Positions 1-64,000 of a stretch of 64,000 nt of DNA are shown here, piece by piece (the first letter of the stretch is position 1; each line of letters opens with the position of its first letter). The stretch covers positions 2,170,001 to 2,234,000 of the forward strand of contig NZ_CP096034.1 in assembly GCF_023115465.1 (NCBI RefSeq), written 5' to 3'. Under the pieces are notes generated by a model. It was not told the origin of the DNA. It made no database searches and was given only the letters and a program-made list of their open reading frames with translations. A program made the position numbers and the translations under genes. Source of the stretch: Gottfriedia acidiceleris (GTDB lineage Bacteria; Bacillota; Bacilli; Bacillales; Bacillaceae_G).

Positions 1-699
1 TTTACGTTTTATCAATCACCTGATGACTATAATAGTCGATGGATGGTCGCATCATTTGCACGTATTTTAAGATTAGTTAGTTTTTTAATTGCGATCTCAT
101 TACCGGCATTATATATCGCATTAGTTTCTTTTCACTTTGAAATTATTCCAATTGATCTAGTGTTTAATGTGAAAAGTTCACTAGAGAACGTTCCATACCC
201 ACCCTTAATTGAAGCCCTAGGCATGCAAATAACATTAGAATTACTTAGAGAATCCGCAATCAGACTACCTAATCCAATTGCACAAACACTAGGTGTTGTA
301 GGCGGTTTAGTAATTGGAACTGCAGTCGTACAGGCAAATTTAGTGTCAAATACGATGATTGTTGTCATTTCACTTACTGCAATTGCATCATTTGTTGTAC
401 CAGACAGTGAAATTGGTACCTCTGTCCGCTTGCTTGGATTTCCATTAATGTTTGCAGCATCATTAATAGGTTTAATAGGAATTGTTTTTGGACTTTGTAT
501 TATCCTAATCCATCTTTGTAAACTTGAATCATTCGGGTCACCTTATTTCGCGCCATTTGCTCCACTTAGAAAATCAGATCTAAAAGATACAGTTGTTCGT
601 GCTCCACAATGGAAAATGAAAAAACGACCATTTGCACCTTTACCTAAGAAATTTATACGAGAAAACAATTCTAGAGGATGGGAAAATGATGAAAAATGA
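1..699 (+). CDS. Spore germination protein, GerA/GerKA family A subunit (5' end outside window)
   Basis: This is the C-terminal part (232 residues visible) of the A subunit of a Ger germinant receptor, an inner-membrane complex of the spore that senses nutrients. The frame is open from base 1 and reads FTFYQSPDDYNSRWMVAS, the conserved stretch that precedes the membrane domain of GerA proteins, so the ATG at 43 is internal. Hydrophobic segments follow (about residues 20-45, 95-125 and 145-170), and the end is a basic proline-rich cytoplasmic tail (KKRPFAPLPKKF). It overlaps the B subunit gene by 14 nt, as in other ger operons. The N-terminal half, which carries the soluble domain, lies before the window. 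The family is certain; the paralogue (GerA, GerK, GerB type) cannot be told. Confidence 0.93.
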   Translation, partial: FTFYQSPDDYNSRWMVASFARILRLVSFLIAISLPALYIALVSFHFEIIPIDLVFNVKSSLENVPYPPLIEALGMQITLELLRESAIRLPNPIAQTLGVVGGLVIGTAVVQANLVSNTMIVVISLTAIASFVVPDSEIGTSVRLLGFPLMFAASLIGLIGIVFGLCIILIHLCKLESFGSPYFAPFAPLRKSDLKDTVVRAPQWKMKKRPFAPLPKKFIRENNSRGWENDEK

Positions 700-1792
700 A
701 AAGATGCTTTCAATATCGCAATTTACATTCGTCATCATTCAAGCTCAAATTGGTGTAGGATTACTTTCACTACCATATGTAGTCCATAAACATGCAGGAC
801 ATGATGGTTGGATCTCTACATTAGTAGCTGGAATCGGTGTGTTTTTACTATTACTAATAATGTGGATGCTTGGTACGAGATTTCCGAAAGATACGATCTA
901 TGAATATACAACGAAAATAGTTGGGAAATATGTTGGGATTGTAATTTCGTATCTTTATATTTTGTTTTTCTTTATTGTTGCGATTTATGTCGTGATGATC
1001 ACTATTTCTGTACTTAAAAAATGGATTCTTACATTTACCCCACCTTTTGTATTAATCCTGTTTATAGTTAGTACAGGGGTTTATTTAGCAAAAGAAAATA
1101 TGAAAGTAATCGCACGATTTTTTACTTTCGTTTGTATTTTAATTTTATTTTTAATTTTCTTTGAAATTTGTTCTTACAATAATGTAAATTATCGCTATTT
1201 ATTTCCAATTGGACAGGCGGGTGTTAAAAACATCCTACTAGGATCTCACGATGCACTAATCTCAATGATGGGATTTGAATTCATTTTAGTATTATTTCCG
1301 TATGTAAAAGGAAGTCCAAACAAAATATTAAAATCTGGAACGATCGCAATTAGTTTTGTAAGCCTTTTATATACATTTTTTTTAATTACAAGCTATATGA
1401 GTTTTAGCACAGCGGAAATTGGAATTGTTCCCGAGCCAATTTTATATTTATTAAAATCACTTTCATACGAAGTAATTGAAAGATTAGACCTTGTCTTTCT
1501 TTCTATTTGGGTGGTACCAATCTTAACTTCATTTGTAACCTATTTATATTTAACTAGTTTTGGAATCAGTAAACTCTTAAAGCTTAAAAGCCATGGTAAA
1601 ACAACTATTTTTACCGGACTTGCCATCACAATCATCTGTACTTTAATACCAAATAGTGAAGAATTTGTAATGAAATTTGGGACAATTCTTTCTTTTACAA
1701 GTTATTTTTTTATCTTTGTATTACCTTTAATTCTATTAATTGTTTCGTTTATTAGAAAAAAGAAAGAACTCGGTAATTCATATGAAGTATAA
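686..1792 (+). CDS. Spore germination protein, GerB family (receptor B subunit)
   Basis: A 368-residue integral membrane protein of the APC-superfamily-like spore germination permease family (GerAB/GerKB), the subunit thought to bind the germinant. About ten hydrophobic segments are visible. The opening SISQFTFVIIQAQIGVGLLSLP is the family hallmark. An upstream ATG at 632 exists, but the ATG pair at 686/689 is preceded by AGAGG at 673-677 and overlaps the stop of the A subunit, which is the usual translational coupling, so 686 is chosen. The 3' end overlaps the C subunit start by 11 nt. Confidence 0.93.
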   Translation: MMKNEKMLSISQFTFVIIQAQIGVGLLSLPYVVHKHAGHDGWISTLVAGIGVFLLLLIMWMLGTRFPKDTIYEYTTKIVGKYVGIVISYLYILFFFIVAIYVVMITISVLKKWILTFTPPFVLILFIVSTGVYLAKENMKVIARFFTFVCILILFLIFFEICSYNNVNYRYLFPIGQAGVKNILLGSHDALISMMGFEFILVLFPYVKGSPNKILKSGTIAISFVSLLYTFFLITSYMSFSTAEIGIVPEPILYLLKSLSYEVIERLDLVFLSIWVVPILTSFVTYLYLTSFGISKLLKLKSHGKTTIFTGLAITIICTLIPNSEEFVMKFGTILSFTSYFFIFVLPLILLIVSFIRKKKELGNSYEV

Positions 1793-2909
1793 ATTAATAT
1801 TGATATCTTTAATTTGTATTTTGCCTTTAACTAGTTGTTGGGATCAAAGATTACTAAAGGAGTCTAGGCTAGTTTATAGTGCTGGATTTGATTTAGCAGA
1901 GGATAATAATATGCTAGTAACTGCAGTCATTAAAACAAATAGTCAAGGTGGAAGTGATCCTTCACAAGTTAAAACAACAAATGTCATAATTACTGCTACT
2001 GGAAAAACATCAAGTGATGCAAGAATAAAAGTTACTCGAAAAGTAGCGGGAGATTACGCTACTAATAAAACAAGGGTTTTATTACTTGGAGATGAATTGT
2101 CTAAACAGGATATTTATCCTATATTCGATGTTGTATATAGAGACCCAAGAAGTTCATTAGGGGCAAAAGTTATTATTACTAAGGGGCGAGCGGAAGAAAT
2201 TTTAAAACTGAGCAAAGTAGAGGAAACCCTTATAAGTGAAGAAATTTTGGATTTAGTAACTAACGCAGAAAGACATACGATGGTTCCTATTGAAAATGTA
2301 CAAACAATCTGTACAATTATGTTCGACCCAGGTGAAGATATTTTTTTACCGCTAATTGAAAAAGATGATGATAAATTAATTAATATTTCTGGGGTAGCAT
2401 TATTTAACGACCACAAATATACAGGGTATAATCTTTTAGGTGATGAACCCACTATGTTACTTTTATTTAAAAATCAAATGAAGAAGTATGCAAGATTCAA
2501 TGTAGAAGTTAGTCCGAAAGAAAAGGATATTAGGGAACGGTATATAACGATTCAAGTGAAAAAAAATAAGCCAAAAATGAAAATTAAAGTTTCAAAAGAC
2601 AATAATATAACCGTAAATTTAAATCTAAAATTAGAAGTTGATACACTTGAGTACGCACATGATGAATTAGCTTCCCAAAAAGAAATTGATAAGTTAAATA
2701 AAAAAATTTCAAAGCAATTAACTAAAAAAGCTGAAAGAATCATTAAAACTGTTCAAGAATCAAATTGTGATGCTTTAGGAATTGGTAGACAGTTAATATC
2801 ATTTCATCCAGACGTGTGGAAAAAACTGGATTGGAACAAAGACTATGCTAAAATTACAATTAAACCAAAAGTTGATGTGAAAATTGTTGGAACTGGTATC
2901 TTAAAATAA
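1782..2909 (+). CDS. Spore germination protein, Ger(x)C family lipoprotein (receptor C subunit)
   Basis: A 375-residue lipoprotein forming the third subunit of the germinant receptor. The start at 1782 gives a short basic N-terminus, a hydrophobic stretch and the lipobox LTSC with the lipidated Cys at residue 19, followed by WDQRLLKE, typical of GerC proteins. The longer frame from 1740 would put 14 extra residues in front of the signal peptide and is not used. The mature part is hydrophilic, with the mixed alpha/beta pattern of GerBC. The start lies inside the end of the B gene. It is the last gene of the operon and is followed by a terminator now split by an insertion sequence. Confidence 0.93.
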   Translation: MKYKLILISLICILPLTSCWDQRLLKESRLVYSAGFDLAEDNNMLVTAVIKTNSQGGSDPSQVKTTNVIITATGKTSSDARIKVTRKVAGDYATNKTRVLLLGDELSKQDIYPIFDVVYRDPRSSLGAKVIITKGRAEEILKLSKVEETLISEEILDLVTNAERHTMVPIENVQTICTIMFDPGEDIFLPLIEKDDDKLINISGVALFNDHKYTGYNLLGDEPTMLLLFKNQMKKYARFNVEVSPKEKDIRERYITIQVKKNKPKMKIKVSKDNNITVNLNLKLEVDTLEYAHDELASQKEIDKLNKKISKQLTKKAERIIKTVQESNCDALGIGRQLISFHPDVWKKLDWNKDYAKITIKPKVDVKIVGTGILK

Positions 2910-2983
2910 TAAAAAACCATCCATTGGGATTTGAAGTGCACCCCAAATGTTAGACACGACTAACATTTGGAGGTGCATTTTTT

Positions 2984-3490
2984 ATGACTAAATTTACTAC
3001 TGAACATAAATTAGCGGTAGTTATGCGTTATTTAGAAGGTAAGGAAAGTTTTCGTTCTATTGGTAAGTTATTTGGAACGTCCCATGCTGAAGTGAGAAAC
3101 TGGGTAGCTCAATATAAGGAAAATGGGATTAATGGCTTGCTTAAAAAGTCATATACAAGTTATTCGGTACAGTTTAAACTAAACGTATTAAAGTATATGA
3201 ATGACCACGGGACGTCACCGAATGAAGCAGCTGCAATTTTCAATATTCCTTCCCCTAGAACGATTCGAAAATGGAGGACTCAATTTGAAACACAAGGACA
3301 AGACGCCCTAGAATCAAAGAAAAAGGGGCGACTTTCCATGAAAAAAGAAACAAAGAAAACTACACCCGTTGAAGGATCAATTGAAGAACTTCAAGCTGAA
3401 ATAGAACGTTTACGCATGGAAAATGCATATCTAAAAAAGTTGAATGCCTTAGTTCAAAACAAGGAAAAATCACGAAACAAGACAAAGTAA
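2984..3490 (+). CDS. IS3-family transposase OrfA (helix-turn-helix protein)
   Basis: A 168-residue protein with two N-terminal helix-turn-helix units (about residues 5-55 and 60-105) and a C-terminal coiled coil (IEELQAEIERLRMENAYLKK), the usual OrfA layout for terminal repeat binding and dimerisation. At 3433-3439 the heptamer A AAA AAG lies in frame (Leu-Lys-Lys codons CTA AAA AAG), the canonical -1 slippage site of IS3 elements. Slippage there joins this frame to the OrfB frame, which is open from 3439. The start ATG follows GGAGGTG. Confidence 0.92.
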   Translation: MTKFTTEHKLAVVMRYLEGKESFRSIGKLFGTSHAEVRNWVAQYKENGINGLLKKSYTSYSVQFKLNVLKYMNDHGTSPNEAAAIFNIPSPRTIRKWRTQFETQGQDALESKKKGRLSMKKETKKTTPVEGSIEELQAEIERLRMENAYLKKLNALVQNKEKSRNKTK

Positions 3491-4335
3491 AAGTTGTCTA
3501 TGAATTAAGGCATGAGTTTTCGTTAAAAGAACTTCTACTGCTAGCCAGTATTCCGCGTAGTACGTTTTATTATTGGATGAAAAATCTAGAACGTCCTGAT
3601 CCAGACGCAGAGTTAAAAGTGCTGATAAAAGAAATTTATGAGGAACACGAATTTCGTTATGGCTATCGTAAAATTCGAGACGAGCTTACGAATCGTGGTT
3701 ATAAAGTAAATCATAAAAAAGTTCAACGACTTATGAAAGAACTAGGGATAAAATCACTTGTGAAGGTAAAGAAATATCGCTCTTACAAAGGTGAAGTAGG
3801 TAAGATTGCACCCAATATTTTAAATCGAAATTTTCAAGCTGAAAAACCAAATGAGAAATGGGTTACAGATATAACTGAATTTAAATTATTTGGAGAAAAG
3901 CTATACTTCTCACCTATGTTGGACTTATATAATGGTGAAATAATTGCTTATACAATTGGTTCACGTCCAACTTTTTCACTTGTATCAAATATGTTAGAAC
4001 AATCTCTTGAACGATTAACAGATTCCGATACACTACTAATTCATTCAGACCAAGGGTGGCACTATCAAATGAAAAAATATCGTAGTGCTCTTATTAAACG
4101 TGGAATCACTCAGAGTATGTCACGAAAAGGAAACTGTTACGATAACGCAGTAATTGAAAGTTTCTTTAGTATCATGAAATCTGAACTACTCTATCTTAAA
4201 GAATTTAACAGTGTCGAACACTTTAAACAAGAACTAGCTAAATATATAGATTACTACAATAACAAACGAATTAAGGCAAAATTAAAAGGCATGAGCCCAG
4301 TAAAATACCGAGTTCATGCCCAACAGGCTGCCTAA
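3439..4335 (+). CDS. IS3-family transposase OrfB, DDE catalytic domain, expressed by -1 frameshift
   Basis: The frame is open from the slippage heptamer at 3433-3439 (reading VECLSSKQGKITKQDK) to the stop at 4335, so the functional product is the OrfAB fusion starting at 2984. The ATG at 3577 is internal. The region has an HTH_21-type segment (GYRKIRDEL) and an rve integrase core with the DDE triad visible in WVTDITEF, LIHSDQGWHYQ and NAVIESFFS. No stop or frameshift damages the domain, so the element is probably competent for transposition. Confidence 0.92.
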   Translation, partial: VECLSSKQGKITKQDKVKVVYELRHEFSLKELLLLASIPRSTFYYWMKNLERPDPDAELKVLIKEIYEEHEFRYGYRKIRDELTNRGYKVNHKKVQRLMKELGIKSLVKVKKYRSYKGEVGKIAPNILNRNFQAEKPNEKWVTDITEFKLFGEKLYFSPMLDLYNGEIIAYTIGSRPTFSLVSNMLEQSLERLTDSDTLLIHSDQGWHYQMKKYRSALIKRGITQSMSRKGNCYDNAVIESFFSIMKSELLYLKEFNSVEHFKQELAKYIDYYNNKRIKAKLKGMSPVKYRVHAQQAA

Positions 4336-4400
4336 TTGAAGTAACCAGTCTAACTTTATGGGGTCACTACAGGATTTGAAGTGGATGGTTTTTTGTTTAT

Positions 4401-5048
4401 TTAGAGTACAAAGTAATAAACACAGAAGAAATGACAAAGTGTTCCAAGCATAATGAAAATATGAAAAATTTCATGGAATCCCCAATTTTTAAAGGATAAA
4501 AATTTAGGTTTAATTCCATAAATGACTCCACCAACCGTATAGAAAATTCCACCTATGATTAGCGCGAACATTCCTTTCATGCTGATCGCATCAGATAAAG
4601 GTGCAGAAGCAAGTATAATGACCCAACCTAAGGCAATATAAAGGGCTGTTGATAACCATCTTGGGCAACTAAACCAAATCAACTTGAACAATACACCACA
4701 AAATGCAATGAAAGAAACAATCGAAAAGATGATCCATCCTAATGTTCCTTTTAGACTAATGATACAAAAAGGAGTATATGTACCTGCGATTAAGACAAAT
4801 ATCATTGAATGGTCCATCCGTCTTAAAAAAGCGATTATTTTATCGCTAGCTTTTGCCATATGATAGGTCGTTGAAGCTGAATAGAGAAGAATCATACTTA
4901 CACCGAATGCAATAACCGCAGATGTTTGTAAAATACTTCCACCAGAAAAAGTAGACTTAAAAACCATCGCTAGTAACCCAAAAAGTGATAATACAGCTCC
5001 AACTAAATGTGTCATGGAATTAATAGGCTCACGCATAAAGTTCCCCAT
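4401..5048 (-). CDS. Hemolysin III / PAQR-family membrane protein (YqfA-like)
   Basis: A 215-residue protein with seven hydrophobic segments, matching HlyIII-type members of the PAQR family. The family signatures are visible: NSMTHLVGAVLS near the N-terminus, MILLYSASTTYHM in the second or third helix, RMDHSMIFVLIAGTYTPF in the middle and FHEIFHIFIMLGTLCHF near the C-terminus; the His, Ser and Asp residues are those that bind zinc in PAQR proteins. The start at 5048 is preceded by GGAGGAG six bases upstream; the longer ORF from 5063 would translate that ribosome binding site. Its physiological role in bacilli is not established, and haemolytic activity should not be assumed. Confidence 0.88.
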   Translation of the reverse strand: MGNFMREPINSMTHLVGAVLSLFGLLAMVFKSTFSGGSILQTSAVIAFGVSMILLYSASTTYHMAKASDKIIAFLRRMDHSMIFVLIAGTYTPFCIISLKGTLGWIIFSIVSFIAFCGVLFKLIWFSCPRWLSTALYIALGWVIILASAPLSDAISMKGMFALIIGGIFYTVGGVIYGIKPKFLSFKNWGFHEIFHIFIMLGTLCHFFCVYYFVL

Positions 5049-5189
5049 GTAAATCTCCTCCAACTATGTTATGTAGTTTTGATAACTACATATAAAGTTA
5101 TCATCAACGACGCTATATAGTCAAGTGTTTTAAGAACAAATTTTTTATGATAAAATTAACCTGTAAATTACATAAAAAGAGGACGAAAA

Positions 5190-5762
5190 ATGAAAAAGAT
5201 TATTGAACTAATAGAACAAATAGATTTAGATAAAAAAATATTATTAGATGATATACCTAATCTTGATCTATATATGGATCAAGTAATCCAATTATTTGAT
5301 AATAAATTTGCAAAACCGAATTCTAATGAAAAAGTAATGACAAAAACAATGATTAATAATTACGCAAAAGCTAAATTACTATTCCCAATAAAAAATAAGA
5401 AATACACAAAGAATCACATTATATTAATCAGTTTAATTTATCATTTGAAGGGTGCTCTTTCGATTAATGATATAAAAGAAACCTTAAATGGGTTAAATCA
5501 AAGAATCCTTGAAAACAATGAAATAAATATTGATGTTATTTATTCAAGTTTTTTACATTTAAATGAACTAAACCTCGAAAAGTTTAAAACGGAACTTCAA
5601 CAATCTGGTGAAAATGTAAACAAAGAAATTGAACAGATTGATGATGCGAGTAAAGAATATATCGAGCAATTGCTCTTAATTACTTCTTTCGTTAATATGA
5701 GTAATTTATATAAAAATGCAGCTGAAAAATTAGTAATGGATCTGATTGAGAAGCAGAAATAA
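5190..5762 (+). CDS. DUF1836 domain protein
   Basis: A 190-residue soluble, charged, helical protein. The central part (MTKTMINNYAKAKLLFP followed by KNHIILISLIYHLKGALSINDIKETL) has the look of the DUF1836 family, which resembles a MerR-type winged helix with an initial recognition helix and a wing. The ribosome binding site AAGAGGA precedes the ATG. It is transcribed divergently from the HlyIII gene, with a promoter-sized gap of 141 bp between the starts. A DNA-binding role is an inference from the HTH-like pattern; no target is evident. Confidence 0.65.
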   Translation: MKKIIELIEQIDLDKKILLDDIPNLDLYMDQVIQLFDNKFAKPNSNEKVMTKTMINNYAKAKLLFPIKNKKYTKNHIILISLIYHLKGALSINDIKETLNGLNQRILENNEINIDVIYSSFLHLNELNLEKFKTELQQSGENVNKEIEQIDDASKEYIEQLLLITSFVNMSNLYKNAAEKLVMDLIEKQK

Positions 5763-6040
5763 AATATATTTTGGAGCTTTGTCGATGGGGAGGGGCTAAT
5801 TCGTTTATTTGGACATATCCAATACAGTGGCCCGCCTTATGTTTAGATAAAATGTACGAGGCATTAAAGTATTATTGATGGAATTGAACTCTTCATTTCA
5901 AGTAATTAGCAGAAATATATAGTCTTTTTATTCATTCTAGAAAGGTTTAGAGTATATTTGCTAGTTTTTCACTTGAAATTACTCACGATTGTAGATTCTA
6001 TCGGACGTAATACCCTAATTGGTATAGGTAATTAATTATT

Positions 6041-6250
6041 TTATTTACTATTCTTTTTAATTTAATTGTAGAATAACAACTTTTATTTGCTTTTTTCTTA
6101 AATTTAATTGCAGTTTAACCATTTTTAATTGCGATTTTTAGATATTAATTGCAGTACACTTTTATTTGCACAGATAGAATCACTATTTGCAGTTATCCAG
6201 CACTTAATTGCAGTTCTCAAGACATTATTTACACACTTTATCTGCAGTTC
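6041..6250 (+). repeat. Array of degenerate 21-bp-period repeats, core TTAATTGCAGTT / TTATTTGCA
   Basis: Eleven copies of a short core start at 6041, 6062, 6083, 6104, 6125, 6145, 6162, 6183, 6204, 6225 and 6238. Seven of the ten intervals are exactly 21 bp; the others are 20, 17 and 13. The core alternates between TTAATTGCAG and TTATTTGCA forms, while the remaining 9-12 bases of each unit differ. No open frame runs through it. It lies in a 602-bp gene-free stretch (5763-6364) between the DUF1836 gene and ogt; the rest of that stretch (5763-6040) shows nothing I recognise. Confidence 0.8.
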
Positions 6251-6364
6251 ATTCTAAAATATTTATCAAATTCTTGCTCTTTCATTCTAATATCAGTCCA
6301 TTTTTCTTAATTAAGTCTATAATAAAATTTACATAAGACCATGAAGAGCAAAGGGTGATTTAAA

Positions 6365-6877
6365 ATGCATTCAACTGAAAAATTATATTGGACTTTAATT
6401 GAATATAAAGACTGGAAGATTCACATTGCTGCAACAGTAAAAGGGCTATGTTTCGTAGGCTCACAATGTGGAACCATTCAAGAATTACTTTTATTTAAGG
6501 ATAAATACTTTCCTAGAATTGAAATGATAGAAGATGAAATAATATTAGAAGCTTATAAAAAAGAGATAATTGAATTTTTAGAGGGCGAGCGGACTAATTT
6601 TAAAAGTAGACTTGATTTTCGTGGTACAGCTTTTCAAAATTCAGTTTGGAATGCCCTATGCTCCATCGGTTATGGAGAAACGAAAACTTATTCCGATATT
6701 GCAAGTTACCTAAATAAGCCAAAATCTATTCGAGCAGTCGGGAGAGCAATTGGTGCAAATCCATTATTGATTATAATTCCTTGTCATCGTGTCCTTGGAA
6801 AGGATGGCTCATTAACTGGCTATCGTGGTGGTTTAGAAATGAAGAAAAGCCTTTTAAAAATTGAAACTAGAAACTAA
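6365..6877 (+). CDS. ogt: Methylated-DNA--[protein]-cysteine S-methyltransferase
   Basis: A suicide DNA repair protein that moves the alkyl group from O6-alkylguanine to its own cysteine. The 170-residue length is normal for Ogt/MGMT. The C-terminal domain has the helix-turn-helix segment (FQNSVWNALCSIGYGETKTYSDIA, RAVGRAIGANP) and the active-site motif PCHRVLG at about residues 138-144, with the acceptor Cys intact, followed by LTGYRGGLEMKKSLL. The N-terminal domain is short and divergent, as usual. The start follows AAAGGGTG. It sits alone, downstream of the 21-bp repeat array and upstream of a terminator hairpin. Confidence 0.95.
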   Translation: MHSTEKLYWTLIEYKDWKIHIAATVKGLCFVGSQCGTIQELLLFKDKYFPRIEMIEDEIILEAYKKEIIEFLEGERTNFKSRLDFRGTAFQNSVWNALCSIGYGETKTYSDIASYLNKPKSIRAVGRAIGANPLLIIIPCHRVLGKDGSLTGYRGGLEMKKSLLKIETRN

Positions 6878-7036
6878 AGATGCCATTCTAAATAAAGGTA
6901 CAGGTTTTCTCTCAGGCAGGGGTACAAGGTTATGATGCTCATAGGTTTTATCTTAAAAATAGCTTAAATATTACATGTCATCATTTTCAATTGAATTTTT
7001 AATTAAATTAGTTAGCAGATCGATTCTCAATACTTT

Positions 7037-7063
7037 GAGGCTGTGAAAACAGTCTCTTTTTTT
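7037..7063 (+). terminator. Intrinsic terminator downstream of ogt
   Basis: The stem GAGGCTGT / ACAGTCTC (one G-T pair) with a GAAA tetraloop is followed by seven T residues. It lies about 160 bp after the ogt stop, in the 318-bp gap before the next gene; nothing else is recognised in that gap. Confidence 0.75.
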
Positions 7064-7195
7064 GATCGTACATTTAAAAAGCTTTACATTTATGCTTACG
7101 GACCAAATCTTTTATTATTTATTAGAATTGATTTTAGAAAATAGATTAAAGGAATGATATACTATTTTCAAATAGATACAGGAGGCTTTTAGTAA

Positions 7196-8386
7196 ATGAA
7201 AGAAAAGAATTCAAAACGGCTAGCCAATATTTCACTTATAGTGGCAACTTGCGGTTTCGCTGCAACAATGCCGTTTCAATCTAAATTATTTCAAATCCTT
7301 TCTGGTGGATTTGAGGCAGCTTTAGTAGGTGGTCTTGCGGATTGGTTTGCAGTAACTGCAATGTTTCGTCATCCTCTTGGTATACCGATCCCACATACAG
7401 CCTTATTGCCTAAAAATAGAAAAAAGATTACTGAGGGGATTTTAAGCACACTTAATAATCAGTGGCTAAGTAAGGAAAGTTTAATTGAAAAGGTAGAAGA
7501 ACGTGATTGGATTAATCAAGGTATTAATGCTTTTGAAAAGATGCTTGAAAATGATGAATCTAGAAATAAAATGGTTCATTCAATCAAGCAGTTTGGTGCA
7601 TCTATTCAGGATGATACAATCAAAAAATTCTTATTAAATACCTTTAAACCGACAATTGATTCCATATCATCTCTGAACTTATTAAGTAAAGCTGTGGATA
7701 CGGTTATTGAAAAAGAATGGGATGCAAAGACATATGAATTTTTAATTAATAAAATCGAAGAAACAGTGAGCCTACCACATATTAAGGAATTAATCGGCAA
7801 AGAGGTTATACAGTTTATTGAGCGTAAGTTTTTTATGATAAAAGCTTTTCTACCAATGATTGGAGAAGAGAAAATCACAGAATTTATACATAGCGGATTA
7901 ATCGATTTACTAACGGAATTAAAACACCCAAATAGTGATAGAAGGAATTTCATTTTATCGTTTATTCGATTGGAAGCTGAAAAAAATAAATCGAATGAAA
8001 ACATTATTCGCCAATTAGATGAATGGAAAAATAAAGGCTATGAATATATTGTAGATCAAGCAATTAAACTGTTTAGAAATAAAATGAATGATGAAGAATT
8101 TATTTTAAATGCTATCGAAAAAATAATCAGCTTCATTAAAAATTCGAATTGGATTAATAATGTTGAGCAAAGTTTTAAGAAACTATTAACTAATACAATT
8201 GAAAAATATCATCACAAAATTAGTGATTTAGTAAGGTACAATATTGAAAAATTATCTACTGAAGAAATAACTGATTTGTTGGAAAATAAAATTGGAAAGG
8301 ATATTACTTGGATTCGTGTAAATGGTGCTGTTTGTGGATTTATTATTGGATTAGTATTAACAAGCCTAAGATTGATTTTCACATAA
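7196..8386 (+). CDS. DUF445 family membrane protein
   Basis: A 396-residue protein of the DUF445 (YjiN-like) family. The N-terminus has a transmembrane hairpin (ISLIVATCGFAATMPF, GGFEAALVGGLADWFAVTAMF) followed by the family signature FRHPLGIPIPHTALLPKNRKKI. A long charged helical region (about 80-365) looks like a coiled-coil-rich soluble domain, and a C-terminal hydrophobic segment (GAVCGFIIGLVLTSLRLIF) returns it to the membrane. AGGAGG precedes the ATG. The function of the family is not established; the strong terminator directly downstream suggests a monocistronic gene. Confidence 0.88.
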   Translation: MKEKNSKRLANISLIVATCGFAATMPFQSKLFQILSGGFEAALVGGLADWFAVTAMFRHPLGIPIPHTALLPKNRKKITEGILSTLNNQWLSKESLIEKVEERDWINQGINAFEKMLENDESRNKMVHSIKQFGASIQDDTIKKFLLNTFKPTIDSISSLNLLSKAVDTVIEKEWDAKTYEFLINKIEETVSLPHIKELIGKEVIQFIERKFFMIKAFLPMIGEEKITEFIHSGLIDLLTELKHPNSDRRNFILSFIRLEAEKNKSNENIIRQLDEWKNKGYEYIVDQAIKLFRNKMNDEEFILNAIEKIISFIKNSNWINNVEQSFKKLLTNTIEKYHHKISDLVRYNIEKLSTEEITDLLENKIGKDITWIRVNGAVCGFIIGLVLTSLRLIFT

Positions 8387-8401
8387 TATTTCATTCTAAA
8401 G

Positions 8402-8437
8402 CCTTAATTAACGTAAAAAGTTAATTAAGGTTTTTTT
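8402..8437 (+). terminator. Intrinsic terminator after the DUF445 gene
   Basis: The perfect 11-bp stem CCTTAATTAAC / GTTAATTAAGG with a 7-base loop is followed by seven T residues. The gap beyond it (8438-8787) holds the zwf upstream region; I see no gene, only AT-rich sequence and the ribosome binding site AGAGGAGG just before zwf. Confidence 0.85.
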
Positions 8438-8787
8438 CACCTTAAGAAAGTAAATTGGTAGCAGAGAATAAGTATCGACAAGTTTCCAATTTTTGGAATT
8501 AAGTATAAAGTGCAACGACTCCTATGTTCTTCGCCTATAGCCTCACCAATCGATGAGTTTTCTTTAAATGAAATTAAAAAAATCCAATAAATAGAAACAT
8601 AAGCATTTTATTGGAAAGAAAAATTTTTTTCATGTATTATAGGTTTGGGTAAAAAATATTTTCCGAATGAATAATTGGAATGAATTATTTGAACTAACAT
8701 TAGCTCTAAATAAAAATTAAAGATCGTTTGAAAATATATTTTTTATTATCATCTAGTTAAAAGTTCGACTAAGAGGAGGTTTAGTTA

Positions 8788-10287
8788 ATGGATTCTATGT
8801 CATTTGTATTGTTCGGAGCCACAGGCGATTTAGCAAAACGAAAAATATTTCCTGCTTTATATAATTTATATATAGATCAAAAGATGCCTGAGTCTTTTTC
8901 AATCATTGGAATTGGTAGGAAAGATTTTTCAAATGACGAATTTCAGAATCAAGTAATGCAATCACTCATTACTTTTTCAAGACGTTCGATAGAAGATCAA
9001 AAAATGGTCCAAGAATTTCTAGATTCAATTCGTTATCAACAGCTAGATATCACGAACAAAGAAGGATTCGTTGATTTATTAAATTTAGTCAAAGAAAGAG
9101 AACTGGAATTACAGCTACTTGAAAACAGATTATTTTATTTATCTGTAGCTCCAGAATTTTTTGAAATTATTGCATCAAATATTAAAGAAAGTGGACTAGG
9201 AACGACAAAAGGTTGGAAGCGTCTAATTATTGAAAAACCTTTTGGGCGTGACTTGAAAACTGCTAGAGATTTAAATGAAAAATTAAGTAAGTCATTTAAA
9301 GAAGATGAGATCTTCCGAATTGATCATTACTTAGGTAAACCTATGGTTCAAAACTTAGAAGCTTTAGAGTTTGCTAATCCAGTTTTACAAGCGTTATGGA
9401 ACAATCAATATATCGCAAATGTTCAAATTACGGCAAGTGAAACAGTCGGAGTTGAAGAACGAGCGGGTTATTATGATAAATCTGGAGCAATCAGGGATAT
9501 GTTCCAAAATCATATGTTACAAATGTTAATGATGTCTGCTATGCATTTAAAAAACCAAAATACTGCAAGTGACGTTAGAGCTGAGAAGAAAAAGGTTCTT
9601 GAATCTCTTCGACCTCTATCAAAAGAAGAAGTAGTTTCTCATGTAGTTCGAGGTCAATATGGTTCTGGTGAACAAAATGGTAAGAAAGTAGTTGCATATA
9701 GACAAGAACCAGGAATTGAGTTTTCATCACAAAATGATACTTATGTAGCAGCTAGAGTATTAATCGAAAACGATTTTTGGAAGGGAATCCCATTCTATAT
9801 CCGTACAGGTAAAAGAATGAAAGAAAAATCTACTCGAATCGTTTTTGAATTCAAAAGTCCAATTCAAAACCTTAGAACTAATAATGGAACAAATTTATTG
9901 GTAATTGAAATTAATCCAAATGAAAGAGTTTCTTTCTATTTAAATAGCAAAAACGTAGATGGCAATATTGAACCTGTACAAGCTGAGTATTTTGCGAATA
10001 AAGAAGATCGTCCAGAAGCGTATGAGTTATTAGTTTACGATGCGTTACGAGGCGATTCGAAATTTTTTGCGCATTGGAATGAAGTTGAATTGTCATGGCA
10101 ATGGGTTCAACCAATTTTAGAAGCATTTGAAGAGAATTTAGTACCACTTCATACTTATAAATCCGGTTCATTTGGCCCAGAAGCTGCTGATGAATTATTA
10201 GCAGAAGATGGTTTCAAATGGTGGTTAGATACAGCTTTTGTACAAGAAAATGAAAACAACAAAACAGATCTAAAAAGGAGTATTTAA
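8788..10287 (+). CDS. zwf: Glucose-6-phosphate 1-dehydrogenase (copy 1)
   Basis: Oxidises glucose 6-phosphate to 6-phosphogluconolactone with NADP+, the entry step of the oxidative pentose phosphate pathway. The 499-residue length is normal. The N-terminal Rossmann motif FGATGDLAKRK (about residues 9-19), the substrate motif EKPFGRDL and the catalytic RIDHYLGK near residue 177 are intact. AGAGGAGG precedes the ATG. It is the first gene of a cluster with tkt (3-nt gap), a short gnd, tal and pgl. A second, diverged zwf lies at 29457-30956. Confidence 0.96.
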   Translation: MDSMSFVLFGATGDLAKRKIFPALYNLYIDQKMPESFSIIGIGRKDFSNDEFQNQVMQSLITFSRRSIEDQKMVQEFLDSIRYQQLDITNKEGFVDLLNLVKERELELQLLENRLFYLSVAPEFFEIIASNIKESGLGTTKGWKRLIIEKPFGRDLKTARDLNEKLSKSFKEDEIFRIDHYLGKPMVQNLEALEFANPVLQALWNNQYIANVQITASETVGVEERAGYYDKSGAIRDMFQNHMLQMLMMSAMHLKNQNTASDVRAEKKKVLESLRPLSKEEVVSHVVRGQYGSGEQNGKKVVAYRQEPGIEFSSQNDTYVAARVLIENDFWKGIPFYIRTGKRMKEKSTRIVFEFKSPIQNLRTNNGTNLLVIEINPNERVSFYLNSKNVDGNIEPVQAEYFANKEDRPEAYELLVYDALRGDSKFFAHWNEVELSWQWVQPILEAFEENLVPLHTYKSGSFGPEAADELLAEDGFKWWLDTAFVQENENNKTDLKRSI

Positions 10288-10290
10288 ATT

Positions 10291-12282
10291 ATGAGTTCGA
10301 TTTCTACATTATCAATTAATACAATCCGTACACTATCAATTGATGCGATTAACCAAGCTAATTCTGGTCATCCTGGTTTACCAATGGGTGCTGCGCCAAT
10401 GGCATATGCATTATGGGCAGATCATTTAAAGCATAATCCAAAAAGTTCAAAATGGTTTGACCGTGACCGTTTTGTATTATCAGCTGGTCATGGTTCAAGC
10501 ATGTTATATAGTTTACTACATCTTGCAGGCTACGATGTTTCAATCGAAGATCTTAAAGATTTCCGTAAACTAAATAGTAAAACACCTGGGCATCCTGAAT
10601 TTGGACACACTGATGGTGTTGAAGCTACGACTGGCCCATTAGGACAAGGTATCGCTACTGCTGTTGGTATGGCAATGGCTGAAGCACATTTAGCAGGTAA
10701 ATTTAACAAAGACAACCTTTCTATTATTGATCACTTTACTTATGCATTAGTTGGTGATGGTGATTTAATGGAAGGTGTTGCTTACGAAGCGATGTCACTT
10801 GCTGGCCATATGAAACTTGGTAAGTTAGTTGTATTATACGATTCAAACGATATTTCACTAGATGGTACATTAAATCTTTCTTATTCAGAAGATATGAAAA
10901 AGAGAGCTGAATCATTTAACTGGCAATATTTAAGAGTAGAAGATGGAAACGATCATGTAGAAATTTCTAAAGCGATCGAACAAGCTAAACAAAACACAGA
11001 CCAACCGACAATCATTGAAGTTAGAACAATTATTGGTTACGGAAGTCCAAAAGTGGCTGGTACAAATAAAGCCCATGGTAATCCATTAGGTCATGAAGAA
11101 GCAAAAGAAACGAAAAAAGCATATGCTTGGAACTACGAAGAAGATTTCTTTGTGCCAGAAGAAGTTAAATTACATTTTAAAGAAATACAAGAAAAAGGCA
11201 GTGAAAAAGAAGCCGAGTGGAAACAATTATTTAATGCATACCGTGAAGCTTACCCAGAATTAGCAGCTCAGCTTGAAAAAGCAATTAAAGGTGAAGTTTT
11301 AATCGAAACAAAAGATTTATTAACTTTTGATGAGAATAAAACAATCTCTACACGTGTTGCAAGTGGAGAAGCGATCAATCACTACATTAAAACAGTTCCT
11401 GAAATTTTCGGTGGTAGCGCAGATTTATCACATTCAACAATGACAGATATTAAAGATGAAAGTAAATTCGCTGTAGAATCATTTGCTGGACGCAATATTT
11501 ATTTTGGTGTACGTGAGCACGCGATGGGTGCTGCTGCAAATGGTATGGCATTACATGGTGGAGTTAAGCCTTTTGTAAGTACATTCTTCGTATTTAATGA
11601 TTATTTACGTCCATCAATTCGTTTAGCAGCATTACAAAAATTACCAGTAACTTATGTATTCACTCATGACTCAATTGCAGTTGGTGAAGACGGTCCTACA
11701 CATGAGCCAGTTGAACATTTAGCTGCATTACGTGCAATCCCTGGTTTAACAGTTATTCGTCCATCAGACGCAAATGAAACAGCTAATGCTTGGGCATATG
11801 CGTTACAAAATACAAATGGACCAATCGCTTTAGTATTAAGTCGTCAAAATTTACCTGTATTTGAAGAAACAGCATCTAGATTAGATCATCTTTCAAAAGG
11901 TGGATATGTTTTAACAGAAACGAATGAGCAACCAGACATTATTTTAATCGCTACAGGTTCAGAAGTTTCTCTTGCAGTAAATAGTAAAACTGAGTTAGAA
12001 AAAGAAAACTTATCAGTTCGTGTAGTAGCAATGCCAAGTTGGGAGCTATTCGATCAGCAATCAGATGCATATAAAGAGTCTGTTTTACCATCACATATAT
12101 TAAACCGAGTTTCAATTGAAATGGGGATTTCACTTGGATGGGAACGCTATGTTGGTTTCAAAGGTAAAAAAATCTCAATCGAGACTTTTGGAGCATCTGG
12201 AACAGGTAATGAAGTAATGGAATTATTTGGTTTTAGTACAAAGAATGTAGTAAACGTAAGTAAAACTTTATTGAATTCTTGA
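10291..12282 (+). CDS. tkt: Transketolase
   Basis: Thiamine diphosphate enzyme moving two-carbon units between sugar phosphates in the non-oxidative pentose phosphate branch. The 663 residues match the family. Visible are the TPP/Mg motif [15 protein letters not shown] with the downstream NDISLDG (about residues 154-195), the conserved His segments [14 protein letters not shown] and TGPLGQGI, and the catalytic Glu region [20 protein letters not shown]. The ribosome binding site AAAAGGAG lies inside the end of zwf and the gap is only 3 nt, so the pair is a transcriptional and probably translational unit. Confidence 0.97.
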
Positions 12283-12374
12283 TTTAAATAATATTTTATT
12301 TATTTTTTAACATAAAAATTTTTACTTAGAGAAAAACATTAATATTACTGTAGAGATTATGGGAGGATCACGTA

Positions 12375-13268
12375 ATGAAAGTTGGTTTAATTGGATTAGG
12401 AAAAATGGGTTTAAACTTAGGTCAAAATTTAATGGATCATAATCATGAAGTAGTAGCATTTGATTTAAATACTGCTGCAGTAGAAGAAATGAAAGGCTTT
12501 GGTGCTGTTGGTACTTCAAGCTTAGAAGAATTAGTAAAAAATCTTGATACACCAAGAGTTCTGTGGATTATGGTTCCACATGGGGTAGTAGATTCTGTAA
12601 TCAATGATGTAAAACCATTCTTATCTGAAGGGGATATAATCATTGAAGCAGGAAACTCACACTATAAAGAGTCTATTAGACGTTATGATGAATTAAAAGA
12701 ACATGGTATAAGGTTTATGGATGCTGGTACTTCAGGCGGTATGGAAGGCGCTCGTAACGGTGCTTGTTATATGGTTGGTGGAGACCAAGAAGCTTGGGAT
12801 ATCGTAGAACCAATCTTTAAAGATACCTCAGTAGAAAATGGTTTCCTATATGCTGGTAAAATTGGTAGTGGACATTTCCTAAAAATGGTTCATAATGGGA
12901 TCGAATACGGTATGATGGCTGCAATCGGTGAAGGATTTGAAGTATTAGAAAAAAGTGACTTTGATTATGATTATGAAAAAGTTGCGAAAGTATGGAATAA
13001 TGGTTCTGTAATTCGTTCTTGGTTAATGGAATTAACTGAAAATGCATTCTCAAAAGATGCTAAGCTTGATGAAATTAGAGGCGTAATGCATTCATCTGGT
13101 GAAGGTAAATGGACAATTGAAACAGCTTTAGACCTTCAAGCTGCTACACCAGTTATTGCAATGTCATTATTAATGCGCTACCGTTCATTAGATAACGATA
13201 CGTTCACAGGTAAAGTTGTTGCGGCTCTTCGTAATGAATTTGGTGGACATGCAGTTGAAAAGAAATAA
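12375..13268 (+). CDS. gnd: 6-phosphogluconate dehydrogenase (decarboxylating), short YqeC-like form
   Basis: Converts 6-phosphogluconate to ribulose 5-phosphate, CO2 and reduced cofactor. At 297 residues it belongs to the short class that lacks the long C-terminal helical tail of standard Gnd. The dinucleotide motif GLGKMGLNLGQNL (residues 6-18), GNSHYKESIRR, TSGGMEGARNG and the catalytic [12 protein letters not shown] (about residues 170-181) are present. Short-form enzymes are often NAD-preferring; that is family knowledge, not shown here. A 92-bp gap separates it from tkt. The long-form gndA at 26516-27922 gives the strain both classes. Confidence 0.93.
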   Translation: MKVGLIGLGKMGLNLGQNLMDHNHEVVAFDLNTAAVEEMKGFGAVGTSSLEELVKNLDTPRVLWIMVPHGVVDSVINDVKPFLSEGDIIIEAGNSHYKESIRRYDELKEHGIRFMDAGTSGGMEGARNGACYMVGGDQEAWDIVEPIFKDTSVENGFLYAGKIGSGHFLKMVHNGIEYGMMAAIGEGFEVLEKSDFDYDYEKVAKVWNNGSVIRSWLMELTENAFSKDAKLDEIRGVMHSSGEGKWTIETALDLQAATPVIAMSLLMRYRSLDNDTFTGKVVAALRNEFGGHAVEKK

Positions 13269-13316
13269 ATAAAGTATAAAATAGGAAATATCCCTAAAAA
13301 TTGGAGGAAGTTAAAA

Positions 13317-13982
13317 ATGAAATTTTTTATTGACACAGCTAATGTAGAAGACATCCAAAAAGCTTATAAAATGGGCGTATTATCTGGAGTAACTACAAAT
13401 CCATCTTTAGTAGCAAAAGAAGGCGTTAAATTCGAAGACCGTATCGAAGAAATTTTAAAATTAGTTCCTGAAGTAGAATCAGTTTCTGCTGAAGTTACAC
13501 CAAACGCAGTTTCTGCTGAAGAAATGATCGCTGAAGCTGACGAGCTTATTAAAATAAACGGTGGAGATAAAAATATTACAATTAAATTACCAATGACACT
13601 TGCAGGGTTAGAAGCTTGCCGTTATTTAACGAAAAAAGGTGTTAAAACAAACGTAACATTAATCTTTACTGTTAACCAAGCTTTATTAGCAGCTAGAGCA
13701 GGTGCTACTTATGTATCTCCATTCTTAGGTCGTTTAGACGATATTTCTGAAGATGGTGTATTATTAGTTGCTAAAATTGCTGAATTATTCCGAGTTCATA
13801 ATATGGACGCTCAAATCATTGCTGCGTCAGTTCGTCACCCAGACCATGTTACTCGTGTAGCATTAGCTGGAGCTCATATCGCGACAATTCCTTACAGTGT
13901 TATTGAGCAATTATCTAAACACCCATTAACAGATCAAGGTATTGAAAAATTTGCTGCTGACTGGGCAAAAACTTCATTATAA
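13317..13982 (+). CDS. tal: Transaldolase, small Fsa/TalC-like subfamily
   Basis: A 221-residue class I aldolase-fold enzyme of the small transaldolase subfamily (YwjH/TalC type). It starts [36 protein letters not shown], the family signature, and has the Schiff-base lysine in ITIKLPMT at about residue 90 and the phosphate-binding SPFLGRLDD segment. It moves dihydroxyacetone units in the non-oxidative branch; some relatives act instead as fructose-6-phosphate aldolase, which sequence alone does not exclude. GGAGG precedes the ATG; it is 48 bp after gnd in the same operon. Confidence 0.93.
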
Positions 13983-14016
13983 TTTGTAACAAACTTTAAA
14001 TCTAATAAGTATAAAG

Positions 14017-14065
14017 CCCCCATCTTCATTGAAACTCATTTTGTAGTTATGAAATGGGGGTATTT
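14017..14065 (+). terminator. Hairpin between tal and pgl, probable terminator
   Basis: CCCCCATCTTCAT (14017-14029) can pair with ATGAAATGGGGG (14049-14060) with a one-base bulge and a long loop; a short T-containing tract (TATTTAC) follows. The weak T run suggests partial termination inside the pentose phosphate cluster. Confidence 0.5.
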
Positions 14066-14098
14066 ACATAAAAACAAGGAATAGAGGAGGAAATAGTA

Positions 14099-15157
14099 AT
14101 GAATTCGAATCAGAAATTTGTTGGTTATGTAGGTACATATACAAAAAGTGAAAGTAAAGGTATTTATCAATTTACACTTGATACAGAAAAAGAAAGAATA
14201 ACTGATGTTAAAGCAGTTGCTGAACTAGGAAATCCAACTTATTTAACAATTAGTGAAGACAATAAAAATCTATATGCTGTTGCAAAAGAAGGAAACTTAG
14301 GTGGAATTACTGTCTATTCGATTGATGAAAACAGTGGAGAGCTTAAAAAATTAAATGAACAGCTTAATGAAGGCGCTTCACCTTGTCATATTAGCGTTGA
14401 CTCAGGTAAGCAAAATATTGTTACAGCAAATTATCATAAAGGTACAATTGAATTATATAAAATCAATCAAGAAAATGGTTTTGCTAGTGATGTTAAATCG
14501 ATTATGCAACATGAGGGATCAGGTCCAAATAAAGAGCGCCAAGAAAAACCTCATGCCCATTATTCTGGTTATACATTAAATGAAAAATATGTAGCTGCAA
14601 TTGATTTAGGAATCGATCAATTAATTACATATAAAATCGAAAACAATTCTTTAGTTGAAGTAAGCAGTCTATCTGTTAAACCTGGAAGTGGGCCACGTCA
14701 TATCACATTCCATCCAAATGGAAAGTTCGCTTATATTATGACGGAGCTTAGTTCAGAAGTAATTGCTCTACAATTAAATGAAGATGGAAGCTTTACAGAT
14801 TTACAATATATTTCGACAATCCCTAGTGAATTTATTGAAAACAATCAAGGAAGTGCCATCCATATTTCAAAAGATGGTCAATTCGTATATGCAGGAAATC
14901 GTGGTCATAACAGTATCGCAGTATTTAGTGTAAATCAAGATACTGGTAAGCTTGAATTAGTTGAAATTACTTCAAGTGAAGGTAATTGGCCAAGAGATTT
15001 CGTATTAGATCCATCTGAGAACTATTTAGTTGGTTCAAATGAAATGTCAGGGAATCTAGTTTTATATGCAAGAAATAAAACTACTGGAAAATTAACAGTG
15101 CTTCAATCAGACGTACAAGTACCTGAAGCAGTATGTGTGAAATTTTTAAACGTTTAA
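14099..15157 (+). CDS. pgl: 6-phosphogluconolactonase, lactonase (YbhE/YkgB) family
   Basis: A 352-residue seven-bladed beta-propeller lactonase (PF10282). Repeated blade motifs are visible (GNPTYLTISEDNKNLYAV, GASPCHISVDSGKQNIV, GPRHITFHPNGKFAYIM, GSAIHISKDGQFVYAGNRG, NWPRDFVLDPSENYLVGSN). It hydrolyses 6-phosphogluconolactone to 6-phosphogluconate, filling the step between zwf and gnd encoded upstream. AGAGGAGG precedes the ATG. The hairpin before it may give it separate expression control. Confidence 0.92.
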   Translation: MNSNQKFVGYVGTYTKSESKGIYQFTLDTEKERITDVKAVAELGNPTYLTISEDNKNLYAVAKEGNLGGITVYSIDENSGELKKLNEQLNEGASPCHISVDSGKQNIVTANYHKGTIELYKINQENGFASDVKSIMQHEGSGPNKERQEKPHAHYSGYTLNEKYVAAIDLGIDQLITYKIENNSLVEVSSLSVKPGSGPRHITFHPNGKFAYIMTELSSEVIALQLNEDGSFTDLQYISTIPSEFIENNQGSAIHISKDGQFVYAGNRGHNSIAVFSVNQDTGKLELVEITSSEGNWPRDFVLDPSENYLVGSNEMSGNLVLYARNKTTGKLTVLQSDVQVPEAVCVKFLNV

Positions 15158-15179
15158 TCTAAATTAGGAGACTTTTAAG

Positions 15180-15494
15180 ATGGATTTTAAAATAACTGAT
15201 GCGGCCAAAGAAATACTTGGCGCAGTAGATCAAAATAAAATACTACAATTAGAATTTGACCGTGGAAGCTGTGATGTCGTTAATAACATCTATGAGATAA
15301 AAGTTATTAATAAAAGAGAATGTGGTCCTAATGAAAAAATGATAATTGGAGACCAGTTTGAGTTTATGGTAAATAAAAATTTTGAAGATGTATACGAAGA
15401 CCAATTAGTAATTGATTATGTTGATGGATCATTTGTTTTCAAAAATCGAAATCAAATTTTTAATAATCGAATCGGATTAACTTATATTAAATAG
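15180..15494 (+). CDS. HesB/YqkB-like iron-sulfur biosynthesis family protein
   Basis: A 104-residue protein resembling the FeS_biosyn domain family (YqkB/YneR type): it opens with ITDAAKEIL, has a beta-rich core and single cysteines in RGSCDVV and RECGPNE. The C-terminal Cys-Gly-Cys of true A-type carriers is absent, so a scaffold or carrier role is doubtful and it is better called a HesB-like protein of unknown function. It begins 22 bp after pgl with its own AGGAG and is probably the last gene of the operon. Confidence 0.7.
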   Translation: MDFKITDAAKEILGAVDQNKILQLEFDRGSCDVVNNIYEIKVINKRECGPNEKMIIGDQFEFMVNKNFEDVYEDQLVIDYVDGSFVFKNRNQIFNNRIGLTYIK

Positions 15495-15541
15495 GTTGAA
15501 TACCAACGGCTTTTGAATGATGATAAGATAAGAATTTTTTG

Positions 15542-15578
15542 GAGATGCGATTCTTTGAGGGATTAGCGTCTCTTTTTT
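15542..15578 (+). terminator. Possible terminator after the HesB-like gene
   Basis: GAGATGC (15542-15548) pairs with GCGTCTC (15566-15572) through one G-T pair, followed by six T residues. The stem is short with a 17-base loop. Confidence 0.5.
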
Positions 15579-15687
15579 AGATGATGTTTTTAGTAAAGTT
15601 GTACTCATCAAATATTTTTATAAAACCTTTGTTCTCATTCCTTTTAATTAAAGTGTTTTTATAGGAGAAAATAATCTCTTTCTATTC

Positions 15688-15901
15688 TTATTTTAGTCGA
15701 TTTGCTTTAATCTGTTTAATCATCGAATGTTTATCTGTCTGTACAATGTTTCCCCGGGCAAACTTTCCAACTGAGTGTTTAAAATCATCCTTCATTTTTT
15801 AAAGAAATCAAGATTCTTCCTCATCTTAACTAGAATTCGATCTTCTACATTCGCTTTCACTTGTTTTTACGGTCTACCCAAACCTCATACGGCACATCCA
15901 T
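15688..15901 (-). pseudogene. Decayed small gene of unknown family
   Basis: Three short minus-strand reading fragments follow one another in order but in different frames: MDVPYEVWVDRKNK (15901 to 15857), then KANVEDRILVKMRKNLDFFKK, then a 35-codon frame from 15795 to 15688 that starts MKDDFKHSVGKFARGN. Codon use looks like real coding sequence and the pieces join by frameshifts, so this reads as a broken gene. I do not recognise the family. It sits in a 743-bp stretch without an intact gene (15495-16237); a small hairpin GCCAC-AATA-GTGGC lies at 16093-16106 and nothing else is recognised. Confidence 0.4.
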
Positions 15902-16237
15902 GTAATAGTTAGTAGTCCGAGCGCTAAAATCATTACAATGTTATATAGCATCAAATGCATTTAGTTTAGAAAATCGGTATTTTGATGAACATGGATTAAT
16001 TTATTTAATTAATAGGGCAAGATTGTTAAGTAGATTGTAATAAGCACTGCGCGGGTAATTACCGAAACGAGCATTTACGGGTAGACTAAAGAGCCACAAT
16101 AGTGGCCCTTATTTTATTTGAATTGCTTTTTTAATGAAGGGTAGGATACGGGATTAATTGGTTTGTTTGTGATATGATTTAAAATAAAAACATATACTCT
16201 AGTGATGTATATTTTTGACACTTTAGGGGATGGAGAA

Positions 16238-16591
16238 ATGAAATTTGAGATGCAAAAAGCGAATATGTTGGCTGAAGATATAAATGATTTTGTCAAATTA
16301 GTACATAATAGTTATGAAAATAGTAAATACTCATCTACTAATAATAAAGACAAAATATATCAAATAAAACTATTAATTGAAGAGTTTAGGTTCCAAGTAT
16401 TGGCAGATGAACTATTCAGAATTAATCGGTTCGCATGGGATGGGAAATATACATATTTATTGATCGAGAACTTTATAAAAGGAATTAGCATTATTGATGA
16501 GTACGTGGAAAATAATTATAATGAACTTTATATTTTCACTGCAAAGCTCTACACTTTAAAAAATGCGATCATTTCATTTAATAATAAATAA
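16238..16591 (+). CDS. Hypothetical protein, 117 residues
   Basis: A soluble, acidic, helical protein with no motif I recognise. The ATG at 16238 is chosen because GGGGATGGAG lies just upstream; the longer frame from 16202 would run through that site. The sequence is rich in Asn, Glu and aromatic residues and has no signal peptide or membrane segment. It stands alone between a decayed region and a bidirectional terminator shared with pssA. Confidence 0.55.
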   Translation: MKFEMQKANMLAEDINDFVKLVHNSYENSKYSSTNNKDKIYQIKLLIEEFRFQVLADELFRINRFAWDGKYTYLLIENFIKGISIIDEYVENNYNELYIFTAKLYTLKNAIISFNNK

Positions 16592-16624
16592 TTTAATGCG
16601 AAAAAAATTTTTGAATACAAATTA

Positions 16625-16661
16625 AAAATGCTATTTCCTCTACAGAAGGTAATAGCATTTT
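16625..16661. terminator. Bidirectional terminator
   Basis: AAAATGCTATTTCC pairs with GGTAATAGCATTTT (one mismatch) and is flanked by A and T runs. It lies between the convergent 117-residue gene and pssA. Confidence 0.75.
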
Positions 16662-16674
16662 AGATTGGAGTTTG

Positions 16675-17184
16675 TTAAAGCTTTTTAAACCTAAAAGGAC
16701 TAACCATTAAGAAAGCAAGAATTAAAGTAATCCATGCATTACTATAAAAAAACATTCCCATACCAGCTAAAGGTAAACCAGCTGCAGGAATAGGCAACCC
16801 TTTGAAATAACCTATAGTAGGTTTAGCACTAAATTTTGCTAATCTTAATGCCCCCATCGTAGGAAAAAGGATAAATGCAAGTGAAGTTAAGATTGATGGT
16901 GCCGAAATGGAATGAAATAAAAGCGCAGGGGCAACGCCGAAACTAACAATATCGGCCAAAGAATCTAGCTCTACCCCAAATTCACTATTCACTTTTAGTT
17001 TCCTAGCAACTTTTCCGTCAAGAAGATCGAAAATAGCAGCGATGAAAATAAAAATTGAGGAAATCATTATTAAACCACTCATATTAAGTGTAATCGATAG
17101 AACACCACAAACTAAATTTCCGATTGTAAGTAAATTGGGTATAGATTTTACGACCTGACTAAACAAAGTATCCCCCCTGACCAT
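16675..17184 (-). CDS. pssA: CDP-diacylglycerol--serine O-phosphatidyltransferase
   Basis: Integral membrane enzyme that makes phosphatidylserine, the precursor of phosphatidylethanolamine. The CDP-alcohol phosphatidyltransferase motif D-G-x2-A-R-x8-G-x3-D-x3-D is complete in LLDGKVARKLKVNSEFGVELDSLADIV (about residues 52-78). The 169 residues and several hydrophobic helices fit the Bacillus type. The ATG at 17184 has AGAAAGG upstream; a TTG at 17166 preceded by AGGGGGG is an alternative giving 163 residues. No psd gene lies next to it. Confidence 0.92.
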   Translation of the reverse strand: MVRGDTLFSQVVKSIPNLLTIGNLVCGVLSITLNMSGLIMISSIFIFIAAIFDLLDGKVARKLKVNSEFGVELDSLADIVSFGVAPALLFHSISAPSILTSLAFILFPTMGALRLAKFSAKPTIGYFKGLPIPAAGLPLAGMGMFFYSNAWITLILAFLMVSPFRFKKL

Positions 17185-17351
17185 TAAAAACCTTTCTATA
17201 GTATTTTCTATCTATTTACACTTTATTCTTAAATCTTCATACTAATATATTTATCAAGTTTGTAAAATTAAAAAAGGGAAAAAATACCAAATATCGAATA
17301 ATAAAGAAATATACCAATTAAAAAAGATTAAAAGATTATAGGAGGCATTTA

Positions 17352-17678
17352 ATGAAGGCATTATCCGCTTCAATTGGATTAATACTAGAAGTGATTAGAA
17401 TCATATTGATCTTCGGGTTAATTGGTGCATTAATTTCAACTGTTGTATCAGAAATATATATTGAATTTAGTGTAAATCTTACTCATACTGGATGGTCGTG
17501 TTATTTTGGTATACTTGTACTAATATTTGTTATGTATCGAAATAAAATACAATTCAGTGGATGGTATAATGGTAAAGGAAGGGAGAAATTAACTAAAATA
17601 GTCACAAAACTTTTAATTTCTTGCTCAATCATTATGATATTAATACCTGGAATAAATGAATTAATTCATAGGTTTTAA
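17352..17678 (+). CDS. Small membrane protein, unknown
   Basis: A 108-residue protein with three hydrophobic segments (about residues 10-30, 48-62 and 82-100) separated by a short loop and a basic segment (NGKGREKLTK). No domain is recognised. AGGAGG precedes the ATG. A terminator follows at once, so it is probably monocistronic, divergent from pssA. Confidence 0.6.
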   Translation: MKALSASIGLILEVIRIILIFGLIGALISTVVSEIYIEFSVNLTHTGWSCYFGILVLIFVMYRNKIQFSGWYNGKGREKLTKIVTKLLISCSIIMILIPGINELIHRF

Positions 17679-17712
17679 CTTGTCAATAAACAGTTACTTA
17701 TCAAACAACACG

Positions 17713-17738
17713 ATCGACGACTAGTCGATTTTTATTTT
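17713..17738 (+). terminator. Intrinsic terminator
   Basis: The stem ATCGAC / GTCGAT with a 5-base loop GACTA is followed by TTTTATTTT. It closes the small membrane protein gene. Confidence 0.7.
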
Positions 17739-17769
17739 GCCTATACAATTGAAGATAGGAGTGATTGAA

Positions 17770-17937
17770 TTGACATTATTTGGCTATCTATTTTGGGGAT
17801 TTATTGTTGTCGCCATTGCATTTGGTTTCTTTATGCAAAAAAAATTCGGAACAAAAGCACCAGATAAATCGGAAAGTCAAAAATTGCATGAAGAAATTAC
17901 GAGACAGACACATAACAATGATCGACCAAGATTTTAA
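17770..17937 (+). CDS. Small single-span membrane protein, unknown
   Basis: A 55-residue protein: one N-terminal transmembrane helix (LFGYLFWGFIVVAIAFGFF) and a charged tail ending HNNDRPRF. The TTG at 17770 is chosen because GATAGGAG lies 8 bases upstream; the frame is open from 17737, but that start has no ribosome binding site and would sit in the preceding terminator's T tract. Function unknown. Confidence 0.5.
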   Translation: MTLFGYLFWGFIVVAIAFGFFMQKKFGTKAPDKSESQKLHEEITRQTHNNDRPRF

Positions 17938-18079
17938 TTAACGTGTGTAGTTGTTGAATTGTATAATGACTTACACACCGAATTAATTCAAATCAATATA
18001 CTATTTTCTGAATGAAGTTTAAACTTGAAAAAGTTAATATAATAAAGAAGTAGTACTTTTACCAAGAAGGGAAAATAAC

Positions 18080-18379
18080 ATGAAAAAGATTGATGAATAC
18101 TTTGAAACAGCGTTGGAAGCTTGGAGTATGATGCAAAAAACGACAGATGATGAAGGAGCAGAATGGGCAGAAAGATTCGAACGCTACTTCTATGAATTTA
18201 TTGATGAAATGAAAAAATGGTGGGTAACGCTTGATCCAAAACCAACTAATATAGAAGACGCTGAAGAGTTACCTGAAATTAAAAAATGGATGGAGCAAAT
18301 TCCTGGTCCAGTCCAATTAAATTTTTTAACTGAATTAGAAGATCTATTGGATGGTTTTGATACAGTACGGTTTGATTAA
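18080..18379 (+). CDS. Hypothetical acidic protein, 99 residues
   Basis: A soluble, strongly acidic, Trp-rich helical protein (for example EGAEWAERFERYFYEFIDEMKKWW). No cysteines, signal peptide or membrane segment. AAGAAGGG precedes the ATG. No family is recognised. It is followed by a bidirectional terminator shared with the TetR gene. Confidence 0.6.
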   Translation: MKKIDEYFETALEAWSMMQKTTDDEGAEWAERFERYFYEFIDEMKKWWVTLDPKPTNIEDAEELPEIKKWMEQIPGPVQLNFLTELEDLLDGFDTVRFD

Positions 18380-18480
18380 GGTGGTAAAGTATAGGACTGA
18401 TTAGGATTGTTTATAAACCAACGTTTTCAAAGAATGTTATCGAATTAGAATTTGATGCAAATTCGAAATAATATTTCAAA

Positions 18481-18514
18481 AAGTCACATCATACTTTCGA
18501 TGTGACTTATTTTT
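18481..18514. terminator. Bidirectional terminator
   Basis: The perfect 10-bp stem AAGTCACATC / GATGTGACTT with an 8-base loop is flanked by A- and T-rich tracts, between the convergent 99-residue gene and the tetR-like gene. Confidence 0.8.
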
Positions 18515-18516
18515 AT

Positions 18517-19098
18517 TTATTCAGTATGTAATCCGGCAAATAATACCCTTAATCCATATCGAAATTGTTCTTCAAAATCAAAACTATATTGGTATTGCTC
18601 ACCAAAGAATGAAGTAAATGCAGTTACTTCTTCTGGAGTGTATGTGAACTGTTTTGCACGATGTTCATCTGCTACAAATGATAATACATAATTATTAAAA
18701 AGGTTACCCGCAACAAGACAGTTTTTATCAGATACACCGTATTTTGTCAAATTTTCTAAAGTGAATTTGACTGCTTTTAATCTACTAGGTGTAGTTGGCA
18801 TTGACTGTGCAAAAACCTCTACTGCATCTCTTGTTTTTAACAAAACTCTTCTTACTTCAAATGCTAGAGCTGTTAAAGCTTCCTTGGCATCTTCTAATTC
18901 TTCTGGTAGGACCATTTCATTATTCAGATGCTCAGCAATTAAATCATACAAAGCTTGTTTATCTTTAATATGCCAATATAAGGATGCGGCTTTGATCTCA
19001 AGCTCTTTTGCCAATGTGCGCATCGATAAATTACTTATTCCGTCACGATTTAAAATATCGAGCGATGCTTTTACAATTGCTTCTTTCGTTATCGCCAT
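18517..19098 (-). CDS. TetR-family transcriptional repressor (TetR_C_1 type)
   Basis: A 193-residue repressor. The N-terminal HTH (ITKEAIVKASLDILNRDGISNLSMRTLAKELEIKAASLYWHIKDKQALYDLIAEHL) is close to that of tetracycline repressors, and the remainder fits their ligand-binding C-terminal domain. Three matching palindromes at 19134-19186 lie directly upstream, between it and a divergent methyltransferase gene; autoregulation and control of that gene are the simple inference. No tet efflux gene is next to it, so the inducer is unknown. Confidence 0.85.
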   Translation of the reverse strand: MAITKEAIVKASLDILNRDGISNLSMRTLAKELEIKAASLYWHIKDKQALYDLIAEHLNNEMVLPEELEDAKEALTALAFEVRRVLLKTRDAVEVFAQSMPTTPSRLKAVKFTLENLTKYGVSDKNCLVAGNLFNNYVLSFVADEHRAKQFTYTPEEVTAFTSFFGEQYQYSFDFEEQFRYGLRVLFAGLHTE

Positions 19099-19133
19099 AA
19101 AATCTCTCCAAAAATTTAATAATTGTCATTGAC

Positions 19134-19186
19134 TCTAACACTGTTAGATGTTAATCTAACGGTGTTAGATAACTAACGTTGTTAGA
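19134..19186. promoter_or_regulatory. Three tandem TetR-type operators
   Basis: Three 15-bp palindromes share the core CTAAC-n3-GTTAG: TCTAACACTGTTAGA (19134-19148, perfect), TCTAACGGTGTTAGA (19155-19169) and ACTAACGTTGTTAGA (19172-19186). Their centres are 21 and 17 bp apart. They lie 36 bp upstream of the repressor start and about 140 bp from the divergent methyltransferase start. Confidence 0.85.
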
Positions 19187-19323
19187 CGTTTTTGTTCTCT
19201 TATTGTACTAGAAATATAAACTACTTTAAAGCTCAAACAAATTACCTACCAGTAAACCAAATAAATTTAAATAAGAAGACTTGTGAACAATGATTGACAA
19301 CATTAAAAAGAGAACGGGTGGAT

Positions 19324-19989
19324 ATGATGATGAAAAATATGCGCAAGAAAAAAGATGTTGGTATTTATGGCTATACAGCAAAATGGTATGACAAAAATTC
19401 TCGAAAAAGCCGTTTGACACAAATGCAAGAATATGCAACTGAAATTAAATCCTTAGTTCATGATGGTGCAAGGATTTTAGAAGTAGCTCCTGGACCAGGA
19501 TATCTATCTATTGAGCTTGCAAAAATGGGTTTTGATGTTACAGGAGTAGAGTTAAGTCCAGATTTTGTTAACATCGAAAAAAATAATGCAAAGGAAGCAA
19601 ATGTTATAGTAGATTTTAAAGAAGGTAATGCTTCAAATCTACCTTGTGATGATAACACATTTGATTTTGTTGTTTGCAGTGCAGCATTTAAGAACTTTAT
19701 GGATCCAGTAAAAGCACTCAAAGAAATGTATAGGGTATTAAAACCAGGTGGAACATCTCTTATAATTGATATGAATTTTAATGCAACTGCACAAGATATA
19801 GAAGGTGAAATTAGAAAAACTGGAATGACGGGGTTTGATAAGTATTTTGTAAAATTTGCATTTAAAACTTTCTTGAAAAAAGGTGCTTATACAAAAGAAA
19901 ATTTTGAGATGTTTTTAAATAATACTGAATTTAAGAATTATAACATTAGGCAAGAGGATATTAGTTTATATGTATATCTTTATAAATAA
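19324..19989 (+). CDS. SAM-dependent methyltransferase (class I, Methyltransf_11 type)
   Basis: A 221-residue methyltransferase. Motif I (ARILEVAPGPGYLSIELAKMG, about residues 45-65) binds S-adenosylmethionine; an acidic residue ends strand 2 (TGVELSPDFV) and motif post-I/II follows (FDFVVCSAAFKNFMDP, KALKEMYRVLKPGGTSLIID). The start is one of three consecutive ATGs at 19324, 19327 and 19330 after GGGTGG. The substrate is unknown. It is divergent from the TetR-type repressor, which probably controls it through the shared operator region. Confidence 0.82.
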   Translation: MMMKNMRKKKDVGIYGYTAKWYDKNSRKSRLTQMQEYATEIKSLVHDGARILEVAPGPGYLSIELAKMGFDVTGVELSPDFVNIEKNNAKEANVIVDFKEGNASNLPCDDNTFDFVVCSAAFKNFMDPVKALKEMYRVLKPGGTSLIIDMNFNATAQDIEGEIRKTGMTGFDKYFVKFAFKTFLKKGAYTKENFEMFLNNTEFKNYNIRQEDISLYVYLYK

Positions 19990-20241
19990 CCAGGTTTTTT
20001 ATTGAAATTTTAGTTTATATAATTTTTTCGAGTTACAAAACTATTAATCTTAAATTAAATATAATGTAATTAATGATTCTTACGTAAAAGCAAATCGAAA
20101 CGAAGATGCTATTTGAAGCTTTGTTAGAAGACAATCTTACAATAAAAAATTCATTAGATTACAACCTATTATGGATCTATTATTAACTTAATATCACTAA
20201 TGCTATTAAAGTGATTCCGTTTTAATAGAGATCAATTTAAA

Positions 20242-20274
20242 AAGTCGATTTCTCATTGGAAATCGACTTTTTTA
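20242..20274. terminator. Bidirectional terminator
   Basis: The 11-bp stem AAGTCGATTTC / GAAATCGACTT with a TCATTG loop is followed by TTTTATTG; it separates the convergent methyltransferase and nitroreductase genes. Confidence 0.85.
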
Positions 20275-20284
20275 TTGTTAACTA

Positions 20285-21073
20285 TCATTTATTATTCATA
20301 AAATTTTGTTTCTCTAAATATTCTAGAACTGTTTGAGAATATTCATGATGGGATTCTTGTGTATACTTTGCAATCGTATAAATTTGAGCTAAATTCTTTA
20401 ATCCTAGTCGCTCTGTCATTTCTTTAAGCTTTGGAACGTCCATGTAACGTTGCCAGCCTTTTTCATTTCTTTCTTTATAGATTTCAAGAATATCTTCATC
20501 TGAGTAATCATTATATTGTTCATAATGAACTAGACCTTGTTTTGGAAGTCGGTCACGTAATGCTGGATTTTCTTTTGGATAGCCTAATGAGTAGCCTACA
20601 ACTGGTACGACATTTGGTGGTAAGTTAAGAATTTCTCCAATTTGATTACAATTTGCAAGAGTAGAGCCCATATAACATATACCTAGTCCTGCATTCTCAG
20701 CAGCTAAAGCACAGTTTTGAGATGCTAAAGTAGCATCAATAGCACCAATCATAAAGCTCATGAAATTATCAAAATGTACTGGTGCATCATTCAGCGTAAG
20801 CCATTTTCTCATTCGATTAAAATCTACACAAAAAGTTAAAAGGATCGGTGCATCAATAACCATTGATTGCTCCATATGTGCTGTATATAATTTCTTTCTA
20901 ATTTCTTTGTCTTTTGTAACAATAATCGAATAAGATTGCATATTGCCACTTGATGAGGCACGAATACCCGCATCTAATATTTGATCTAAAAGCTCCTGGC
21001 TTACTTCCTTGTCCTCATATTCTCGTATTGATCTGTGCCCATGTAAAACATCATTAAATTCCAAAGCTTTCAC
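20285..21073 (-). CDS. NAD(P)H-dependent flavin nitroreductase, NfsA/FRP-like
   Basis: A 262-residue member of the nitroreductase superfamily. The N-terminal FMN-binding segment HRSIREYEDKEVS, the ASSSGNMQSYSIIV loop and the GLGICYMGSTLANCNQIGEILNLPPNVVPVVGYSLGYP segment are typical of the NfsA/FRP group, which reduces flavins, quinones or nitro compounds using NADPH through FMN. The C-terminal extension (about 200-262) is charged and helical. GGAGTG precedes the ATG. The true substrate cannot be inferred. Confidence 0.87.
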   Translation of the reverse strand: MKALEFNDVLHGHRSIREYEDKEVSQELLDQILDAGIRASSSGNMQSYSIIVTKDKEIRKKLYTAHMEQSMVIDAPILLTFCVDFNRMRKWLTLNDAPVHFDNFMSFMIGAIDATLASQNCALAAENAGLGICYMGSTLANCNQIGEILNLPPNVVPVVGYSLGYPKENPALRDRLPKQGLVHYEQYNDYSDEDILEIYKERNEKGWQRYMDVPKLKEMTERLGLKNLAQIYTIAKYTQESHHEYSQTVLEYLEKQNFMNNK

Positions 21074-21442
21074 TCCTCATATCAAAAGATTTTCATTAGA
21101 CATATTATGAATGTAAAATAATTCGACAGATTATTTTAATCCATAATTATTTCTGAATAATCAAATTATAAAGTAAACATATCACAAAAATCCTTTATCG
21201 TACACAAATTTGTAGTTTTAATAAGTTTTTAGTAAAAATTACTCAGTTAAACATTTTTGCAGAATAGTACAGGTTTATACCAATGTCTAAATGTGTCAAA
21301 TTTTCAAAGTTGTAGTATTTAAGACAATATGCTATTTACAAGCAAATCTGTTATTAAAATATAACAATAGATGAATCATAAAAAATTAGTAGAATATAGT
21401 AAAAAATGAGCCTAAAAAACAGGAAGACAAAGGGGTGAAAAA
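21074..21442. other. Intergenic region, nothing recognised
   Basis: A 369-bp AT-rich divergent promoter region between the nitroreductase gene and a small membrane protein gene. No hairpin with a T tract, repeat or open frame stands out; AAAGGGG at 21429-21435 is the ribosome binding site of the downstream GTG start. Confidence 0.5.
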
Positions 21443-21754
21443 GTGAAAAAATTACTTTCAGGAGTTATTACATTTGTAATCTTGATACTGACACCTTTTG
21501 GATTTTCCCATGCAATGGGTTCCACTTGGACCGATTGGCTTTTTGCTAGTTCATTGCTTATTACAGCTATAATCGCTTTTTTTAATATTAGTGGTGATGG
21601 CTTGATTGGAAGATTAGATAAATCAACAGTTAAGGGGAAAACAGGAATCACAGCAAGAATAGATAATGAAACAGAAGTTTTTAAAGTTCCATTTGCATTT
21701 TATGTTTCTTCTATATTTACAATTGGAAGCCTAATTATGACGCATATAAATTGA
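21443..21754 (+). CDS. Small membrane protein, unknown
   Basis: A 103-residue protein starting with GTG after AAAGGGG. It has three hydrophobic segments (about residues 5-22, 30-50 and 82-99) around a short soluble stretch (GRLDKSTVKGKTGITARIDNE). No domain is recognised. It lies alone between the nitroreductase and the GNAT-nitrilase gene. Confidence 0.6.
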   Translation: MKKLLSGVITFVILILTPFGFSHAMGSTWTDWLFASSLLITAIIAFFNISGDGLIGRLDKSTVKGKTGITARIDNETEVFKVPFAFYVSSIFTIGSLIMTHIN

Positions 21755-21879
21755 TTACGCTATTTGTTTTAGTCTTTTTTAAAAAATATAAAATAAATTA
21801 AAGCTCAGCCTACTAGTTTAGACTAAGCTTAATACTTTCATATCAATTTTTTTTAGTGTCTACTTATCAATCAAGTTCT

Positions 21880-23427
21880 TTATTCTAGCTTTAAATTTTT
21901 AAATTCAATTCGATATAAATCACGACGTCGATCGCGTAGCTGACGGACTGATCCTGTATTTCGGGAACGTCTTAATTTTTCAAGGTCAACATCGCCGACT
22001 ACGACAGTATCAACATTTGCATCGCATTCACCAACAATGCCATCTCTTGCGAAGCCAAAATCAGAAGGGGAGAAAATACCAGATTGTGCATATTGAATAT
22101 CCATGTTTTGTACATGTGTTAAGTTCCCAACTGTGCCTGCGATACAAGTATATACTTGGTTCTCGATTGCTCTTGCTTGAGCGCAATAACGAACACGGAG
22201 GTAACCTTGGCGATCATCCGTACAAAATGGAACGAAGATGATATTCGCACCCTGATCTACTGCAATACGAGCAAGTTCTGGAAACTCGATATCGTAGCAT
22301 ATTTGGATAGCGATTTTACCACAATCCGTATCAAACACATGGATTTCGTTTCCTTCTGAAATTCCCCACCATTTTCTCTCATTAGGAGTAGCGTGAATTT
22401 TTAATTGCTTTTCAATCGTACCATCACGTCTAAATAGATACGCAACATTGTAGATATTACCGTCTTCCTCAACGAAGTGAGATCCCCCAACAATATTGAC
22501 ATTGTAGCGTACAGCAAGTTCTGTAAAAAGTTCGATATATTGCTCAGTATAGGTTGCAAGCCTGCGTACAGCCTGATCAGGGCGTTTTTCTTCTAGAAAA
22601 GACATCAATTGTGTTGTAAACAACTCTGGGAAAACAGCAAAATCGGAACCGAAGTCAGCTGCAACATCAACATAATACTCGATTTGCTTCGTAAAATCAG
22701 AGAATGAATCGATTTTTTTCATCATGTATTGTATTGCGCAAATTCGAACTGGGAATGATGCTCGATAAACTCGTTTAGATTTTGGAAGATAGTCAATATT
22801 ACTCCATTCCATCAAAGTGGCAAATGAATCTGATGCCTTATCATCGGGAAGGTAACGTGTATTAATCCGTTTAATTGTAAAACCTTCCATTAATTGGAAT
22901 GATAAAACTGGGTCATATATACTATGTTTTTCTACTGCAGCTACATATTCACGTGGTGACATTTCATCTCTATGTTTATGATAATTTGGAATTCGACCAC
23001 CAATGATAATACTTTGAAGATTTAGTTGTCGAGCCAATTCCTTTCGTGCTTCGTAAAGGCGATGACCAATTTTCATACGACGGTATTCAGGATCAACCAT
23101 AACTTCAATTCCATATAAATTAAACCCATTCGGATCATGATTTGTAATATAACCATTATCAGTTATGACGTTCCAAGTATGCTGGTCATCATATTCATCG
23201 AAGTCAACCATTAAACTTGAACAAGAACCAATAATTTTATCTTCATACTCTACGCAAAACTGACCTTCAGGAAAAATGCGAATATGACTTTCTAATTGTT
23301 CTCTTTTCCATCCTTCCATGCCAGGAAAACAACGGTTTGATAACTTCATAATTTCAGTAATATCTTCCATACGTATATTTCGAACTTCAATTTTCTTCTC
23401 GTATTTTGACATATCTGTCTCTGACAT
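21880..23427 (-). CDS. Bifunctional GNAT N-acetyltransferase / carbon-nitrogen hydrolase
   Basis: A 515-residue fusion. The N-terminal part (about residues 10-200) is a GNAT domain with the acetyl-CoA segment VMVDPEYRRMKIGHRLYEARKE. The C-terminal part (about 220-500) is a nitrilase-superfamily amidohydrolase with the Glu-Lys-Cys triad in AVFPELFT, KIHATPNERKWW and QICYDIEFPE. The start at 23427 is chosen because the frame upstream (to 23517) is not protein-like and AGGACGTGAG precedes this ATG. Such fusions are known in bacteria, but their substrate is not established. Confidence 0.88.
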   Translation of the reverse strand: MSETDMSKYEKKIEVRNIRMEDITEIMKLSNRCFPGMEGWKREQLESHIRIFPEGQFCVEYEDKIIGSCSSLMVDFDEYDDQHTWNVITDNGYITNHDPNGFNLYGIEVMVDPEYRRMKIGHRLYEARKELARQLNLQSIIIGGRIPNYHKHRDEMSPREYVAAVEKHSIYDPVLSFQLMEGFTIKRINTRYLPDDKASDSFATLMEWSNIDYLPKSKRVYRASFPVRICAIQYMMKKIDSFSDFTKQIEYYVDVAADFGSDFAVFPELFTTQLMSFLEEKRPDQAVRRLATYTEQYIELFTELAVRYNVNIVGGSHFVEEDGNIYNVAYLFRRDGTIEKQLKIHATPNERKWWGISEGNEIHVFDTDCGKIAIQICYDIEFPELARIAVDQGANIIFVPFCTDDRQGYLRVRYCAQARAIENQVYTCIAGTVGNLTHVQNMDIQYAQSGIFSPSDFGFARDGIVGECDANVDTVVVGDVDLEKLRRSRNTGSVRQLRDRRRDLYRIEFKNLKLE

Positions 23428-23821
23428 AATCTCACGTCCTAAATATAAATGTCTCGCTTGCAAAGGGACCATTATAAATGGTATATAGCACTCGAATCTA
23501 ACAGTTAGGATACCCACAATTTACCTTTTCAATATAGTCTAAAAAATATAGTTACTCATAAGAGGTTGATGAGGAAATAAAAAAGCTAGAAGATTTTTAT
23601 CTGATCCATTTGTATAGTAATAAACATTATTTATGAACAGAACGGAACCTTAGTTCATGTAAATAAACAAGTAGCATATTATACTAATTAGTATTTAGTA
23701 ATATTATTATGTAAACTAATTATCACAATAAGAAATGAATCCATACTCGGACATTGACTACTTTCAAAAAATACTTTAAAATTATCTTTAATTCAAGATA
23801 GTTGAAAGGGGTTGATATGAA
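23428..23821. other. Intergenic region, nothing recognised
   Basis: A 394-bp AT-rich divergent region between the GNAT-nitrilase gene and the MarR gene. No terminator, array or coding remnant was seen; AAAGGGG at 23805-23811 serves the TTG start of the MarR gene. Confidence 0.45.
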
Positions 23822-24271
23822 TTGAATCAAAATGAAATTTCAACTAATTCGCTCCAGTTATACTCTGAAATTTGTAAAGCAAATCGATTTTTGACTGATG
23901 CTTCTATTAATAATATTAAATGTTATGGTTTGAATTTGACTGAGTTTGCAGTCTTAGAATTGCTTTATCATAAAGGAGATCAGCCAATTCAACAAATTGG
24001 AAAAAGGATATTAATCTCAAGCGGAAATATGACGTATGTATTAGATAAATTAGAGGCAAGGCGATATATTGAACGCATTCATTGTCCAAAAGATCGACGA
24101 GTTATTTATGCAGCTTTGACTAAAGAGGGTAGAAGAGTAATTAGTTGCATCTTTCCAGCTCATAGTGAAATGATTCATAACGTATTTTCTCAACTAAATT
24201 CAGCTGAAAAAGATATGTTAATCTACTTATTAAAAAAGGTTGGATTAAGCAAAAATCAACCTCAAGGTTGA
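23822..24271 (+). CDS. MarR-family transcriptional regulator
   Basis: A 149-residue winged-helix regulator. The recognition region (QPIQQIGKRILISSGNMTYVLDKLEARRYIERIHCPKDRRVIYAALTKEGRRVI, about residues 55-110) is the MarR signature including the D-x-R-x4-V-x-L-T wing. Cysteines near the N-terminus (Cys18 and Cys33) could make it redox sensitive, which is only an inference. It starts with TTG after AAAGGGG; the nearby ATG at 23818 is closed by a stop after two codons. A terminator separates it from the SDR gene downstream. Confidence 0.87.
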   Translation: MNQNEISTNSLQLYSEICKANRFLTDASINNIKCYGLNLTEFAVLELLYHKGDQPIQQIGKRILISSGNMTYVLDKLEARRYIERIHCPKDRRVIYAALTKEGRRVISCIFPAHSEMIHNVFSQLNSAEKDMLIYLLKKVGLSKNQPQG

Positions 24272-24302
24272 GATAACTTAATTCGAACTAATTTGAATTA
24301 AA

Positions 24303-24327
24303 AGCTGTCATTTGACGGCTTTTTTTG
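24303..24327 (+). terminator. Intrinsic terminator after marR-like gene
   Basis: AGCTGTCA-TT-TGACGGCT (one G-T pair) is followed by a run of T residues (TTTTTTG). Confidence 0.75.
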
Positions 24328-24379
24328 TTAAGGCTGGAAATAATAGTAATAGACTAATTGCATGAAGAGGTATAAAAAT

Positions 24380-25126
24380 ATGGAAGAAAAGTTTATAGGG
24401 AAATCAATTATTATTACAGGTGGTGCGAATGGAATTGGAGAGGGTATTGCACTTGCATTTGGAAGATTAGGTGCAATTGTATTTATAGCAGATGTTAATG
24501 AACAAAAAGGTCATAGAGTTGTAAAGGAAATTGAGGAAAATGGTGGGAGAGCAATATTCTTTAAGACTGATGTTAGTAAAGAGGAAGACATCATAAATCT
24601 AATTCGCAATGTTATTGAAAAAATTGGTAAACTTGATATTTTAATTAATAATGCAGGAATTTCCGCTTTTAAGCCATTTTTAAGCTTATCAACAGATGAA
24701 TGGGATCAAGTAATTAATACTAATTTGAGAAGTGTTTTTATTTCATCAAGAGAAGCTGTTAAAGTGATGAATAAAGGTGGAAGAATAATAAATATGGCAT
24801 CAACAAGGGCCATTATGTCAGAACCAAATTCAGAAGCTTATGCAGCATCAAAAGGTGGAATTGTATCAATTACCCATTCGTTAGCAGCATCGCTACAGCC
24901 AAATGGTATAACAGTAAACTGTATTAGCCCTGGATGGATTCAAGTTGATCAGAATGAAGAATTAAAAGAAACTGATCATCTTCAACATTGGTCAAATCGA
25001 GTAGGTAGGCCTGAAGATATCGCTAAAGCATGTATTTATTTAGCTGATCCAGAAAATAACTTTATAAATGGTCAAAATATCATAATTGATGGTGGCATGA
25101 CTAGAAAAATGATTTATGAAGAATAG
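24380..25126 (+). CDS. Short-chain dehydrogenase/reductase (classical SDR)
   Basis: A 248-residue classical SDR. The cofactor motif TGGANGIGEG (about residues 13-22), the NNAG motif, the catalytic Ser (NMASTRA) and the YAASK motif are intact, and the C-terminus ends with the usual NGQNIIIDGGM. The acidic residue after strand 2 (ADVNEQKG) suggests NAD(H) preference. The ATG at 24380 has AAGAGG nine bases upstream; the ATG at 24362 lacks a site. It resembles 3-oxoacyl-ACP reductase/glucose dehydrogenase-like SDRs, and the substrate is unknown. Confidence 0.87.
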   Translation: MEEKFIGKSIIITGGANGIGEGIALAFGRLGAIVFIADVNEQKGHRVVKEIEENGGRAIFFKTDVSKEEDIINLIRNVIEKIGKLDILINNAGISAFKPFLSLSTDEWDQVINTNLRSVFISSREAVKVMNKGGRIINMASTRAIMSEPNSEAYAASKGGIVSITHSLAASLQPNGITVNCISPGWIQVDQNEELKETDHLQHWSNRVGRPEDIAKACIYLADPENNFINGQNIIIDGGMTRKMIYEE

Positions 25127-25158
25127 GAAAGCAAGGAAAGGTAATTTTCCTTGCTTTC
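25127..25158. terminator. Bidirectional terminator
   Basis: The perfect 13-bp stem GAAAGCAAGGAAA / TTTCCTTGCTTTC lies between the convergent SDR and transporter genes. Confidence 0.8.
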
Positions 25159-26268
25159 TTATTGGTTACTTATCCGTTTTACCTTACTTTCTTGTATCCT
25201 TGCTCTAAAAATATATCTTAATAAATATGGTACAACAATAAAGATGAATAGTGTTCTAAATAGTTGATAACACATTATGACAGTAATGTCTGCATCTACT
25301 TCTTTTGCAATTAATGCCATTTGATCCATTCCACCAGGGGCTAAGCTTAATAAGGCACTTATATGATCAATGGTGTGAGTATGTGTTAAAAATAGACTAG
25401 ATAAAAGCGAAAATGTTAATAAAACGACTCCACTTAAGATTGAAACTAAAACTATTTTTAATTTGTTATTCAAGTTTTCTGGTTTCAATAATAAGCCAAT
25501 ATAACTTCCCATCATTAACTGGGAGCAGTCTAATATAACAGAAGGTAAGGCAGGTCCATGTAGTCCTGATAAATTAAGGATAATTGTTGCGATCATTGGA
25601 CCTAAAAGTAATGCTGTTGGAAAATTTATTTTCTTCCCTAAAAGCCCTAGGAGCGTACATACAATCGCAAAAATAATAATATTTGGAAATAAGCCATGCC
25701 AGCTTGCTGAAGAGTGGTAAATGGCTTCTGAGATCGAACTTTTATGTACATTAAAAAATGGACTGAAAATTAATAATGGGACCATAAAAATGATCATCAT
25801 AAGCCTAGAAATTTGTAAGAATGTCACAATTGTAAAGTCAATATCTTTAATCTCTTCAGCAAGAGCAATCATTTGACTTAAACCACCTGGAATACTACCT
25901 AATAAAACAGTTGGATAATGAATTTTAAATACTTTAGAAATTATGATTGACATTGTAATTGTAAAAAGGATGAGTAGAAAGGTCATCAAAATCATAGAAG
26001 TTAATTGATGTCCGATTTGAATAAACGTAGAAGATGTAAATGATAGCCCAATTGTGTAGCCGATTATGATCATGGCTGTATCTCGAACTTTACTTGGCCA
26101 ATACAATTTTATCCCTTTAATTTTAGAAAGGATCAGTACAAAAAACATTGGGCCAAGGAGCCAAGGTATTGGAAGTTTAATTAATTGAAATAAAAAACCA
26201 CCAATAATTGCTATAATTAAAGTAAATAAAAGCTGTGTCCATTTATTATCGTTGTAATTTATTACCAT
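25159..26268 (-). CDS. AbrB-type membrane protein (putative ammonia monooxygenase family, PF05145)
   Basis: A 369-residue polytopic protein with about ten hydrophobic segments arranged as an internal duplication. Each half begins with a PWLLGPMFF / PTALLLGPMIA segment and contains SIPGGLSQMIALAEE / LAPGGMDQMALIAKE, the repeat hallmark of the AbrB membrane family. The old name ammonia monooxygenase is not supported by function; a transport or regulatory role is assumed by most annotations. The ATG at 26268 with AAGAAGTGA upstream is preferred over the one at 26313. It is divergent from gndA. Confidence 0.85.
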   Translation of the reverse strand: MVINYNDNKWTQLLFTLIIAIIGGFLFQLIKLPIPWLLGPMFFVLILSKIKGIKLYWPSKVRDTAMIIIGYTIGLSFTSSTFIQIGHQLTSMILMTFLLILFTITMSIIISKVFKIHYPTVLLGSIPGGLSQMIALAEEIKDIDFTIVTFLQISRLMMIIFMVPLLIFSPFFNVHKSSISEAIYHSSASWHGLFPNIIIFAIVCTLLGLLGKKINFPTALLLGPMIATIILNLSGLHGPALPSVILDCSQLMMGSYIGLLLKPENLNNKLKIVLVSILSGVVLLTFSLLSSLFLTHTHTIDHISALLSLAPGGMDQMALIAKEVDADITVIMCYQLFRTLFIFIVVPYLLRYIFRARIQESKVKRISNQ

Positions 26269-26515
26269 AGTTTCACTTCTTTTCAAATTATAAAATTTTA
26301 ATGTAAAGATCATGTTTACATTTATTCATCGCGCTTGTTATGTTAATATCATTATTGACCTTAAGTTTATGGTATGCAAGGATTTTGCTCTGTTAGTCGT
26401 TTGAACATTTAACAGGATAGTAAAACTAATCGGAGGATATATTAAAGATAGTAAATTTGTTACAATTTTTAATTTGAAAACCCTTGCAAATTTTAATTAG
26501 AAAGGACTAATTGAA

Positions 26516-27922
26516 TTGGCTAAACAACAAATAGGCGTAATCGGTTTAGCAGTAATGGGAAAAAACCTAGCTTTAAATATTGAAAGTAGAGGTTTCTCAA
26601 TTTCTGTATATAACCGTTCAGTTGAAAAAACAGAAGAATTTTTAAAAGAAGCAGAAGGTAAAAATGTAGTTGGAACATTTTCAATTGAAGAATTTGTAAA
26701 TTCTCTTGAAACACCTAGAAAAATATTAATAATGGTAAAAGCAGGTGGCCCAACTGATTCAACAATTGAAATGTTATTACCTCATCTTGATAAAGGTGAT
26801 ATTTTAATTGATGGTGGAAATACATATTATAAAGACACTCAAAGACGAAATAAAATGCTATCTGATAGCGGAATTCATTTTATTGGAACAGGTGTTTCAG
26901 GTGGAGAAGAGGGAGCTTTAAAAGGACCTTCAATTATGCCTGGTGGACAAAAAGAAGCATTTGAACTAGTAAAGCCTATTTTTGAAGCGATTGCTGCAAA
27001 AGTAAATAATGAGCCATGTACAACATATATTGGTCCAGATGGTGCTGGTCATTATGTAAAAATGGTTCATAATGGAATTGAATATGGAGATATGCAATTA
27101 ATCTCAGAAGCTTACTTTTTATTAAAAAATGTACTTGGCTTAACTGCTGACGAATTGCACCATGTATTTAGTGATTGGAATAAGGGTGAACTTGATAGCT
27201 ATTTAATTGAAATTACTGCCGATATCTTTACTAAAACAGACGAAGTAACAGGTAAACCACTTGTAGATGTTATTTTAGATAAAGCAGGACAAAAAGGTAC
27301 AGGAAAATGGACTAGTCAAAGCACGCTAGATTTAGGCGTTCCTACTTCTATTATTACTGAGTCTGTATTTGCACGATTTATTTCTGCAATGAAGGATGAA
27401 AGAGTAAAAGCAAGTAAATTATTATCTGGTCCATCAACTAGTACATATAATGGTGATAAAGAGCAACTTATTGAAGATGTGCGTAAGGCTCTTTATATGA
27501 GTAAAATTTGTTCATATGCTCAAGGATTTGCTCAATTAAGAGCTGCATCTGATGAGTATAACTGGGATTTACAATATGGTGATATTGCAATGATTTTCAG
27601 AGGTGGATGTATTATTCGAGCGGCTTTCTTACAAAAAATTAAAGAAGCTTACGATTTAGATGCTAATCTATCTAACCTATTACTTGATCCATATTTCAAA
27701 GAAATCGTAGAAAGCTACCAAGGTGCTTTACGAAAAATAAGCGTAGTAGCAATTGAAGCTGGTGTACCAATTCCATGTTTCTCTGCTGCTTTAGCTTATT
27801 TTGATAGCTACCGCACAGAAACACTTCCTGCAAATTTAATCCAAGCACAAAGAGATTATTTTGGTGCGCATACTTATGAACGAATCGATAAAGAAGGTAC
27901 GTACCATACTCAGTGGACATAA
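26516..27922 (+). CDS. gndA: 6-phosphogluconate dehydrogenase, decarboxylating, long form
   Basis: A 468-residue standard 6-phosphogluconate dehydrogenase, producing ribulose 5-phosphate, CO2 and NADPH. Visible are the dinucleotide motif [63 protein letters not shown], the catalytic [15 protein letters not shown] (about residue 183) and the C-terminal tail ending [20 protein letters not shown]. It starts with TTG after GAAAGGAC. It converges on the second zwf, and an insertion sequence now lies between the two. The strain also has a short-form enzyme at 12375. Confidence 0.95.
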
Positions 27923-28001
27923 TTTAAAATTTGTTTTCGAAACATAAAAAAGTTACCCCCTCGATAAAATGTACCCTTTGTAAAGGACATTGAAAAAAAG
28001 T

Positions 28002-28952
28002 CTATGCAACTTTAAGGAGATGATTTCTGTATTGAACAGGGGTCATCTTCTTTAAATTCCACTGATATCTATAATGATTGTAATAGTTCATATAATGTTT
28101 TATTTCTTTATTAAGCTCTTCTAAATTTTGACATGACTTAATAGAGGCTTCATCTTTAAAATGGCCAAAAAATGATTCTTGTGGAGCGTTATCCCAACAG
28201 TTTCCACGTCTAGACATTGATTGAATTAAACCTAATTTTTTTACTAGTTTTTGAAAGTCTGGGTGTGTATAATGTGTTCCTTGATCTGAATGAATGAGTG
28301 AACCTTCTACTTTCTTAAAGTTACGATTCCTTTTTAACTTCCGAAGAGTATTTGTAGCTAACTCCATTGTTATTCGGTCTGAAACATGGTATGCCATTAT
28401 TTCATTTGTTGAACTATCTAAAATTGTTGATAAATATGCTTTCTGACCTTTACCATATTTTAGATAGGTTATATCTGTTAGAAGTACTTTCCCAGGTACT
28501 TCTTGTTTAAATTGACGATTCAATCGGTTTGGCACAACCCTATGTTCTTTTGTAGCCTTCATCATTCGTCTGTAGGGATTTGCCTTTCTAATTGGGCAAA
28601 CTATACCGTATTTTTTCATGATTCTTCGTATACGTTTTAAATTGTAGACAATCTTAAATTGACCCGCCAATGTACTCTTGATTTGACGTGCCCCTTTTTT
28701 ATAACGTTTAAAGCGATAAGCCTTTAATATATTTACCCTTACAATTTCATCCTTTTCATCTTGTTGCTTTCTTCGTTCTTGTGACTTAATAGAAAAGTAA
28801 TGATAATAACCACTTCTTGATACGCCAGCTATCTTACAAAGGTAAGTTACCATATGTTTTATTTCAAACTTTTCAATTATGGAACGTATTAGAGTATATT
28901 TTTGGCTAGGAGAAATAACGACTACTTCATCCTCCCTTCTAAGAAACGAATC
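28002..28952 (-). CDS. IS3-family transposase OrfB, DDE catalytic domain, expressed by -1 frameshift
   Basis: The frame is open from the slippage site at 28952 (DSFLRREDEVVVISPSQKY) to the stop at 28002, so the product is an OrfAB fusion beginning at 29332; the ATG at 28853 gives a 283-residue OrfB alone. The region HTH_21 (ARQIKSTLAGQFKI) is followed by the integrase core with the triad in LLTDITYLKYG, LIHSDQGTHYTHPDF and NAPQESFFGHFKDE. Intact and probably active. Confidence 0.92.
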   Translation of the reverse strand, partial: DSFLRREDEVVVISPSQKYTLIRSIIEKFEIKHMVTYLCKIAGVSRSGYYHYFSIKSQERRKQQDEKDEIVRVNILKAYRFKRYKKGARQIKSTLAGQFKIVYNLKRIRRIMKKYGIVCPIRKANPYRRMMKATKEHRVVPNRLNRQFKQEVPGKVLLTDITYLKYGKGQKAYLSTILDSSTNEIMAYHVSDRITMELATNTLRKLKRNRNFKKVEGSLIHSDQGTHYTHPDFQKLVKKLGLIQSMSRRGNCWDNAPQESFFGHFKDEASIKSCQNLEELNKEIKHYMNYYNHYRYQWNLKKMTPVQYRNHLLKVA

Positions 28953-29332
28953 TTTTTTAGTAGTTCATTTTCAGCTTTAAGTAGATTAATTTCTGCTTCT
29001 AAACGAGCGTTCTTTTCCTCTAAAGTTAGTTCTCTATTTAAAGGTCTTCCTGAGCTATCGGATCTCGTGTCACGAAGACCAAGTTCACCATTCTCTCTAT
29101 ACGCAGAACGCCATCTACTACCAGCAGCTTGAACTCTTTTCATTCCAATCACTTCTATATCAAATCCACACTCTTCAAATATTTGTCTTGGTAATTTTCC
29201 TTTCTTATTTTCCGAAATAAAAATACGCTTGAACTCATCGGTGTAAGTGATCCCTTTCGAACTAACTGACTTTACGTGTTGGTTTTTGGAAAGTAGATTA
29301 ATTTCTTTATCTGTAAATATTTTATCGCTCAT
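28922..29332 (-). CDS. IS3-family transposase OrfA
   Basis: A 136-residue helix-turn-helix protein with a leucine-rich coiled coil at its end (LEEKNARLEAEINLLKAENELLKK). The heptamer A AAA AAG lies in frame at 28958-28952 on this strand, codons CTA AAA AAG, the same type of -1 slippage site as in the first element, and places ribosomes in the OrfB frame. The middle part (SRWRSAYRENGELGLRDTRS) is the usual OrfA segment before the coiled coil. No damage is seen. Confidence 0.9.
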   Translation of the reverse strand: MSDKIFTDKEINLLSKNQHVKSVSSKGITYTDEFKRIFISENKKGKLPRQIFEECGFDIEVIGMKRVQAAGSRWRSAYRENGELGLRDTRSDSSGRPLNRELTLEEKNARLEAEINLLKAENELLKKIRFLEGRMK

Positions 29333-29456
29333 CTAATATTTCCCCGATCCCGTTTTTTCTAATTATAAACAAAAGTACCCTATAGAGGTCACTTTTTTTA
29401 AGTGTCTACTCTATAGGGTACATTTTACGATAGTTTGGGGGTAACTTTTTATTATT

Positions 29457-30956
29457 TTAATTTTCATTTAATCGATCAGTAACAGGCCACCATTTATGAC
29501 CATCAACTGTCAATAATGTATCAGCTTCGTTTGGACCCATTGAACCAGAACTGTAAGTTGCAAGTGGTGCTAAATTATTGTTCCAAGCTTTCGAGATGAC
29601 ATCAACAAAGCTCCAAGAATATTTTACTTCATCCCAATGTGTAAAGTTTGTTCCATCACCTTGCATACAATCATAAATTAATCGCTCGTATGCTTCTGGT
29701 GTATTAATACAATCAACGCAATTATTATTAAATGTTAATTCAATTGGCTTTGTGTAGCCTTCATCTGAGCCAGATCTTTTTGCATTTAATTGCAATGTAA
29801 TTCCTTCATCTGGTTGAATATGTATTATTAATAAATTTGGAGACATTGTCTCTTTTGTATTGTAATAAAGATTCATTGGTATATCTGAGAACTGAACAAT
29901 AATCTTAGTAGATTTTGTTGCCATTCTTTTTCCAGTTCGAATATAGAACGGAACACCAGCCCATCTAAAATTATCGATAAAAAGTTTGCCCGCTACAAAA
30001 GTTTCAGTTTGAGACTCAGGTGCAACATTGTTCTCATTTCTATATGCTGGTACTTCTTCACCGCTAATTACACCAGCATCATATTGTCCGCGAACAAAAT
30101 AATCTTTTACTTCGGTTTCATCAATTTTACGAAGAGCTTTAAATACTTTAACTTTTTCACTACGAATTTCTTCAGTTGTTAATTTGATCGGAGGCTCCAT
30201 AGCAAGTAGTGCCGCCATTTGAAGCATATGATTCTGAACCATATCTTTTAAAGCGCCCGAATTCTCATAGTACTTTCCACGGTCTTCAACACCAAGAATT
30301 TCACTAGAAGTAATTTGGATATTTGAAATAAATCGATTATTCCAAAGTGGTTCAAACATGGCATTCGCAAAACGGATCACTTCAATATTTTGAACCATTT
30401 CTTTACCTAAGTAATGGTCGATACGGTAGATTTGATTTTCTGAAAATGCTTCACGAATTTCATCATTTAATTCAATTGCACTTGGTAAATCATGTCCAAA
30501 TGGTTTTTCGATTACAATTCGACTCCAACCTTCTGTATCAGCCAAACCATTTTGCTTTAACTGTTTAGCAATTGTTCCGAAAAATTCAGGTGCCATTGCT
30601 AGGAAGAAAACACGGTTACCAGGAATTAAATAATGGTTATCCAAGTTTGTTAATAAATTTCCTAATTCTATATATGAAGAAGGTTCTAAAACTTCAAATT
30701 GATGGTAATAAAAATGAGATAAAAAGCTTTCAATCTCAGTCTCAGATGAAGCAATAGATTGAATTGATTTTTTTACTGTTTCACGAAACTCTTCATTTGA
30801 CCAAGGTCTTCTACCTACACCAACAACCGCAAAACCCTCATCAATTTTTTGACTTAAAAATAATCTATATATTGAAATAAAAAGCTTTCTTTTTGCAAGG
30901 TCTCCTGTTGCTCCAAATATGACAATAGCTGCTTTTGGGTTTACTTTAGTTTTCAA
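29457..30956 (-). CDS. zwf: Glucose-6-phosphate 1-dehydrogenase (copy 2)
   Basis: A second G6P dehydrogenase, also 499 residues, with FGATGDLAKRKLF near the N-terminus, EKPFGHDL and the catalytic RIDHYLGKEMVQN at about residue 175. It is clearly diverged from copy 1 along its length, so it is an old paralogue or an acquired copy and not a recent duplication. It converges on gndA; together they encode a second oxidative pentose phosphate unit. A cre-like sequence lies about 100 bp upstream. The start has only a weak upstream purine stretch (AAGTGAGG). Confidence 0.95.
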   Translation of the reverse strand: MKTKVNPKAAIVIFGATGDLAKRKLFISIYRLFLSQKIDEGFAVVGVGRRPWSNEEFRETVKKSIQSIASSETEIESFLSHFYYHQFEVLEPSSYIELGNLLTNLDNHYLIPGNRVFFLAMAPEFFGTIAKQLKQNGLADTEGWSRIVIEKPFGHDLPSAIELNDEIREAFSENQIYRIDHYLGKEMVQNIEVIRFANAMFEPLWNNRFISNIQITSSEILGVEDRGKYYENSGALKDMVQNHMLQMAALLAMEPPIKLTTEEIRSEKVKVFKALRKIDETEVKDYFVRGQYDAGVISGEEVPAYRNENNVAPESQTETFVAGKLFIDNFRWAGVPFYIRTGKRMATKSTKIIVQFSDIPMNLYYNTKETMSPNLLIIHIQPDEGITLQLNAKRSGSDEGYTKPIELTFNNNCVDCINTPEAYERLIYDCMQGDGTNFTHWDEVKYSWSFVDVISKAWNNNLAPLATYSSGSMGPNEADTLLTVDGHKWWPVTDRLNEN

Positions 30957-31055
30957 TTAATTTACCTCACTTCTTAAACATAAATTACTAACTTATTTTA
31001 GTAATAATCAAGGCTGATTATACAAAATATGTAAAATCACATTCAAAAAAATATT

Positions 31056-31069
31056 TGAAAGCATTTTCA
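31056..31069. promoter_or_regulatory. cre-like sequence upstream of the second zwf
   Basis: TGAAAGCATTTTCA is a 14-bp near-palindrome that differs from the CcpA operator pattern TGAAAGCGTTTTCA at one central base. It lies 100 bp before the zwf start in a 648-bp divergent region (30957-31604). CcpA control is inferred only. Confidence 0.4.
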
Positions 31070-31371
31070 TTAATTATTAAAAAATAAATTAAATTTCCAA
31101 ATTATTCATCTTATATCATAAACAAAACAAACAGATTCGTAAATAAGAGACTTGATAATATTTAACTTTTTTCTTACAATTCCTTGTAAACAAAGGGGTT
31201 TTAAATGATTTGGATAATGCAACTTTTTTTCTTATATTAAATAGAAAGTATGTAATTGCTAGATTGAAAATTAAAAAATAATTAAAAAACAATAAAGGTA
31301 ATTTGTAAAAATTTTAGTTTTTTAGTAGAATTGTAATGTACCTTAATCTTAATTTGGAAAATATAGTAAAA

Positions 31372-31401
31372 TTGAAATCTCGTTTTGATTTCTGTTATAC
31401 T
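31372..31401 (+). promoter_or_regulatory. SigA-like promoter of gltT
   Basis: TTGAAA (31372-31377), an 18-bp spacer and TATACT (31396-31401). It would give an untranslated leader of roughly 200 nt before the gltT start, containing a terminator-like hairpin. Confidence 0.55.
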
Positions 31402-31516
31402 GTTTTTTATAACTTTTTTTGATTGTAAATTCTGAATATAATCAAAAAGTCAATTATGGAAATGATGGGTAATTTATGAGAGTTCCATCGATATCTTAAT
31501 AAGCCAAGAAGTGCTT

Positions 31517-31558
31517 AAACCATTTAAAAAAGATTTAAATGGTTTTGTTATTTTTAGT
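31517..31558 (+). terminator. Terminator-like hairpin in the gltT leader
   Basis: The perfect 12-bp stem AAACCATTTAAA / TTTAAATGGTTT with a 5-base loop AAAGA is followed by TGTTATTTTT. It ends about 50 bp before the gltT start and downstream of the best promoter, so it is either an attenuator or the terminator of a lost upstream unit. Confidence 0.65.
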
Positions 31559-31604
31559 AAATTAAAAAACTTGGCAAAATTCTATTACAAGGGGGACTTT
31601 TATT

Positions 31605-32861
31605 ATGAAAAAAATTGGCTTAGCTTGGCAAATATTAATTGGTCTTGTTATCGGGATCATCGTAGGCGCAATTTTTTATCAAAATCCAAAGGTTGCAGAT
31701 TATTTACAACCAATTGGAGACATCTTTTTACGTCTGATTAAAATGATTGTAATACCAATCGTTGTTTCAAGTATCATTGTAGGTGTCGCTAGTGTTGGTG
31801 ACACAAAAAAACTTGGCCGTTTAGGCGGAAAAACGATTCTGTACTTTGAGATTATTACAACAGTAGCAATATTAATCGGATTACTAGTAGCGAATATCGT
31901 TAAACCAGGCGCTGGTGTAGATATGAGTATTCTTCACAAAACTGATATCAATACTTATGTTGAAACAGCTAAAGAAGTGAAAAGTCATGGGTTTGCAGAT
32001 ACATTTGTAAATATCGTACCGCCAAATATTTTTTCAGCTTTTGTTGAAGGAAATATGTTAGCAATTATCTTTTTCTCAGTGCTGTTTGGTCTTGGGATCA
32101 CAGCGGTAGGAGAAAGAGGAAAACCAGTATTAGCATTTTTCCAAGGTACAGCTGATACAATGTTTTACATTACAAATCAAATTATGAAATTTGCTCCATT
32201 TGGTGTTTTTGCATTAATCGGTGTTACAGTTTCAAAGTTTGGATTAGAATCTTTAATTCCATTAGGGAAATTAGTCATAACTGTTTATCTAACGATGGCA
32301 TTCTTTATCGTTGTAGTATTAGGCTTAGTAGCTAAAATGGTAGGAGTTAACATATTTAAGTTCATTAAATTAATTAAAGATGAACTGATTCTAGCATATT
32401 CTACTGCGAGTTCTGAAACAGTTTTACCTAAAATTATGGAAAAAGTAGAAAAATTCGGAGTACCAAGATCAATTTCTTCATTCGTTATTCCGACTGGTTA
32501 TTCATTCAATCTTGATGGATCAACTTTATATCAAGCATTAGCAGCAATTTTCATCGCTCAAATGTATGGTATTCATTTATCAATCACTGATCAAATTTCA
32601 CTAATGTTAGTTCTAATGGTCACTTCAAAAGGTATCGCAGGTGTACCAGGCGTATCATTCGTTGTATTATTAGCAACATTAGGTACAGTAGGAATTCCAG
32701 TTGAAGGTTTAGCATTTATTGCTGGTATTGACCGTATTCTAGATATGGCTAGAACTGCAGTAAACGTAGTAGGTAACTCTTTAGCAGCAGTTGTAATTGC
32801 TAAATGGGAACGTGAATTTAAACCAGAAGTGGTGAAGAATGATAATAACGTTGCTATGTAA
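31605..32861 (+). CDS. gltT: Glutamate/aspartate:proton (sodium) symporter, DAACS family
   Basis: A 418-residue dicarboxylate/amino acid:cation symporter of the inner membrane. Eight hydrophobic helices plus the re-entrant hairpins are evident; the substrate region has the serine-rich AYSTASSETVLPKIM (HP1), SFNLDGSTLYQALAAIFIAQ (TM7, NMDGT equivalent) and SKGIAGVPGVSFVVLLATL (HP2), and the helix 8 ligand segment GIDRILDMARTAVNVVGNSLAA. The NLDGS form and the N-terminus resemble Bacillus GltT more than GltP, but the assignment to glutamate over C4-dicarboxylate is by similarity only. GGGGGAC precedes the ATG. Confidence 0.88.
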   Translation: MKKIGLAWQILIGLVIGIIVGAIFYQNPKVADYLQPIGDIFLRLIKMIVIPIVVSSIIVGVASVGDTKKLGRLGGKTILYFEIITTVAILIGLLVANIVKPGAGVDMSILHKTDINTYVETAKEVKSHGFADTFVNIVPPNIFSAFVEGNMLAIIFFSVLFGLGITAVGERGKPVLAFFQGTADTMFYITNQIMKFAPFGVFALIGVTVSKFGLESLIPLGKLVITVYLTMAFFIVVVLGLVAKMVGVNIFKFIKLIKDELILAYSTASSETVLPKIMEKVEKFGVPRSISSFVIPTGYSFNLDGSTLYQALAAIFIAQMYGIHLSITDQISLMLVLMVTSKGIAGVPGVSFVVLLATLGTVGIPVEGLAFIAGIDRILDMARTAVNVVGNSLAAVVIAKWEREFKPEVVKNDNNVAM

Positions 32862-32914
32862 CGTATAATATAGTAAAGATATTTTAACTCTCAAATAAAT
32901 TACCTAAAAACAAC

Positions 32915-32949
32915 AGCCACAAGGAAAAAGAAATTCCTTGTGGCTTTTC
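32915..32949 (+). terminator. Intrinsic terminator of gltT
   Basis: The 12-bp stem AGCCACAAGGAA / TTCCTTGTGGCT with a 7-base loop, followed by TTTTC. Confidence 0.85.
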
Positions 32950-33068
32950 TACTTTTACAGAAGTTTTTTTAAAGGGAAAAATCTAAAAACATAGAATATT
33001 CTTAATTGTGTTTAATTTAAGTTCTACTAACGCGTCCTTTTGGAAGGGAACCAATTAAGGAGGATAAG

Positions 33069-34712
33069 ATGACAAATTTACTAGATATTACGATAGGGAA
33101 ACTATTAGAAGAAAAAGCGAAATTACATCCTACTCATGAGGCTGTTGTCTATGCGGATAGAGGTTTAAGGATGAATTACGAACAATTTGAAAACCACTGT
33201 AGAGAAGTAGCAAAAGGTTTGATGAGTCTTAGAATTCAAAAAGGTGATCATATAGCCATATGGTCCTCAAATACACCTGAATGGCTTACTTCACAATTTG
33301 CAACTGGCAAAATGGGTGGAGTTCTTGTTACAGTAAACACAAATTATCGTACAGCTGAGCTAGAATATTTGTTAAAGCAATCTGATTCAACAACGATTAT
33401 TTTAATGGATCAGTATAAAGACTCTTCATATATTGAAATGCTTTATGAAATTATACCTGAATTAAAGGATGCTGTTCCTGGAGAACTTCATAGCAGTCGA
33501 CTGCCATTTTTACGGAATGTAATTGTTCTTGGTGAGAAAAAATACCCTGGAACATTCTCATGGAATGAGCTTATTACCATGGCTAAAAATACATCAGACA
33601 TCGAGTTGGATAAGCGAATTGCAACAATGAGTCCGTATGATGTTATAAACATGCAATATACATCTGGAACAACTGGTTTCCCAAAAGGTGTCATGCTAAC
33701 TCACTCAAATATCGTTAATAATGGGTTTAATATTGCGAATTGCATGGAATTAACAAAGGCAGATCGATTATGCATACCCGTTCCATTTTTCCATTGCTTT
33801 GGATGTGTTTTAGGCACCATGGCTTGTGTTACTGTTGGAGCAACGATGGTACCTGTACAAGACTTCAGTCCAAAAAGAGTACTTCAAACAGTACAAGATG
33901 AAAAATGTACTGGATTACATGGAGTTCCTACAATGTTTATCGCTGAATTAAATGAACCTGATTTTTCTAAATATGATTTATCAACATTACGAACAGGAAT
34001 TATGGCAGGTTCAAACTGTCCAATTGAAGTTATGAAGGCAGTAATCGAAAAAATGGGAATAACAGAGATTACAATTGCCTATGGCCAAACAGAGTCTTCT
34101 CCAGTTATCACACAAACTAGAACAAATGACCCGATTGAAGTACGAGTTGAAACGGTTGGTAAGGCATTACCAAATGTTGAAGTAAAAATAGTAGAACCAG
34201 GCACTTCTAATGAAGTACCACGTGGAGTACAAGGTGAACTTTGTACTAGAGGCTATCATGTAATGAAAGGCTACTACAAAAATGAAGAAGCTACTCGTAC
34301 TGCAATTGATGAAGATGGATGGTTACATACTGGAGATTTAGCAATTATGGATGAGAATGGCTATTGCAAAGTTACAGGTAGGCTCAAAGACATGATTATC
34401 CGTGGTGGGGAAAATATTTACCCACGTGAAATTGAAGAATTTTTATATACTCACCCAGATGTGTTAGATGTTCAAGTTGTTGGAGTACCTGATCATGTGT
34501 ATGGTGAAGAAGTAATGGCTTGCATTATTCTTAAAGAAGGAATAAAAATTACACCTGAGGATATTCGAAATTACTGTAAAGGAAAAATCTCAAAACATAA
34601 AATTCCTCGATATATAGAATTTGTAAAAGAGTATCCTATGACTGCCTCAGGAAAAATACAGAAATTCCGACTTAGAGAGCAAGCAGTAGAAACTGCTTCA
34701 AAACAAGTTTAA
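33069..34712 (+). CDS. AMP-forming acyl-CoA ligase (YngI-like)
   Basis: A 547-residue ANL-superfamily adenylating enzyme that activates a carboxylic acid with ATP and joins it to CoA. Motifs: the P-loop-like YTSGTTGFPKGVMLTH (about residues 197-212), YGQTESSPV (A5), GWLHTGDLA (A7), GRLKDMIIRGGENIYPREIE (A8) and the catalytic Lys in PMTASGKIQKF near the C-terminus. The sequence is most like medium-chain or YngI-type synthetases. AAGGAGG precedes the ATG. It is monocistronic between two terminators, so the substrate cannot be read from its neighbours. Confidence 0.9.
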   Translation: MTNLLDITIGKLLEEKAKLHPTHEAVVYADRGLRMNYEQFENHCREVAKGLMSLRIQKGDHIAIWSSNTPEWLTSQFATGKMGGVLVTVNTNYRTAELEYLLKQSDSTTIILMDQYKDSSYIEMLYEIIPELKDAVPGELHSSRLPFLRNVIVLGEKKYPGTFSWNELITMAKNTSDIELDKRIATMSPYDVINMQYTSGTTGFPKGVMLTHSNIVNNGFNIANCMELTKADRLCIPVPFFHCFGCVLGTMACVTVGATMVPVQDFSPKRVLQTVQDEKCTGLHGVPTMFIAELNEPDFSKYDLSTLRTGIMAGSNCPIEVMKAVIEKMGITEITIAYGQTESSPVITQTRTNDPIEVRVETVGKALPNVEVKIVEPGTSNEVPRGVQGELCTRGYHVMKGYYKNEEATRTAIDEDGWLHTGDLAIMDENGYCKVTGRLKDMIIRGGENIYPREIEEFLYTHPDVLDVQVVGVPDHVYGEEVMACIILKEGIKITPEDIRNYCKGKISKHKIPRYIEFVKEYPMTASGKIQKFRLREQAVETASKQV

Positions 34713-34736
34713 TTAAACTGATTTAATCATTGAAGA

Positions 34737-34772
34737 AATAGCAAAGTGAAACAGAACGCTTTGCTATTTTTT
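34737..34772 (+). terminator. Intrinsic terminator after the acyl-CoA ligase gene
   Basis: The perfect 11-bp stem AAATAGCAAAG / CTTTGCTATTT followed by TTTC. Confidence 0.8.
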
Positions 34773-34856
34773 CATTAAATATTTGTAAGGAATATTCAAA
34801 TAATTAATCAAGTTATGGTAAAATGTGGAGACAATAAATTTAAAGGGGATACAAAT

Positions 34857-35393
34857 TTGAAAATACGAAAAAAGGAATCTTCATGGCAAACTTTTAAAAT
34901 AATAGTCTATTCTTTTACAACTGCATTAATTGTTAAGATTTTTATTTTTTCACCCTTTATTGTTCAAGGTGCTTCAATGCAACCGACCCTACATAATCAT
35001 GATTATTTGTTTGTTAACAAAGCCTCATTTCATATTTCGTCAATAAATAGAGGCGAAGTTGTCATTATAAAAAAACAAAATGACCCTAAGTATTATGTCA
35101 AAAGAATCATTGGTTTGCCAAACGACAACGTTAATTTAACGAATGGGCTCCTATATATTAATGGAAAACAGATAGCTGAAAACTATTTAAATGATCATTT
35201 AAAAAATGTCTATAAAGAATATCTTCAATTTAATCAAGTTAAAGTACCTAGCGGGTCGTATCTAGTAATGGGTGATAATCGACTAAATAGTAAGGATAGC
35301 AGAAATGGTTTAGGGTATATAAAGCAGTCAGAAATAGTCGGCAAAGTTGAAGGCGTTTTTTTCCCTTTTGATCGAGTAAGAATAATACACTAA
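34857..35393 (+). CDS. lepB: Signal peptidase I (Sip type)
   Basis: A 178-residue type I signal peptidase, anchored by one N-terminal helix (FKIIVYSFTTALIVKIFIFSPF) with the catalytic domain outside. The catalytic Ser lies in QGASMQPTL (about residue 40) and the general-base Lys in YYVKRIIGLP (about residue 81); boxes MGDNRLNSKDSR and IVGKVEGVFFPFDR complete the family pattern. The TTG at 34857 follows AAAGGGG, whereas the open frame from 34815 has no ribosome binding site. Bacilli usually have several sip paralogues; which one this is cannot be told. Confidence 0.92.
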   Translation: MKIRKKESSWQTFKIIVYSFTTALIVKIFIFSPFIVQGASMQPTLHNHDYLFVNKASFHISSINRGEVVIIKKQNDPKYYVKRIIGLPNDNVNLTNGLLYINGKQIAENYLNDHLKNVYKEYLQFNQVKVPSGSYLVMGDNRLNSKDSRNGLGYIKQSEIVGKVEGVFFPFDRVRIIH

Positions 35394-35580
35394 ACGAAAA
35401 AGTAAAATGGATTAAATAAAGATAATTGAAATAAGAAAAGGGTTTTCATTAAAATTTCATTTTCATTATATAAAGTAAAAATGTAACAAATTTATACTTA
35501 CAGGTATTTTAAGCTTTATTTAAGGAAATAAATCTTAAATATAAGAATAAATTAATCAAAACTGAAAGTAGGAATATATA

Positions 35581-35697
35581 ATGAAAAAAAGTGAAGAGCT
35601 GTTATTGGAGGAAGAAATTACTCAAATTAAGAAGAATAATTGGTTATTAATGATTGTAGCGATCATCACGATACCTTTCTTGGTCATAAATATGTGA
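35581..35697 (+). CDS. Small membrane peptide, 38 residues
   Basis: The ATG follows GTAGGA. The peptide has an acidic N-terminal half (MKKSEELLLEEEITQIKK) and one C-terminal transmembrane helix (LLMIVAIITIPFLVI). A terminator hairpin starts 7 bp after the stop, which supports a real transcription unit. Function unknown. Confidence 0.6.
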   Translation: MKKSEELLLEEEITQIKKNNWLLMIVAIITIPFLVINM

Positions 35698-35703
35698 AGA
35701 AGT

Positions 35704-35734
35704 AAAGCCTGGAATAGTTAAAAACCAGGCTTTT
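35704..35734 (+). terminator. Intrinsic terminator
   Basis: AAAGCCTGG pairs with CCAGGCTTT (35725-35733), a 9-bp stem with a 12-base loop and a short T run. Confidence 0.75.
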
Positions 35735-35798
35735 ATGCTGTTTAAATAGAAATTGACTATCTTCTTTTTCTAGTAATCTAAAATGGACGACAATTTAA

Positions 35799-35827
35799 TT
35801 GACTTCATACCTATCTGGGTATATAGT
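35799..35827 (+). promoter_or_regulatory. Promoter of the cstR operon with a dyad in the spacer
   Basis: TTGACT (35799-35804) and TATAGT (35822-35827) are separated by 17 bp. The spacer and -10 contain ATACC-n6-GGTAT (35807-35822), an inverted repeat placed to block RNA polymerase. It is the likely binding site of the CstR-type repressor encoded directly downstream. Confidence 0.75.
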
Positions 35828-35873
35828 TCAATTTAACTAATGTAAAAATTTTACTAAGAAAGGAAAGATTTCT

Positions 35874-36134
35874 ATGTCTTATGATGATCAAATAAAAAAT
35901 AGAGTAAAAAGAATTGAAGGGCAGCTTAGAGGCATTTTAAAAATGATGGATGAGGATAAAGGTTGTAAAGATGTTATCACTCAATTATCAGCAGTAAGAG
36001 CGGCAATGGATCGTACAATTGGGGTCATTGTAAGTACGAATCTAATTGAATGTGTAAGACTAGCTGATGAAAATGGAGAAAATGCAGAAGAGCTTGTAAA
36101 AGAAGCAGTTAACTTATTAGTAAAAAGTAGATAA
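35874..36134 (+). CDS. cstR: CstR-type persulfide-sensing repressor (CsoR/DUF156 family)
   Basis: An 86-residue all-helical repressor. It has Cys31 (DKGCKDV) and Cys60 (NLIECVRL), and Asn56 replaces the His of copper-sensing CsoR. This cysteine pair without the copper-ligand His is the pattern of CstR, which senses persulfides through a disulfide or polysulfide bridge. It is the first gene of an operon with two rhodanese proteins, which matches the cst-type sulfide detoxification context, and its promoter carries a dyad in the spacer. AAGGAAAG precedes the ATG. Confidence 0.88.
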   Translation: MSYDDQIKNRVKRIEGQLRGILKMMDEDKGCKDVITQLSAVRAAMDRTIGVIVSTNLIECVRLADENGENAEELVKEAVNLLVKSR

Positions 36135-36203
36135 AAAACATTCGTAAAACTTATCACTGGCCAAAATATTTCTGACCATCAACTTCTCGAAAGTAGGACT
36201 TAA

Positions 36204-36563
36204 ATGGAAATGTTAAATATTCTAATCATCGTATTAATTGCTTATTTTCTAGTACAAACTTTTCTTCCAATTAAAGGAGTTAAGCAAATTTCAACAAATG
36301 AATTAAAAAATGAATTGAAAAGTAAGGAAAAACAATTCATTGATGTTAGAACGCCTGCAGAATATAAAGGAAGACATATTAAAGAATTCAAAAATATTCC
36401 ATTGCATTTGTTAAAACAAAATTTAAATCATCTTTCAAAAGATCAAGAAACAATTATTATTTGCCAAAGTGGAATGAGAAGTAAAAAAGCATGTAAAGTT
36501 CTTAAAAAAATGGGTTATACCAATATTACAAATGTAAAAGGCGGTATGAGTACCTGGTCTTAA
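36204..36563 (+). CDS. Membrane-anchored rhodanese-like sulfurtransferase
   Basis: A 119-residue protein: an N-terminal transmembrane helix (LNILIIVLIAYFLVQTFLP) and one rhodanese domain with the DVRTPAEYKGRHI signature and the active-site loop CQSGMRS, the catalytic Cys at about residue 94. It probably carries sulfane sulfur as a Cys persulfide on the inner face of the membrane. It lies 69 bp after cstR and 16 bp before a second rhodanese gene. Confidence 0.88.
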   Translation: MEMLNILIIVLIAYFLVQTFLPIKGVKQISTNELKNELKSKEKQFIDVRTPAEYKGRHIKEFKNIPLHLLKQNLNHLSKDQETIIICQSGMRSKKACKVLKKMGYTNITNVKGGMSTWS

Positions 36564-36579
36564 TAAAGGAGAATAATGA

Positions 36580-36876
36580 ATGAGAGAAATTACAGCAGAA
36601 AAACTTGAAGATCTATTAAAGAATGGAAATTCCCTAAATATTATTGATGTTCGCGAGGCGGATGAAGTAGCAAACGGAATGATCCCAGGTGCGACGCATA
36701 TTCCACTCGGTTTAATCGAATTTCGCATGGCAGATCTTGATAAAAATAATGAATACATCGTTGTATGCCATGCTGGTGGCAGAAGTAGTCGAGCAGTACA
36801 GTTTTTAGAAAGTCATGGATTTAATGTTGTGAATATGACTGGCGGTATGCTTGCTTGGACAGGAGAAATTAAATAA
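36580..36876 (+). CDS. Rhodanese-like sulfurtransferase, cytosolic
   Basis: A 98-residue single-domain rhodanese with DVREADEVANGMIPGA near residue 22 and the active-site loop CHAGGRSSR (Cys at about 65). No signal peptide. AAGGAG precedes the ATG. With the preceding gene and cstR it forms a compact sulfide/persulfide operon; no sqr or persulfide dioxygenase gene is present here, so other genes must complete the pathway. Confidence 0.88.
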   Translation: MREITAEKLEDLLKNGNSLNIIDVREADEVANGMIPGATHIPLGLIEFRMADLDKNNEYIVVCHAGGRSSRAVQFLESHGFNVVNMTGGMLAWTGEIK

Positions 36877-36887
36877 TCGAATTGCTC

Positions 36888-36927
36888 AAAATTGCTTATA
36901 TAAAAAAGAATATAGGCAATTTTTTTA
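36888..36927 (+). terminator. Intrinsic terminator of the cstR operon
   Basis: AAAATTGC pairs with GCAATTTT with additional TATAT/ATATA pairing inside the hairpin, followed by a T run. Confidence 0.7.
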
Positions 36928-36993
36928 TTTGAATTGAAAGATCACAACATACTCAGGTTTATTAGTAGGAGAATACAGTAAAAGAAAGGGTTC

Positions 36994-37080
36994 ATGAGTA
37001 AGTAAAAAGGGAAAAAGCGGAGAGAAAGTGACTCAAAAAGGCTTCGTGAGGAAGCAAAAAGACAAATGGCTGAGATATAG
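36994..37080 (+). pseudogene. Small basic protein gene with an internal stop
   Basis: The frame reads MSK, a TAA at 37003-37005, then KGKKRRESDSKRLREEAKRQMAEI and a TAG at 37078. It is preceded by AGAAAGGG close to the ATG. Both parts are in the same frame and have the same lysine/arginine-rich composition, so one AAA-to-TAA change would explain the interruption. The family is not recognised. It lies in a 402-bp gap (36877-37278) that otherwise holds only AT-rich sequence before the N-demethylase operon. Confidence 0.45.
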
Positions 37081-37278
37081 TAACTCATAAACGACTCTTT
37101 CATATACTTTCTATTAAATTGAACAATAAATCGGACTAGCTATTGACATAAAAAACAGAATATTCTTATAATTAATTAAAACCTAATGCTACAAATAAAG
37201 ATATTATTAGAATGCTACCTTTATCTAGTTTAACTAATTTGAACGATTTACTTTTAATCGACTAAAAAGGGTGTTCAG

Positions 37279-38229
37279 ATGAATCAAGTTAATGAATTAG
37301 AAAGCTTTCCGTATCCGTTTAAAGAGGAGATTTATCGTTACTCTAATAATTCGATTCTATTAGATCCACCTGTAAGCATCGAGATTACTCCTAAATATGA
37401 GAATGAAATAAAATTAAAAAGAAGCTTGTTACACAATTCACCAAGCCATTGTTACCAAGCACTTCCTACTAGTTTTGAAGGGCAATGGGAAATTGTAGAA
37501 ATAGTTTTAGAACATTTAATAAGGTATTATCCAAACTATTTTGAAGTTTATAAGGGGCATGAATATTGGACTATTTATAATAAGCTTCTGATGGAAGAGG
37601 AACAGTTTAGGTTTGGGGATCGAACTTCGGTTTTAGGAAAGCCCTTAAATTTCATAGGTAGACATGTACAAGAGGATTTAATTTATATGAGTCAACGAGA
37701 TGGTGATTTATTTTTAGATGCTGGACATCTCTGTTTTCCTTCTAATTGGTCACTTGCTTTTAAACTAGGGATGAGATTTAAAGAGATTCATCAGCCAATC
37801 CCACTATTTAGTGAAAAATCATTGGATGATCGAATTCTTCGTTTCTTAAAAAATATTGAACAAGGAACTCCTTGGACTCGTAAAAATTGGTCACTAATGG
37901 CAGGGGGAAGATTAGATACTTCATTAGAAACATTCAATCAATGGGGTAAAGATAGAAAAAAAGTTACAGTTGATAATGTAGGGAACTTTGTTCACTTACG
38001 TGTTGAAGTTCAAAAGTTATTTAGGTTGGCTGCTAGTAATGGGCTCCTATTTACGATTCATACTCACTTATTACCACTAGAGCAATTAAGCTTAAATAAG
38101 GAATGGTTAGAGCAATTTTATAAAATTCTAAGTGAATTGCCAGATTTCATTTTGGATTATAAAGGAATCTCTTCATATAAAAAAGAAGTAATAACGTATT
38201 TAAAAAATAAACTTGATGAAGTTGGGTAA
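37279..38229 (+). CDS. Haem-dependent oxidative N-demethylase / dimethylamine monooxygenase haem subunit (DUF3445)
   Basis: A 316-residue protein of the DUF3445 family, which forms the haem subunit of the oxidative N-demethylase (HODM) and of dimethylamine monooxygenase, converting dimethylamine with O2 and NADPH to methylamine and formaldehyde. The family core is visible: QEDLIYMSQRDGDLFLDAGHLCFPSNWSLAFKLG and FKEIHQPIPLF in the middle, NFVHLRVEVQKLFRLAASNGLLFTIHTHLLPLEQL near the C-terminus. AAAGGGTG precedes the ATG. The two following genes encode the other subunits, which strongly supports the call. Confidence 0.85.
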   Translation: MNQVNELESFPYPFKEEIYRYSNNSILLDPPVSIEITPKYENEIKLKRSLLHNSPSHCYQALPTSFEGQWEIVEIVLEHLIRYYPNYFEVYKGHEYWTIYNKLLMEEEQFRFGDRTSVLGKPLNFIGRHVQEDLIYMSQRDGDLFLDAGHLCFPSNWSLAFKLGMRFKEIHQPIPLFSEKSLDDRILRFLKNIEQGTPWTRKNWSLMAGGRLDTSLETFNQWGKDRKKVTVDNVGNFVHLRVEVQKLFRLAASNGLLFTIHTHLLPLEQLSLNKEWLEQFYKILSELPDFILDYKGISSYKKEVITYLKNKLDEVG

Positions 38230-38235
38230 AATGCG

Positions 38236-38724
38236 ATGAATAATTTAATAGTTGAAGAAGCTAGTTTTATAGATGGAAAAAGAAAATATTTAATCTGTTC
38301 CAATCATAGAGGGAGGCCATTAATTCAGCCAATTTTAGAAAAGTTACTTGAGAAAAATTATTCTTTTGATTTTGTCTTTATCGGATTTGATTCAAGTCCG
38401 GAACAATTGCAAAATAATCTTAAAACTTGGTTGCAAAATCAGAAAATGGGTAGCTATTTATATATAGCACTAAGTAAAGAAGAACTAAAAAATTTACGAT
38501 TAATTATAGAAGATGTTGGATTTTTTGAAGATGAAGTACAATATGTTGGTTATGGTGAATTGAACGCTAAGGTTTTTTGCTGTCGTTGTCATAGTTTAAC
38601 TGAATTAAAAAATTTAGAAATTGGTAAAGAAGTTCAGTGTCAAAACTGTCATTTATTACTTTCAGTTTCTGACCATTATTCGGTCCATTATGACGCATAT
38701 TTAGGAAATATTGCTAAATTGTAG
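38236..38724 (+). CDS. Dimethylamine monooxygenase subunit DmmA-like
   Basis: A 162-residue protein. The C-terminal part has a four-cysteine zinc- or iron-binding pattern: KVFCCRCHSL and VQCQNCHLLL (about residues 112-142). The N-terminal part is alpha/beta without a clear motif. Position between the haem subunit and the reductase, 6 bp after one and directly before the other, matches the dmmA-type gene of dimethylamine monooxygenase clusters. The catalytic role of this subunit is not well established. Confidence 0.72.
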   Translation: MNNLIVEEASFIDGKRKYLICSNHRGRPLIQPILEKLLEKNYSFDFVFIGFDSSPEQLQNNLKTWLQNQKMGSYLYIALSKEELKNLRLIIEDVGFFEDEVQYVGYGELNAKVFCCRCHSLTELKNLEIGKEVQCQNCHLLLSVSDHYSVHYDAYLGNIAKL

Positions 38725-38739
38725 ATGGGAGTGAATAGA

Positions 38740-39699
38740 TTGATTGAGAATACGATACTAGTTCGTGTTAATGAAATAAAGCAAATAACACAACAGGTTA
38801 AAGAATTTAGTTTTATTCCAATTGATGAATTAAATCTTCCAACTTTTAGTGGAGGTTCTCATATTAATACATATGTAGCTGCAGAAAATGAGATTATTTG
38901 CAGACCCTATTCTTTAGTACATCATTCACTTATTGATAACACTTATAAAATTGCCGTTCATTTAAGTTCGGAATCAAGGGGCGGTTCAAAATATTGGCAT
39001 GAACGAATTAAAATAGGTGATCGATTACGGATTAGCTATCCAAAAAATCATTTTCCATTAAGTTCAAGAGCGAAACATCATGTGTTTTATGCAGCGGGTA
39101 TTGGCATAACGCCATTTTTATCAATGATGAAAGAATTAAAAAGTAAAAATAAAACTTTTGAACTTCACTATACTTCGGCAACAAAATCAAGTAGTGCATT
39201 CTATGACTTTTTAAATGAATATTATAAAGAAGAGACTACTTTTTACTTTACGAAAGAGATTAATTCTAGTCGAATAAAAGTTGAAACGCTTCTAGACCAT
39301 TCAATCGGAACTCATGTATATTTTTGTGGTCCTAATCGGTTTATTTCTCAATTTAATGAATCAGCTTATGCATTTGGCTATCCGAAATCAAGTGTCCATA
39401 TAGAAGTTTTTACACCACAATTATTGGGTAACTATCGACCTTTTGAGGTTAGACTGGCGAATGGAACGACAAAGCAAGTTCCTGTTGATAAAACTTTATT
39501 AGATGTTTTACTCGATGAGGGTATTAAGGTACCCTATTCCTGTAGAGTTGGTAGATGTGGGACATGCGAAGTAAATGTAATTGATGGTCAAATTGAGCAT
39601 CACGACTTCTTATTGGATGAGGATCAAAGAAAAAGTAATAAAATGATTTTAACCTGTGTCTCTCGGGCAAAGTCAAATCAGATAATCCTTGAAATTTAG
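38740..39699 (+). CDS. Ferredoxin--NAD(P)H reductase of PDR/VanB type (DmmB-like)
   Basis: A 319-residue electron-transfer protein. Domains in order: FAD/FMN-binding barrel (RPYSLVHHS), NAD(P)-binding domain (FYAAGIGITPFLSMMKEL) and a C-terminal plant-type [2Fe-2S] ferredoxin with ligands in PYSCRVGRCGTCEVNV and a later TCVSRA. It would pass electrons from NAD(P)H to the haem subunit. The ATG at 38725 abuts the previous stop; the TTG at 38740, with GGGAG eight bases upstream, is a better start. Confidence 0.85.
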   Translation: MIENTILVRVNEIKQITQQVKEFSFIPIDELNLPTFSGGSHINTYVAAENEIICRPYSLVHHSLIDNTYKIAVHLSSESRGGSKYWHERIKIGDRLRISYPKNHFPLSSRAKHHVFYAAGIGITPFLSMMKELKSKNKTFELHYTSATKSSSAFYDFLNEYYKEETTFYFTKEINSSRIKVETLLDHSIGTHVYFCGPNRFISQFNESAYAFGYPKSSVHIEVFTPQLLGNYRPFEVRLANGTTKQVPVDKTLLDVLLDEGIKVPYSCRVGRCGTCEVNVIDGQIEHHDFLLDEDQRKSNKMILTCVSRAKSNQIILEI

Positions 39700-39715
39700 A
39701 GTTTAAGATAGTAAA

Positions 39716-39760
39716 ACAGCTAGACTACCCATTGATTTGGTAGACTAGCTGTTTTTTTTA
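39716..39760 (+). terminator. Intrinsic terminator of the N-demethylase operon
   Basis: ACAGCTAGACTACC pairs with GGTAGACTAGCTGT (one mismatch) with a 9-base loop, followed by eight T residues. Confidence 0.85.
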
Positions 39761-39872
39761 TGCTTTTTTTTGAAAAAACTAATATCAAAATATATTAATA
39801 AATAAGAGGATTTAAAAAATACGTAATTTTCATAATTTTAGAGGATTTTTGAAAGTGTTTGTCGAAATTTTA

Positions 39873-39911
39873 ATTATTCTTTGCATTTATATTCTTAATG
39901 AAAAGAATAAT
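39873..39911. promoter_or_regulatory. Inverted repeat upstream of mutA
   Basis: ATTATTCTTT (39873-39882) and AAAGAATAAT (39902-39911) are perfect complements separated by 19 bp, with another ATTCTT between them. No T tract follows, so an operator is more likely than a terminator. It lies about 90 bp before the mutA start in the 299-bp gap; no cobalamin riboswitch is seen. Confidence 0.4.
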
Positions 39912-39998
39912 CGACTTTATTACATAGATAAGTTCGATGAGCTAATGTATTTTTACATCTTATTAAATTAAGAGTTAAAGAAAGGAGTGGCTTTATTC

Positions 39999-42098
39999 AT
40001 GTCAGAAAATACGAAAACTTCGAACCATAACTTGGAAGAGAAATTATTTGCTGAATTTCCAAAGCCTACTGTTCAAGAGTGGAGAGATGTTGTTGAAAAA
40101 TCCTTAAAAGGAGCCACTATTGAGGAAAAGCTAGTAACAAAAACGTATGAAGAAATAATTTTGAAGCCGATGTATGGGGAAGAAGATATCGCTAACTATC
40201 CTTATATAAACGCACAACCTGGAGAATTTCCTTTTGTTAGAGGAACAAGTGAACAAGGCTATTTAGAAAAACCATGGGAAATTAGTCAGGAATTAGATTA
40301 TTCTTCGCCAGTAGAGTTCAACCGTGTTGCAAAACATGATTTAGACAAAGGGCAAACGATGTTAAAGATTCAACTTAATGAATCTTTTGAAATAAAAAGC
40401 AAAAATAATAATTCAAATAAAGGGTTAATCTTAACATCTATGAATGATTTTAGAATAGCCTTTCAAAATATAAATTTAGAGGAAGTTCCTTTATATATTG
40501 AAACAGTTAACGGTGGGCAAGCATTTTTTGGTTCATTTATCGCATATTTGCAACAACAAAATTACGATTTTAATAAAATAAATGGCTTTATTGGAATGGA
40601 TCCAATCAGTAATTTAGTGAAAAATGGGACACTTCCGTATTCTCTTGAAAATGCTTACAAAATGATGGCTGAGATTACAAAATGGTCAGTCAAGCATACA
40701 GCAAATTTAAGAAATATATTAGTGCAGTCACATTCTTATCACGATGCTGGAGGAAATGCAGTGCAAGAATTAGCATTTGCTATTTCAACTGGTTTAGAGT
40801 ATTTACGTGAAATGGATAACCAACAAATTCCGCTTGATGATGCAGCGACGAAAATACTTTTCGCGTTTTCTGTCGGATCGAACTTCTTTATGGAAATCGC
40901 AAAATTAAGAGCAGCTAGAATGATTTGGGCAAGAATGTTGAAAGAATTAGGTGGTAATGAAGCATCACAAAAAATGAAAATTCATTCTCGTACATCTGCA
41001 TGGACGAAAACAATTTATGATCCTTATGTAAATATACTTAGAGGAACTGTTGAAGCTTTTGCAGGAGTAATTGGAGGATCTGACTCACTTCATGTTTCAC
41101 CATTCGATGAATCGATTAAATCATCTGATGAATTTTCTAGACGTATTGCTAGAAATACACATTTAATTCTTGATAAAGAATCAAATTTATCAAAAGTCGC
41201 TGATCCAGCTGGTGGTTCTTGGTATATTGAAGCACTTACTTACTCTTTGGCTGAAAAGGCATGGGAACTATTCCAAAAGATTGAAGAAAAAGGTGGAATG
41301 GTTAAGGCAATACAAGAAGGTTTCCCCCAAGCATTAGTTAGACAGGTTGCAGAAGAAAAATCGAACAATATAAAAAATAGAAAAGATAAATTTATTGGGA
41401 CTACTATTTATCCAAACCTCAACGAAACTGGGGTAGAGAAAAAAGAATCGGATCCGAAAGAAGTTGAGTGGATTAAAGAAAACTTCGAGGGTAGTTCCGA
41501 ACATTTCATATTACAAAGTGGTTGTTCAATTGAAGAGATAATTGATGTTGCAAATAGCGGTGCAACAATATCGAATATTTTAAATGCAATGGAATTAGTA
41601 GATTCGGAACTTCCTAGAGTTAATCCATTGAATATACATCGTGGTGCACATCCATATGAATCATTACGCCAAAATTCTCAAAGCTATAAAAATAGTACAG
41701 GTGAATTTCCAACTGTATTTGTAGCAAATTTTGGACAAGTTGCAGCATATAAACCTCGAACGGACTTTGTTACTGATTTCTTTGAAGTTGGAGGATTTAA
41801 GGTGCTTCAAAATAAAGGCTTTTCATCAATAGATGAAATAATTGATGCATTTAAAAAATCAGAATCGACAATTGCTGTCATTTGTTCTACTGATGATCAA
41901 TATTCAGAAGTTGTACCATCTTTAACAAAACAGATTAAAACAATTCATTCGAACGCAAAAGTACTTTTAGCAGGAAAGCCGTCAATAGATGATATGAATT
42001 TATATAAAGAAGTTGGAATTGATGATTTCATTCATATCAATGTAAATAATTTTGAGAAGTTGCAAAATCTTCAAAAGGATGGAGGGATTATGAAATGA
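39999..42098 (+). CDS. mutA: Methylmalonyl-CoA mutase small (beta) subunit
   Basis: A 699-residue subunit of the heterodimeric adenosylcobalamin enzyme. It carries the mutase barrel ([67 protein letters not shown]) but the C-terminal B12-like domain ([18 protein letters not shown]) lacks the DxHxxG cobalamin motif, as expected for the non-catalytic subunit. The ATG at 39999 is preferred; AAAGGAG is 11 bases upstream, while the GTG at 39987 overlaps that site. It overlaps mutB by 4 nt. Confidence 0.94.
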
Positions 42099-44260
42099 AC
42101 AAACTAACAGACTTTACAAAGATGCCATTTAATACAACATTTTCAGCACCAAATATAGCACCTCCTAAAAAGATGCAATTTAATCATGATGATTGGAAAA
42201 CTTTAGAACAAATAGATGTAAAACCATTATATGATTCGAATGATCTTAATCAGATGGAACATTTAGGTTACGTTTCTGGAATCGCTCCGTTTTTACGTGG
42301 ACCTTACCCTGCGATGTATATAAACAAGCCTTGGACAATTCGTCAATACGCCGGCTTTTCAACTGCAGAAGAAAGTAATGCATTTTATCGAAGAAATTTA
42401 GCTGCAGGTCAAAAAGGTTTATCGATTGCGTTTGATTTAGCTACTCACCGTGGATATGATTCAGATCATCCTCGTGTTGAAGGGGATGTTGGAAAAGCAG
42501 GGGTTGCAATTGATTCAATCCTTGATATGAAAATTTTATTTGATGGTATTCCTTTAGATAAAATGTCAGTTTCAATGACGATGAACGGTGCAGTACTTCC
42601 CGTTTTAGCATTTTATATTGTTGCTGCTGAAGAACAAGGGGTACATCAATCACAGCTTACAGGAACGATTCAAAACGATATTTTGAAAGAATATATGGTG
42701 AGAAATACTTATATTTACCCACCAGAAGCATCAATGCGTATTATTGCTGATATTTTTTCTTATACTTCACAACATATGCCAAAATTCAACAGCATCAGTA
42801 TATCTGGTTACCATATGCAAGAAGCAGGGGCAACTGCAGATATCGAATTAGGCTATACGTTGGCAAATGGATTGGAATATGTTCGAACAGGTTTAAAAGC
42901 GGGTATCGATATTGATTCGTTTGCTCCTCGTTTATCATTTTTCTGGGGAATTGGGATGAACTATTTCATGGAAATTGCAAAAATGAGAGCAGCTCGTTTA
43001 CTTTGGGCTAAATTAATCAAATCATTTGATCCAAAGAAAGAAAAATCGATGGCGCTAAGAACGCATTCACAAACATCTGGTTGGAGTTTAACTGAACAAG
43101 ATCCATTTAATAATGTGACTCGTACATGTATTGAAGCAATGGCTGCTGTATTAGGTCATACTCAATCACTTCATACGAATGCTTTAGATGAAGCAATTGC
43201 ATTACCAACTGATTTCTCTGCCCGTATTGCCCGTAATACGCAGCTTTATTTACAAGAAGAAACGGGGATTTGTAATGTAGTCGACCCATGGGGAGGCTCA
43301 TATTACGTCGAATCGTTAACTAATGAATTAGTACAAAAAGCTTGGGCGCATATTCAAGAGGTTGAATCATTAGGTGGTATGGCAAAAGCGATTGAAACTG
43401 GTTTACCAAAGATGAGAATCGAAGAAGCCGCTGCAAGACGTCAAGCTCACATCGATTCAGGTAAAGAAACAATTATTGGCGTTAATAAATACCGTCTTGA
43501 AAAAGAAGATCCATTAGATGTTTTAGAAGTCGACAATACTGCGGTTCGTGTAGCACAAATATTGCGATTACAAGAGCTTCGAGCATCTAGAGATGAAGCA
43601 AAAGTTCAGGCAGCATTAAGTGCAATAACTGAGGCTGCGGAGTCTGGGGAAGGTAATTTGTTAGCGCTTGCAATATCAGCTGCTAGAGCTCGTGCAACAT
43701 TAGGTGAAATATCAGATGCTTATGAAAAAGTAGTAGGCAGACATAAAGCCGTTATTCGTTCAATTATGGGTGTTTACAGTGCGGAATACGGAGAAAAAGA
43801 TGAAATCGAGATTGTGCGTAAAATGGCAGATGATTTTGAAGAAAAAGAAGGTCGTCGTCCTCGTATTATGATTGCTAAACTGGGACAAGACGGACATGAT
43901 CGTGGAGCGAAAGTAATCGCAACGGCATTTGCTGATTTAGGCTTTGATGTAGATATCGGTCCTTTATTCCAAACACCAGCGGAAACGGCACTTCAAGCAG
44001 TCGAAAATGATGTTCATGTTATCGGGATGAGCTCTTTAGCAGGTGGTCATAAAACGCTACTTCCACAATTGATGGAAGAGTTAAAAAAACTAGATCGACA
44101 AGACATTGTTCTTGTAGCTGGAGGGGTAATACCAGCAGGGGATTATGAGTTTTTATTGAAGAACGGAGCGGCAGCAATCTTCGGACCAGGTACTGTTATC
44201 CCAGTTGCGGCACAAAAGGTTATTGAAGAAATTAATCGCCGACTTGAGGATTCGATTTAA
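42095..44260 (+). CDS. mutB: Methylmalonyl-CoA mutase large (alpha, catalytic) subunit
   Basis: A 721-residue catalytic subunit that isomerises methylmalonyl-CoA and succinyl-CoA with adenosylcobalamin. The barrel begins with [43 protein letters not shown], and the C-terminal B12 domain has the cobalt-ligand motif DGHDRG (about residues 599-604, His601) followed by [20 protein letters not shown] precedes the ATG, which overlaps the mutA stop. Next genes are meaB and the epimerase. Confidence 0.96.
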
Positions 44261-45280
44261 ATGGATTACGAAAACAAAAGAAAGAAAAAGCTTTCAGAAG
44301 ACGACTATGTAAATGGAGTACTTGAAGGCAATCGAACTATTTTAGCCCAAACAATTACTCTTATAGAAAGTAATTCATCAGCACATATGAATTCAGCACA
44401 AAATGTGTTGACGAGGTTACTTCCTTATTCAGGGCGTTCGATCCGGATTGGAATAACTGGGGTTCCAGGTGCCGGTAAAAGTAGTTTAATAGAAAGCTTT
44501 GGAACATATTTGTGTGAACAAGGACATAAAGTAGCCGTTTTAACAATCGATCCAAGTAGCACAATTACAAAAGGTAGTATTTTAGGAGACAAAACAAGAA
44601 TGGATTCACTTTCAAAGAATCCTAATGCATTTATTAGACCTTCTGCATCAGGTGGTTCTCTTGGTGGGATTGCACGTAAAACAAGGGAATCAATGCTAGT
44701 ATGCGAAGCAGCAGGATATGATGTGATTTTAATCGAAACTGTCGGTGTTGGACAAAGTGAAGTACAGGTTCGTTCAATGGTAGATTTTTTTCTTTTAGTC
44801 ATGCTAACTGGAGCAGGAGATGAGCTACAAGGAATTAAAAAAGGCATCATGGAACTTGCAGATTCAATTGTCATCAATAAAGCCGATGGACAAAACAAAT
44901 TAAAGGCCAAGGCGGCTAGGGCTGAATTTAATCGAATACTTCACTTATTACAGCCTTCAACTCCTGGTTGGTCTAGTAAAGCATATACAGCTTCAGCGTT
45001 ACTTGGTGAAGGTATTGAAGAAATATGGAATGAAATTAATGCTTTCAAAGATTTAACAACTAAGTCTGGTTATTTTTCTTTGCGCCGTCAAAAACAAATG
45101 ATTGATTGGATGTACAACATGGTTTTTGAACAATTGAAACTAAGTTTTATGAATCATGAAAGTGTGAAACTAAATTTAAAAACGATTGAAAGCTCAATTG
45201 TAAATGGAGAAGTAACAGCAACTTCAGCTGCAAACTATTTATTATCCATTTTTGAAGGCAATCGGAAGGAGACATTGTAA
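44261..45280 (+). CDS. meaB: Methylmalonyl-CoA mutase-associated GTPase (G3E family)
   Basis: A 339-residue chaperone that protects and reloads cobalamin in the mutase. Motifs: P-loop GVPGAGKSSLIE (about residues 67-78), switch region AVLTIDPSSTITKGSILGDKTRMD, Walker B ILIETVGVGQSEV and base motif VINKADGQNK. It starts directly after the mutB stop and overlaps the epimerase start by one base. Normal length for MeaB/ArgK. Confidence 0.95.
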   Translation: MDYENKRKKKLSEDDYVNGVLEGNRTILAQTITLIESNSSAHMNSAQNVLTRLLPYSGRSIRIGITGVPGAGKSSLIESFGTYLCEQGHKVAVLTIDPSSTITKGSILGDKTRMDSLSKNPNAFIRPSASGGSLGGIARKTRESMLVCEAAGYDVILIETVGVGQSEVQVRSMVDFFLLVMLTGAGDELQGIKKGIMELADSIVINKADGQNKLKAKAARAEFNRILHLLQPSTPGWSSKAYTASALLGEGIEEIWNEINAFKDLTTKSGYFSLRRQKQMIDWMYNMVFEQLKLSFMNHESVKLNLKTIESSIVNGEVTATSAANYLLSIFEGNRKETL

Positions 45281-45717
45281 TGCATGAGATTAGTCCTAAA
45301 AAAATTAATCATATTGGAATTGCAGTAAGAGATTTAGAAACTTCTATTCAATTGTATACGAATATACTTGGCTTAAAACTTAAAGGTATTGAAACAGTTG
45401 AAAGTGAAAAAGTACGAGTAGCATTTATCGAAATCGGAGAAGTGAAAATTGAGCTTTTAGAAGCAACTAGCCCAGAAAGCCCAATTGCAAAGTTTATTGA
45501 GAAAAAGGGTGAAGGAATTCACCATATCGCATTAGAAACAGAAAACTGTGAGAAACAGCTTGAAATGATGAAAGAACATGGAATTAAACTAATAAATGAA
45601 GTTCCAAAAAAGGGTGCGCATGATAGCCTCGTTGCTTTCCTTCATCCAAATTCAACGAATAAAGTTTTGTTTGAGCTATGCCAACCATCATCTAGTGTTA
45701 CTAAGAAAGGAAGTTGA
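45280..45717 (+). CDS. mce: Methylmalonyl-CoA epimerase
   Basis: A 145-residue vicinal oxygen chelate protein that interconverts (S)- and (R)-methylmalonyl-CoA. Metal ligand positions are visible in INHIGIAVRD, EGIHHIALETE and the C-terminal VLFELCQ glutamate. It is translationally coupled (TAATG) to meaB and is followed by the carboxyltransferase gene, placing the epimerase between the carboxylase and mutase products as the pathway requires. Confidence 0.94.
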   Translation: MHEISPKKINHIGIAVRDLETSIQLYTNILGLKLKGIETVESEKVRVAFIEIGEVKIELLEATSPESPIAKFIEKKGEGIHHIALETENCEKQLEMMKEHGIKLINEVPKKGAHDSLVAFLHPNSTNKVLFELCQPSSSVTKKGS

Positions 45718-45725
45718 ATAAAGTT

Positions 45726-47276
45726 ATGACGACAGCGTATGAGAAAATAAATGAATTAATGGATCGAAAGAGAGTCATTGAACTAGGCGGTGGAGACGAA
45801 CGAATAGATTCACAGCATAATAGAGGGAAATTAACTGCTAGAGAACGTATTAATCTTTTATTAGATGAAGATACTTTTGTCGAATTAAATCCTTTTATTA
45901 AACACCGCGCTACGAATTTTGGAATGGATAAAATGGATAGCCCAGGTGAAGGTGTTGTCACAGGTTATGGTAAAGTCCATGGACGTTTAATCTATGTTTT
46001 TGCACAAGATTTTACAGTATTTGGTGGAGCATTAGGTGAAATGCATGCTATAAAAATTGCAAAAGCTATGGACTTAGCTGCAAAAGTTGGTGCTCCGATT
46101 ATAGGATTAAACGATTCTGGTGGTGCTAGAATACAAGAAGGAGTAGTTTCTTTAGACGGTTACGGTCATGTATTTTATCGTAATTCGATCTATTCTGGTG
46201 TTATTCCGCAAATATCTGTCATAATGGGACCATGTGCAGGTGGAGCAGTCTATTCACCAGCTATTACTGATTTTGTTTTTATGGTTGAAAAGACAAGTCA
46301 AATGTTTATTACAGGTCCAAAAGTAATTGAAACTATTACTGGAGAAAAAATTACAACGGAAAATCTTGGTGGGGCAAAAGTTCATTCTTCGATTAGTGGA
46401 GTAGCTCATTTCACTGAAGAATCAGAACCAGAAATATTAGAACAGGTACGCAGATTAATTAGCTTTTTACCTCAAAATAATAATGAAAAACCAGAAGGAG
46501 TTCCATTCTTCGAAAAAGATGATTGGAGAGAAGATCTAATTGACTTAGTTCCAATCGAATCTACGAAAGTTTACGATGTAAGAAAAGTAATTGAGCAAAT
46601 TCTAGATAATGGAGATTTCATGGAAGTACAACCAAACTTTGCGAAGAACATCGTTATTGGATTTGGTCGAATTGATGGACATAGTGTTGGAATCATAGCA
46701 AATCAGCCAAAAGTAATGGCAGGCGGTCTTGATATTAATTCATCTGATAAACTTTCAAGATTTATTCGTTTTTGTGATTCATTTAATATTCCTTTAATTA
46801 CATTTGAAGATGTAACAGGTTTCTTCCCAGGTGTAAACCAGGAGCATGGTGGCATTATTCGACACGGAGCTAAAATTTTATATGCATATTCAGAAGCTAC
46901 AGTTCCAAAAATTACAGTTATCTTAAGAAAAGCATATGGCGGGGCATACGTAGCAATGAATTCTAAAGCAATAGGTGCAGATGTCGTATACGCTTGGCCA
47001 AATGCAGAAATCGCCGTAATGGGACCAGAAGGAGCAGCAAATATTATCTTTGCAAAAGAAATTAATCAAAGTATTGATCCGATTGCAACTCGCGCTGAAA
47101 AAATTGCAGAATACAGAGAAATGTTTGCAAACCCATATGTTGCAGCTTCTCACGGCATGGTCGATGATGTTATTGATCCAAGAGAAACACGTAAAGTCTT
47201 AAAACAATCCTTAGAAATGTTAAGTACAAAAAGTGAAACTCGACCTAAGAAGAAACATGGAAATATCCCTCTTTAA
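45726..47276 (+). CDS. Acyl-CoA carboxylase carboxyltransferase (beta) subunit, propionyl/methylmalonyl-CoA type (YqjD-like)
   Basis: A 516-residue carboxyltransferase of the PccB/MmdA family. Both crotonase-like halves are present, with GLNDSGGARIQEGV, MGPCAGGAVYSPA, TFEDVTGFFPGVNQEHGGIIRHGAK and LRKAYGGAYVAMNSK. It exchanges carboxylate between biotin and propionyl-CoA. No biotin carboxylase or biotin carrier gene is in the operon, so they must come from elsewhere, or the enzyme works as a decarboxylase partner. The ATG at 45726 lies 12 bases after GAAAGGAAG; the TTG at 45714 abuts that site. Confidence 0.92.
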   Translation: MTTAYEKINELMDRKRVIELGGGDERIDSQHNRGKLTARERINLLLDEDTFVELNPFIKHRATNFGMDKMDSPGEGVVTGYGKVHGRLIYVFAQDFTVFGGALGEMHAIKIAKAMDLAAKVGAPIIGLNDSGGARIQEGVVSLDGYGHVFYRNSIYSGVIPQISVIMGPCAGGAVYSPAITDFVFMVEKTSQMFITGPKVIETITGEKITTENLGGAKVHSSISGVAHFTEESEPEILEQVRRLISFLPQNNNEKPEGVPFFEKDDWREDLIDLVPIESTKVYDVRKVIEQILDNGDFMEVQPNFAKNIVIGFGRIDGHSVGIIANQPKVMAGGLDINSSDKLSRFIRFCDSFNIPLITFEDVTGFFPGVNQEHGGIIRHGAKILYAYSEATVPKITVILRKAYGGAYVAMNSKAIGADVVYAWPNAEIAVMGPEGAANIIFAKEINQSIDPIATRAEKIAEYREMFANPYVAASHGMVDDVIDPRETRKVLKQSLEMLSTKSETRPKKKHGNIPL

Positions 47277-47350
47277 AAATAGAAATTAACTAAACTGCTA
47301 ATAGTTTGAATGTTTTTGATCGATGTAACAAGTCCTTAAGCAACAAAATG

Positions 47351-47381
47351 ACTAGATATACTTTAGTATATCTAGTTTTTT
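47351..47381 (+). terminator. Intrinsic terminator of the mut operon
   Basis: The perfect 11-bp stem ACTAGATATAC / GTATATCTAGT with a TTTA loop is followed by five T residues. Confidence 0.85.
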
Positions 47382-47542
47382 GTTTAGAAAATGTTAAAAA
47401 TTACATTTTAGTGAGTCGAACAATCTATTGACAAACAAAAATATTTATGTTATAATATTATATTTTTGTATTGACTGGGTGAGCTATAATCGGTACGATA
47501 GAACTTGGAAATGATTATACAATATAGTTCAGGAGTGATTTT

Positions 47543-48289
47543 ATGCTTGGTAAAAGTAAGATCCAAATGTTAAGCATTACGATGAATTCAAATGGTATGA
47601 CGAATACAATTCATCCAACACTAATTTGGGATGACGAGGATATGGTATTAATTGACACAGGTTATCCCGGACAATTAAACGAATTTCAAAATTGTTTTGA
47701 AACTGTTGGAGTATCTTTTGAAAAACTGAATAAAATACTGATTACTCATCAAGATATTGATCATATTGGAAGTCTTTCTGTAATTGTAGAAGAATCTACA
47801 AACAAAATTGACGTCTATGCGAGTGAAATAGAAAAACCTTATATTCAAGGTGAAAAGTTACTGATTAAAATTACACCTGAAAAAATTGCAAAAGCTGTAG
47901 CGTCATTACCAGCGGATGCAACAGATGAATTTCGAAAAGCATTTAAAAACAGATTAGAAAACCCACCAAAAGGTAAAGTTAACCATATTATTACCCCAGG
48001 AAATGATTTGGCAATTTGTGGTGGGATTACTGTAATTGACACTGCTGGACATACACCAGGTCATATAAGCTTTTATCATCAGGAGTCAAAAACATTGGTT
48101 GCAGGAGATGCACTAATGATCGAAAATGGGCAATTAAACCCTTCAAACCCACAATATACATATGATATTGAACAATCGATAAAATCACTTGAGGCTTTAT
48201 TGTCATTTGATATTGAAAAAATGATCTGTTATCATGGTGGATTATTTGAGGGGAATATAAAAGAAAGATTAAGTGAAATCATTCGATAA
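47543..48289 (+). CDS. MBL-fold metallo-hydrolase
   Basis: A 248-residue metallo-beta-lactamase-fold hydrolase. The metal motif reads LITHQDIDHIGS, so the second His of the usual HxHxDH is Asp, a variant shared by a Bacillus subgroup. The third and later ligands are visible in DTAGHTPGHISFY, VAGDALM and CYHGG. It is not a recognised lactonase or glyoxalase II by length or motif. CAGGAGTG precedes the ATG. It is followed after 33 bp by a phosphatase-like gene with which it may be co-transcribed. Confidence 0.85.
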   Translation: MLGKSKIQMLSITMNSNGMTNTIHPTLIWDDEDMVLIDTGYPGQLNEFQNCFETVGVSFEKLNKILITHQDIDHIGSLSVIVEESTNKIDVYASEIEKPYIQGEKLLIKITPEKIAKAVASLPADATDEFRKAFKNRLENPPKGKVNHIITPGNDLAICGGITVIDTAGHTPGHISFYHQESKTLVAGDALMIENGQLNPSNPQYTYDIEQSIKSLEALLSFDIEKMICYHGGLFEGNIKERLSEIIR

Positions 48290-48322
48290 AAATATTAAAA
48301 AATCGTTTTTGGAGGCAAAAAA

Positions 48323-48751
48323 ATGAGCAACAAGAATTATCAAGAATTAATAAAAGATCGTGTCTTTTTCGGTGGAGCAGATGACGTTAAAGACATGATG
48401 GAAAACGAAAAAGCAGATATTGTTTTTGATCTAAGAGTAAAAAATTATGAGATTGACCCTCAAATTAACCGAGTACATAGTCCGATTGTTGATGATAAAG
48501 AAGAACAAGCAGAAACACTTAAAAGAGCAATTGATTCTGTAGTAGAAGCATATCAAAATGATCAAAAAGTGTATTTCCATTGTGGTGGTGGTAATACTCG
48601 TGCAGGTACAGTTGCAGTAGGTGCATTAATTGCACTAAACAAAGCTGAAACAATTGAAGAAGCTGAAGAAATGGCTAGATTAATACGTCCAACAATTAAA
48701 TCGAATCCTGATATGAAGGAATCGTTAAAAAAGATTTTTCCTAATGCTTAA
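48323..48751 (+). CDS. Protein-tyrosine/dual-specificity phosphatase-like protein
   Basis: A 142-residue protein with a Cx5R phosphate loop (YFHCGGGNTRAGTVAVGALIAL, Cys at about residue 92) and an aspartate-rich segment upstream (VHSPIVDDKEEQ) that may hold the general acid. The loop lacks the usual Gly-x-x-Gly spacing of classical enzymes, so activity is uncertain. GGAGG precedes the ATG; a strong terminator follows. Confidence 0.7.
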   Translation: MSNKNYQELIKDRVFFGGADDVKDMMENEKADIVFDLRVKNYEIDPQINRVHSPIVDDKEEQAETLKRAIDSVVEAYQNDQKVYFHCGGGNTRAGTVAVGALIALNKAETIEEAEEMARLIRPTIKSNPDMKESLKKIFPNA

Positions 48752-48760
48752 ATAAAAATA

Positions 48761-48807
48761 AAAAACGCTAATTATACAAATTTGGTTTGTATCATTTAGC
48801 GTTTTTT
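48761..48807. terminator. Bidirectional terminator
   Basis: A long hairpin: AAAAACGCTAA with TTAGCGTTTTT outside and ATACAAA with TTTGTAT inside, ending in a T run, between the convergent phosphatase-like and LysR genes. Confidence 0.85.
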
Positions 48808-48808
48808 A

Positions 48809-49705
48809 TTAAGAAATACCATTTAAATGATCTTTTACACACTTTATGAATTCATTTTTTTCACTTGTATTTTCTTTGGTAATTGGAGATATTATCCAAA
48901 AGTCCTGATAAATATAATCTGTTTCTTTAATTGGGATTATTTTTAATTCGCCGCTTAAAACTTCAGGAAAATATTTTAAAGTTGTATTATGGACAAAAGT
49001 AAATACGCGTCCTTCCTTAATAATTTCAATAAGTGTCATTGTACGATTTGATTTAAGAACGATCTCATTTTTAAATTTTTTAGCTAATTGTAGAAAATTT
49101 TTATTAGAAAAAGTATACATTACAGCTTTTTGATAAAGTAATTCTTCAGCGGTAACATAATCTAATTCATATAAAGGAGAATTTTTACCTACTAGAATGC
49201 AAACATTTCCTTTACTTAAAAATTCGAAATTAATATTATTTTCCTTTTCTAATTCCGCTTTTGAAGATACAACTAATGCTAAGTCATAGTCTTCTTTTGC
49301 TAAATTGTTAAGGATCTGAGGTGTACCTTGTTCAATTAATTCAATCGTTGCTCCATTGTTATTACCAGAGTATTTTTTTAAAACTTCGTGAATTGTATAA
49401 GTAAAAGTTGGTGCACATGCAATTTTCATATGTTTTACTCTAGTTTCCTTAAAATCCGAAAGCTGTTCTTTTAATTCTTTTAAATTATTTAAAATTTCAA
49501 TCGACCTAGATAATACTAACTCTCCCTCAAAAGTTAAAGTAATTCCTCCTCTAGAACGATTAAATATATTTATTTCTAACTCTCTTTCAAGTTGACTAAT
49601 GGCTTGACTAACCCCAGAAGGAGATATATGCAATTTTTTCGCTGCCTTTGAAATCGACTTCTCATTCGCGATACTTACAACATATTCTAGTTGTTCAAAG
49701 TTCAT
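48809..49705 (-). CDS. LysR-family transcriptional regulator
   Basis: A 298-residue LTTR. The N-terminal winged HTH is complete (MNFEQLEYVVSIANEKSISKAAKKLHISPSGVSQAISQLERELEINIFNRSRGGITLTFEGE) and the remainder is a substrate-binding-like domain (KIACAPTFTYTIHEVLKKY). GGAGG precedes the ATG. A large palindrome at 49765-49785 lies in the upstream region shared with the LuxR-type gene, suggesting autoregulation and control of that gene. The effector is unknown. Confidence 0.9.
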   Translation of the reverse strand: MNFEQLEYVVSIANEKSISKAAKKLHISPSGVSQAISQLERELEINIFNRSRGGITLTFEGELVLSRSIEILNNLKELKEQLSDFKETRVKHMKIACAPTFTYTIHEVLKKYSGNNNGATIELIEQGTPQILNNLAKEDYDLALVVSSKAELEKENNINFEFLSKGNVCILVGKNSPLYELDYVTAEELLYQKAVMYTFSNKNFLQLAKKFKNEIVLKSNRTMTLIEIIKEGRVFTFVHNTTLKYFPEVLSGELKIIPIKETDYIYQDFWIISPITKENTSEKNEFIKCVKDHLNGIS

Positions 49706-49764
49706 ATTAACCTCCTAATATAAAAACATCCTATCAATAGTTTAATATATTTAAATGCAATACA

Positions 49765-49795
49765 TTGTTAAGTATTACTTAACAATAGCTTAACA
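49765..49795. promoter_or_regulatory. Palindromic operator upstream of the LysR gene
   Basis: TTGTTAAG-n5-CTTAACAA (49765-49785) is a near-perfect 21-bp palindrome, with an extra half-site CTTAACA at 49789-49795. It lies 60 bp upstream of the LysR start and 145 bp before the LuxR-type start, where LTTR sites are expected. Confidence 0.65.
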
Positions 49796-49929
49796 TATAT
49801 GAAATATAATTTCTTCCTTAAACGATGTAAAATACTACTTAATTCCATATAATTTTATAGGATTAATTAGGATTAGGTAATGAAATATCAGTGATTGAAT
49901 CTAGTTACTGTTGAAAGTTGGGAATAAAA

Positions 49930-50607
49930 ATGTTTACTAACAATGAGTTTAATCACCACGAAAATAAAACATTTATTTTTGTTGAAAATACTCTTTTCGT
50001 ATCTGGAATATGTACAATTTTAGTTCATCATAATCTAGATGCTAGAAAAATAGATTTCCATGAAGTAAATTCAAGCAATTTAAATGAATCATTTTTTATT
50101 TGTTATGTGAAAAATGAAGAGATGGAAGCAAAATCTCAGCTTTTAAAGTTAATTGATCAGAATATTAATATAGTAATCATTAAAAATAATATAAATTATA
50201 ATGAAATTGAGAGTTTGATGAAAATTGGGGTAAATGGAATTTGCTTAACAGACATTGACGAACAATATTTACTTCATATTGTAAGACAAGTTCAAAATGG
50301 TCAATTCTTCTTAGATTCTCGATTAACACATTTAATCATTCAAGAAAATACACGACTGCTTGAGAATGGAAAGAAACAGAAAGAACTAGATTATGAAGCT
50401 ATGAATAATCTTTTGACGAAAAGAGAAATTGAAATTTTACAACTTTTAGCTCAAGGGTTTTCCAATATTCAAATAGGCTCTGAATTATTCATTTCGAGTA
50501 AAACTGTTAAAAATCATGTATCAAATATAATCCAAAAATTACAGGTATCTGACAGATTAAATGCTGTGATTTTTGCATTTAAAAATAATTGGATTTCGCT
50601 TGATTAA
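49930..50607 (+). CDS. LuxR-type regulator with a degenerate receiver domain
   Basis: A 225-residue protein with the NarL/FixJ layout. The C-terminal HTH is standard (LLTKREIEILQLLAQGFSNIQIGSELFISSKTVKNHVSNIIQKLQVSDRLNAVIFAF). The N-terminal domain has the receiver fold pattern, but the acidic pair is replaced (FIFVENT) and strand 3 (SFFICYVKN) has no phospho-acceptor Asp, so it should not be regulated by phosphorylation. The ATG at 49930 is chosen; the frame extends to a TTG at 49918. No sensor kinase lies nearby. Confidence 0.82.
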   Translation: MFTNNEFNHHENKTFIFVENTLFVSGICTILVHHNLDARKIDFHEVNSSNLNESFFICYVKNEEMEAKSQLLKLIDQNINIVIIKNNINYNEIESLMKIGVNGICLTDIDEQYLLHIVRQVQNGQFFLDSRLTHLIIQENTRLLENGKKQKELDYEAMNNLLTKREIEILQLLAQGFSNIQIGSELFISSKTVKNHVSNIIQKLQVSDRLNAVIFAFKNNWISLD

Positions 50608-50649
50608 TTATCAAATATTGTAAAGACTGTTTTATATTTCACCACTCTG

Positions 50650-50687
50650 ACACTAATCTTATACTTAAAAGGATTAGTGTTTTTTTA
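50650..50687 (+). terminator. Intrinsic terminator of the LuxR-type gene
   Basis: The 9-bp stem ACACTAATC / GATTAGTGT with a 13-base loop, followed by seven T residues. Confidence 0.85.
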
Positions 50688-50722
50688 TGAGTTTAAAAGC
50701 GCTTTCGAAAATGGCTTTAAGA

Positions 50723-51000
50723 GATAATTCCTTTTCGAATTAATTCACAAACCGCATGAGAGTGATTATTAGCACTAAGTTTTTAGATTTTACATATTGT
50801 TTTACTGTAAGATCACTAATATACATGGAATCTGCCTATTTTTTTGTACTTTCGCCACAAGCAATTCGTTTCATTATCTCTAATTCTCTTTTGCTTAAAA
50901 TGATTGTATCATAAGCTCTAGTTGTATTTTCTAAAAATTTCCAATTAAATTACCATAGTATATAAATGCAGAGAGTAGTTTATCATCCATTTGCAGATTT
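50723..51000 (-). pseudogene. Decayed LuxR-type regulator
   Basis: On the minus strand, the fragments LSKRELEIMKRIACGESTKK, a stop, ADSMYISDLTVKQYVKS, and, in another frame, NNHSHAVCELIRKGIIS together rebuild a LuxR-family HTH. At least one nonsense codon and one frameshift are needed to link them. Upstream (to about 51000) LQMDDKLLSAFIYYGNLIGNF is a possible remnant of the preceding domain. It lies in a 652-bp gap (50608-51259); the remaining 250 bp hold no intact gene. Confidence 0.75.
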
Positions 51001-51259
51001 TTTTAAATTCCGTTGAACAAATATAACCAACTTCATCATGAGGTGATTAAAAGAAAGTAAAAACGTAAAAAGATATGAATATCCTACACATAAATGGTTA
51101 GAGTGGGAAGATAATAGAGCTCAACATTTATTAAAAAACATTTAATATAAGTTGGATTAATCCACAAATTCAGAGTAAAAATAGTATAATGATGTGTATT
51201 TAAATTTCATTAATAGTATAAATATTCAATTTGCTAGTTAGAGTTAAAAAGGGGAGAGT

Positions 51260-52504
51260 TTGAATTTGTCTGCATCAAAAAAATCTATTTTTAAAGGGAC
51301 TTCATTTACAAATTTCTGGGTCTCACGAATGTTTACTTCGACTTCATTTCAAATGCTATCTGTAGCAATTGGATGGCAAATGTATGAATTGACACATGAC
51401 GCGTTTAGTCTAGGTCTAGTAGGTTTAGCACAATTCATTCCAATGGTCTTACTTACTTTAGTAGTTGGTCAAGTTGCTGACAGAGTAGATCGTCGGAAAA
51501 TTGTTTTCATATGCCAAATGGTAGAAGCTTTAATAGCAGGACTTCTTTTATATGGTAATTTTGCTAATTGGCTTAGCAGAGAGGAAATATTAATTGCTGC
51601 TTTTATACTCGGTGCATGCCGATCATTTGAAGGACCTGCTTCTTCGGCGTTATTACCTCAAGTTGTGCCAAAATCTATTTTACAGCAAGCAATTTCTTGG
51701 AGCACATCTGCAGGTCAAACAGCACAAATACTCGGGCCATCTCTTGGTGGTGTATTATTTTCAGTGGGACCTGCATACGTATATGCAACGTCAGCAATTG
51801 CTTTATTACTTTCATCAATCTTAACAATTTTTATAAAATTAGAAAGTGAATTTATCCGTAAACAAGAGCCAGTAACTTTACGTACAATGCTGATGGGGTT
51901 AGAATTTGTCTATAAACACCCAATCATTTTAGGAACTATATCACTTGATTTGTTTGCCGTTTTACTTGGAGGAGCTACAGCACTTTTACCAATTTATGCA
52001 CAAGATATTTTACATACAAAGGCTTGGGGCTTAGGTCTGATGCGTACTGCACCAGCTGTCGGAGCATTAATCATGTCTTTAGTTTTAGCTTATTTTCCAC
52101 TTAAAAAATCTTTTGGGCCGATATTATTTGTAGCGTTAGGTATTTTTGGATTAGCAACAATGCTATTTGCAATTTCAACAAACTTAGTCATTTCATTAAT
52201 TGCATTATTTATAATCGGAGCTTCAGATGTGGTCAGCGTAGTAATACGTTCTTCGCTTGTTCAGCTACAAACACCAGATGATATGAGAGGCAGAGTAAAT
52301 GCTGTAAATTCGCTATTTATTGGAACTTCGAATCAGCTTGGGGAATTTGAATCTGGAACAATGGCTGGATTAATTGGTGCCGTACCAGCTGCATTTGTAG
52401 GTGGACTTGGAACGATAGTAGTTGCTGGACTTTGGATGTATTTATTCCCTTCACTTAGGAGAATTAATTCACTTTCTGGAGACAAAACAGAAAAAGCAGG
52501 ATAA
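51260..52504 (+). CDS. MFS transporter, EntS/DHA3-like exporter
   Basis: A 414-residue, twelve-helix major facilitator. Family marks include QMYELTHDAFSLGLVGLAQFIP, GQVADRVDRRKIVFICQ (motif A) and LQTPDDMRGRVNAVNSLFIGTSNQLGEFESG, all typical of the MFS_3 group that contains enterobactin exporter EntS and macrolide-type exporters. The substrate is not inferable. It starts with TTG after a long AAAAAGGGGAGAG; no ATG is available nearby. The frataxin-like gene follows 18 bp downstream. Confidence 0.87.
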   Translation: MNLSASKKSIFKGTSFTNFWVSRMFTSTSFQMLSVAIGWQMYELTHDAFSLGLVGLAQFIPMVLLTLVVGQVADRVDRRKIVFICQMVEALIAGLLLYGNFANWLSREEILIAAFILGACRSFEGPASSALLPQVVPKSILQQAISWSTSAGQTAQILGPSLGGVLFSVGPAYVYATSAIALLLSSILTIFIKLESEFIRKQEPVTLRTMLMGLEFVYKHPIILGTISLDLFAVLLGGATALLPIYAQDILHTKAWGLGLMRTAPAVGALIMSLVLAYFPLKKSFGPILFVALGIFGLATMLFAISTNLVISLIALFIIGASDVVSVVIRSSLVQLQTPDDMRGRVNAVNSLFIGTSNQLGEFESGTMAGLIGAVPAAFVGGLGTIVVAGLWMYLFPSLRRINSLSGDKTEKAG

Positions 52505-52522
52505 TTTGTTAAAGGAGGATTT

Positions 52523-52912
52523 ATGGAACATACTAAAAAAACATTTGAAACGATTGATGAATATATCTCACAATTTCAGCCTGATGTTCAGGAAAAATTA
52601 CAAGCTTTAAGAAAGATTGTAAAAGAGGTTGTACCGAATGCGGTAGAGAGAATTAGTTATCAAATGCCTACATTTGCTCTAAATAAAAATTTAGTACATT
52701 TTGCTGCATTTAAAAATCATATTGGATTTTACCCTGGCGCAAGCGGAATTGCAGCATTTAAAGAAGAATTATCAGTTTATAAAGGCGCTAAAGGGTCTGT
52801 ACAGTTTCCAATAAATGATCCACTACCATTTGATTTGATAAAAAAGATTGTAAAGTATAGGGAACTTGAGGATATTAAAAAAGCTGAAGAAAAATTAAAA
52901 AAGAAAAAATAA
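52523..52912 (+). CDS. fra: Frataxin-like iron chaperone (DUF1801, YdhG/Fra-like)
   Basis: A 129-residue DUF1801 protein with the pattern of Bacillus subtilis YdhG (Fra), a frataxin-like protein that delivers iron for Fe-S cluster and haem assembly: TIDEYISQFQPDVQEKLQALRKIVKEVVPNAVERISYQMPTF, then HIGFYPGASGIAAFKEELSVYKGAKGSVQFPINDPLP. AAAGGAGG precedes the ATG. The functional name rests on similarity to YdhG; many DUF1801 proteins are uncharacterised. Confidence 0.78.
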   Translation: MEHTKKTFETIDEYISQFQPDVQEKLQALRKIVKEVVPNAVERISYQMPTFALNKNLVHFAAFKNHIGFYPGASGIAAFKEELSVYKGAKGSVQFPINDPLPFDLIKKIVKYRELEDIKKAEEKLKKKK

Positions 52913-52918
52913 GTTCGA

Positions 52919-52954
52919 AACCTCTAAAGCAAATTTAAACTTTGGAGGTTTTTT
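52919..52954 (+). terminator. Intrinsic terminator
   Basis: AACCTCTAAAG pairs with CTTTGGAGGTT (one G-T pair), followed by TTTT; closes the MFS-fra unit. Confidence 0.8.
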
Positions 52955-53064
52955 AGTAATAAGGACATATCATTTTGTTCAAAATTTTGTCAATTATTTT
53001 CCAGTATTAAATTACTTTATCCGTTATACTAAACTTGTATTTAGTAGGTTAGGAAAAACAAGTA

Positions 53065-53328
53065 ATGAATGATGAAGTTGATTTTTTTAGTAAAATTGGA
53101 TTCCTAAACCTAGTGAATCTTGTGTTCCAATTCGACATTATTATTTTTAAACATCCAGAAACAGTAACATTAGCTGGAATGATGATTTCGAATCTTGTAC
53201 CCGTTACAATTGGAAATATTATTGGCGGTAGTTTATTTGTAGGAGTAGCTTACTGGGTTTCTAGTTCGGAAGCAATAAATAAAAAATATTCAAATGTTAA
53301 GTATAATGAAAATAAAAAAGCATCTTAA
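53065..53328 (+). pseudogene. 3' remnant of a formate/nitrite transporter gene
   Basis: The frame of 87 codons contains MMISNLVPVTIGNIIGGSLFVGVAYWV, which is the last membrane segment of FNT-family channels (FocA/NirC/YrhG); a full gene would be about 260 codons. The first 30 residues carry further hydrophobic pieces but do not align with a full helix order. It appears to be a 5'-truncated relic, possibly still transcribed, as a good terminator follows. Confidence 0.65.
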
Positions 53329-53356
53329 GTTACGTTTGAAAAAATAAAAAGTAAGG

Positions 53357-53398
53357 GAAACAACCTTGACCAAAAAATCGAAAAAGGTTGTTTCTTTT
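53357..53398 (+). terminator. Intrinsic terminator
   Basis: GAAACAACCTT pairs with AAGGTTGTTTC, followed by TTTTT; lies after the FNT remnant. Confidence 0.75.
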
Positions 53399-53436
53399 TA
53401 CTATATAAATATACTCAAGGTTGATTTTTCATTTTT

Positions 53437-53520
53437 TTATTCTTCTTTTGTTGTTAAATCAACCAGAATAACAATACCTATGACACATACTAGAATTAAC
53501 GAAAATGTAAATACGAACAA
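53437..53520 (-). CDS. 27-residue membrane peptide after the oxidase subunit I gene
   Basis: A TTG start at 53520 is preceded, nine bases upstream, by TAGGAG, which overlaps the stop codon of the subunit I gene, so translation would be coupled. The peptide is a single hydrophobic helix (MFVFTFSLILVCVIGIVILV) with a short charged tail DLTTKEE. Its position at the end of a ba3 oxidase operon suggests a minor subunit or assembly peptide, which is inference only. Confidence 0.45.
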   Translation of the reverse strand: MFVFTFSLILVCVIGIVILVDLTTKEE

Positions 53521-53532
53521 ATTTATTCACTC

Positions 53533-55197
53533 CTACCAAGTTTTGAAACCTTCCGAGCCAGTCGGATGATGTTGATGCATCATATGTGATAAAGGAATTG
53601 TATAAGCAATTGCAATTAATACAATTGAAACACCAATCCAAAGCCACCAATTTTCCAATATACGAGGTGTGTTTTCGGTATTACTTTCTGCAACCGGAAA
53701 TTCAACTATTTCTTCTTTCGAACTAGCAGTTGGTAAAGTAAATAACGATTGTAGAACAATAAAAATTAATAATAAAGCAGATAAAAACAAGATTGATCCA
53801 CCAACAGCAACAGTTACATGATTTGTGAATATACCAGAAAACCATTTAGCTGCTGCAGGATGTCCCATATAATCAGTGTATGAAGTGCGTCTAGGTGCAC
53901 CATAAATTCCCAAAATATGCATTGTAGTCGACATTAAAAACATTCCGATAGCCCATGTGAAAATCTGTATAAACGCTAATTTTTGGAATGCTTTTGTTAG
54001 TTTTTTTCCTGTTAAATAAGGAATAAGCCAAAAAGTTAAACCGAAAAATGTCATTGCAACAGGTGTACCAACTGTAATATGGAAGTGTCCAACAATCCAA
54101 AGTGTATTATGAACAATTTCATCTAATTGATAGCTTGCATTGATGATTCCACCTGCACCACCAGGAGCGAAAAACAACATTGCAATAAAAAGAGATGTAA
54201 AGCGAACATCCTTCCATGGCAATTTAAAAATCCACCCAAATAATCCTTTCGCCCCTTTTTTTCTTCCTGAAATCTCAAACACAGCAAACATAGAGAAAGC
54301 CGTCATTAATGATGGTATGATTACCATAAAAGTTAAGACAGTCTGTAAGAATTTCCAAAAGGTTGAAATACCAGGTTCTTGAAGTTGATGGTGAAAGCCG
54401 ACTGGTATAGAGAACAAAAGAAATAAGATAAAAGCGAGTCGTGCAAGAGAGTCACTAAATACTTCTCCACCAACTATTTTTGGCATAATTGCATACCAAC
54501 CAATATAAGCAGGAAGTAGCCAAAAATAAACAAGTGGGTGACCGAAAAACCAAAAAAGCGATCGACTTAATTCAACGTTGATTGTATCTACCCATCCGAA
54601 CGACCACGGAATGAATTGAAATAGAACTGTCGAAGCTACACCTAGGCTAGCAATTACCCATAATACGATTGTTGCTACAGTCATAAAAGCGATTAGTGGA
54701 CTTATTTTACCTTTATTATTCTTTTTCCAAGCAACATAATGTCCAACTAATGCAAATCCACTAATCCATGTGCCAACAACAAAAAGTGCTAATGCGACAT
54801 AAAACCATGCACTAGCCTGCAATGGAGCATAAAAGGTATATAAAACAGAGGCTTGACCAGATAAAATCATAATCACTGCAAGTATTGTTCCAATTGTCAT
54901 TACAATAAAACCTAACCAAGTAAATGTCTGTACCTTCGAACCAAAATCACCTAATGTTTTACTCATACCTGTAATTAAGAAACCAAATATAAAATAGGTA
55001 GTAAAGACAATTGCAAGTAGAATTCCATGAGCAGTTAGAATTTGATAGTAATCGAGCCATTTTGGTAGTTCAAGTGCGTTATTTCGGACAAATACTTGCA
55101 TTAGCCCAGTAAATGTTCCTATTAAAAAAGCAGTATATGCCACTATAATATGTGTTAAAGCTAGTCTACGATCAGGTCGTCCAATCATTTCATTCAT
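53533..55197 (-). CDS. cbaA: Cytochrome c oxidase subunit I, ba3 type (B-family haem-copper oxidase)
   Basis: A 554-residue catalytic subunit with about 13 membrane helices. Haem ligands are in AHGILLAIVFTTYF and VGHFHITVGTP; the CuB histidines lie in FGHPLVYFWLLPAYIGWY, which also carries the cross-linked Tyr, and in VGFHHQLQEPG. The layout fits B-type ba3 oxidases (high oxygen affinity, reduced proton pumping). The ATG at 55197 shares one base with the subunit II stop and follows AGGCGGTGA; the frame from 55248 overlaps subunit II and is not used. Confidence 0.94.
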   Translation of the reverse strand: MNEMIGRPDRRLALTHIIVAYTAFLIGTFTGLMQVFVRNNALELPKWLDYYQILTAHGILLAIVFTTYFIFGFLITGMSKTLGDFGSKVQTFTWLGFIVMTIGTILAVIMILSGQASVLYTFYAPLQASAWFYVALALFVVGTWISGFALVGHYVAWKKNNKGKISPLIAFMTVATIVLWVIASLGVASTVLFQFIPWSFGWVDTINVELSRSLFWFFGHPLVYFWLLPAYIGWYAIMPKIVGGEVFSDSLARLAFILFLLFSIPVGFHHQLQEPGISTFWKFLQTVLTFMVIIPSLMTAFSMFAVFEISGRKKGAKGLFGWIFKLPWKDVRFTSLFIAMLFFAPGGAGGIINASYQLDEIVHNTLWIVGHFHITVGTPVAMTFFGLTFWLIPYLTGKKLTKAFQKLAFIQIFTWAIGMFLMSTTMHILGIYGAPRRTSYTDYMGHPAAAKWFSGIFTNHVTVAVGGSILFLSALLLIFIVLQSLFTLPTASSKEEIVEFPVAESNTENTPRILENWWLWIGVSIVLIAIAYTIPLSHMMHQHHPTGSEGFKTW

Positions 55198-55667
55198 TAT
55201 TTCACCGCCTCGATAGTTGTTTGCATAAATGAATGACCCGTTCCACAATATTCGTTACATAAAATTAAATAATTTCCTGGCTTTTTAAAGGAATACTCCT
55301 TCGTATTAATTTGACCTGGCACAACCATCATATTGACATTTGTATTAACAATCGAAAAACTGTGTGTCACATCTGTACTAGTCACAACAAATCGGACTTT
55401 CTTTCCGATTGGGACTTTCAATTTACTAGGTGCATAAGCAAAGGTTTTTGCAAGTAATACAACTTCGTAAGTACCATCATCTTTTTGATACACACCTGGG
55501 TGATTGAAAGGAGCAGTCTTTTCAACTGTTTGAGGATTTACCGTGTCCATCCCGCCTGCTGGCTGAAGATGTGAACGAAATGCTGTAATACCGATAATTA
55601 CAAGAAAAACAATTAACGAAATCATTCCAAATGTTAACCAAATTTTTTCGTATTTATGTAGATGCAT
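55197..55667 (-). CDS. cbaB: Cytochrome c oxidase subunit II, ba3 type (CuA)
   Basis: A 156-residue subunit II: one N-terminal helix (WLTFGMISLIVFLVIIGITAF) and a periplasm-side cupredoxin domain with the CuA ligands in DVTHSFSI and CNEYCGTGHSFM (His, Cys-x3-Cys, His and Met all present). It accepts electrons from cytochrome c. The single helix, instead of two, fits the ba3 class, in which subunit IIa supplies the other. The ATG at 55667 follows AAAGGAGG; an earlier ATG overlaps that site. Confidence 0.94.
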   Translation of the reverse strand: MHLHKYEKIWLTFGMISLIVFLVIIGITAFRSHLQPAGGMDTVNPQTVEKTAPFNHPGVYQKDDGTYEVVLLAKTFAYAPSKLKVPIGKKVRFVVTSTDVTHSFSIVNTNVNMMVVPGQINTKEYSFKKPGNYLILCNEYCGTGHSFMQTTIEAVK

Positions 55668-55681
55668 ACACATCCTCCTTT

Positions 55682-55819
55682 CTAACGATGTAAATAAAAA
55701 ACATAGAAACTAAACCATAAAATGATAATGAAAACACCAAGTACAAGTACACTTATAAAAGTTCCATTTAAATTATGATCTTGTTCTCTGTCAGCTCTCT
55801 CAGTTTTTTTTGAAGACAA
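55682..55819 (-). CDS. cbaD: Cytochrome c oxidase subunit IIa, ba3 type
   Basis: A 45-residue protein starting with TTG at 55819, five bases after GGAGAGA. After a charged N-terminus (SSKKTERADREQDHN) it has LNGTFISVLVLGVFIIILWFSFYVFYLHR: one helix with the L-x-G-T-F-x-S-V pattern typical of the subunit IIa family. It lies 14 bp before the subunit II gene, the classical position. It replaces the missing first helix of subunit II. Confidence 0.8.
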   Translation of the reverse strand: MSSKKTERADREQDHNLNGTFISVLVLGVFIIILWFSFYVFYLHR

Positions 55820-55979
55820 TTCAATCTCTCCAATCTCAAAATTAAAAATTTAAACTAAAAGTTAGTATGATGATTTCCAAGTATTTCTATTCATGGAAAA
55901 TGAAAACAAAATATATAACATTTAGGGAAACTAGATGAAGCTATTTGGTAAAATATAGTAATATTGAGGGGGCGTAAAA

Positions 55980-56101
55980 ATGGGATATATAGTAGATTTA
56001 AGGAGTATTGTTGTAAATAGACCTTTAATATTTGTTGGTTTAGTTGCAATCATCATTGACCAATTCGGTAGATTATTATTAGAAAATCAAGTTCAAAAGT
56101 G
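55980..56101 (+). pseudogene. 5' fragment of a NUDIX hydrolase gene
   Basis: The ATG at 55980 opens a 40-codon frame, MGYIVDLRSIVVNRPLIFVG then LVAIIIDQFGRLLLENQ, which is the conserved N-terminal strand pair of Bacillus NUDIX hydrolases (usually GYI-LR---G-RPLI--G). The Nudix box (GX5EX7REUXEEXGU) is absent: the frame ends at 56101, where the TnpB gene begins. AGGGGGCG lies upstream of the ATG. The rest of the gene is not found downstream. Confidence 0.65.
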
Positions 56102-56113
56102 AGGTGGAATGAT

Positions 56114-57227
56114 ATGGCAAAGCACTATAAAGCATATAAGTTTCGTTTATACCCAACAGAAGAACAAGCATTTCTTATGCGAAAAACTTTCGGTTGTGTC
56201 AGATTCGTATACAACAAAATGTTGGCAGAAAGAAAAGAAACATACGAGAAATACAAAGATGATAAGGAACAACTAAAGAAACAAAAGTTTCCAACTCCTG
56301 CAAAATACAAAGCAGAATTTGAGTGGCTAAAAGAAGTTGATTCTTTAGCCTTAGCAAACGCTCAACTAAATTTGCAAACTTCTTATAAGAATTTCTTTAG
56401 TGGTCACAATGAATTACCTACATTCAAGAACAAAAAGGGTAGAAATTCATATACAACCAATCTCGTAAACGGAAACATACTGTTATTTGCTCGCCATATA
56501 AAATTACCAAAGCTAAAAATGGTACGAATCAGACAACATAGAAAAATCCCACAAGACTACATAATCAAGTCATGCACGGTCTCCATGACATCTACTGGTA
56601 AATACTATGTTTCTATTTTGACTGAATACGAAAAAGAAATTGTACAAAAAGAAGTGAAAAACGTTATTGGATTAGACTTTGCGATGTCTGAATTATATGT
56701 GAGTAGCGTGAATGAGAAAGCCAATTATCCTCGCTACTATCGTGTTATGTCAGAAAAATTAGCAAAAGCACAACGCATTCTGTCTAAGTGTAAAAAAGGT
56801 TCTGTACGTTGGAATAAGCAACGACTAGTAGTTGCTAAGTTTCATGAGAAAGTAGCGAACCAACGCAAAGATTTCCTTCATCATAAGTCAAAAGAATTAG
56901 CTTCTAACTTTGATGCTGTCGTGATTGAGGACTTGAACATGAAAAGAATGTCTAAAGCCCTTCACTTTGGTAAAAGCGTTCACGACAATAGTTGGGGCAT
57001 GTTCACTACTTTCTTAGCGTACAAACTAAAAGAACAAGGAAAACAGCTTGTGAAAATATGATAAGTGGTTTCCTTCCACTAAGAAGTGTTCTTGTTGTGG
57101 TTCAGAAAAACAAATGAAACTATCTGAACGAACCTACCATTGTTCATGCGGTTATGCGACAGATCGTGACTACAATTCAGCAGTCAATATCAAAAATGAA
57201 GGCATTCGCCTATTAGTATTAGCATAG
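56114..57227 (+). pseudogene. tnpB: IS200/IS605-family TnpB (IS1341 type), frameshifted
   Basis: An RNA-guided-nuclease-type transposon protein. The main frame (56114-57061) covers the HTH start (KHYKAYKFRLYPTEEQ), RuvC-I Asp in VIGLDFAMSELYVS and the Glu in VVIEDLNMKRM. It stops after KQLVKI; a one-base insertion around 57057-57060 separates it from the continuation DKWFPSTKKCSCCGSEKQMK and TYHCSCGYATDRDYNSAVNI, which holds the zinc finger and the last RuvC Asp. Without correction the nuclease is inactive. The ATG at 56114 follows GAGGTGG. Confidence 0.88.
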
Positions 57228-57320
57228 AAGCAAAAACTCATGGAACATGAGGGTTAGCTCGGTCAGTTTTTGTTGGCTAGCAAAAGCAACAATAAGTCGA
57301 GAAGCCCCCCTTCAAGTAGA
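57150..57320 (+). ncRNA. Probable omega/reRNA region at the TnpB right end
   Basis: In IS200/IS605 and IS1341 elements the guide RNA scaffold covers the tnpB 3' end and the element's right end. Here the sequence after the stop forms hairpins and contains GAAGCCCCCCTTCAAG (57301-57316), which has the look of an IS1341-type right end. The call rests on this family pattern and has no direct structural proof. Confidence 0.35.
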
Positions 57321-57321
57321 G

Positions 57322-57511
57322 AGGCCACTGAAAAAGTAAATTTTGATCAAATTTTACTTTTTACGAAAAATCAATTCCCATAAAAACCTCGATTTTTATA
57401 AATAAAGTGGCAAGGACACATTACGTTTTAACCCATTTTTGAGACAAAAGTGGGGATGGAAATTTTAGGGAATTGAACTTTTTCAAAAATCATAGAGTTA
57501 TTCAGCGGCCT
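57322..57511. mobile_element. Non-coding MITE-like element with IS1182-type ends
   Basis: A 190-bp segment starts AGGCCACTGAAAAAG and ends (reading inward) AGGCCGCTGAATAAC, imperfect 15-bp terminal repeats similar to those of IS1182-family elements. A 32-bp near-perfect palindrome centred on TTTGATCAAA lies at 57331-57362. No reading frame fills it. CAAGTA occurs close to both sides (57314-57319 and 57513-57518), a possible but displaced target duplication. It directly follows the tnpB right end. Confidence 0.5.
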
Positions 57512-57536
57512 CCAAGTACACCGGAAGGTTAACTAA

Positions 57537-57731
57537 GTGGTGGGTAGTTCACACAATCAGCCAATTAATGCTTTCTCTGGGAACTTCCTCACTTTACTAA
57601 CATTTGCGGTTTTTATCGCGTCATTTTTTATTGAAGACAATTCGATGATCTATTTATCAGTTTTAGCGCTGATCGCAATATTGTATAGACTATACTCATT
57701 TTTTATTTTTGAAAGACATTTAGAGAAGTAG
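57537..57731 (+). CDS. Small membrane protein or gene remnant, 64 residues
   Basis: The GTG at 57537 follows GGAAGG. The product has two hydrophobic segments (about residues 15-32 and 38-58) and ends FERHLEK. I do not recognise a family. Because it follows a cluster of mobile DNA, it could be the 3' end of a disrupted gene; the next frame also continues with a short coding-like segment (VEGSIEGEQVNGAIWWEVL, to about 57797). Confidence 0.4.
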   Translation: MVGSSHNQPINAFSGNFLTLLTFAVFIASFFIEDNSMIYLSVLALIAILYRLYSFFIFERHLEK

Positions 57732-57806
57732 AAGGATCGATTGAAGGTGAACAGGTCAATGGAGCTATTTGGTGGGAAGTTTTAAACAAAAAATAGTGAA
57801 TAAAGG

Positions 57807-57839
57807 AAAAAACTCTGATAGACAGAGTTTTTTCTTTTT
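57807..57839. terminator. Bidirectional terminator
   Basis: The perfect 11-bp stem AAAAAACTCTG / CAGAGTTTTTT with a 5-base loop ATAGA, followed by CTTTTT; overlaps the end of the convergent 78-residue gene. Confidence 0.85.
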
Positions 57840-58074
57840 ATTTACCAAAATTTCCAGCAAATTGCATTACAACCGCTTTAACTTCTTCAAGTTTATCAGG
57901 CTTTAATAAAGTAATCATCTTTGGGACGAATTGTTGAACTTCTTCTAATGAAAAAGTGCCTTCATCTTGTTTTCTGAAGTTTTCTAAAAGAATTTCCCTT
58001 GCTTCATCTTCTTTACCTTCTTGAACTCTTTGTAAAATAAAATTTAAAAACATTTCTTGACCTTGCTTGTCCAT
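57838..58074 (-). CDS. Hypothetical helical protein, 78 residues
   Basis: A soluble, charged, all-helical protein (FLNFILQRVQEGKEDEAREILLENFRKQDEG, then VQQFVPKMITLLKPDKLEEVKAVVMQFAGNFG). No motif is recognised. AGGAGGCAACAAG precedes the ATG. Upstream is an unusually clear promoter (TTGACA-16-TATAAT) covered by a perfect 21-bp inverted repeat, so this gene appears to be tightly controlled by an unidentified dimeric or tetrameric regulator. Confidence 0.7.
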   Translation of the reverse strand: MDKQGQEMFLNFILQRVQEGKEDEAREILLENFRKQDEGTFSLEEVQQFVPKMITLLKPDKLEEVKAVVMQFAGNFGK

Positions 58075-58099
58075 TCTTGTTGCCTCCTATAAAATATTT

Positions 58100-58151
58100 A
58101 TACAACCATAAGGTGTTATATAAATTATAACACCTTATGGTTGTATGTCAA
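58100..58151 (-). promoter_or_regulatory. Consensus promoter inside a perfect 21-bp inverted repeat
   Basis: Minus-strand TTGACA (58151-58146) and TATAAT (58129-58124) are 16 bp apart. Two perfectly complementary 21-bp arms, 58100-58120 and 58126-58146, flank the 5-base spacer TAAAT; one arm covers the promoter spacer and most of the -10, the other the start of the transcript. Each arm also has an internal dyad, AACC-ATAA-GGTGTT. No T tract follows, and the consensus promoter argues for an operator over a terminator. Confidence 0.8.
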
Positions 58152-58362
58152 TTTTATTTTCTGAGAATCATTCTTTGTTATTTATTAGCTATTGTATAAA
58201 AATTTATTATATTTTTTGAAGGTTAATCAAATTTCCGCTGCCTAATGTTATTTATATGAATATTAATTAATTGAAAAATGCTATAATTTTTTATGGAAGA
58301 TGATGGAACCTATATCCGATAGGAGACTTAAAATTTAATTAATAGAAAAGTTTATAAAAAAG

Positions 58363-59061
58363 GTGGTAATCGCAATTAATAAGAAAAAAATAGCAGTATC
58401 TTTTAGTGGTAAAGATTCAACTTTGGCATTGCATGATCTTTTACATTCTGATGAATTTGAAGTAGTAGTACTAATCGCATCAGTAACTGAAGGATTTAAT
58501 CGGACGAGCATTCATGGAGTTAGGATTGAATTATTGGAGGCGCAAGCAAATTCAATCGGTCTACCATTAAAGAAAATTTGGATTCCAGAAAATTGTTCTA
58601 ATCAAAAATATCAAGAAATTATGACAAAAGTAAATTTAGAGCTAAAGGAACAAGGGATTGAATGTATTGCATTTGGAGATTTATTTCTTGAAGACGTACG
58701 AAAATATCGAGAGGAAATGCTTAAACCATTAGGAATTAAGCCAATTTTTCCATTATGGGGTCAAGGTACGACAAATGTGATTGAACGCTTTATTTCCTTA
58801 GGCTATAAAACAATTATTACATGTGTTGATTTAACTAGATTATCAGAAGAATTTTCTGGTAAAGAAATAGATTTTCGATTAATCTACGAACTTCCAAAAG
58901 AGGTTGATCCTTGCGGTGAGAATGGAGAATACCATTCATTTGTATTTGATGGTCCTATTTTCAATAATCCCATTCAGTTTGGCATTGGAGAAAAGAAGCT
59001 AACTGCTGATGTTTATACAGGAGAAATTAGATTTTGTTATACAGATTTAATTCTTGCATGA
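58363..59061 (+). CDS. ATP-PPase family protein, diphthine--ammonia ligase-like (PF01902)
   Basis: A 232-residue N-type ATP pyrophosphatase. The ATP motif SFSGKDSTLAL (about residues 13-23) is near the N-terminus, and the family signature continues through GVRIELLEAQANSIGLPL, AFGDLFLEDVRKYREEML, PIFPLWGQ, DPCGENGEYHSFVFDGPIF. Bacterial members do not make diphthamide, so the role is unknown. The GTG at 58363 overlaps AAAAAGGTGG; a rare ATT at 58375, eight bases after that site, would give a more ordinary start and MNKKKIAVSF as N-terminus. Confidence 0.83.
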   Translation: MVIAINKKKIAVSFSGKDSTLALHDLLHSDEFEVVVLIASVTEGFNRTSIHGVRIELLEAQANSIGLPLKKIWIPENCSNQKYQEIMTKVNLELKEQGIECIAFGDLFLEDVRKYREEMLKPLGIKPIFPLWGQGTTNVIERFISLGYKTIITCVDLTRLSEEFSGKEIDFRLIYELPKEVDPCGENGEYHSFVFDGPIFNNPIQFGIGEKKLTADVYTGEIRFCYTDLILA

Positions 59062-59104
59062 AGTAAGTTTTATCTTTGAGAATGTTGAATGGATAAAAGT
59101 TTAA

Positions 59105-59133
59105 AATAGACTGTTAATTTGAAACAGTCTATT
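59105..59133. terminator. Bidirectional terminator
   Basis: The perfect 11-bp stem AATAGACTGTT / AACAGTCTATT with a 7-base loop lies between the convergent ATP-PPase and secreted protein genes. Confidence 0.75.
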
Positions 59134-59176
59134 ATTTGGTTTTAATAAGAAACTATAAATAAGGTTGAATGTAATC

Positions 59177-59746
59177 TTACTGTTTTTTTAAATCTGGTCC
59201 CCAAGGCGGTTCTGCTCCTACATCCATCTTAATATTTTGTTTCGTTAATCCTACTTGATTTGCATAATCATCTAACATATCATATACGGTTAACCGATGA
59301 TAAGAACCATTGGTATATCGTGGTTCATTTCTTCTTTTTGGATCCACAATCCAAAGTGACACCGAATCTTTAGCCGTATGATCATTAAACTCATTGATTG
59401 GTACTCTAAAGTCAATTTGTTCATTATATCCCTTTGCTACAGTGATTATAGTAACCTCTCCCATTTGCCTGTTCGGAAAAAGAGGATCCTTGTTCACTAG
59501 TACATTAATTTTTGCAATTCCTTTCGAATCTGTTAATTCAGTACTTAAAATTTTACCTAATGAATTGATTATAATAACCCTAGCGCCTTTAATAGGTTGA
59601 CCAGTTTCTCCTGAAGAGGTAGCTGTAGGGCCAACTTGGACCGTAAGTGTTGCAGAAACTTCATTTAACTTTGCTGCCAGCGTTAACTGCGAAGAACTTA
59701 AAAAAATGAAAGTGCTTAAAATAGTAGAAATACATATTTTTTTCAT
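59177..59746 (-). CDS. Secreted protein with a carboxypeptidase-regulatory-like (beta-sandwich) domain
   Basis: A 189-residue protein with a Sec signal peptide (MKKICISTILSTFIFLSS, probable cleavage after LTLAA). The mature part is beta-rich with a transthyretin-like pattern: GQPIKGARVIIINSLGKILSTELTDSKGIAKINV, then AKGYNEQIDFRVPI. The C-terminus (SYHRLTVYDMLDDYANQVGL, EPPWGPD) is unlike simple carrier domains. It may be exported to the wall or a sporulation compartment. The function is unknown and the gene stands alone. Confidence 0.65.
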   Translation of the reverse strand: MKKICISTILSTFIFLSSSQLTLAAKLNEVSATLTVQVGPTATSSGETGQPIKGARVIIINSLGKILSTELTDSKGIAKINVLVNKDPLFPNRQMGEVTIITVAKGYNEQIDFRVPINEFNDHTAKDSVSLWIVDPKRRNEPRYTNGSYHRLTVYDMLDDYANQVGLTKQNIKMDVGAEPPWGPDLKKQ

Positions 59747-60231
59747 CTATTCATATCAATCCTCGTGATAATTTTTTTGTTTAGTTTAAGTTGAATGATT
59801 CTTAACTATACTTAAAAAAATGTTCGAAATTATATAAATATGAATATGATAATTGTTATTATTTTGGCTAGGAGAAGTTATGAATATTTATGTACAATTA
59901 TTTAGTTCAGTGAATTTACTCGCATTAAGTGGAAATACTTTTTACTGAACCTTTTGAGTAATAATTGGATTTCGTTCTGCTAAATAATTAAAAATAATAG
60001 ATTTGTAGCTTCATATTATAATAAGTAGACTAGTAGTAGAAGGATCCATCATTTCGTCGATTCTTTTTATTTGTGAACAAATGATGATAATGATTGTTGT
60101 CCAAGTGATTTTCAGCAATATACTATTCAAGCTAAAATTCAGAGCCACCAAGACCTAATAAAAGAACAAGGAAGTATTGAAAAAATGTCGAAATTTACAT
60201 TATATAAAAAATATATAGGGAGTGGTGCCAA
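59747..60231. other. Gap with short coding-like fragments
   Basis: Two fragments are visible. An ATG at 59880 after AGGAGAAG opens 22 codons (MNIYVQLFSSVNLLALSGNTFY). From about 60078 a frame without a start runs about 50 codons (DCCPSDFQQYTIQAKIQSHQ, then DLIKEQGSIEKMSKFTLYKK) to a TGA that overlaps the start of the next gene. They may be remnants of a lost gene. No terminator, repeat or RNA is evident. Confidence 0.35.
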
Positions 60232-60786
60232 ATGATTACAAATTTATACTTAGTCAGACATGCGCATGCAACTTATACTCCTGATGAATTGGGCCGACCA
60301 TTATCTAAAAGAGGATTCACTGATGCAAGTATTGTTACTAAACTACTACTAAAAGAAAAAATCGACTACGTTATTTCAAGTCCATATAAACGGGCAATTC
60401 AAACTGTTGAAGAGATAGCCAAATCATTAAATTTAGAAATTATGATAGAAGTAAATTTTAAAGAGCGACTCCTATCACATGAGCCAGTTGAGGATTTTGA
60501 AAAAGTCATAAAAGAAGTTTGGATGGACTTTAATCGATCGTTGAATGGTGGAGAGTCAAATTATACAGCTCAAAAACGAGGAATAGAAGCAATAAACAAA
60601 CTATTAAAAAATTATTCCGGTAAAAATATTGTTATTGGTACGCATGGTAATATGATGGTACTCATTATGAATTATTTTGATCAAAAATATGATTTCAATT
60701 TTTGGAATGGACTTGCTATGCCGGATATTTATAAATTAACTTTTGAAGGTAATTCATTAGTTGAAGTGAAAAGAATATGGAAATAG
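60232..60786 (+). CDS. Histidine phosphatase superfamily protein (phosphoglycerate mutase-like)
   Basis: A 184-residue branch-1 histidine phosphatase. The catalytic RHG-type motif reads YLVRHAHATYT (His at about residue 10), the second Arg is in ISSPYKRAIQTVEEIA, and the second catalytic His is in VIGTHGNMMVLIM. Its small size and sequence suggest a broad phosphatase rather than a cofactor-dependent phosphoglycerate mutase. GGGAGTGG precedes the ATG. Confidence 0.88.
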   Translation: MITNLYLVRHAHATYTPDELGRPLSKRGFTDASIVTKLLLKEKIDYVISSPYKRAIQTVEEIAKSLNLEIMIEVNFKERLLSHEPVEDFEKVIKEVWMDFNRSLNGGESNYTAQKRGIEAINKLLKNYSGKNIVIGTHGNMMVLIMNYFDQKYDFNFWNGLAMPDIYKLTFEGNSLVEVKRIWK

Positions 60787-61058
60787 TGTAATGGAATTTC
60801 TTAATTTTTGTATAGAGTGAATGATTGAACAACTATAAGGTAGATAAAAAGAATAGAAGTTTCTATATTAAAAAGGAATTTCAAACAGGTGATATTCTTC
60901 TAAAAATGCATAATTTGAAAACGGTGAAAGAAATTGACGATTCTTATTTTTCAGTAAATTAACGAATCGTATAATAAGAGATGATATAATATTTCTAAGT
61001 TCGTTTTATGGTTAAATGAAAAAACTGATTTAGTAAAACACACAAGTGAGGATCACGC

Positions 61059-62177
61059 ATGTTAGAATTCAACGGAAAATATAATAATGGAAAAATACTA
61101 CTTGATTATGTTGATACAAATGTCATTACACGATTAAAAACAATCTTGGATACTGAATGCTTTGCAAATTCAAACATTGTCGTTATGCCAGACTGCCATA
61201 TTTCTAGTGGAGGTGTCATGGTAGGTTTTACGATGACGTTGAATGATTTTATTATTCCTTCAATCGTCGGTGTAGATATTGGATGTGGAGTTAGTGCATA
61301 CAATCTAGGGCGTATGAAATCAATAAAGAGTGAAAAACTCGATAAGTTCATCCGGAAAAATATCCCGATTGGTTCAAATATCCATGACGAGCCAGTTATT
61401 GAACCGGTAGAGATTGCAGAAGCTATTAAGAGACTTAATCTGAACTACATGTATGTAATGAACAGTATTGCAACGCTAGGCTCCGGTAATCATTTTATCG
61501 AAATTGATAAAGATGAGAATAATCATTTTTGGCTTGTAATCCACACAGGTTCAAGAAATTTTGGATTTGAAATTGCAAAACATCATATGAATGTCGCTAA
61601 AGAAAATATGAAACAATTATTCGGAGAAAATTATAAAGGATTCGATTATTTATCTAAACAGGAAGAAAAAGATGAATATTTAAGAGATCTATCAATTGCT
61701 CAACATTTCGCTTCGTTAAATAGAGAGACGATTGCTAAAATCATCATTGAAAAATATTTTAAGCTCGATTTTGATTCGATTAAAAAAATTGAATCGGTAC
61801 ATAATTATATCGACCTTAAAAACAATATTTTAAGAAAAGGTGCAATATCAGCTCGAGAGGGTGAAGAAATAATTATCCCATTTAATATGGCATATGGTTG
61901 TGTTGTAGGAAAAGGTAAAAGTTCAAGTGACTACAATTATTCAGCACCACACGGGGCAGGGCGAATAATGAGCCGAACTGACGCAGTCTATAAGGTCGAC
62001 TTAGATGTTTACCAAAAAGCAATGAAGGGCGTATATACAACCTCTGTTAACAAACATACAGTTGATGAATCACCAATGGTATATAAAAAGCCTAAATTAA
62101 TATTAGAAAATATTACAGAACAAATTGAGATCGATTTCTTTATGAAACCGGTTTACAATCTAAAAGCTGAGAAATAA
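61059..62177 (+). CDS. rtcB: RNA-splicing ligase RtcB-like protein
   Basis: A 372-residue RtcB-family ligase, somewhat shorter than the E. coli protein (408). The metal and guanylylation motifs are present: VMPDCHISSGG, SIVGVDIGCGVSA, LGSGNHFIEID, WLVIHTGSRNFG and the C-terminal SAPHGAGRIMSR with the guanylate-accepting His. It joins 2',3'-cyclic phosphate (or 3'-phosphate) and 5'-OH RNA ends using GTP. No rtcA, rtcR or archease gene is next to it. GTGAGGA precedes the ATG. Confidence 0.92.
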   Translation: MLEFNGKYNNGKILLDYVDTNVITRLKTILDTECFANSNIVVMPDCHISSGGVMVGFTMTLNDFIIPSIVGVDIGCGVSAYNLGRMKSIKSEKLDKFIRKNIPIGSNIHDEPVIEPVEIAEAIKRLNLNYMYVMNSIATLGSGNHFIEIDKDENNHFWLVIHTGSRNFGFEIAKHHMNVAKENMKQLFGENYKGFDYLSKQEEKDEYLRDLSIAQHFASLNRETIAKIIIEKYFKLDFDSIKKIESVHNYIDLKNNILRKGAISAREGEEIIIPFNMAYGCVVGKGKSSSDYNYSAPHGAGRIMSRTDAVYKVDLDVYQKAMKGVYTTSVNKHTVDESPMVYKKPKLILENITEQIEIDFFMKPVYNLKAEK

Positions 62178-62205
62178 CCTCTCTATTATGAGAGGTTATT
62201 TCTCA
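62172..62205 (+). terminator. Intrinsic terminator overlapping the rtcB stop
   Basis: The perfect 12-bp stem AAATAACCTCTC / GAGAGGTTATTT with a TATTAT loop begins inside the last codons of rtcB. The T tract after it is weak. Confidence 0.65.
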
Positions 62206-62386
62206 TAATGTATTACCAAGTGTAAAGAGGATAGTTAATGAAATAAGAAGGATTAATTTCTTTAAAATCCTGAAGTTATCATTACAATTTTATTAACAAA
62301 TTAAGTTCTTTCTCCCCATTATCAGTATAAAATGATATATATTTACTTATTTTGACACCTAATCTTTTACACAACGGGGGATTACT

Positions 62387-62503
62387 ATGCTGAATAAGTT
62401 TAAAAGCTTCTTTGTAGTACTTCTCATTTTTGTTCTGTATCTTGGATTGTCATTGTTAGTTGGAAATTTTCTTTGGAGTTTAGTAATTGGCTCAATCATA
62501 TAA
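62387..62503 (+). CDS. Hydrophobic peptide, 38 residues
   Basis: The ATG follows CGGGGG. The peptide is one or two short membrane helices (FVVLLIFVLYLGLSLLV, then FLWSLVIGSII). The next gene starts with GTG directly after its TAA, which suggests translational coupling. Unknown function. Confidence 0.5.
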   Translation: MLNKFKSFFVVLLIFVLYLGLSLLVGNFLWSLVIGSII

Positions 62504-62695
62504 GTGGATTTAAATAATAAGGGTTTTGGGACTTCTCCTTTGAATATCATTCTTAAAGGACCAGAACAACAAAGAGTTGTGAAAGATGATTTTTTTAAGT
62601 TAGGGCACTTAAATAAGGATCAATTCTTGAGATGGTCAGGAGTTATTGGCATTTTTTATATTTGTATTGGGGGACTAGTATACTATATTAATTAA
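62504..62695 (+). CDS. Small single-span membrane protein, 63 residues
   Basis: A GTG start abuts the stop of the 38-residue peptide. The soluble N-terminal 40 residues (MDLNNKGFGTSPLNIILKGP) precede one C-terminal helix (WSGVIGIFYICIGGLVYYI). A terminator follows 55 bp later. The pair forms a small two-gene unit of unknown role. Confidence 0.5.
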   Translation: MDLNNKGFGTSPLNIILKGPEQQRVVKDDFFKLGHLNKDQFLRWSGVIGIFYICIGGLVYYIN

Positions 62696-62749
62696 TTTTT
62701 TATGATTTTATTCAATCATAACTCAAATAGTTTAATAGCTTTTTTACAT

Positions 62750-62776
62750 AATCGACATTTTTGTCGATTTTTTTTA
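62750..62776 (+). terminator. Intrinsic terminator
   Basis: AATCGACA-n4-TGTCGATT followed by a run of T residues. Confidence 0.8.
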
Positions 62777-62877
62777 TTGTGATTATTTCAAAGTAGGTCA
62801 ATATGATTATTAGTAAGGGCATAAATTAAATGAAGTAGAAATTATATTTGTTTTGGCTATTATTAGGAGGTGCAAAA

Positions 62878-63288
62878 TTGAAAATCGTTTTTTTTAGAAA
62901 TCTTAATAAAATTGAAACATATGCTGCAAATAAAAAACAAATAAAGTTGAATCTTCCTAGTAAAGAAGAGGCTAGTGTTATATTTGGCCTAACAAGAAAG
63001 TTTGAATTTGATAATCGTTGTGCAAGACCGCCACAGATTAGCGGTACAGTTGTAGCTTCTGTTACTTGTAATAGAGACAAGGATATTCGAATTTATTTCT
63101 ATCCAATCTCCCAAACTATTTATCCTGAGAAGGCGAAATCTCAATTTCATAATGAAGTAATACCTAAACTTAAGAAATGGATTGATCATCAAGTGTCAAA
63201 ACCAGAAACAGCAGTTTTAGGGATTGAAGAATTTATAATCGAATGGGATGGAAAAAATCATAGATTCCACCAAATTAAATTTTTATAA
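62878..63288 (+). CDS. Hypothetical protein, 136 residues
   Basis: A soluble basic alpha/beta protein with no recognised domain. The TTG at 62878 follows AGGAGG eight bases upstream; the frame from 62848 would translate that site and is not used. Cysteines occur at NRCARPP and VTCNRDK. It stands between two terminators, so it is monocistronic. Confidence 0.6.
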   Translation: MKIVFFRNLNKIETYAANKKQIKLNLPSKEEASVIFGLTRKFEFDNRCARPPQISGTVVASVTCNRDKDIRIYFYPISQTIYPEKAKSQFHNEVIPKLKKWIDHQVSKPETAVLGIEEFIIEWDGKNHRFHQIKFL

Positions 63289-63300
63289 AGGGCAGTTTTT

Positions 63301-63335
63301 AAAGACGGTAAAGAGTTTAAATACCGTCTTTTTTT
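63301..63335 (+). terminator. Intrinsic terminator
   Basis: AAAGACGGTA pairs with TACCGTCTTT with a 10-base loop and a following T run. Confidence 0.8.
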
Positions 63336-63356
63336 ATGTTGTATATAACCTGCAAT

Positions 63357-63397
63357 AAAACTTATAAAACGTAATTAAATTAAGTTTTATAAGTTTT
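63357..63397. promoter_or_regulatory. 14-bp perfect inverted repeat upstream of the DeoR-type gene
   Basis: AAAACTTATAAAAC (63357-63370) and GTTTTATAAGTTTT (63384-63397) are perfect complements 13 bp apart. A -10-like TATACT at 63426-63431 follows. The lack of a T tract suggests an operator, probably for autoregulation by the DeoR-family protein downstream. Confidence 0.5.
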
Positions 63398-63476
63398 GTT
63401 GTGGAAATAATGACAATAATTAGTTATACTATTTTAGAATCACACATAAGGAAATATAAAAAAGGGGCTTTAAAGC

Positions 63477-64000
63477 ATGTATCAAGAACAAAGATTAGCT
63501 TTGATAATAAAGTATTTAGCTTCAAATAGTGAGATTACTTTAGAAGAAATATGTAAAATGCTTAGCGTTTCAAAGGATACAGCAAGAAGAGATCTCGTCA
63601 AACTTGAAGAACGCGGAGAAATTATGCGAATAAAGGGTGGAGCAACACTTCCAACTACTAATCGAAATTTAACCGATTATAAAGAACGAAATGTAACTGA
63701 AGGTAAGGAGAAAATTGCGCAAAGAGCTGCATTACTTATTCGTGAAACTAGTGACTTATTAATGGACACATCTTCAACTTGTGCACTCATGTCTAAATTT
63801 ATGTCAGGTAAACAAGTTAATGTAATTACAAACTCAATTGATATAGTAGATTTATTAGGTGAGTTTGAGGAAATTCAAACCTTTATGTTACCAGGAAAAT
63901 TTAATCGAAAAAATAGAAATTTAGTTGGTCCTAGGACAATTGAAACGCTTAATGACTTCAAAGTTGACCAGTTATTTCTTGGAGCTTGTGGAATTAGCGC
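63477..64000 (+). CDS. DeoR/GlpR-family transcriptional regulator (3' end outside window)
   Basis: The first 174 residues of a DeoR-family regulator. The N-terminal HTH (MYQEQRLALIIKYLASNSEITLEEICKMLSVSKDTARRDLVKLEERGEIMRIKGGA) is the family signature, and the start of the sugar-isomerase-like DeoRC domain follows (EGKEKIAQRAALLIRETSDLLMDTSSTCALM, VITNSIDIVDLL). Such regulators usually control sugar or polyol catabolic genes and respond to phosphorylated sugars. AAAGGGG precedes the ATG. The target operon is presumably beyond the window. Confidence 0.88.
   Translation, partial: MYQEQRLALIIKYLASNSEITLEEICKMLSVSKDTARRDLVKLEERGEIMRIKGGATLPTTNRNLTDYKERNVTEGKEKIAQRAALLIRETSDLLMDTSSTCALMSKFMSGKQVNVITNSIDIVDLLGEFEEIQTFMLPGKFNRKNRNLVGPRTIETLNDFKVDQLFLGACGIS

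Follow-up and report, generated by a model that had tools for sequence, protein, structure and literature searches.

The locus between the DUF1836 gene and ogt

The window, that is the whole stretch of DNA analysed here, covers 64,000 nucleotides at positions 2,170,001–2,234,000 of a 4.69-Mb single-contig Gottfriedia genome; unless stated otherwise, coordinates refer to it. A set of short direct repeats, hereafter the array, lies between a gene for a DUF1836 protein and ogt (Table 1). It starts 279 bp beyond the stop codon of the former and ends about 120 bp before the start codon of the latter. The genes beside it were assigned by family search to DUF1836, ogt, HlyIII and DUF445. At 2984–4335, two adjoining reading frames encode HTH and integrase (rve) domains, an arrangement that we take to be typical of IS3-type elements.

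Table 1. Features of the element at ogt and of the two flanking genes (window coordinates).
Feature	Position	Strand	Basis and remarks
DUF1836 protein gene	5190..5762	+	Pfam PF08876, E 2e-32; its stop codon precedes the element
Terminator-like hairpin stretch	5790..5840	+	GGGGC...GGCCC stem in the predicted fold of 5763–6045; between the DUF1836 gene and the leader
Conserved leader	5860..6039	+	Sequence model match, 100.6 bits; this copy is among the 16 used to build the model
Palindromic leader end, AATACCCTAATTGGTATAGGTA (ATACC-N6-GGTAT)	6009..6030	+	Read from the sequence; just before the array
5′ sub-array	6041..6161	+	Cores at 6041, 6062, 6083, 6104, 6125 and 6145; steps 21, 21, 21, 21 and 20, then one of 17 bp
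3′ sub-array	6162..6246	+	Cores at 6162, 6183, 6204, 6225 and 6238; steps 21, 21, 21 and 13; cores as far as 6225 also recovered by the array caller
ogt, O6-methylguanine-DNA methyltransferase gene	6365..6877	+	Pfam PF01035, E 2.5e-32; TIGR00589

A sequence-only reading of the stretch had listed eleven cores, with seven intervals of exactly 21 bp and no coding frame running through them. The cores were recovered at the same positions, ten of the 11 matching TTAWTTGCA with at most one mismatch and the first (6041) with two. The measured steps, in order 21, 21, 21, 21, 20, 17, 21, 21, 21 and 13 bp, contain the seven intervals, and in the ORF listing of the window no frame of 60 residues or more overlaps the array. 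Autocorrelation, which that reading had proposed as a check, gave a self-identity of 0.416 for 6001–6300 at lag 21, against 0.319 (s.d. 0.025), a value reached by none of 1000 dinucleotide shuffles; at lag 42 it was 0.415, reached by one of 1000. As the maximum over all shuffles at lags 5–69 was 0.437, above the observed 0.416, the periodicity of this single locus stands out only at the lags of 21 and 42 named beforehand. TRF reported 6039–6156 as a 42-bp repeat with a score of 125.

A dispersed family of arrays

The pattern TTWWTTGCAG-N11-TTWWTTGCA has 19 matches in the genome of the window and none when reversed. When one mismatch was allowed and the final G was not required, the counts were 75 and 3. 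An array caller demanding at least three cores found 105 arrays in the stretches read, at least 24 of them in this genome, and none in the same sequences reversed. These genome-wide pattern counts against reversed controls are the decisive support for the reality of the array. The array at ogt is almost certainly one copy of a dispersed family, with many loci in its own genome, in nine of the 13 congeneric genomes and in several other genera. A dispersed repeat family was among the options left by the sequence-only reading, and the search of the genome and its relatives that it had suggested thus settled on that option.

The strict pattern occurs in 10 of 60 genomes, the present one included: nine of the 13 Gottfriedia genomes, and one genome elsewhere with a single match. 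A scan of named genomes added Gracilibacillus, Metabacillus and Bacillus sp. NTK034. Pairs of TTATTTGC at 20–21 bp are present at least once in 51 of 397 genomes of the order, many of them with just one match; one or two matches to the reversed pattern turn up in some genomes as well. The genomes rich in such pairs outside the genus are G279 (81), G281 (38), G357 (29), G276 (16) and G353 (16). A three-core pattern was found in four of 398 genomes of the class: that of the window and G456 (91 matches), G613 (one) and G715 (one), these three belonging to one family outside the order. The distribution is wide but patchy.

Region 6030–6260 was unmatched in 72,556 plasmid records. The single virus-contig match, to a near-perfect 21-bp repeat, was dismissed as unrelated on inspection by eye. 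The same judgement was passed on four of the 35 stretches from named genomes (Bacteroidales, cyanobacterial, Planctomycetaceae and uncultured bacterium), which are near-perfect tandem repeats with other linkers and were kept out of the counts. A pair of TTATTTGC with the spacer CCAATTTGTGC, or nearly so, recurs in four species (G000:C1:3657685, G002:C1:2581473, G005:C23:254409 and G011:C2:37563); this may be a chance match of the pattern to a conserved coding sequence. Literature searches, mostly at title level, retrieved no description of such arrays.

Core, linker and step

The constant part in every lineage read is TTATTTGC, accompanied in Gottfriedia by TTAATTGC, which is carried by 44 percent of the distinct 21-bp units of that genus. 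Linkers are specific to genome and locus, with a loose consensus that is T-rich at +10 to +13. Among 384 pairs of neighbouring exact cores within 70 bp at array loci, 330 are 20–21 bp apart. The others lie at 17–19 (10), 22 (4), 37–44 (26) and 57–64 bp (10), with none at 8–16, one at 23–36 and three elsewhere; eight control stretches of the window's genome contain no core pair within 70 bp. Because spacing-aware patterns were used to find the loci, selection partly accounts for the absence of other spacings. When double steps of 38/39 bp are counted, 24 of 51 Gottfriedia arrays contain a 17- or 18-bp step, and therefore not all cores lie on one face of the DNA. Some other genera use a step of 20. 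Helical phasing of the arrays is approximate.

Three statements of the sequence-only reading are touched by these data. That only the core is conserved was correct in outline and too strict in detail, as the linker is loosely T-rich and a conserved leader precedes the array. The contrast drawn with a satellite made by slippage was upheld, since octamer and step are common to many loci and genera while linkers differ. The proposed geometry, with bound proteins on a single DNA face, is plausible and agrees only roughly with the steps: most are 20 or 21 bp, but those of 17 and 18 bp turn the face, and 20 is the step in some other genera.

Leader, terminal palindrome and hairpin

The sequences upstream of different arrays are related to one another. 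Sixteen of them were aligned to build a sequence-only model of a leader of about 180 bp, ending in a palindrome of the general form AATACCTTAACTGGTATGGGTA. This palindrome is the best-conserved block of the alignment and also precedes other arrays. The model finds at least 21 copies in the genome of the window and at least 227 in nine of the 13 Gottfriedia genomes, with 11–38 copies per genome as lower bounds. The remaining four (G001, G004, G009 and G011) gave no match and also lack the strict array pattern, so that over 13 genomes leader and array either co-occur or are both missing; G011 has one match with a looser array pattern. The element consists, in order, of the leader, the terminal palindrome and a run of TTAWTTGC cores spaced by about two helical turns and often divided into two parts.

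Each of the 29 leader loci inspected leads directly into at least three cores, 26 of them with a 17/18-bp step. They belong to the 30 best-scoring of the at least 227, the thirtieth being the ogt locus of G007, which was read with the other ogt loci; as seven had been used to build the model, 22 are independent. In 43 stretches of the window's genome, the model gave 11 matches and a weak one (E 0.02). The weak one, a partial match within the window at 27142–27217 (13.4 bits), is perhaps due to chance. The best match in 34 stretches from other genera, a search that left out four G279 stretches (L180–L183), reached only E 0.25.

At a second locus, described below, a hairpin GGGGCTGTCTC...GGGTGCCCTTTTTTT arrives with the element, while other species have a plain terminator there. 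By extension, the hairpin at 5790..5840 would belong to the element at the ogt locus.

Placement relative to genes

Gene calls for this comparison were based on the longest ORF, with ORFs shorter than 160 residues running through arrays set aside. The 92 array-bearing intergenic gaps, a count that includes copies of the same genome, comprise 36 convergent, 52 tandem and 4 divergent gaps, against 27, 116 and 77 among 220 array-free gaps of at least 150 bp taken from the same stretches. Convergent gaps are enriched (Fisher p = 3e-7) and divergent gaps depleted (p = 9e-10). In two of the four divergent cases, one neighbour is an inserted IS gene. In 35 of 46 tandem cases the array is closer to the upstream stop, at a median distance of 93 bp versus 210 bp to the next start; the copy at ogt is among the exceptions, being nearer the downstream start. 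Six of the 105 called arrays overlap a called ORF, and none of the 24 in the window's genome does once ORFs shorter than 160 residues through arrays are set aside; two ORFs of 92 and 81 residues run through arrays there. Overall, arrays are scarce at divergent promoters, frequent at convergent gene ends and close to stop codons.

Orientation relative to replication

The local GC skew served as guide to the direction of replication. Collapsing the 105 arrays to 93 and removing nine same-genome copies left 84, of which 61 have the core on the lagging-strand side and 15 on the other side, 8 being undecided. Gene direction and replication direction are correlated. Convergent gaps, whose genes give no direction, hold 21 lagging and 4 leading arrays, with 5 undecided. 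Among 43 tandem contexts with a usable GC skew, 33 have the array antisense to its flanking genes. The copy at ogt has the less common orientation and is sense relative to its neighbours.

In G279, the minus strand carries the ten sites up to 1.78 Mb and the plus strand the six past 3.13 Mb. The exception is an array at 1.38 Mb on the plus strand, at the eighth IS copy, so that 16 of 17 obey, in a list that counts IS-split arrays once and was made with a pattern that misses mixed TTAATTGC arrays. In the genome of the window, arrays without leader or palindrome are all on the lagging side (14/14), against 2 of 10 with either, a division made partly by eye as regards the palindrome. By the leader model alone, 4 of 11 leader loci have the common orientation and 7 the opposite one, against 14 and 2 of the 16 other called arrays. 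Given the opposite leader-type arrays and the exception in G279, no single polar function fits every copy.

Turnover between species

The ogt gene was found in 11 of the 13 Gottfriedia genomes, G003 and G010 yielding only a more distant homologue. Four of these 11 loci carry the array (G000, G006, G007 and G012), two a remnant (G005 and G011) and five neither (G001, G002, G004, G008 and G009). An ogt-proximal block, TCTTGCTCTTTCATTCTAATA, is retained in G002 and G008, both without the array. A link to ogt, upstream of which the sequence-only reading had placed the array, is not supported by this comparison: seven of the 11 loci read have either no array or a remnant.

The second locus is a convergent gap. 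Leader and array are both present in G006, G007, G010 and G003; the element is partly lost in G000 (leader) and G012 (array), and G011 has a remnant only. G005, G008 and G002 are without it and have a plain CCCC..GGGG terminator instead. In all, the element is absent or eroded in six of ten genomes. Where the element stands in G006 and G007, G002 has its plain terminator followed by about 830 bp of other sequence (G002:C1:228004-228834, L256). Inspection of the loci by eye revealed neither a target-site duplication nor a terminal repeat or linked enzyme. The differences in presence at the two loci indicate that copies come and go, and that the neighbouring genes do not need these copies in every species.

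Insertion sequences

G279 holds eight copies of a gene for a 391-residue IS256-family transposase, and all eight lie inside arrays, in both orientations (L178–L183, L185 and L258). Six have called arrays on both sides; L185 and L258 are flanked by an array on one side only, the opposite side having single degenerate units. Seven of the eight are flanked by an 8-bp duplication derived from the T-run of a unit plus the core, such as TTTTATTT or AAATAAAA, and no clean duplication is seen at L185. G279 thereby adds a case of an insertion sequence homing to intergenic repeats that are not palindromic. The IS200/IS605 (Y1-type) transposase family PF01797 does not track the arrays: it was not found in the array-rich G002, G006 and G007, and is present in the array-free G011 and G004. 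Mobilisation by a RAYT was rejected on this ground.

Comparison with known repeat systems

The available text of one source describes REP/BIME elements as extragenic, regularly spaced clusters in many copies, species-specific and reported to bind several proteins, with suggested roles in chromosome organisation and transcription termination (PMC2817692). REP elements are also targets of specific insertion sequences, according to the accessible part of another (PMC1525189). The arrays are likewise extragenic, multicopy clusters of short repeats, and the preference of one insertion sequence for them, in all eight IS256-family copies of G279, is a close parallel. In contrast to REP/BIME, TTAWTTGCAG lacks palindromic symmetry and all units of an array occupy one strand rather than alternating, no tracking by an IS200/IS605-related (RAYT, Y1-type) transposase was seen within the genus, the step is 20–21 bp, and a long leader precedes many Gottfriedia arrays. 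With alternating palindromes and Y1 tracking both failing, the arrays were not filed as REP/BIME; by analogy, they would nevertheless work most like a BIME.

The nearest direct-repeat case met is that of the TAACTGA repeats of Beggiatoaceae, Cyanobacteria and Bacteroidetes, dispersed direct repeats with a short fixed core in distant lineages, for which a binding protein is only proposed in the text available (PMC4679880). The present arrays share with them the dispersal and the short fixed core of a direct repeat. In the main genome of that report, as far as the same text goes, the repeats mostly precede putative start codons at short distance, and a role in translation was suggested (PMC4679880). 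The present arrays, which have another core and spacing, mostly lie past stop codons and seldom in divergent gaps.

In plasmid iterons and ParR/centromere arrays, direct repeats spaced by about 20–22 bp each bind one protein; a plasmid iteron origin has direct repeats of about 17–22 bp and an adjoining replication or partition gene. The architecture of direct repeats with a step of 20–21 bp is shared. Unlike these systems, the arrays are chromosomal and dispersed in tens of copies, and the flanking genes here are DUF1836 and ogt, neither of which serves replication or partition. CRISPR arrays consist of near-identical repeats with unique spacers between them; this identity was rejected, as only a core of 8–10 bp recurs and the linkers are short with a loose consensus.

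Interpretation

With doubt and confidence about evenly balanced, the element at ogt is read here as a dispersed non-coding extragenic element, located for the most part at 3′ ends of transcription units, with a putative core-binding protein and a boundary role. Each core would be the site of one sequence-specific DNA-binding protein. Neighbouring molecules might touch at the 20–21 bp spacing, cooperate and coat the array. The coated array could then form a boundary between transcription units, by blocking RNA polymerases that read through or approach head-on or, in an alternative form, by serving as a supercoil and chromosome-organising site. Such a role would explain why arrays follow stop codons or separate convergent genes and are scarce at divergent promoters. 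New copies may arise when leader and array are moved or copied and units are duplicated within the array, and may erode once the partner protein is lost. Binding of the core by a protein is the more secure part and is probable; a boundary function is proposed tentatively. Against both, the 17-, 18- and 13-bp steps break the single helical face, and single copies are dispensable, as expected of neutral or selfish DNA. The mixed orientation of leader-type arrays speaks against a single polar function, and the six arrays that overlap a called ORF also count against the reading.

A bolder version, which we regard as speculative and rather improbable, is a chromosome-wide, mostly replication-oriented boundary system of Bacillus-type bacteria. 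One protein would read TTAWTTGC in two-turn steps and coat the arrays at gene ends, in a manner polar to the fork or to head-on transcription, such that most arrays point toward the origin. The coated arrays would offer insertion sequences safe sites to land, and G011 would have lost the partner protein.

The strongest rival is a mobile or selfish repeat that is non-autonomous and serves no host function, an explanation of some weight that we nonetheless consider unlikely. Some enzyme would copy leader and array to new sites in the genome, arrays would lengthen or shorten as units are duplicated, and gene ends would merely tolerate insertion. The leader copy numbers of the nine bearing genomes, the differences between species at ogt and at the second locus, and the homogeneous locus-specific linkers and higher-order repeats of G279 and G281 are all consistent with it, as is G011, which has remnants at both loci and no leader match. 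It is weakened by the failure to recognise by eye any mark of transposition (target-site duplication, terminal repeat or linked enzyme) and by IS200/IS605-type transposases that do not track the arrays. The persistence of octamer and spacing over genera, against drifting linkers, calls for constraint or sequence-specific copying, and the single orientation of all 14 arrays without leader or palindrome in the window's genome also tells against it.

A role at the level of RNA or RNA polymerase appears improbable. The T-rich core strand would act as a NusG pause or Rho site, stopping antisense or read-through transcription from the far side. The motif TTNTTT is the NusG pause motif of B. subtilis and is not sufficient alone, as stated in the part of the report available (PMC12288461). 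TTATTTGC contains TTATTT and fits this motif, and the antisense orientation in tandem contexts and the position beyond gene ends agree with such a role. The units with TTAATTGC, however, break TTNTTT, and the copy at ogt is in sense orientation. A Rho-type excess of C over G is not general across lineages: on the core strand C is not consistently above G, and G357 and the Metabacillus array have G > C. For the opposite strand of the ogt array, predicted folding is weaker than in any of 200 shuffles (z +2.06), a low-folding trend present in Gottfriedia and not in the other lineages (70 arrays). The ogt leader alone folds better than its shuffles (z −2.65). A structured RNA was rejected, as Rfam gave no gathering-level match in the window (two sub-threshold ones at 5600–6500, E 1.9 and 3.5) and the alignment of 16 leaders gave no consensus RNA pair.

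An ordinary slippage minisatellite without sequence meaning is very improbable: near-perfect tandem arrays do occur in G279 and G281, but octamer and step, unlike the linker, are common to many loci and genera, the 105 called arrays have no counterpart in reversed controls, and a leader common to unrelated loci precedes many arrays; conservation of the core across genera disfavours a simple satellite as sole explanation. An operator or enhancer of ogt, such as a binding array of the adaptive response, is hardly credible and was rejected on the orthologous loci, for in spite of the short distance to the ogt start codon, five of the 11 ogt loci have no array and two a remnant against four with one, the TCTTGCTCTTTCATTCTAATA block is kept in the array-less G002 and G008, and similar arrays adjoin many other ORFs.

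A phased, orientation-biased multicopy family in Bacillus-type bacteria would make the role of dispersed extragenic repeats directly testable. The natural loss in G011 and the loci with and without the element provide natural comparisons, which could lead to a new DNA-binding protein.

Features of single lineages

Some arrays of G279 and G281 are near-perfect tandem repeats with homogeneous locus-specific linkers and higher-order repeats. A long array in G007 (L207) contains a duplicated block, and its linkers hold GCTCGAGGGCTC/GCCCGAGGGCTC. Two Metabacillus arrays have some upstream sequence in common. In Gracilibacillus oryzae (L089, L102 and L114), long runs of a related unit of about 20–21 bp, TTCTTGCGACTTCC, directly adjoin TTATTTGCAG arrays, which might reflect drift of the core or the coexistence of two core types. 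G357 has a trailer of its own, clear after three of its six arrays, weak after two and missing from one. It lies just past the last unit (L192–L196) and reads roughly ATATAAAGGCCATTCGACAA, with TTCGACA, which we take to be the complement of the Spo0A box, in four of the six.
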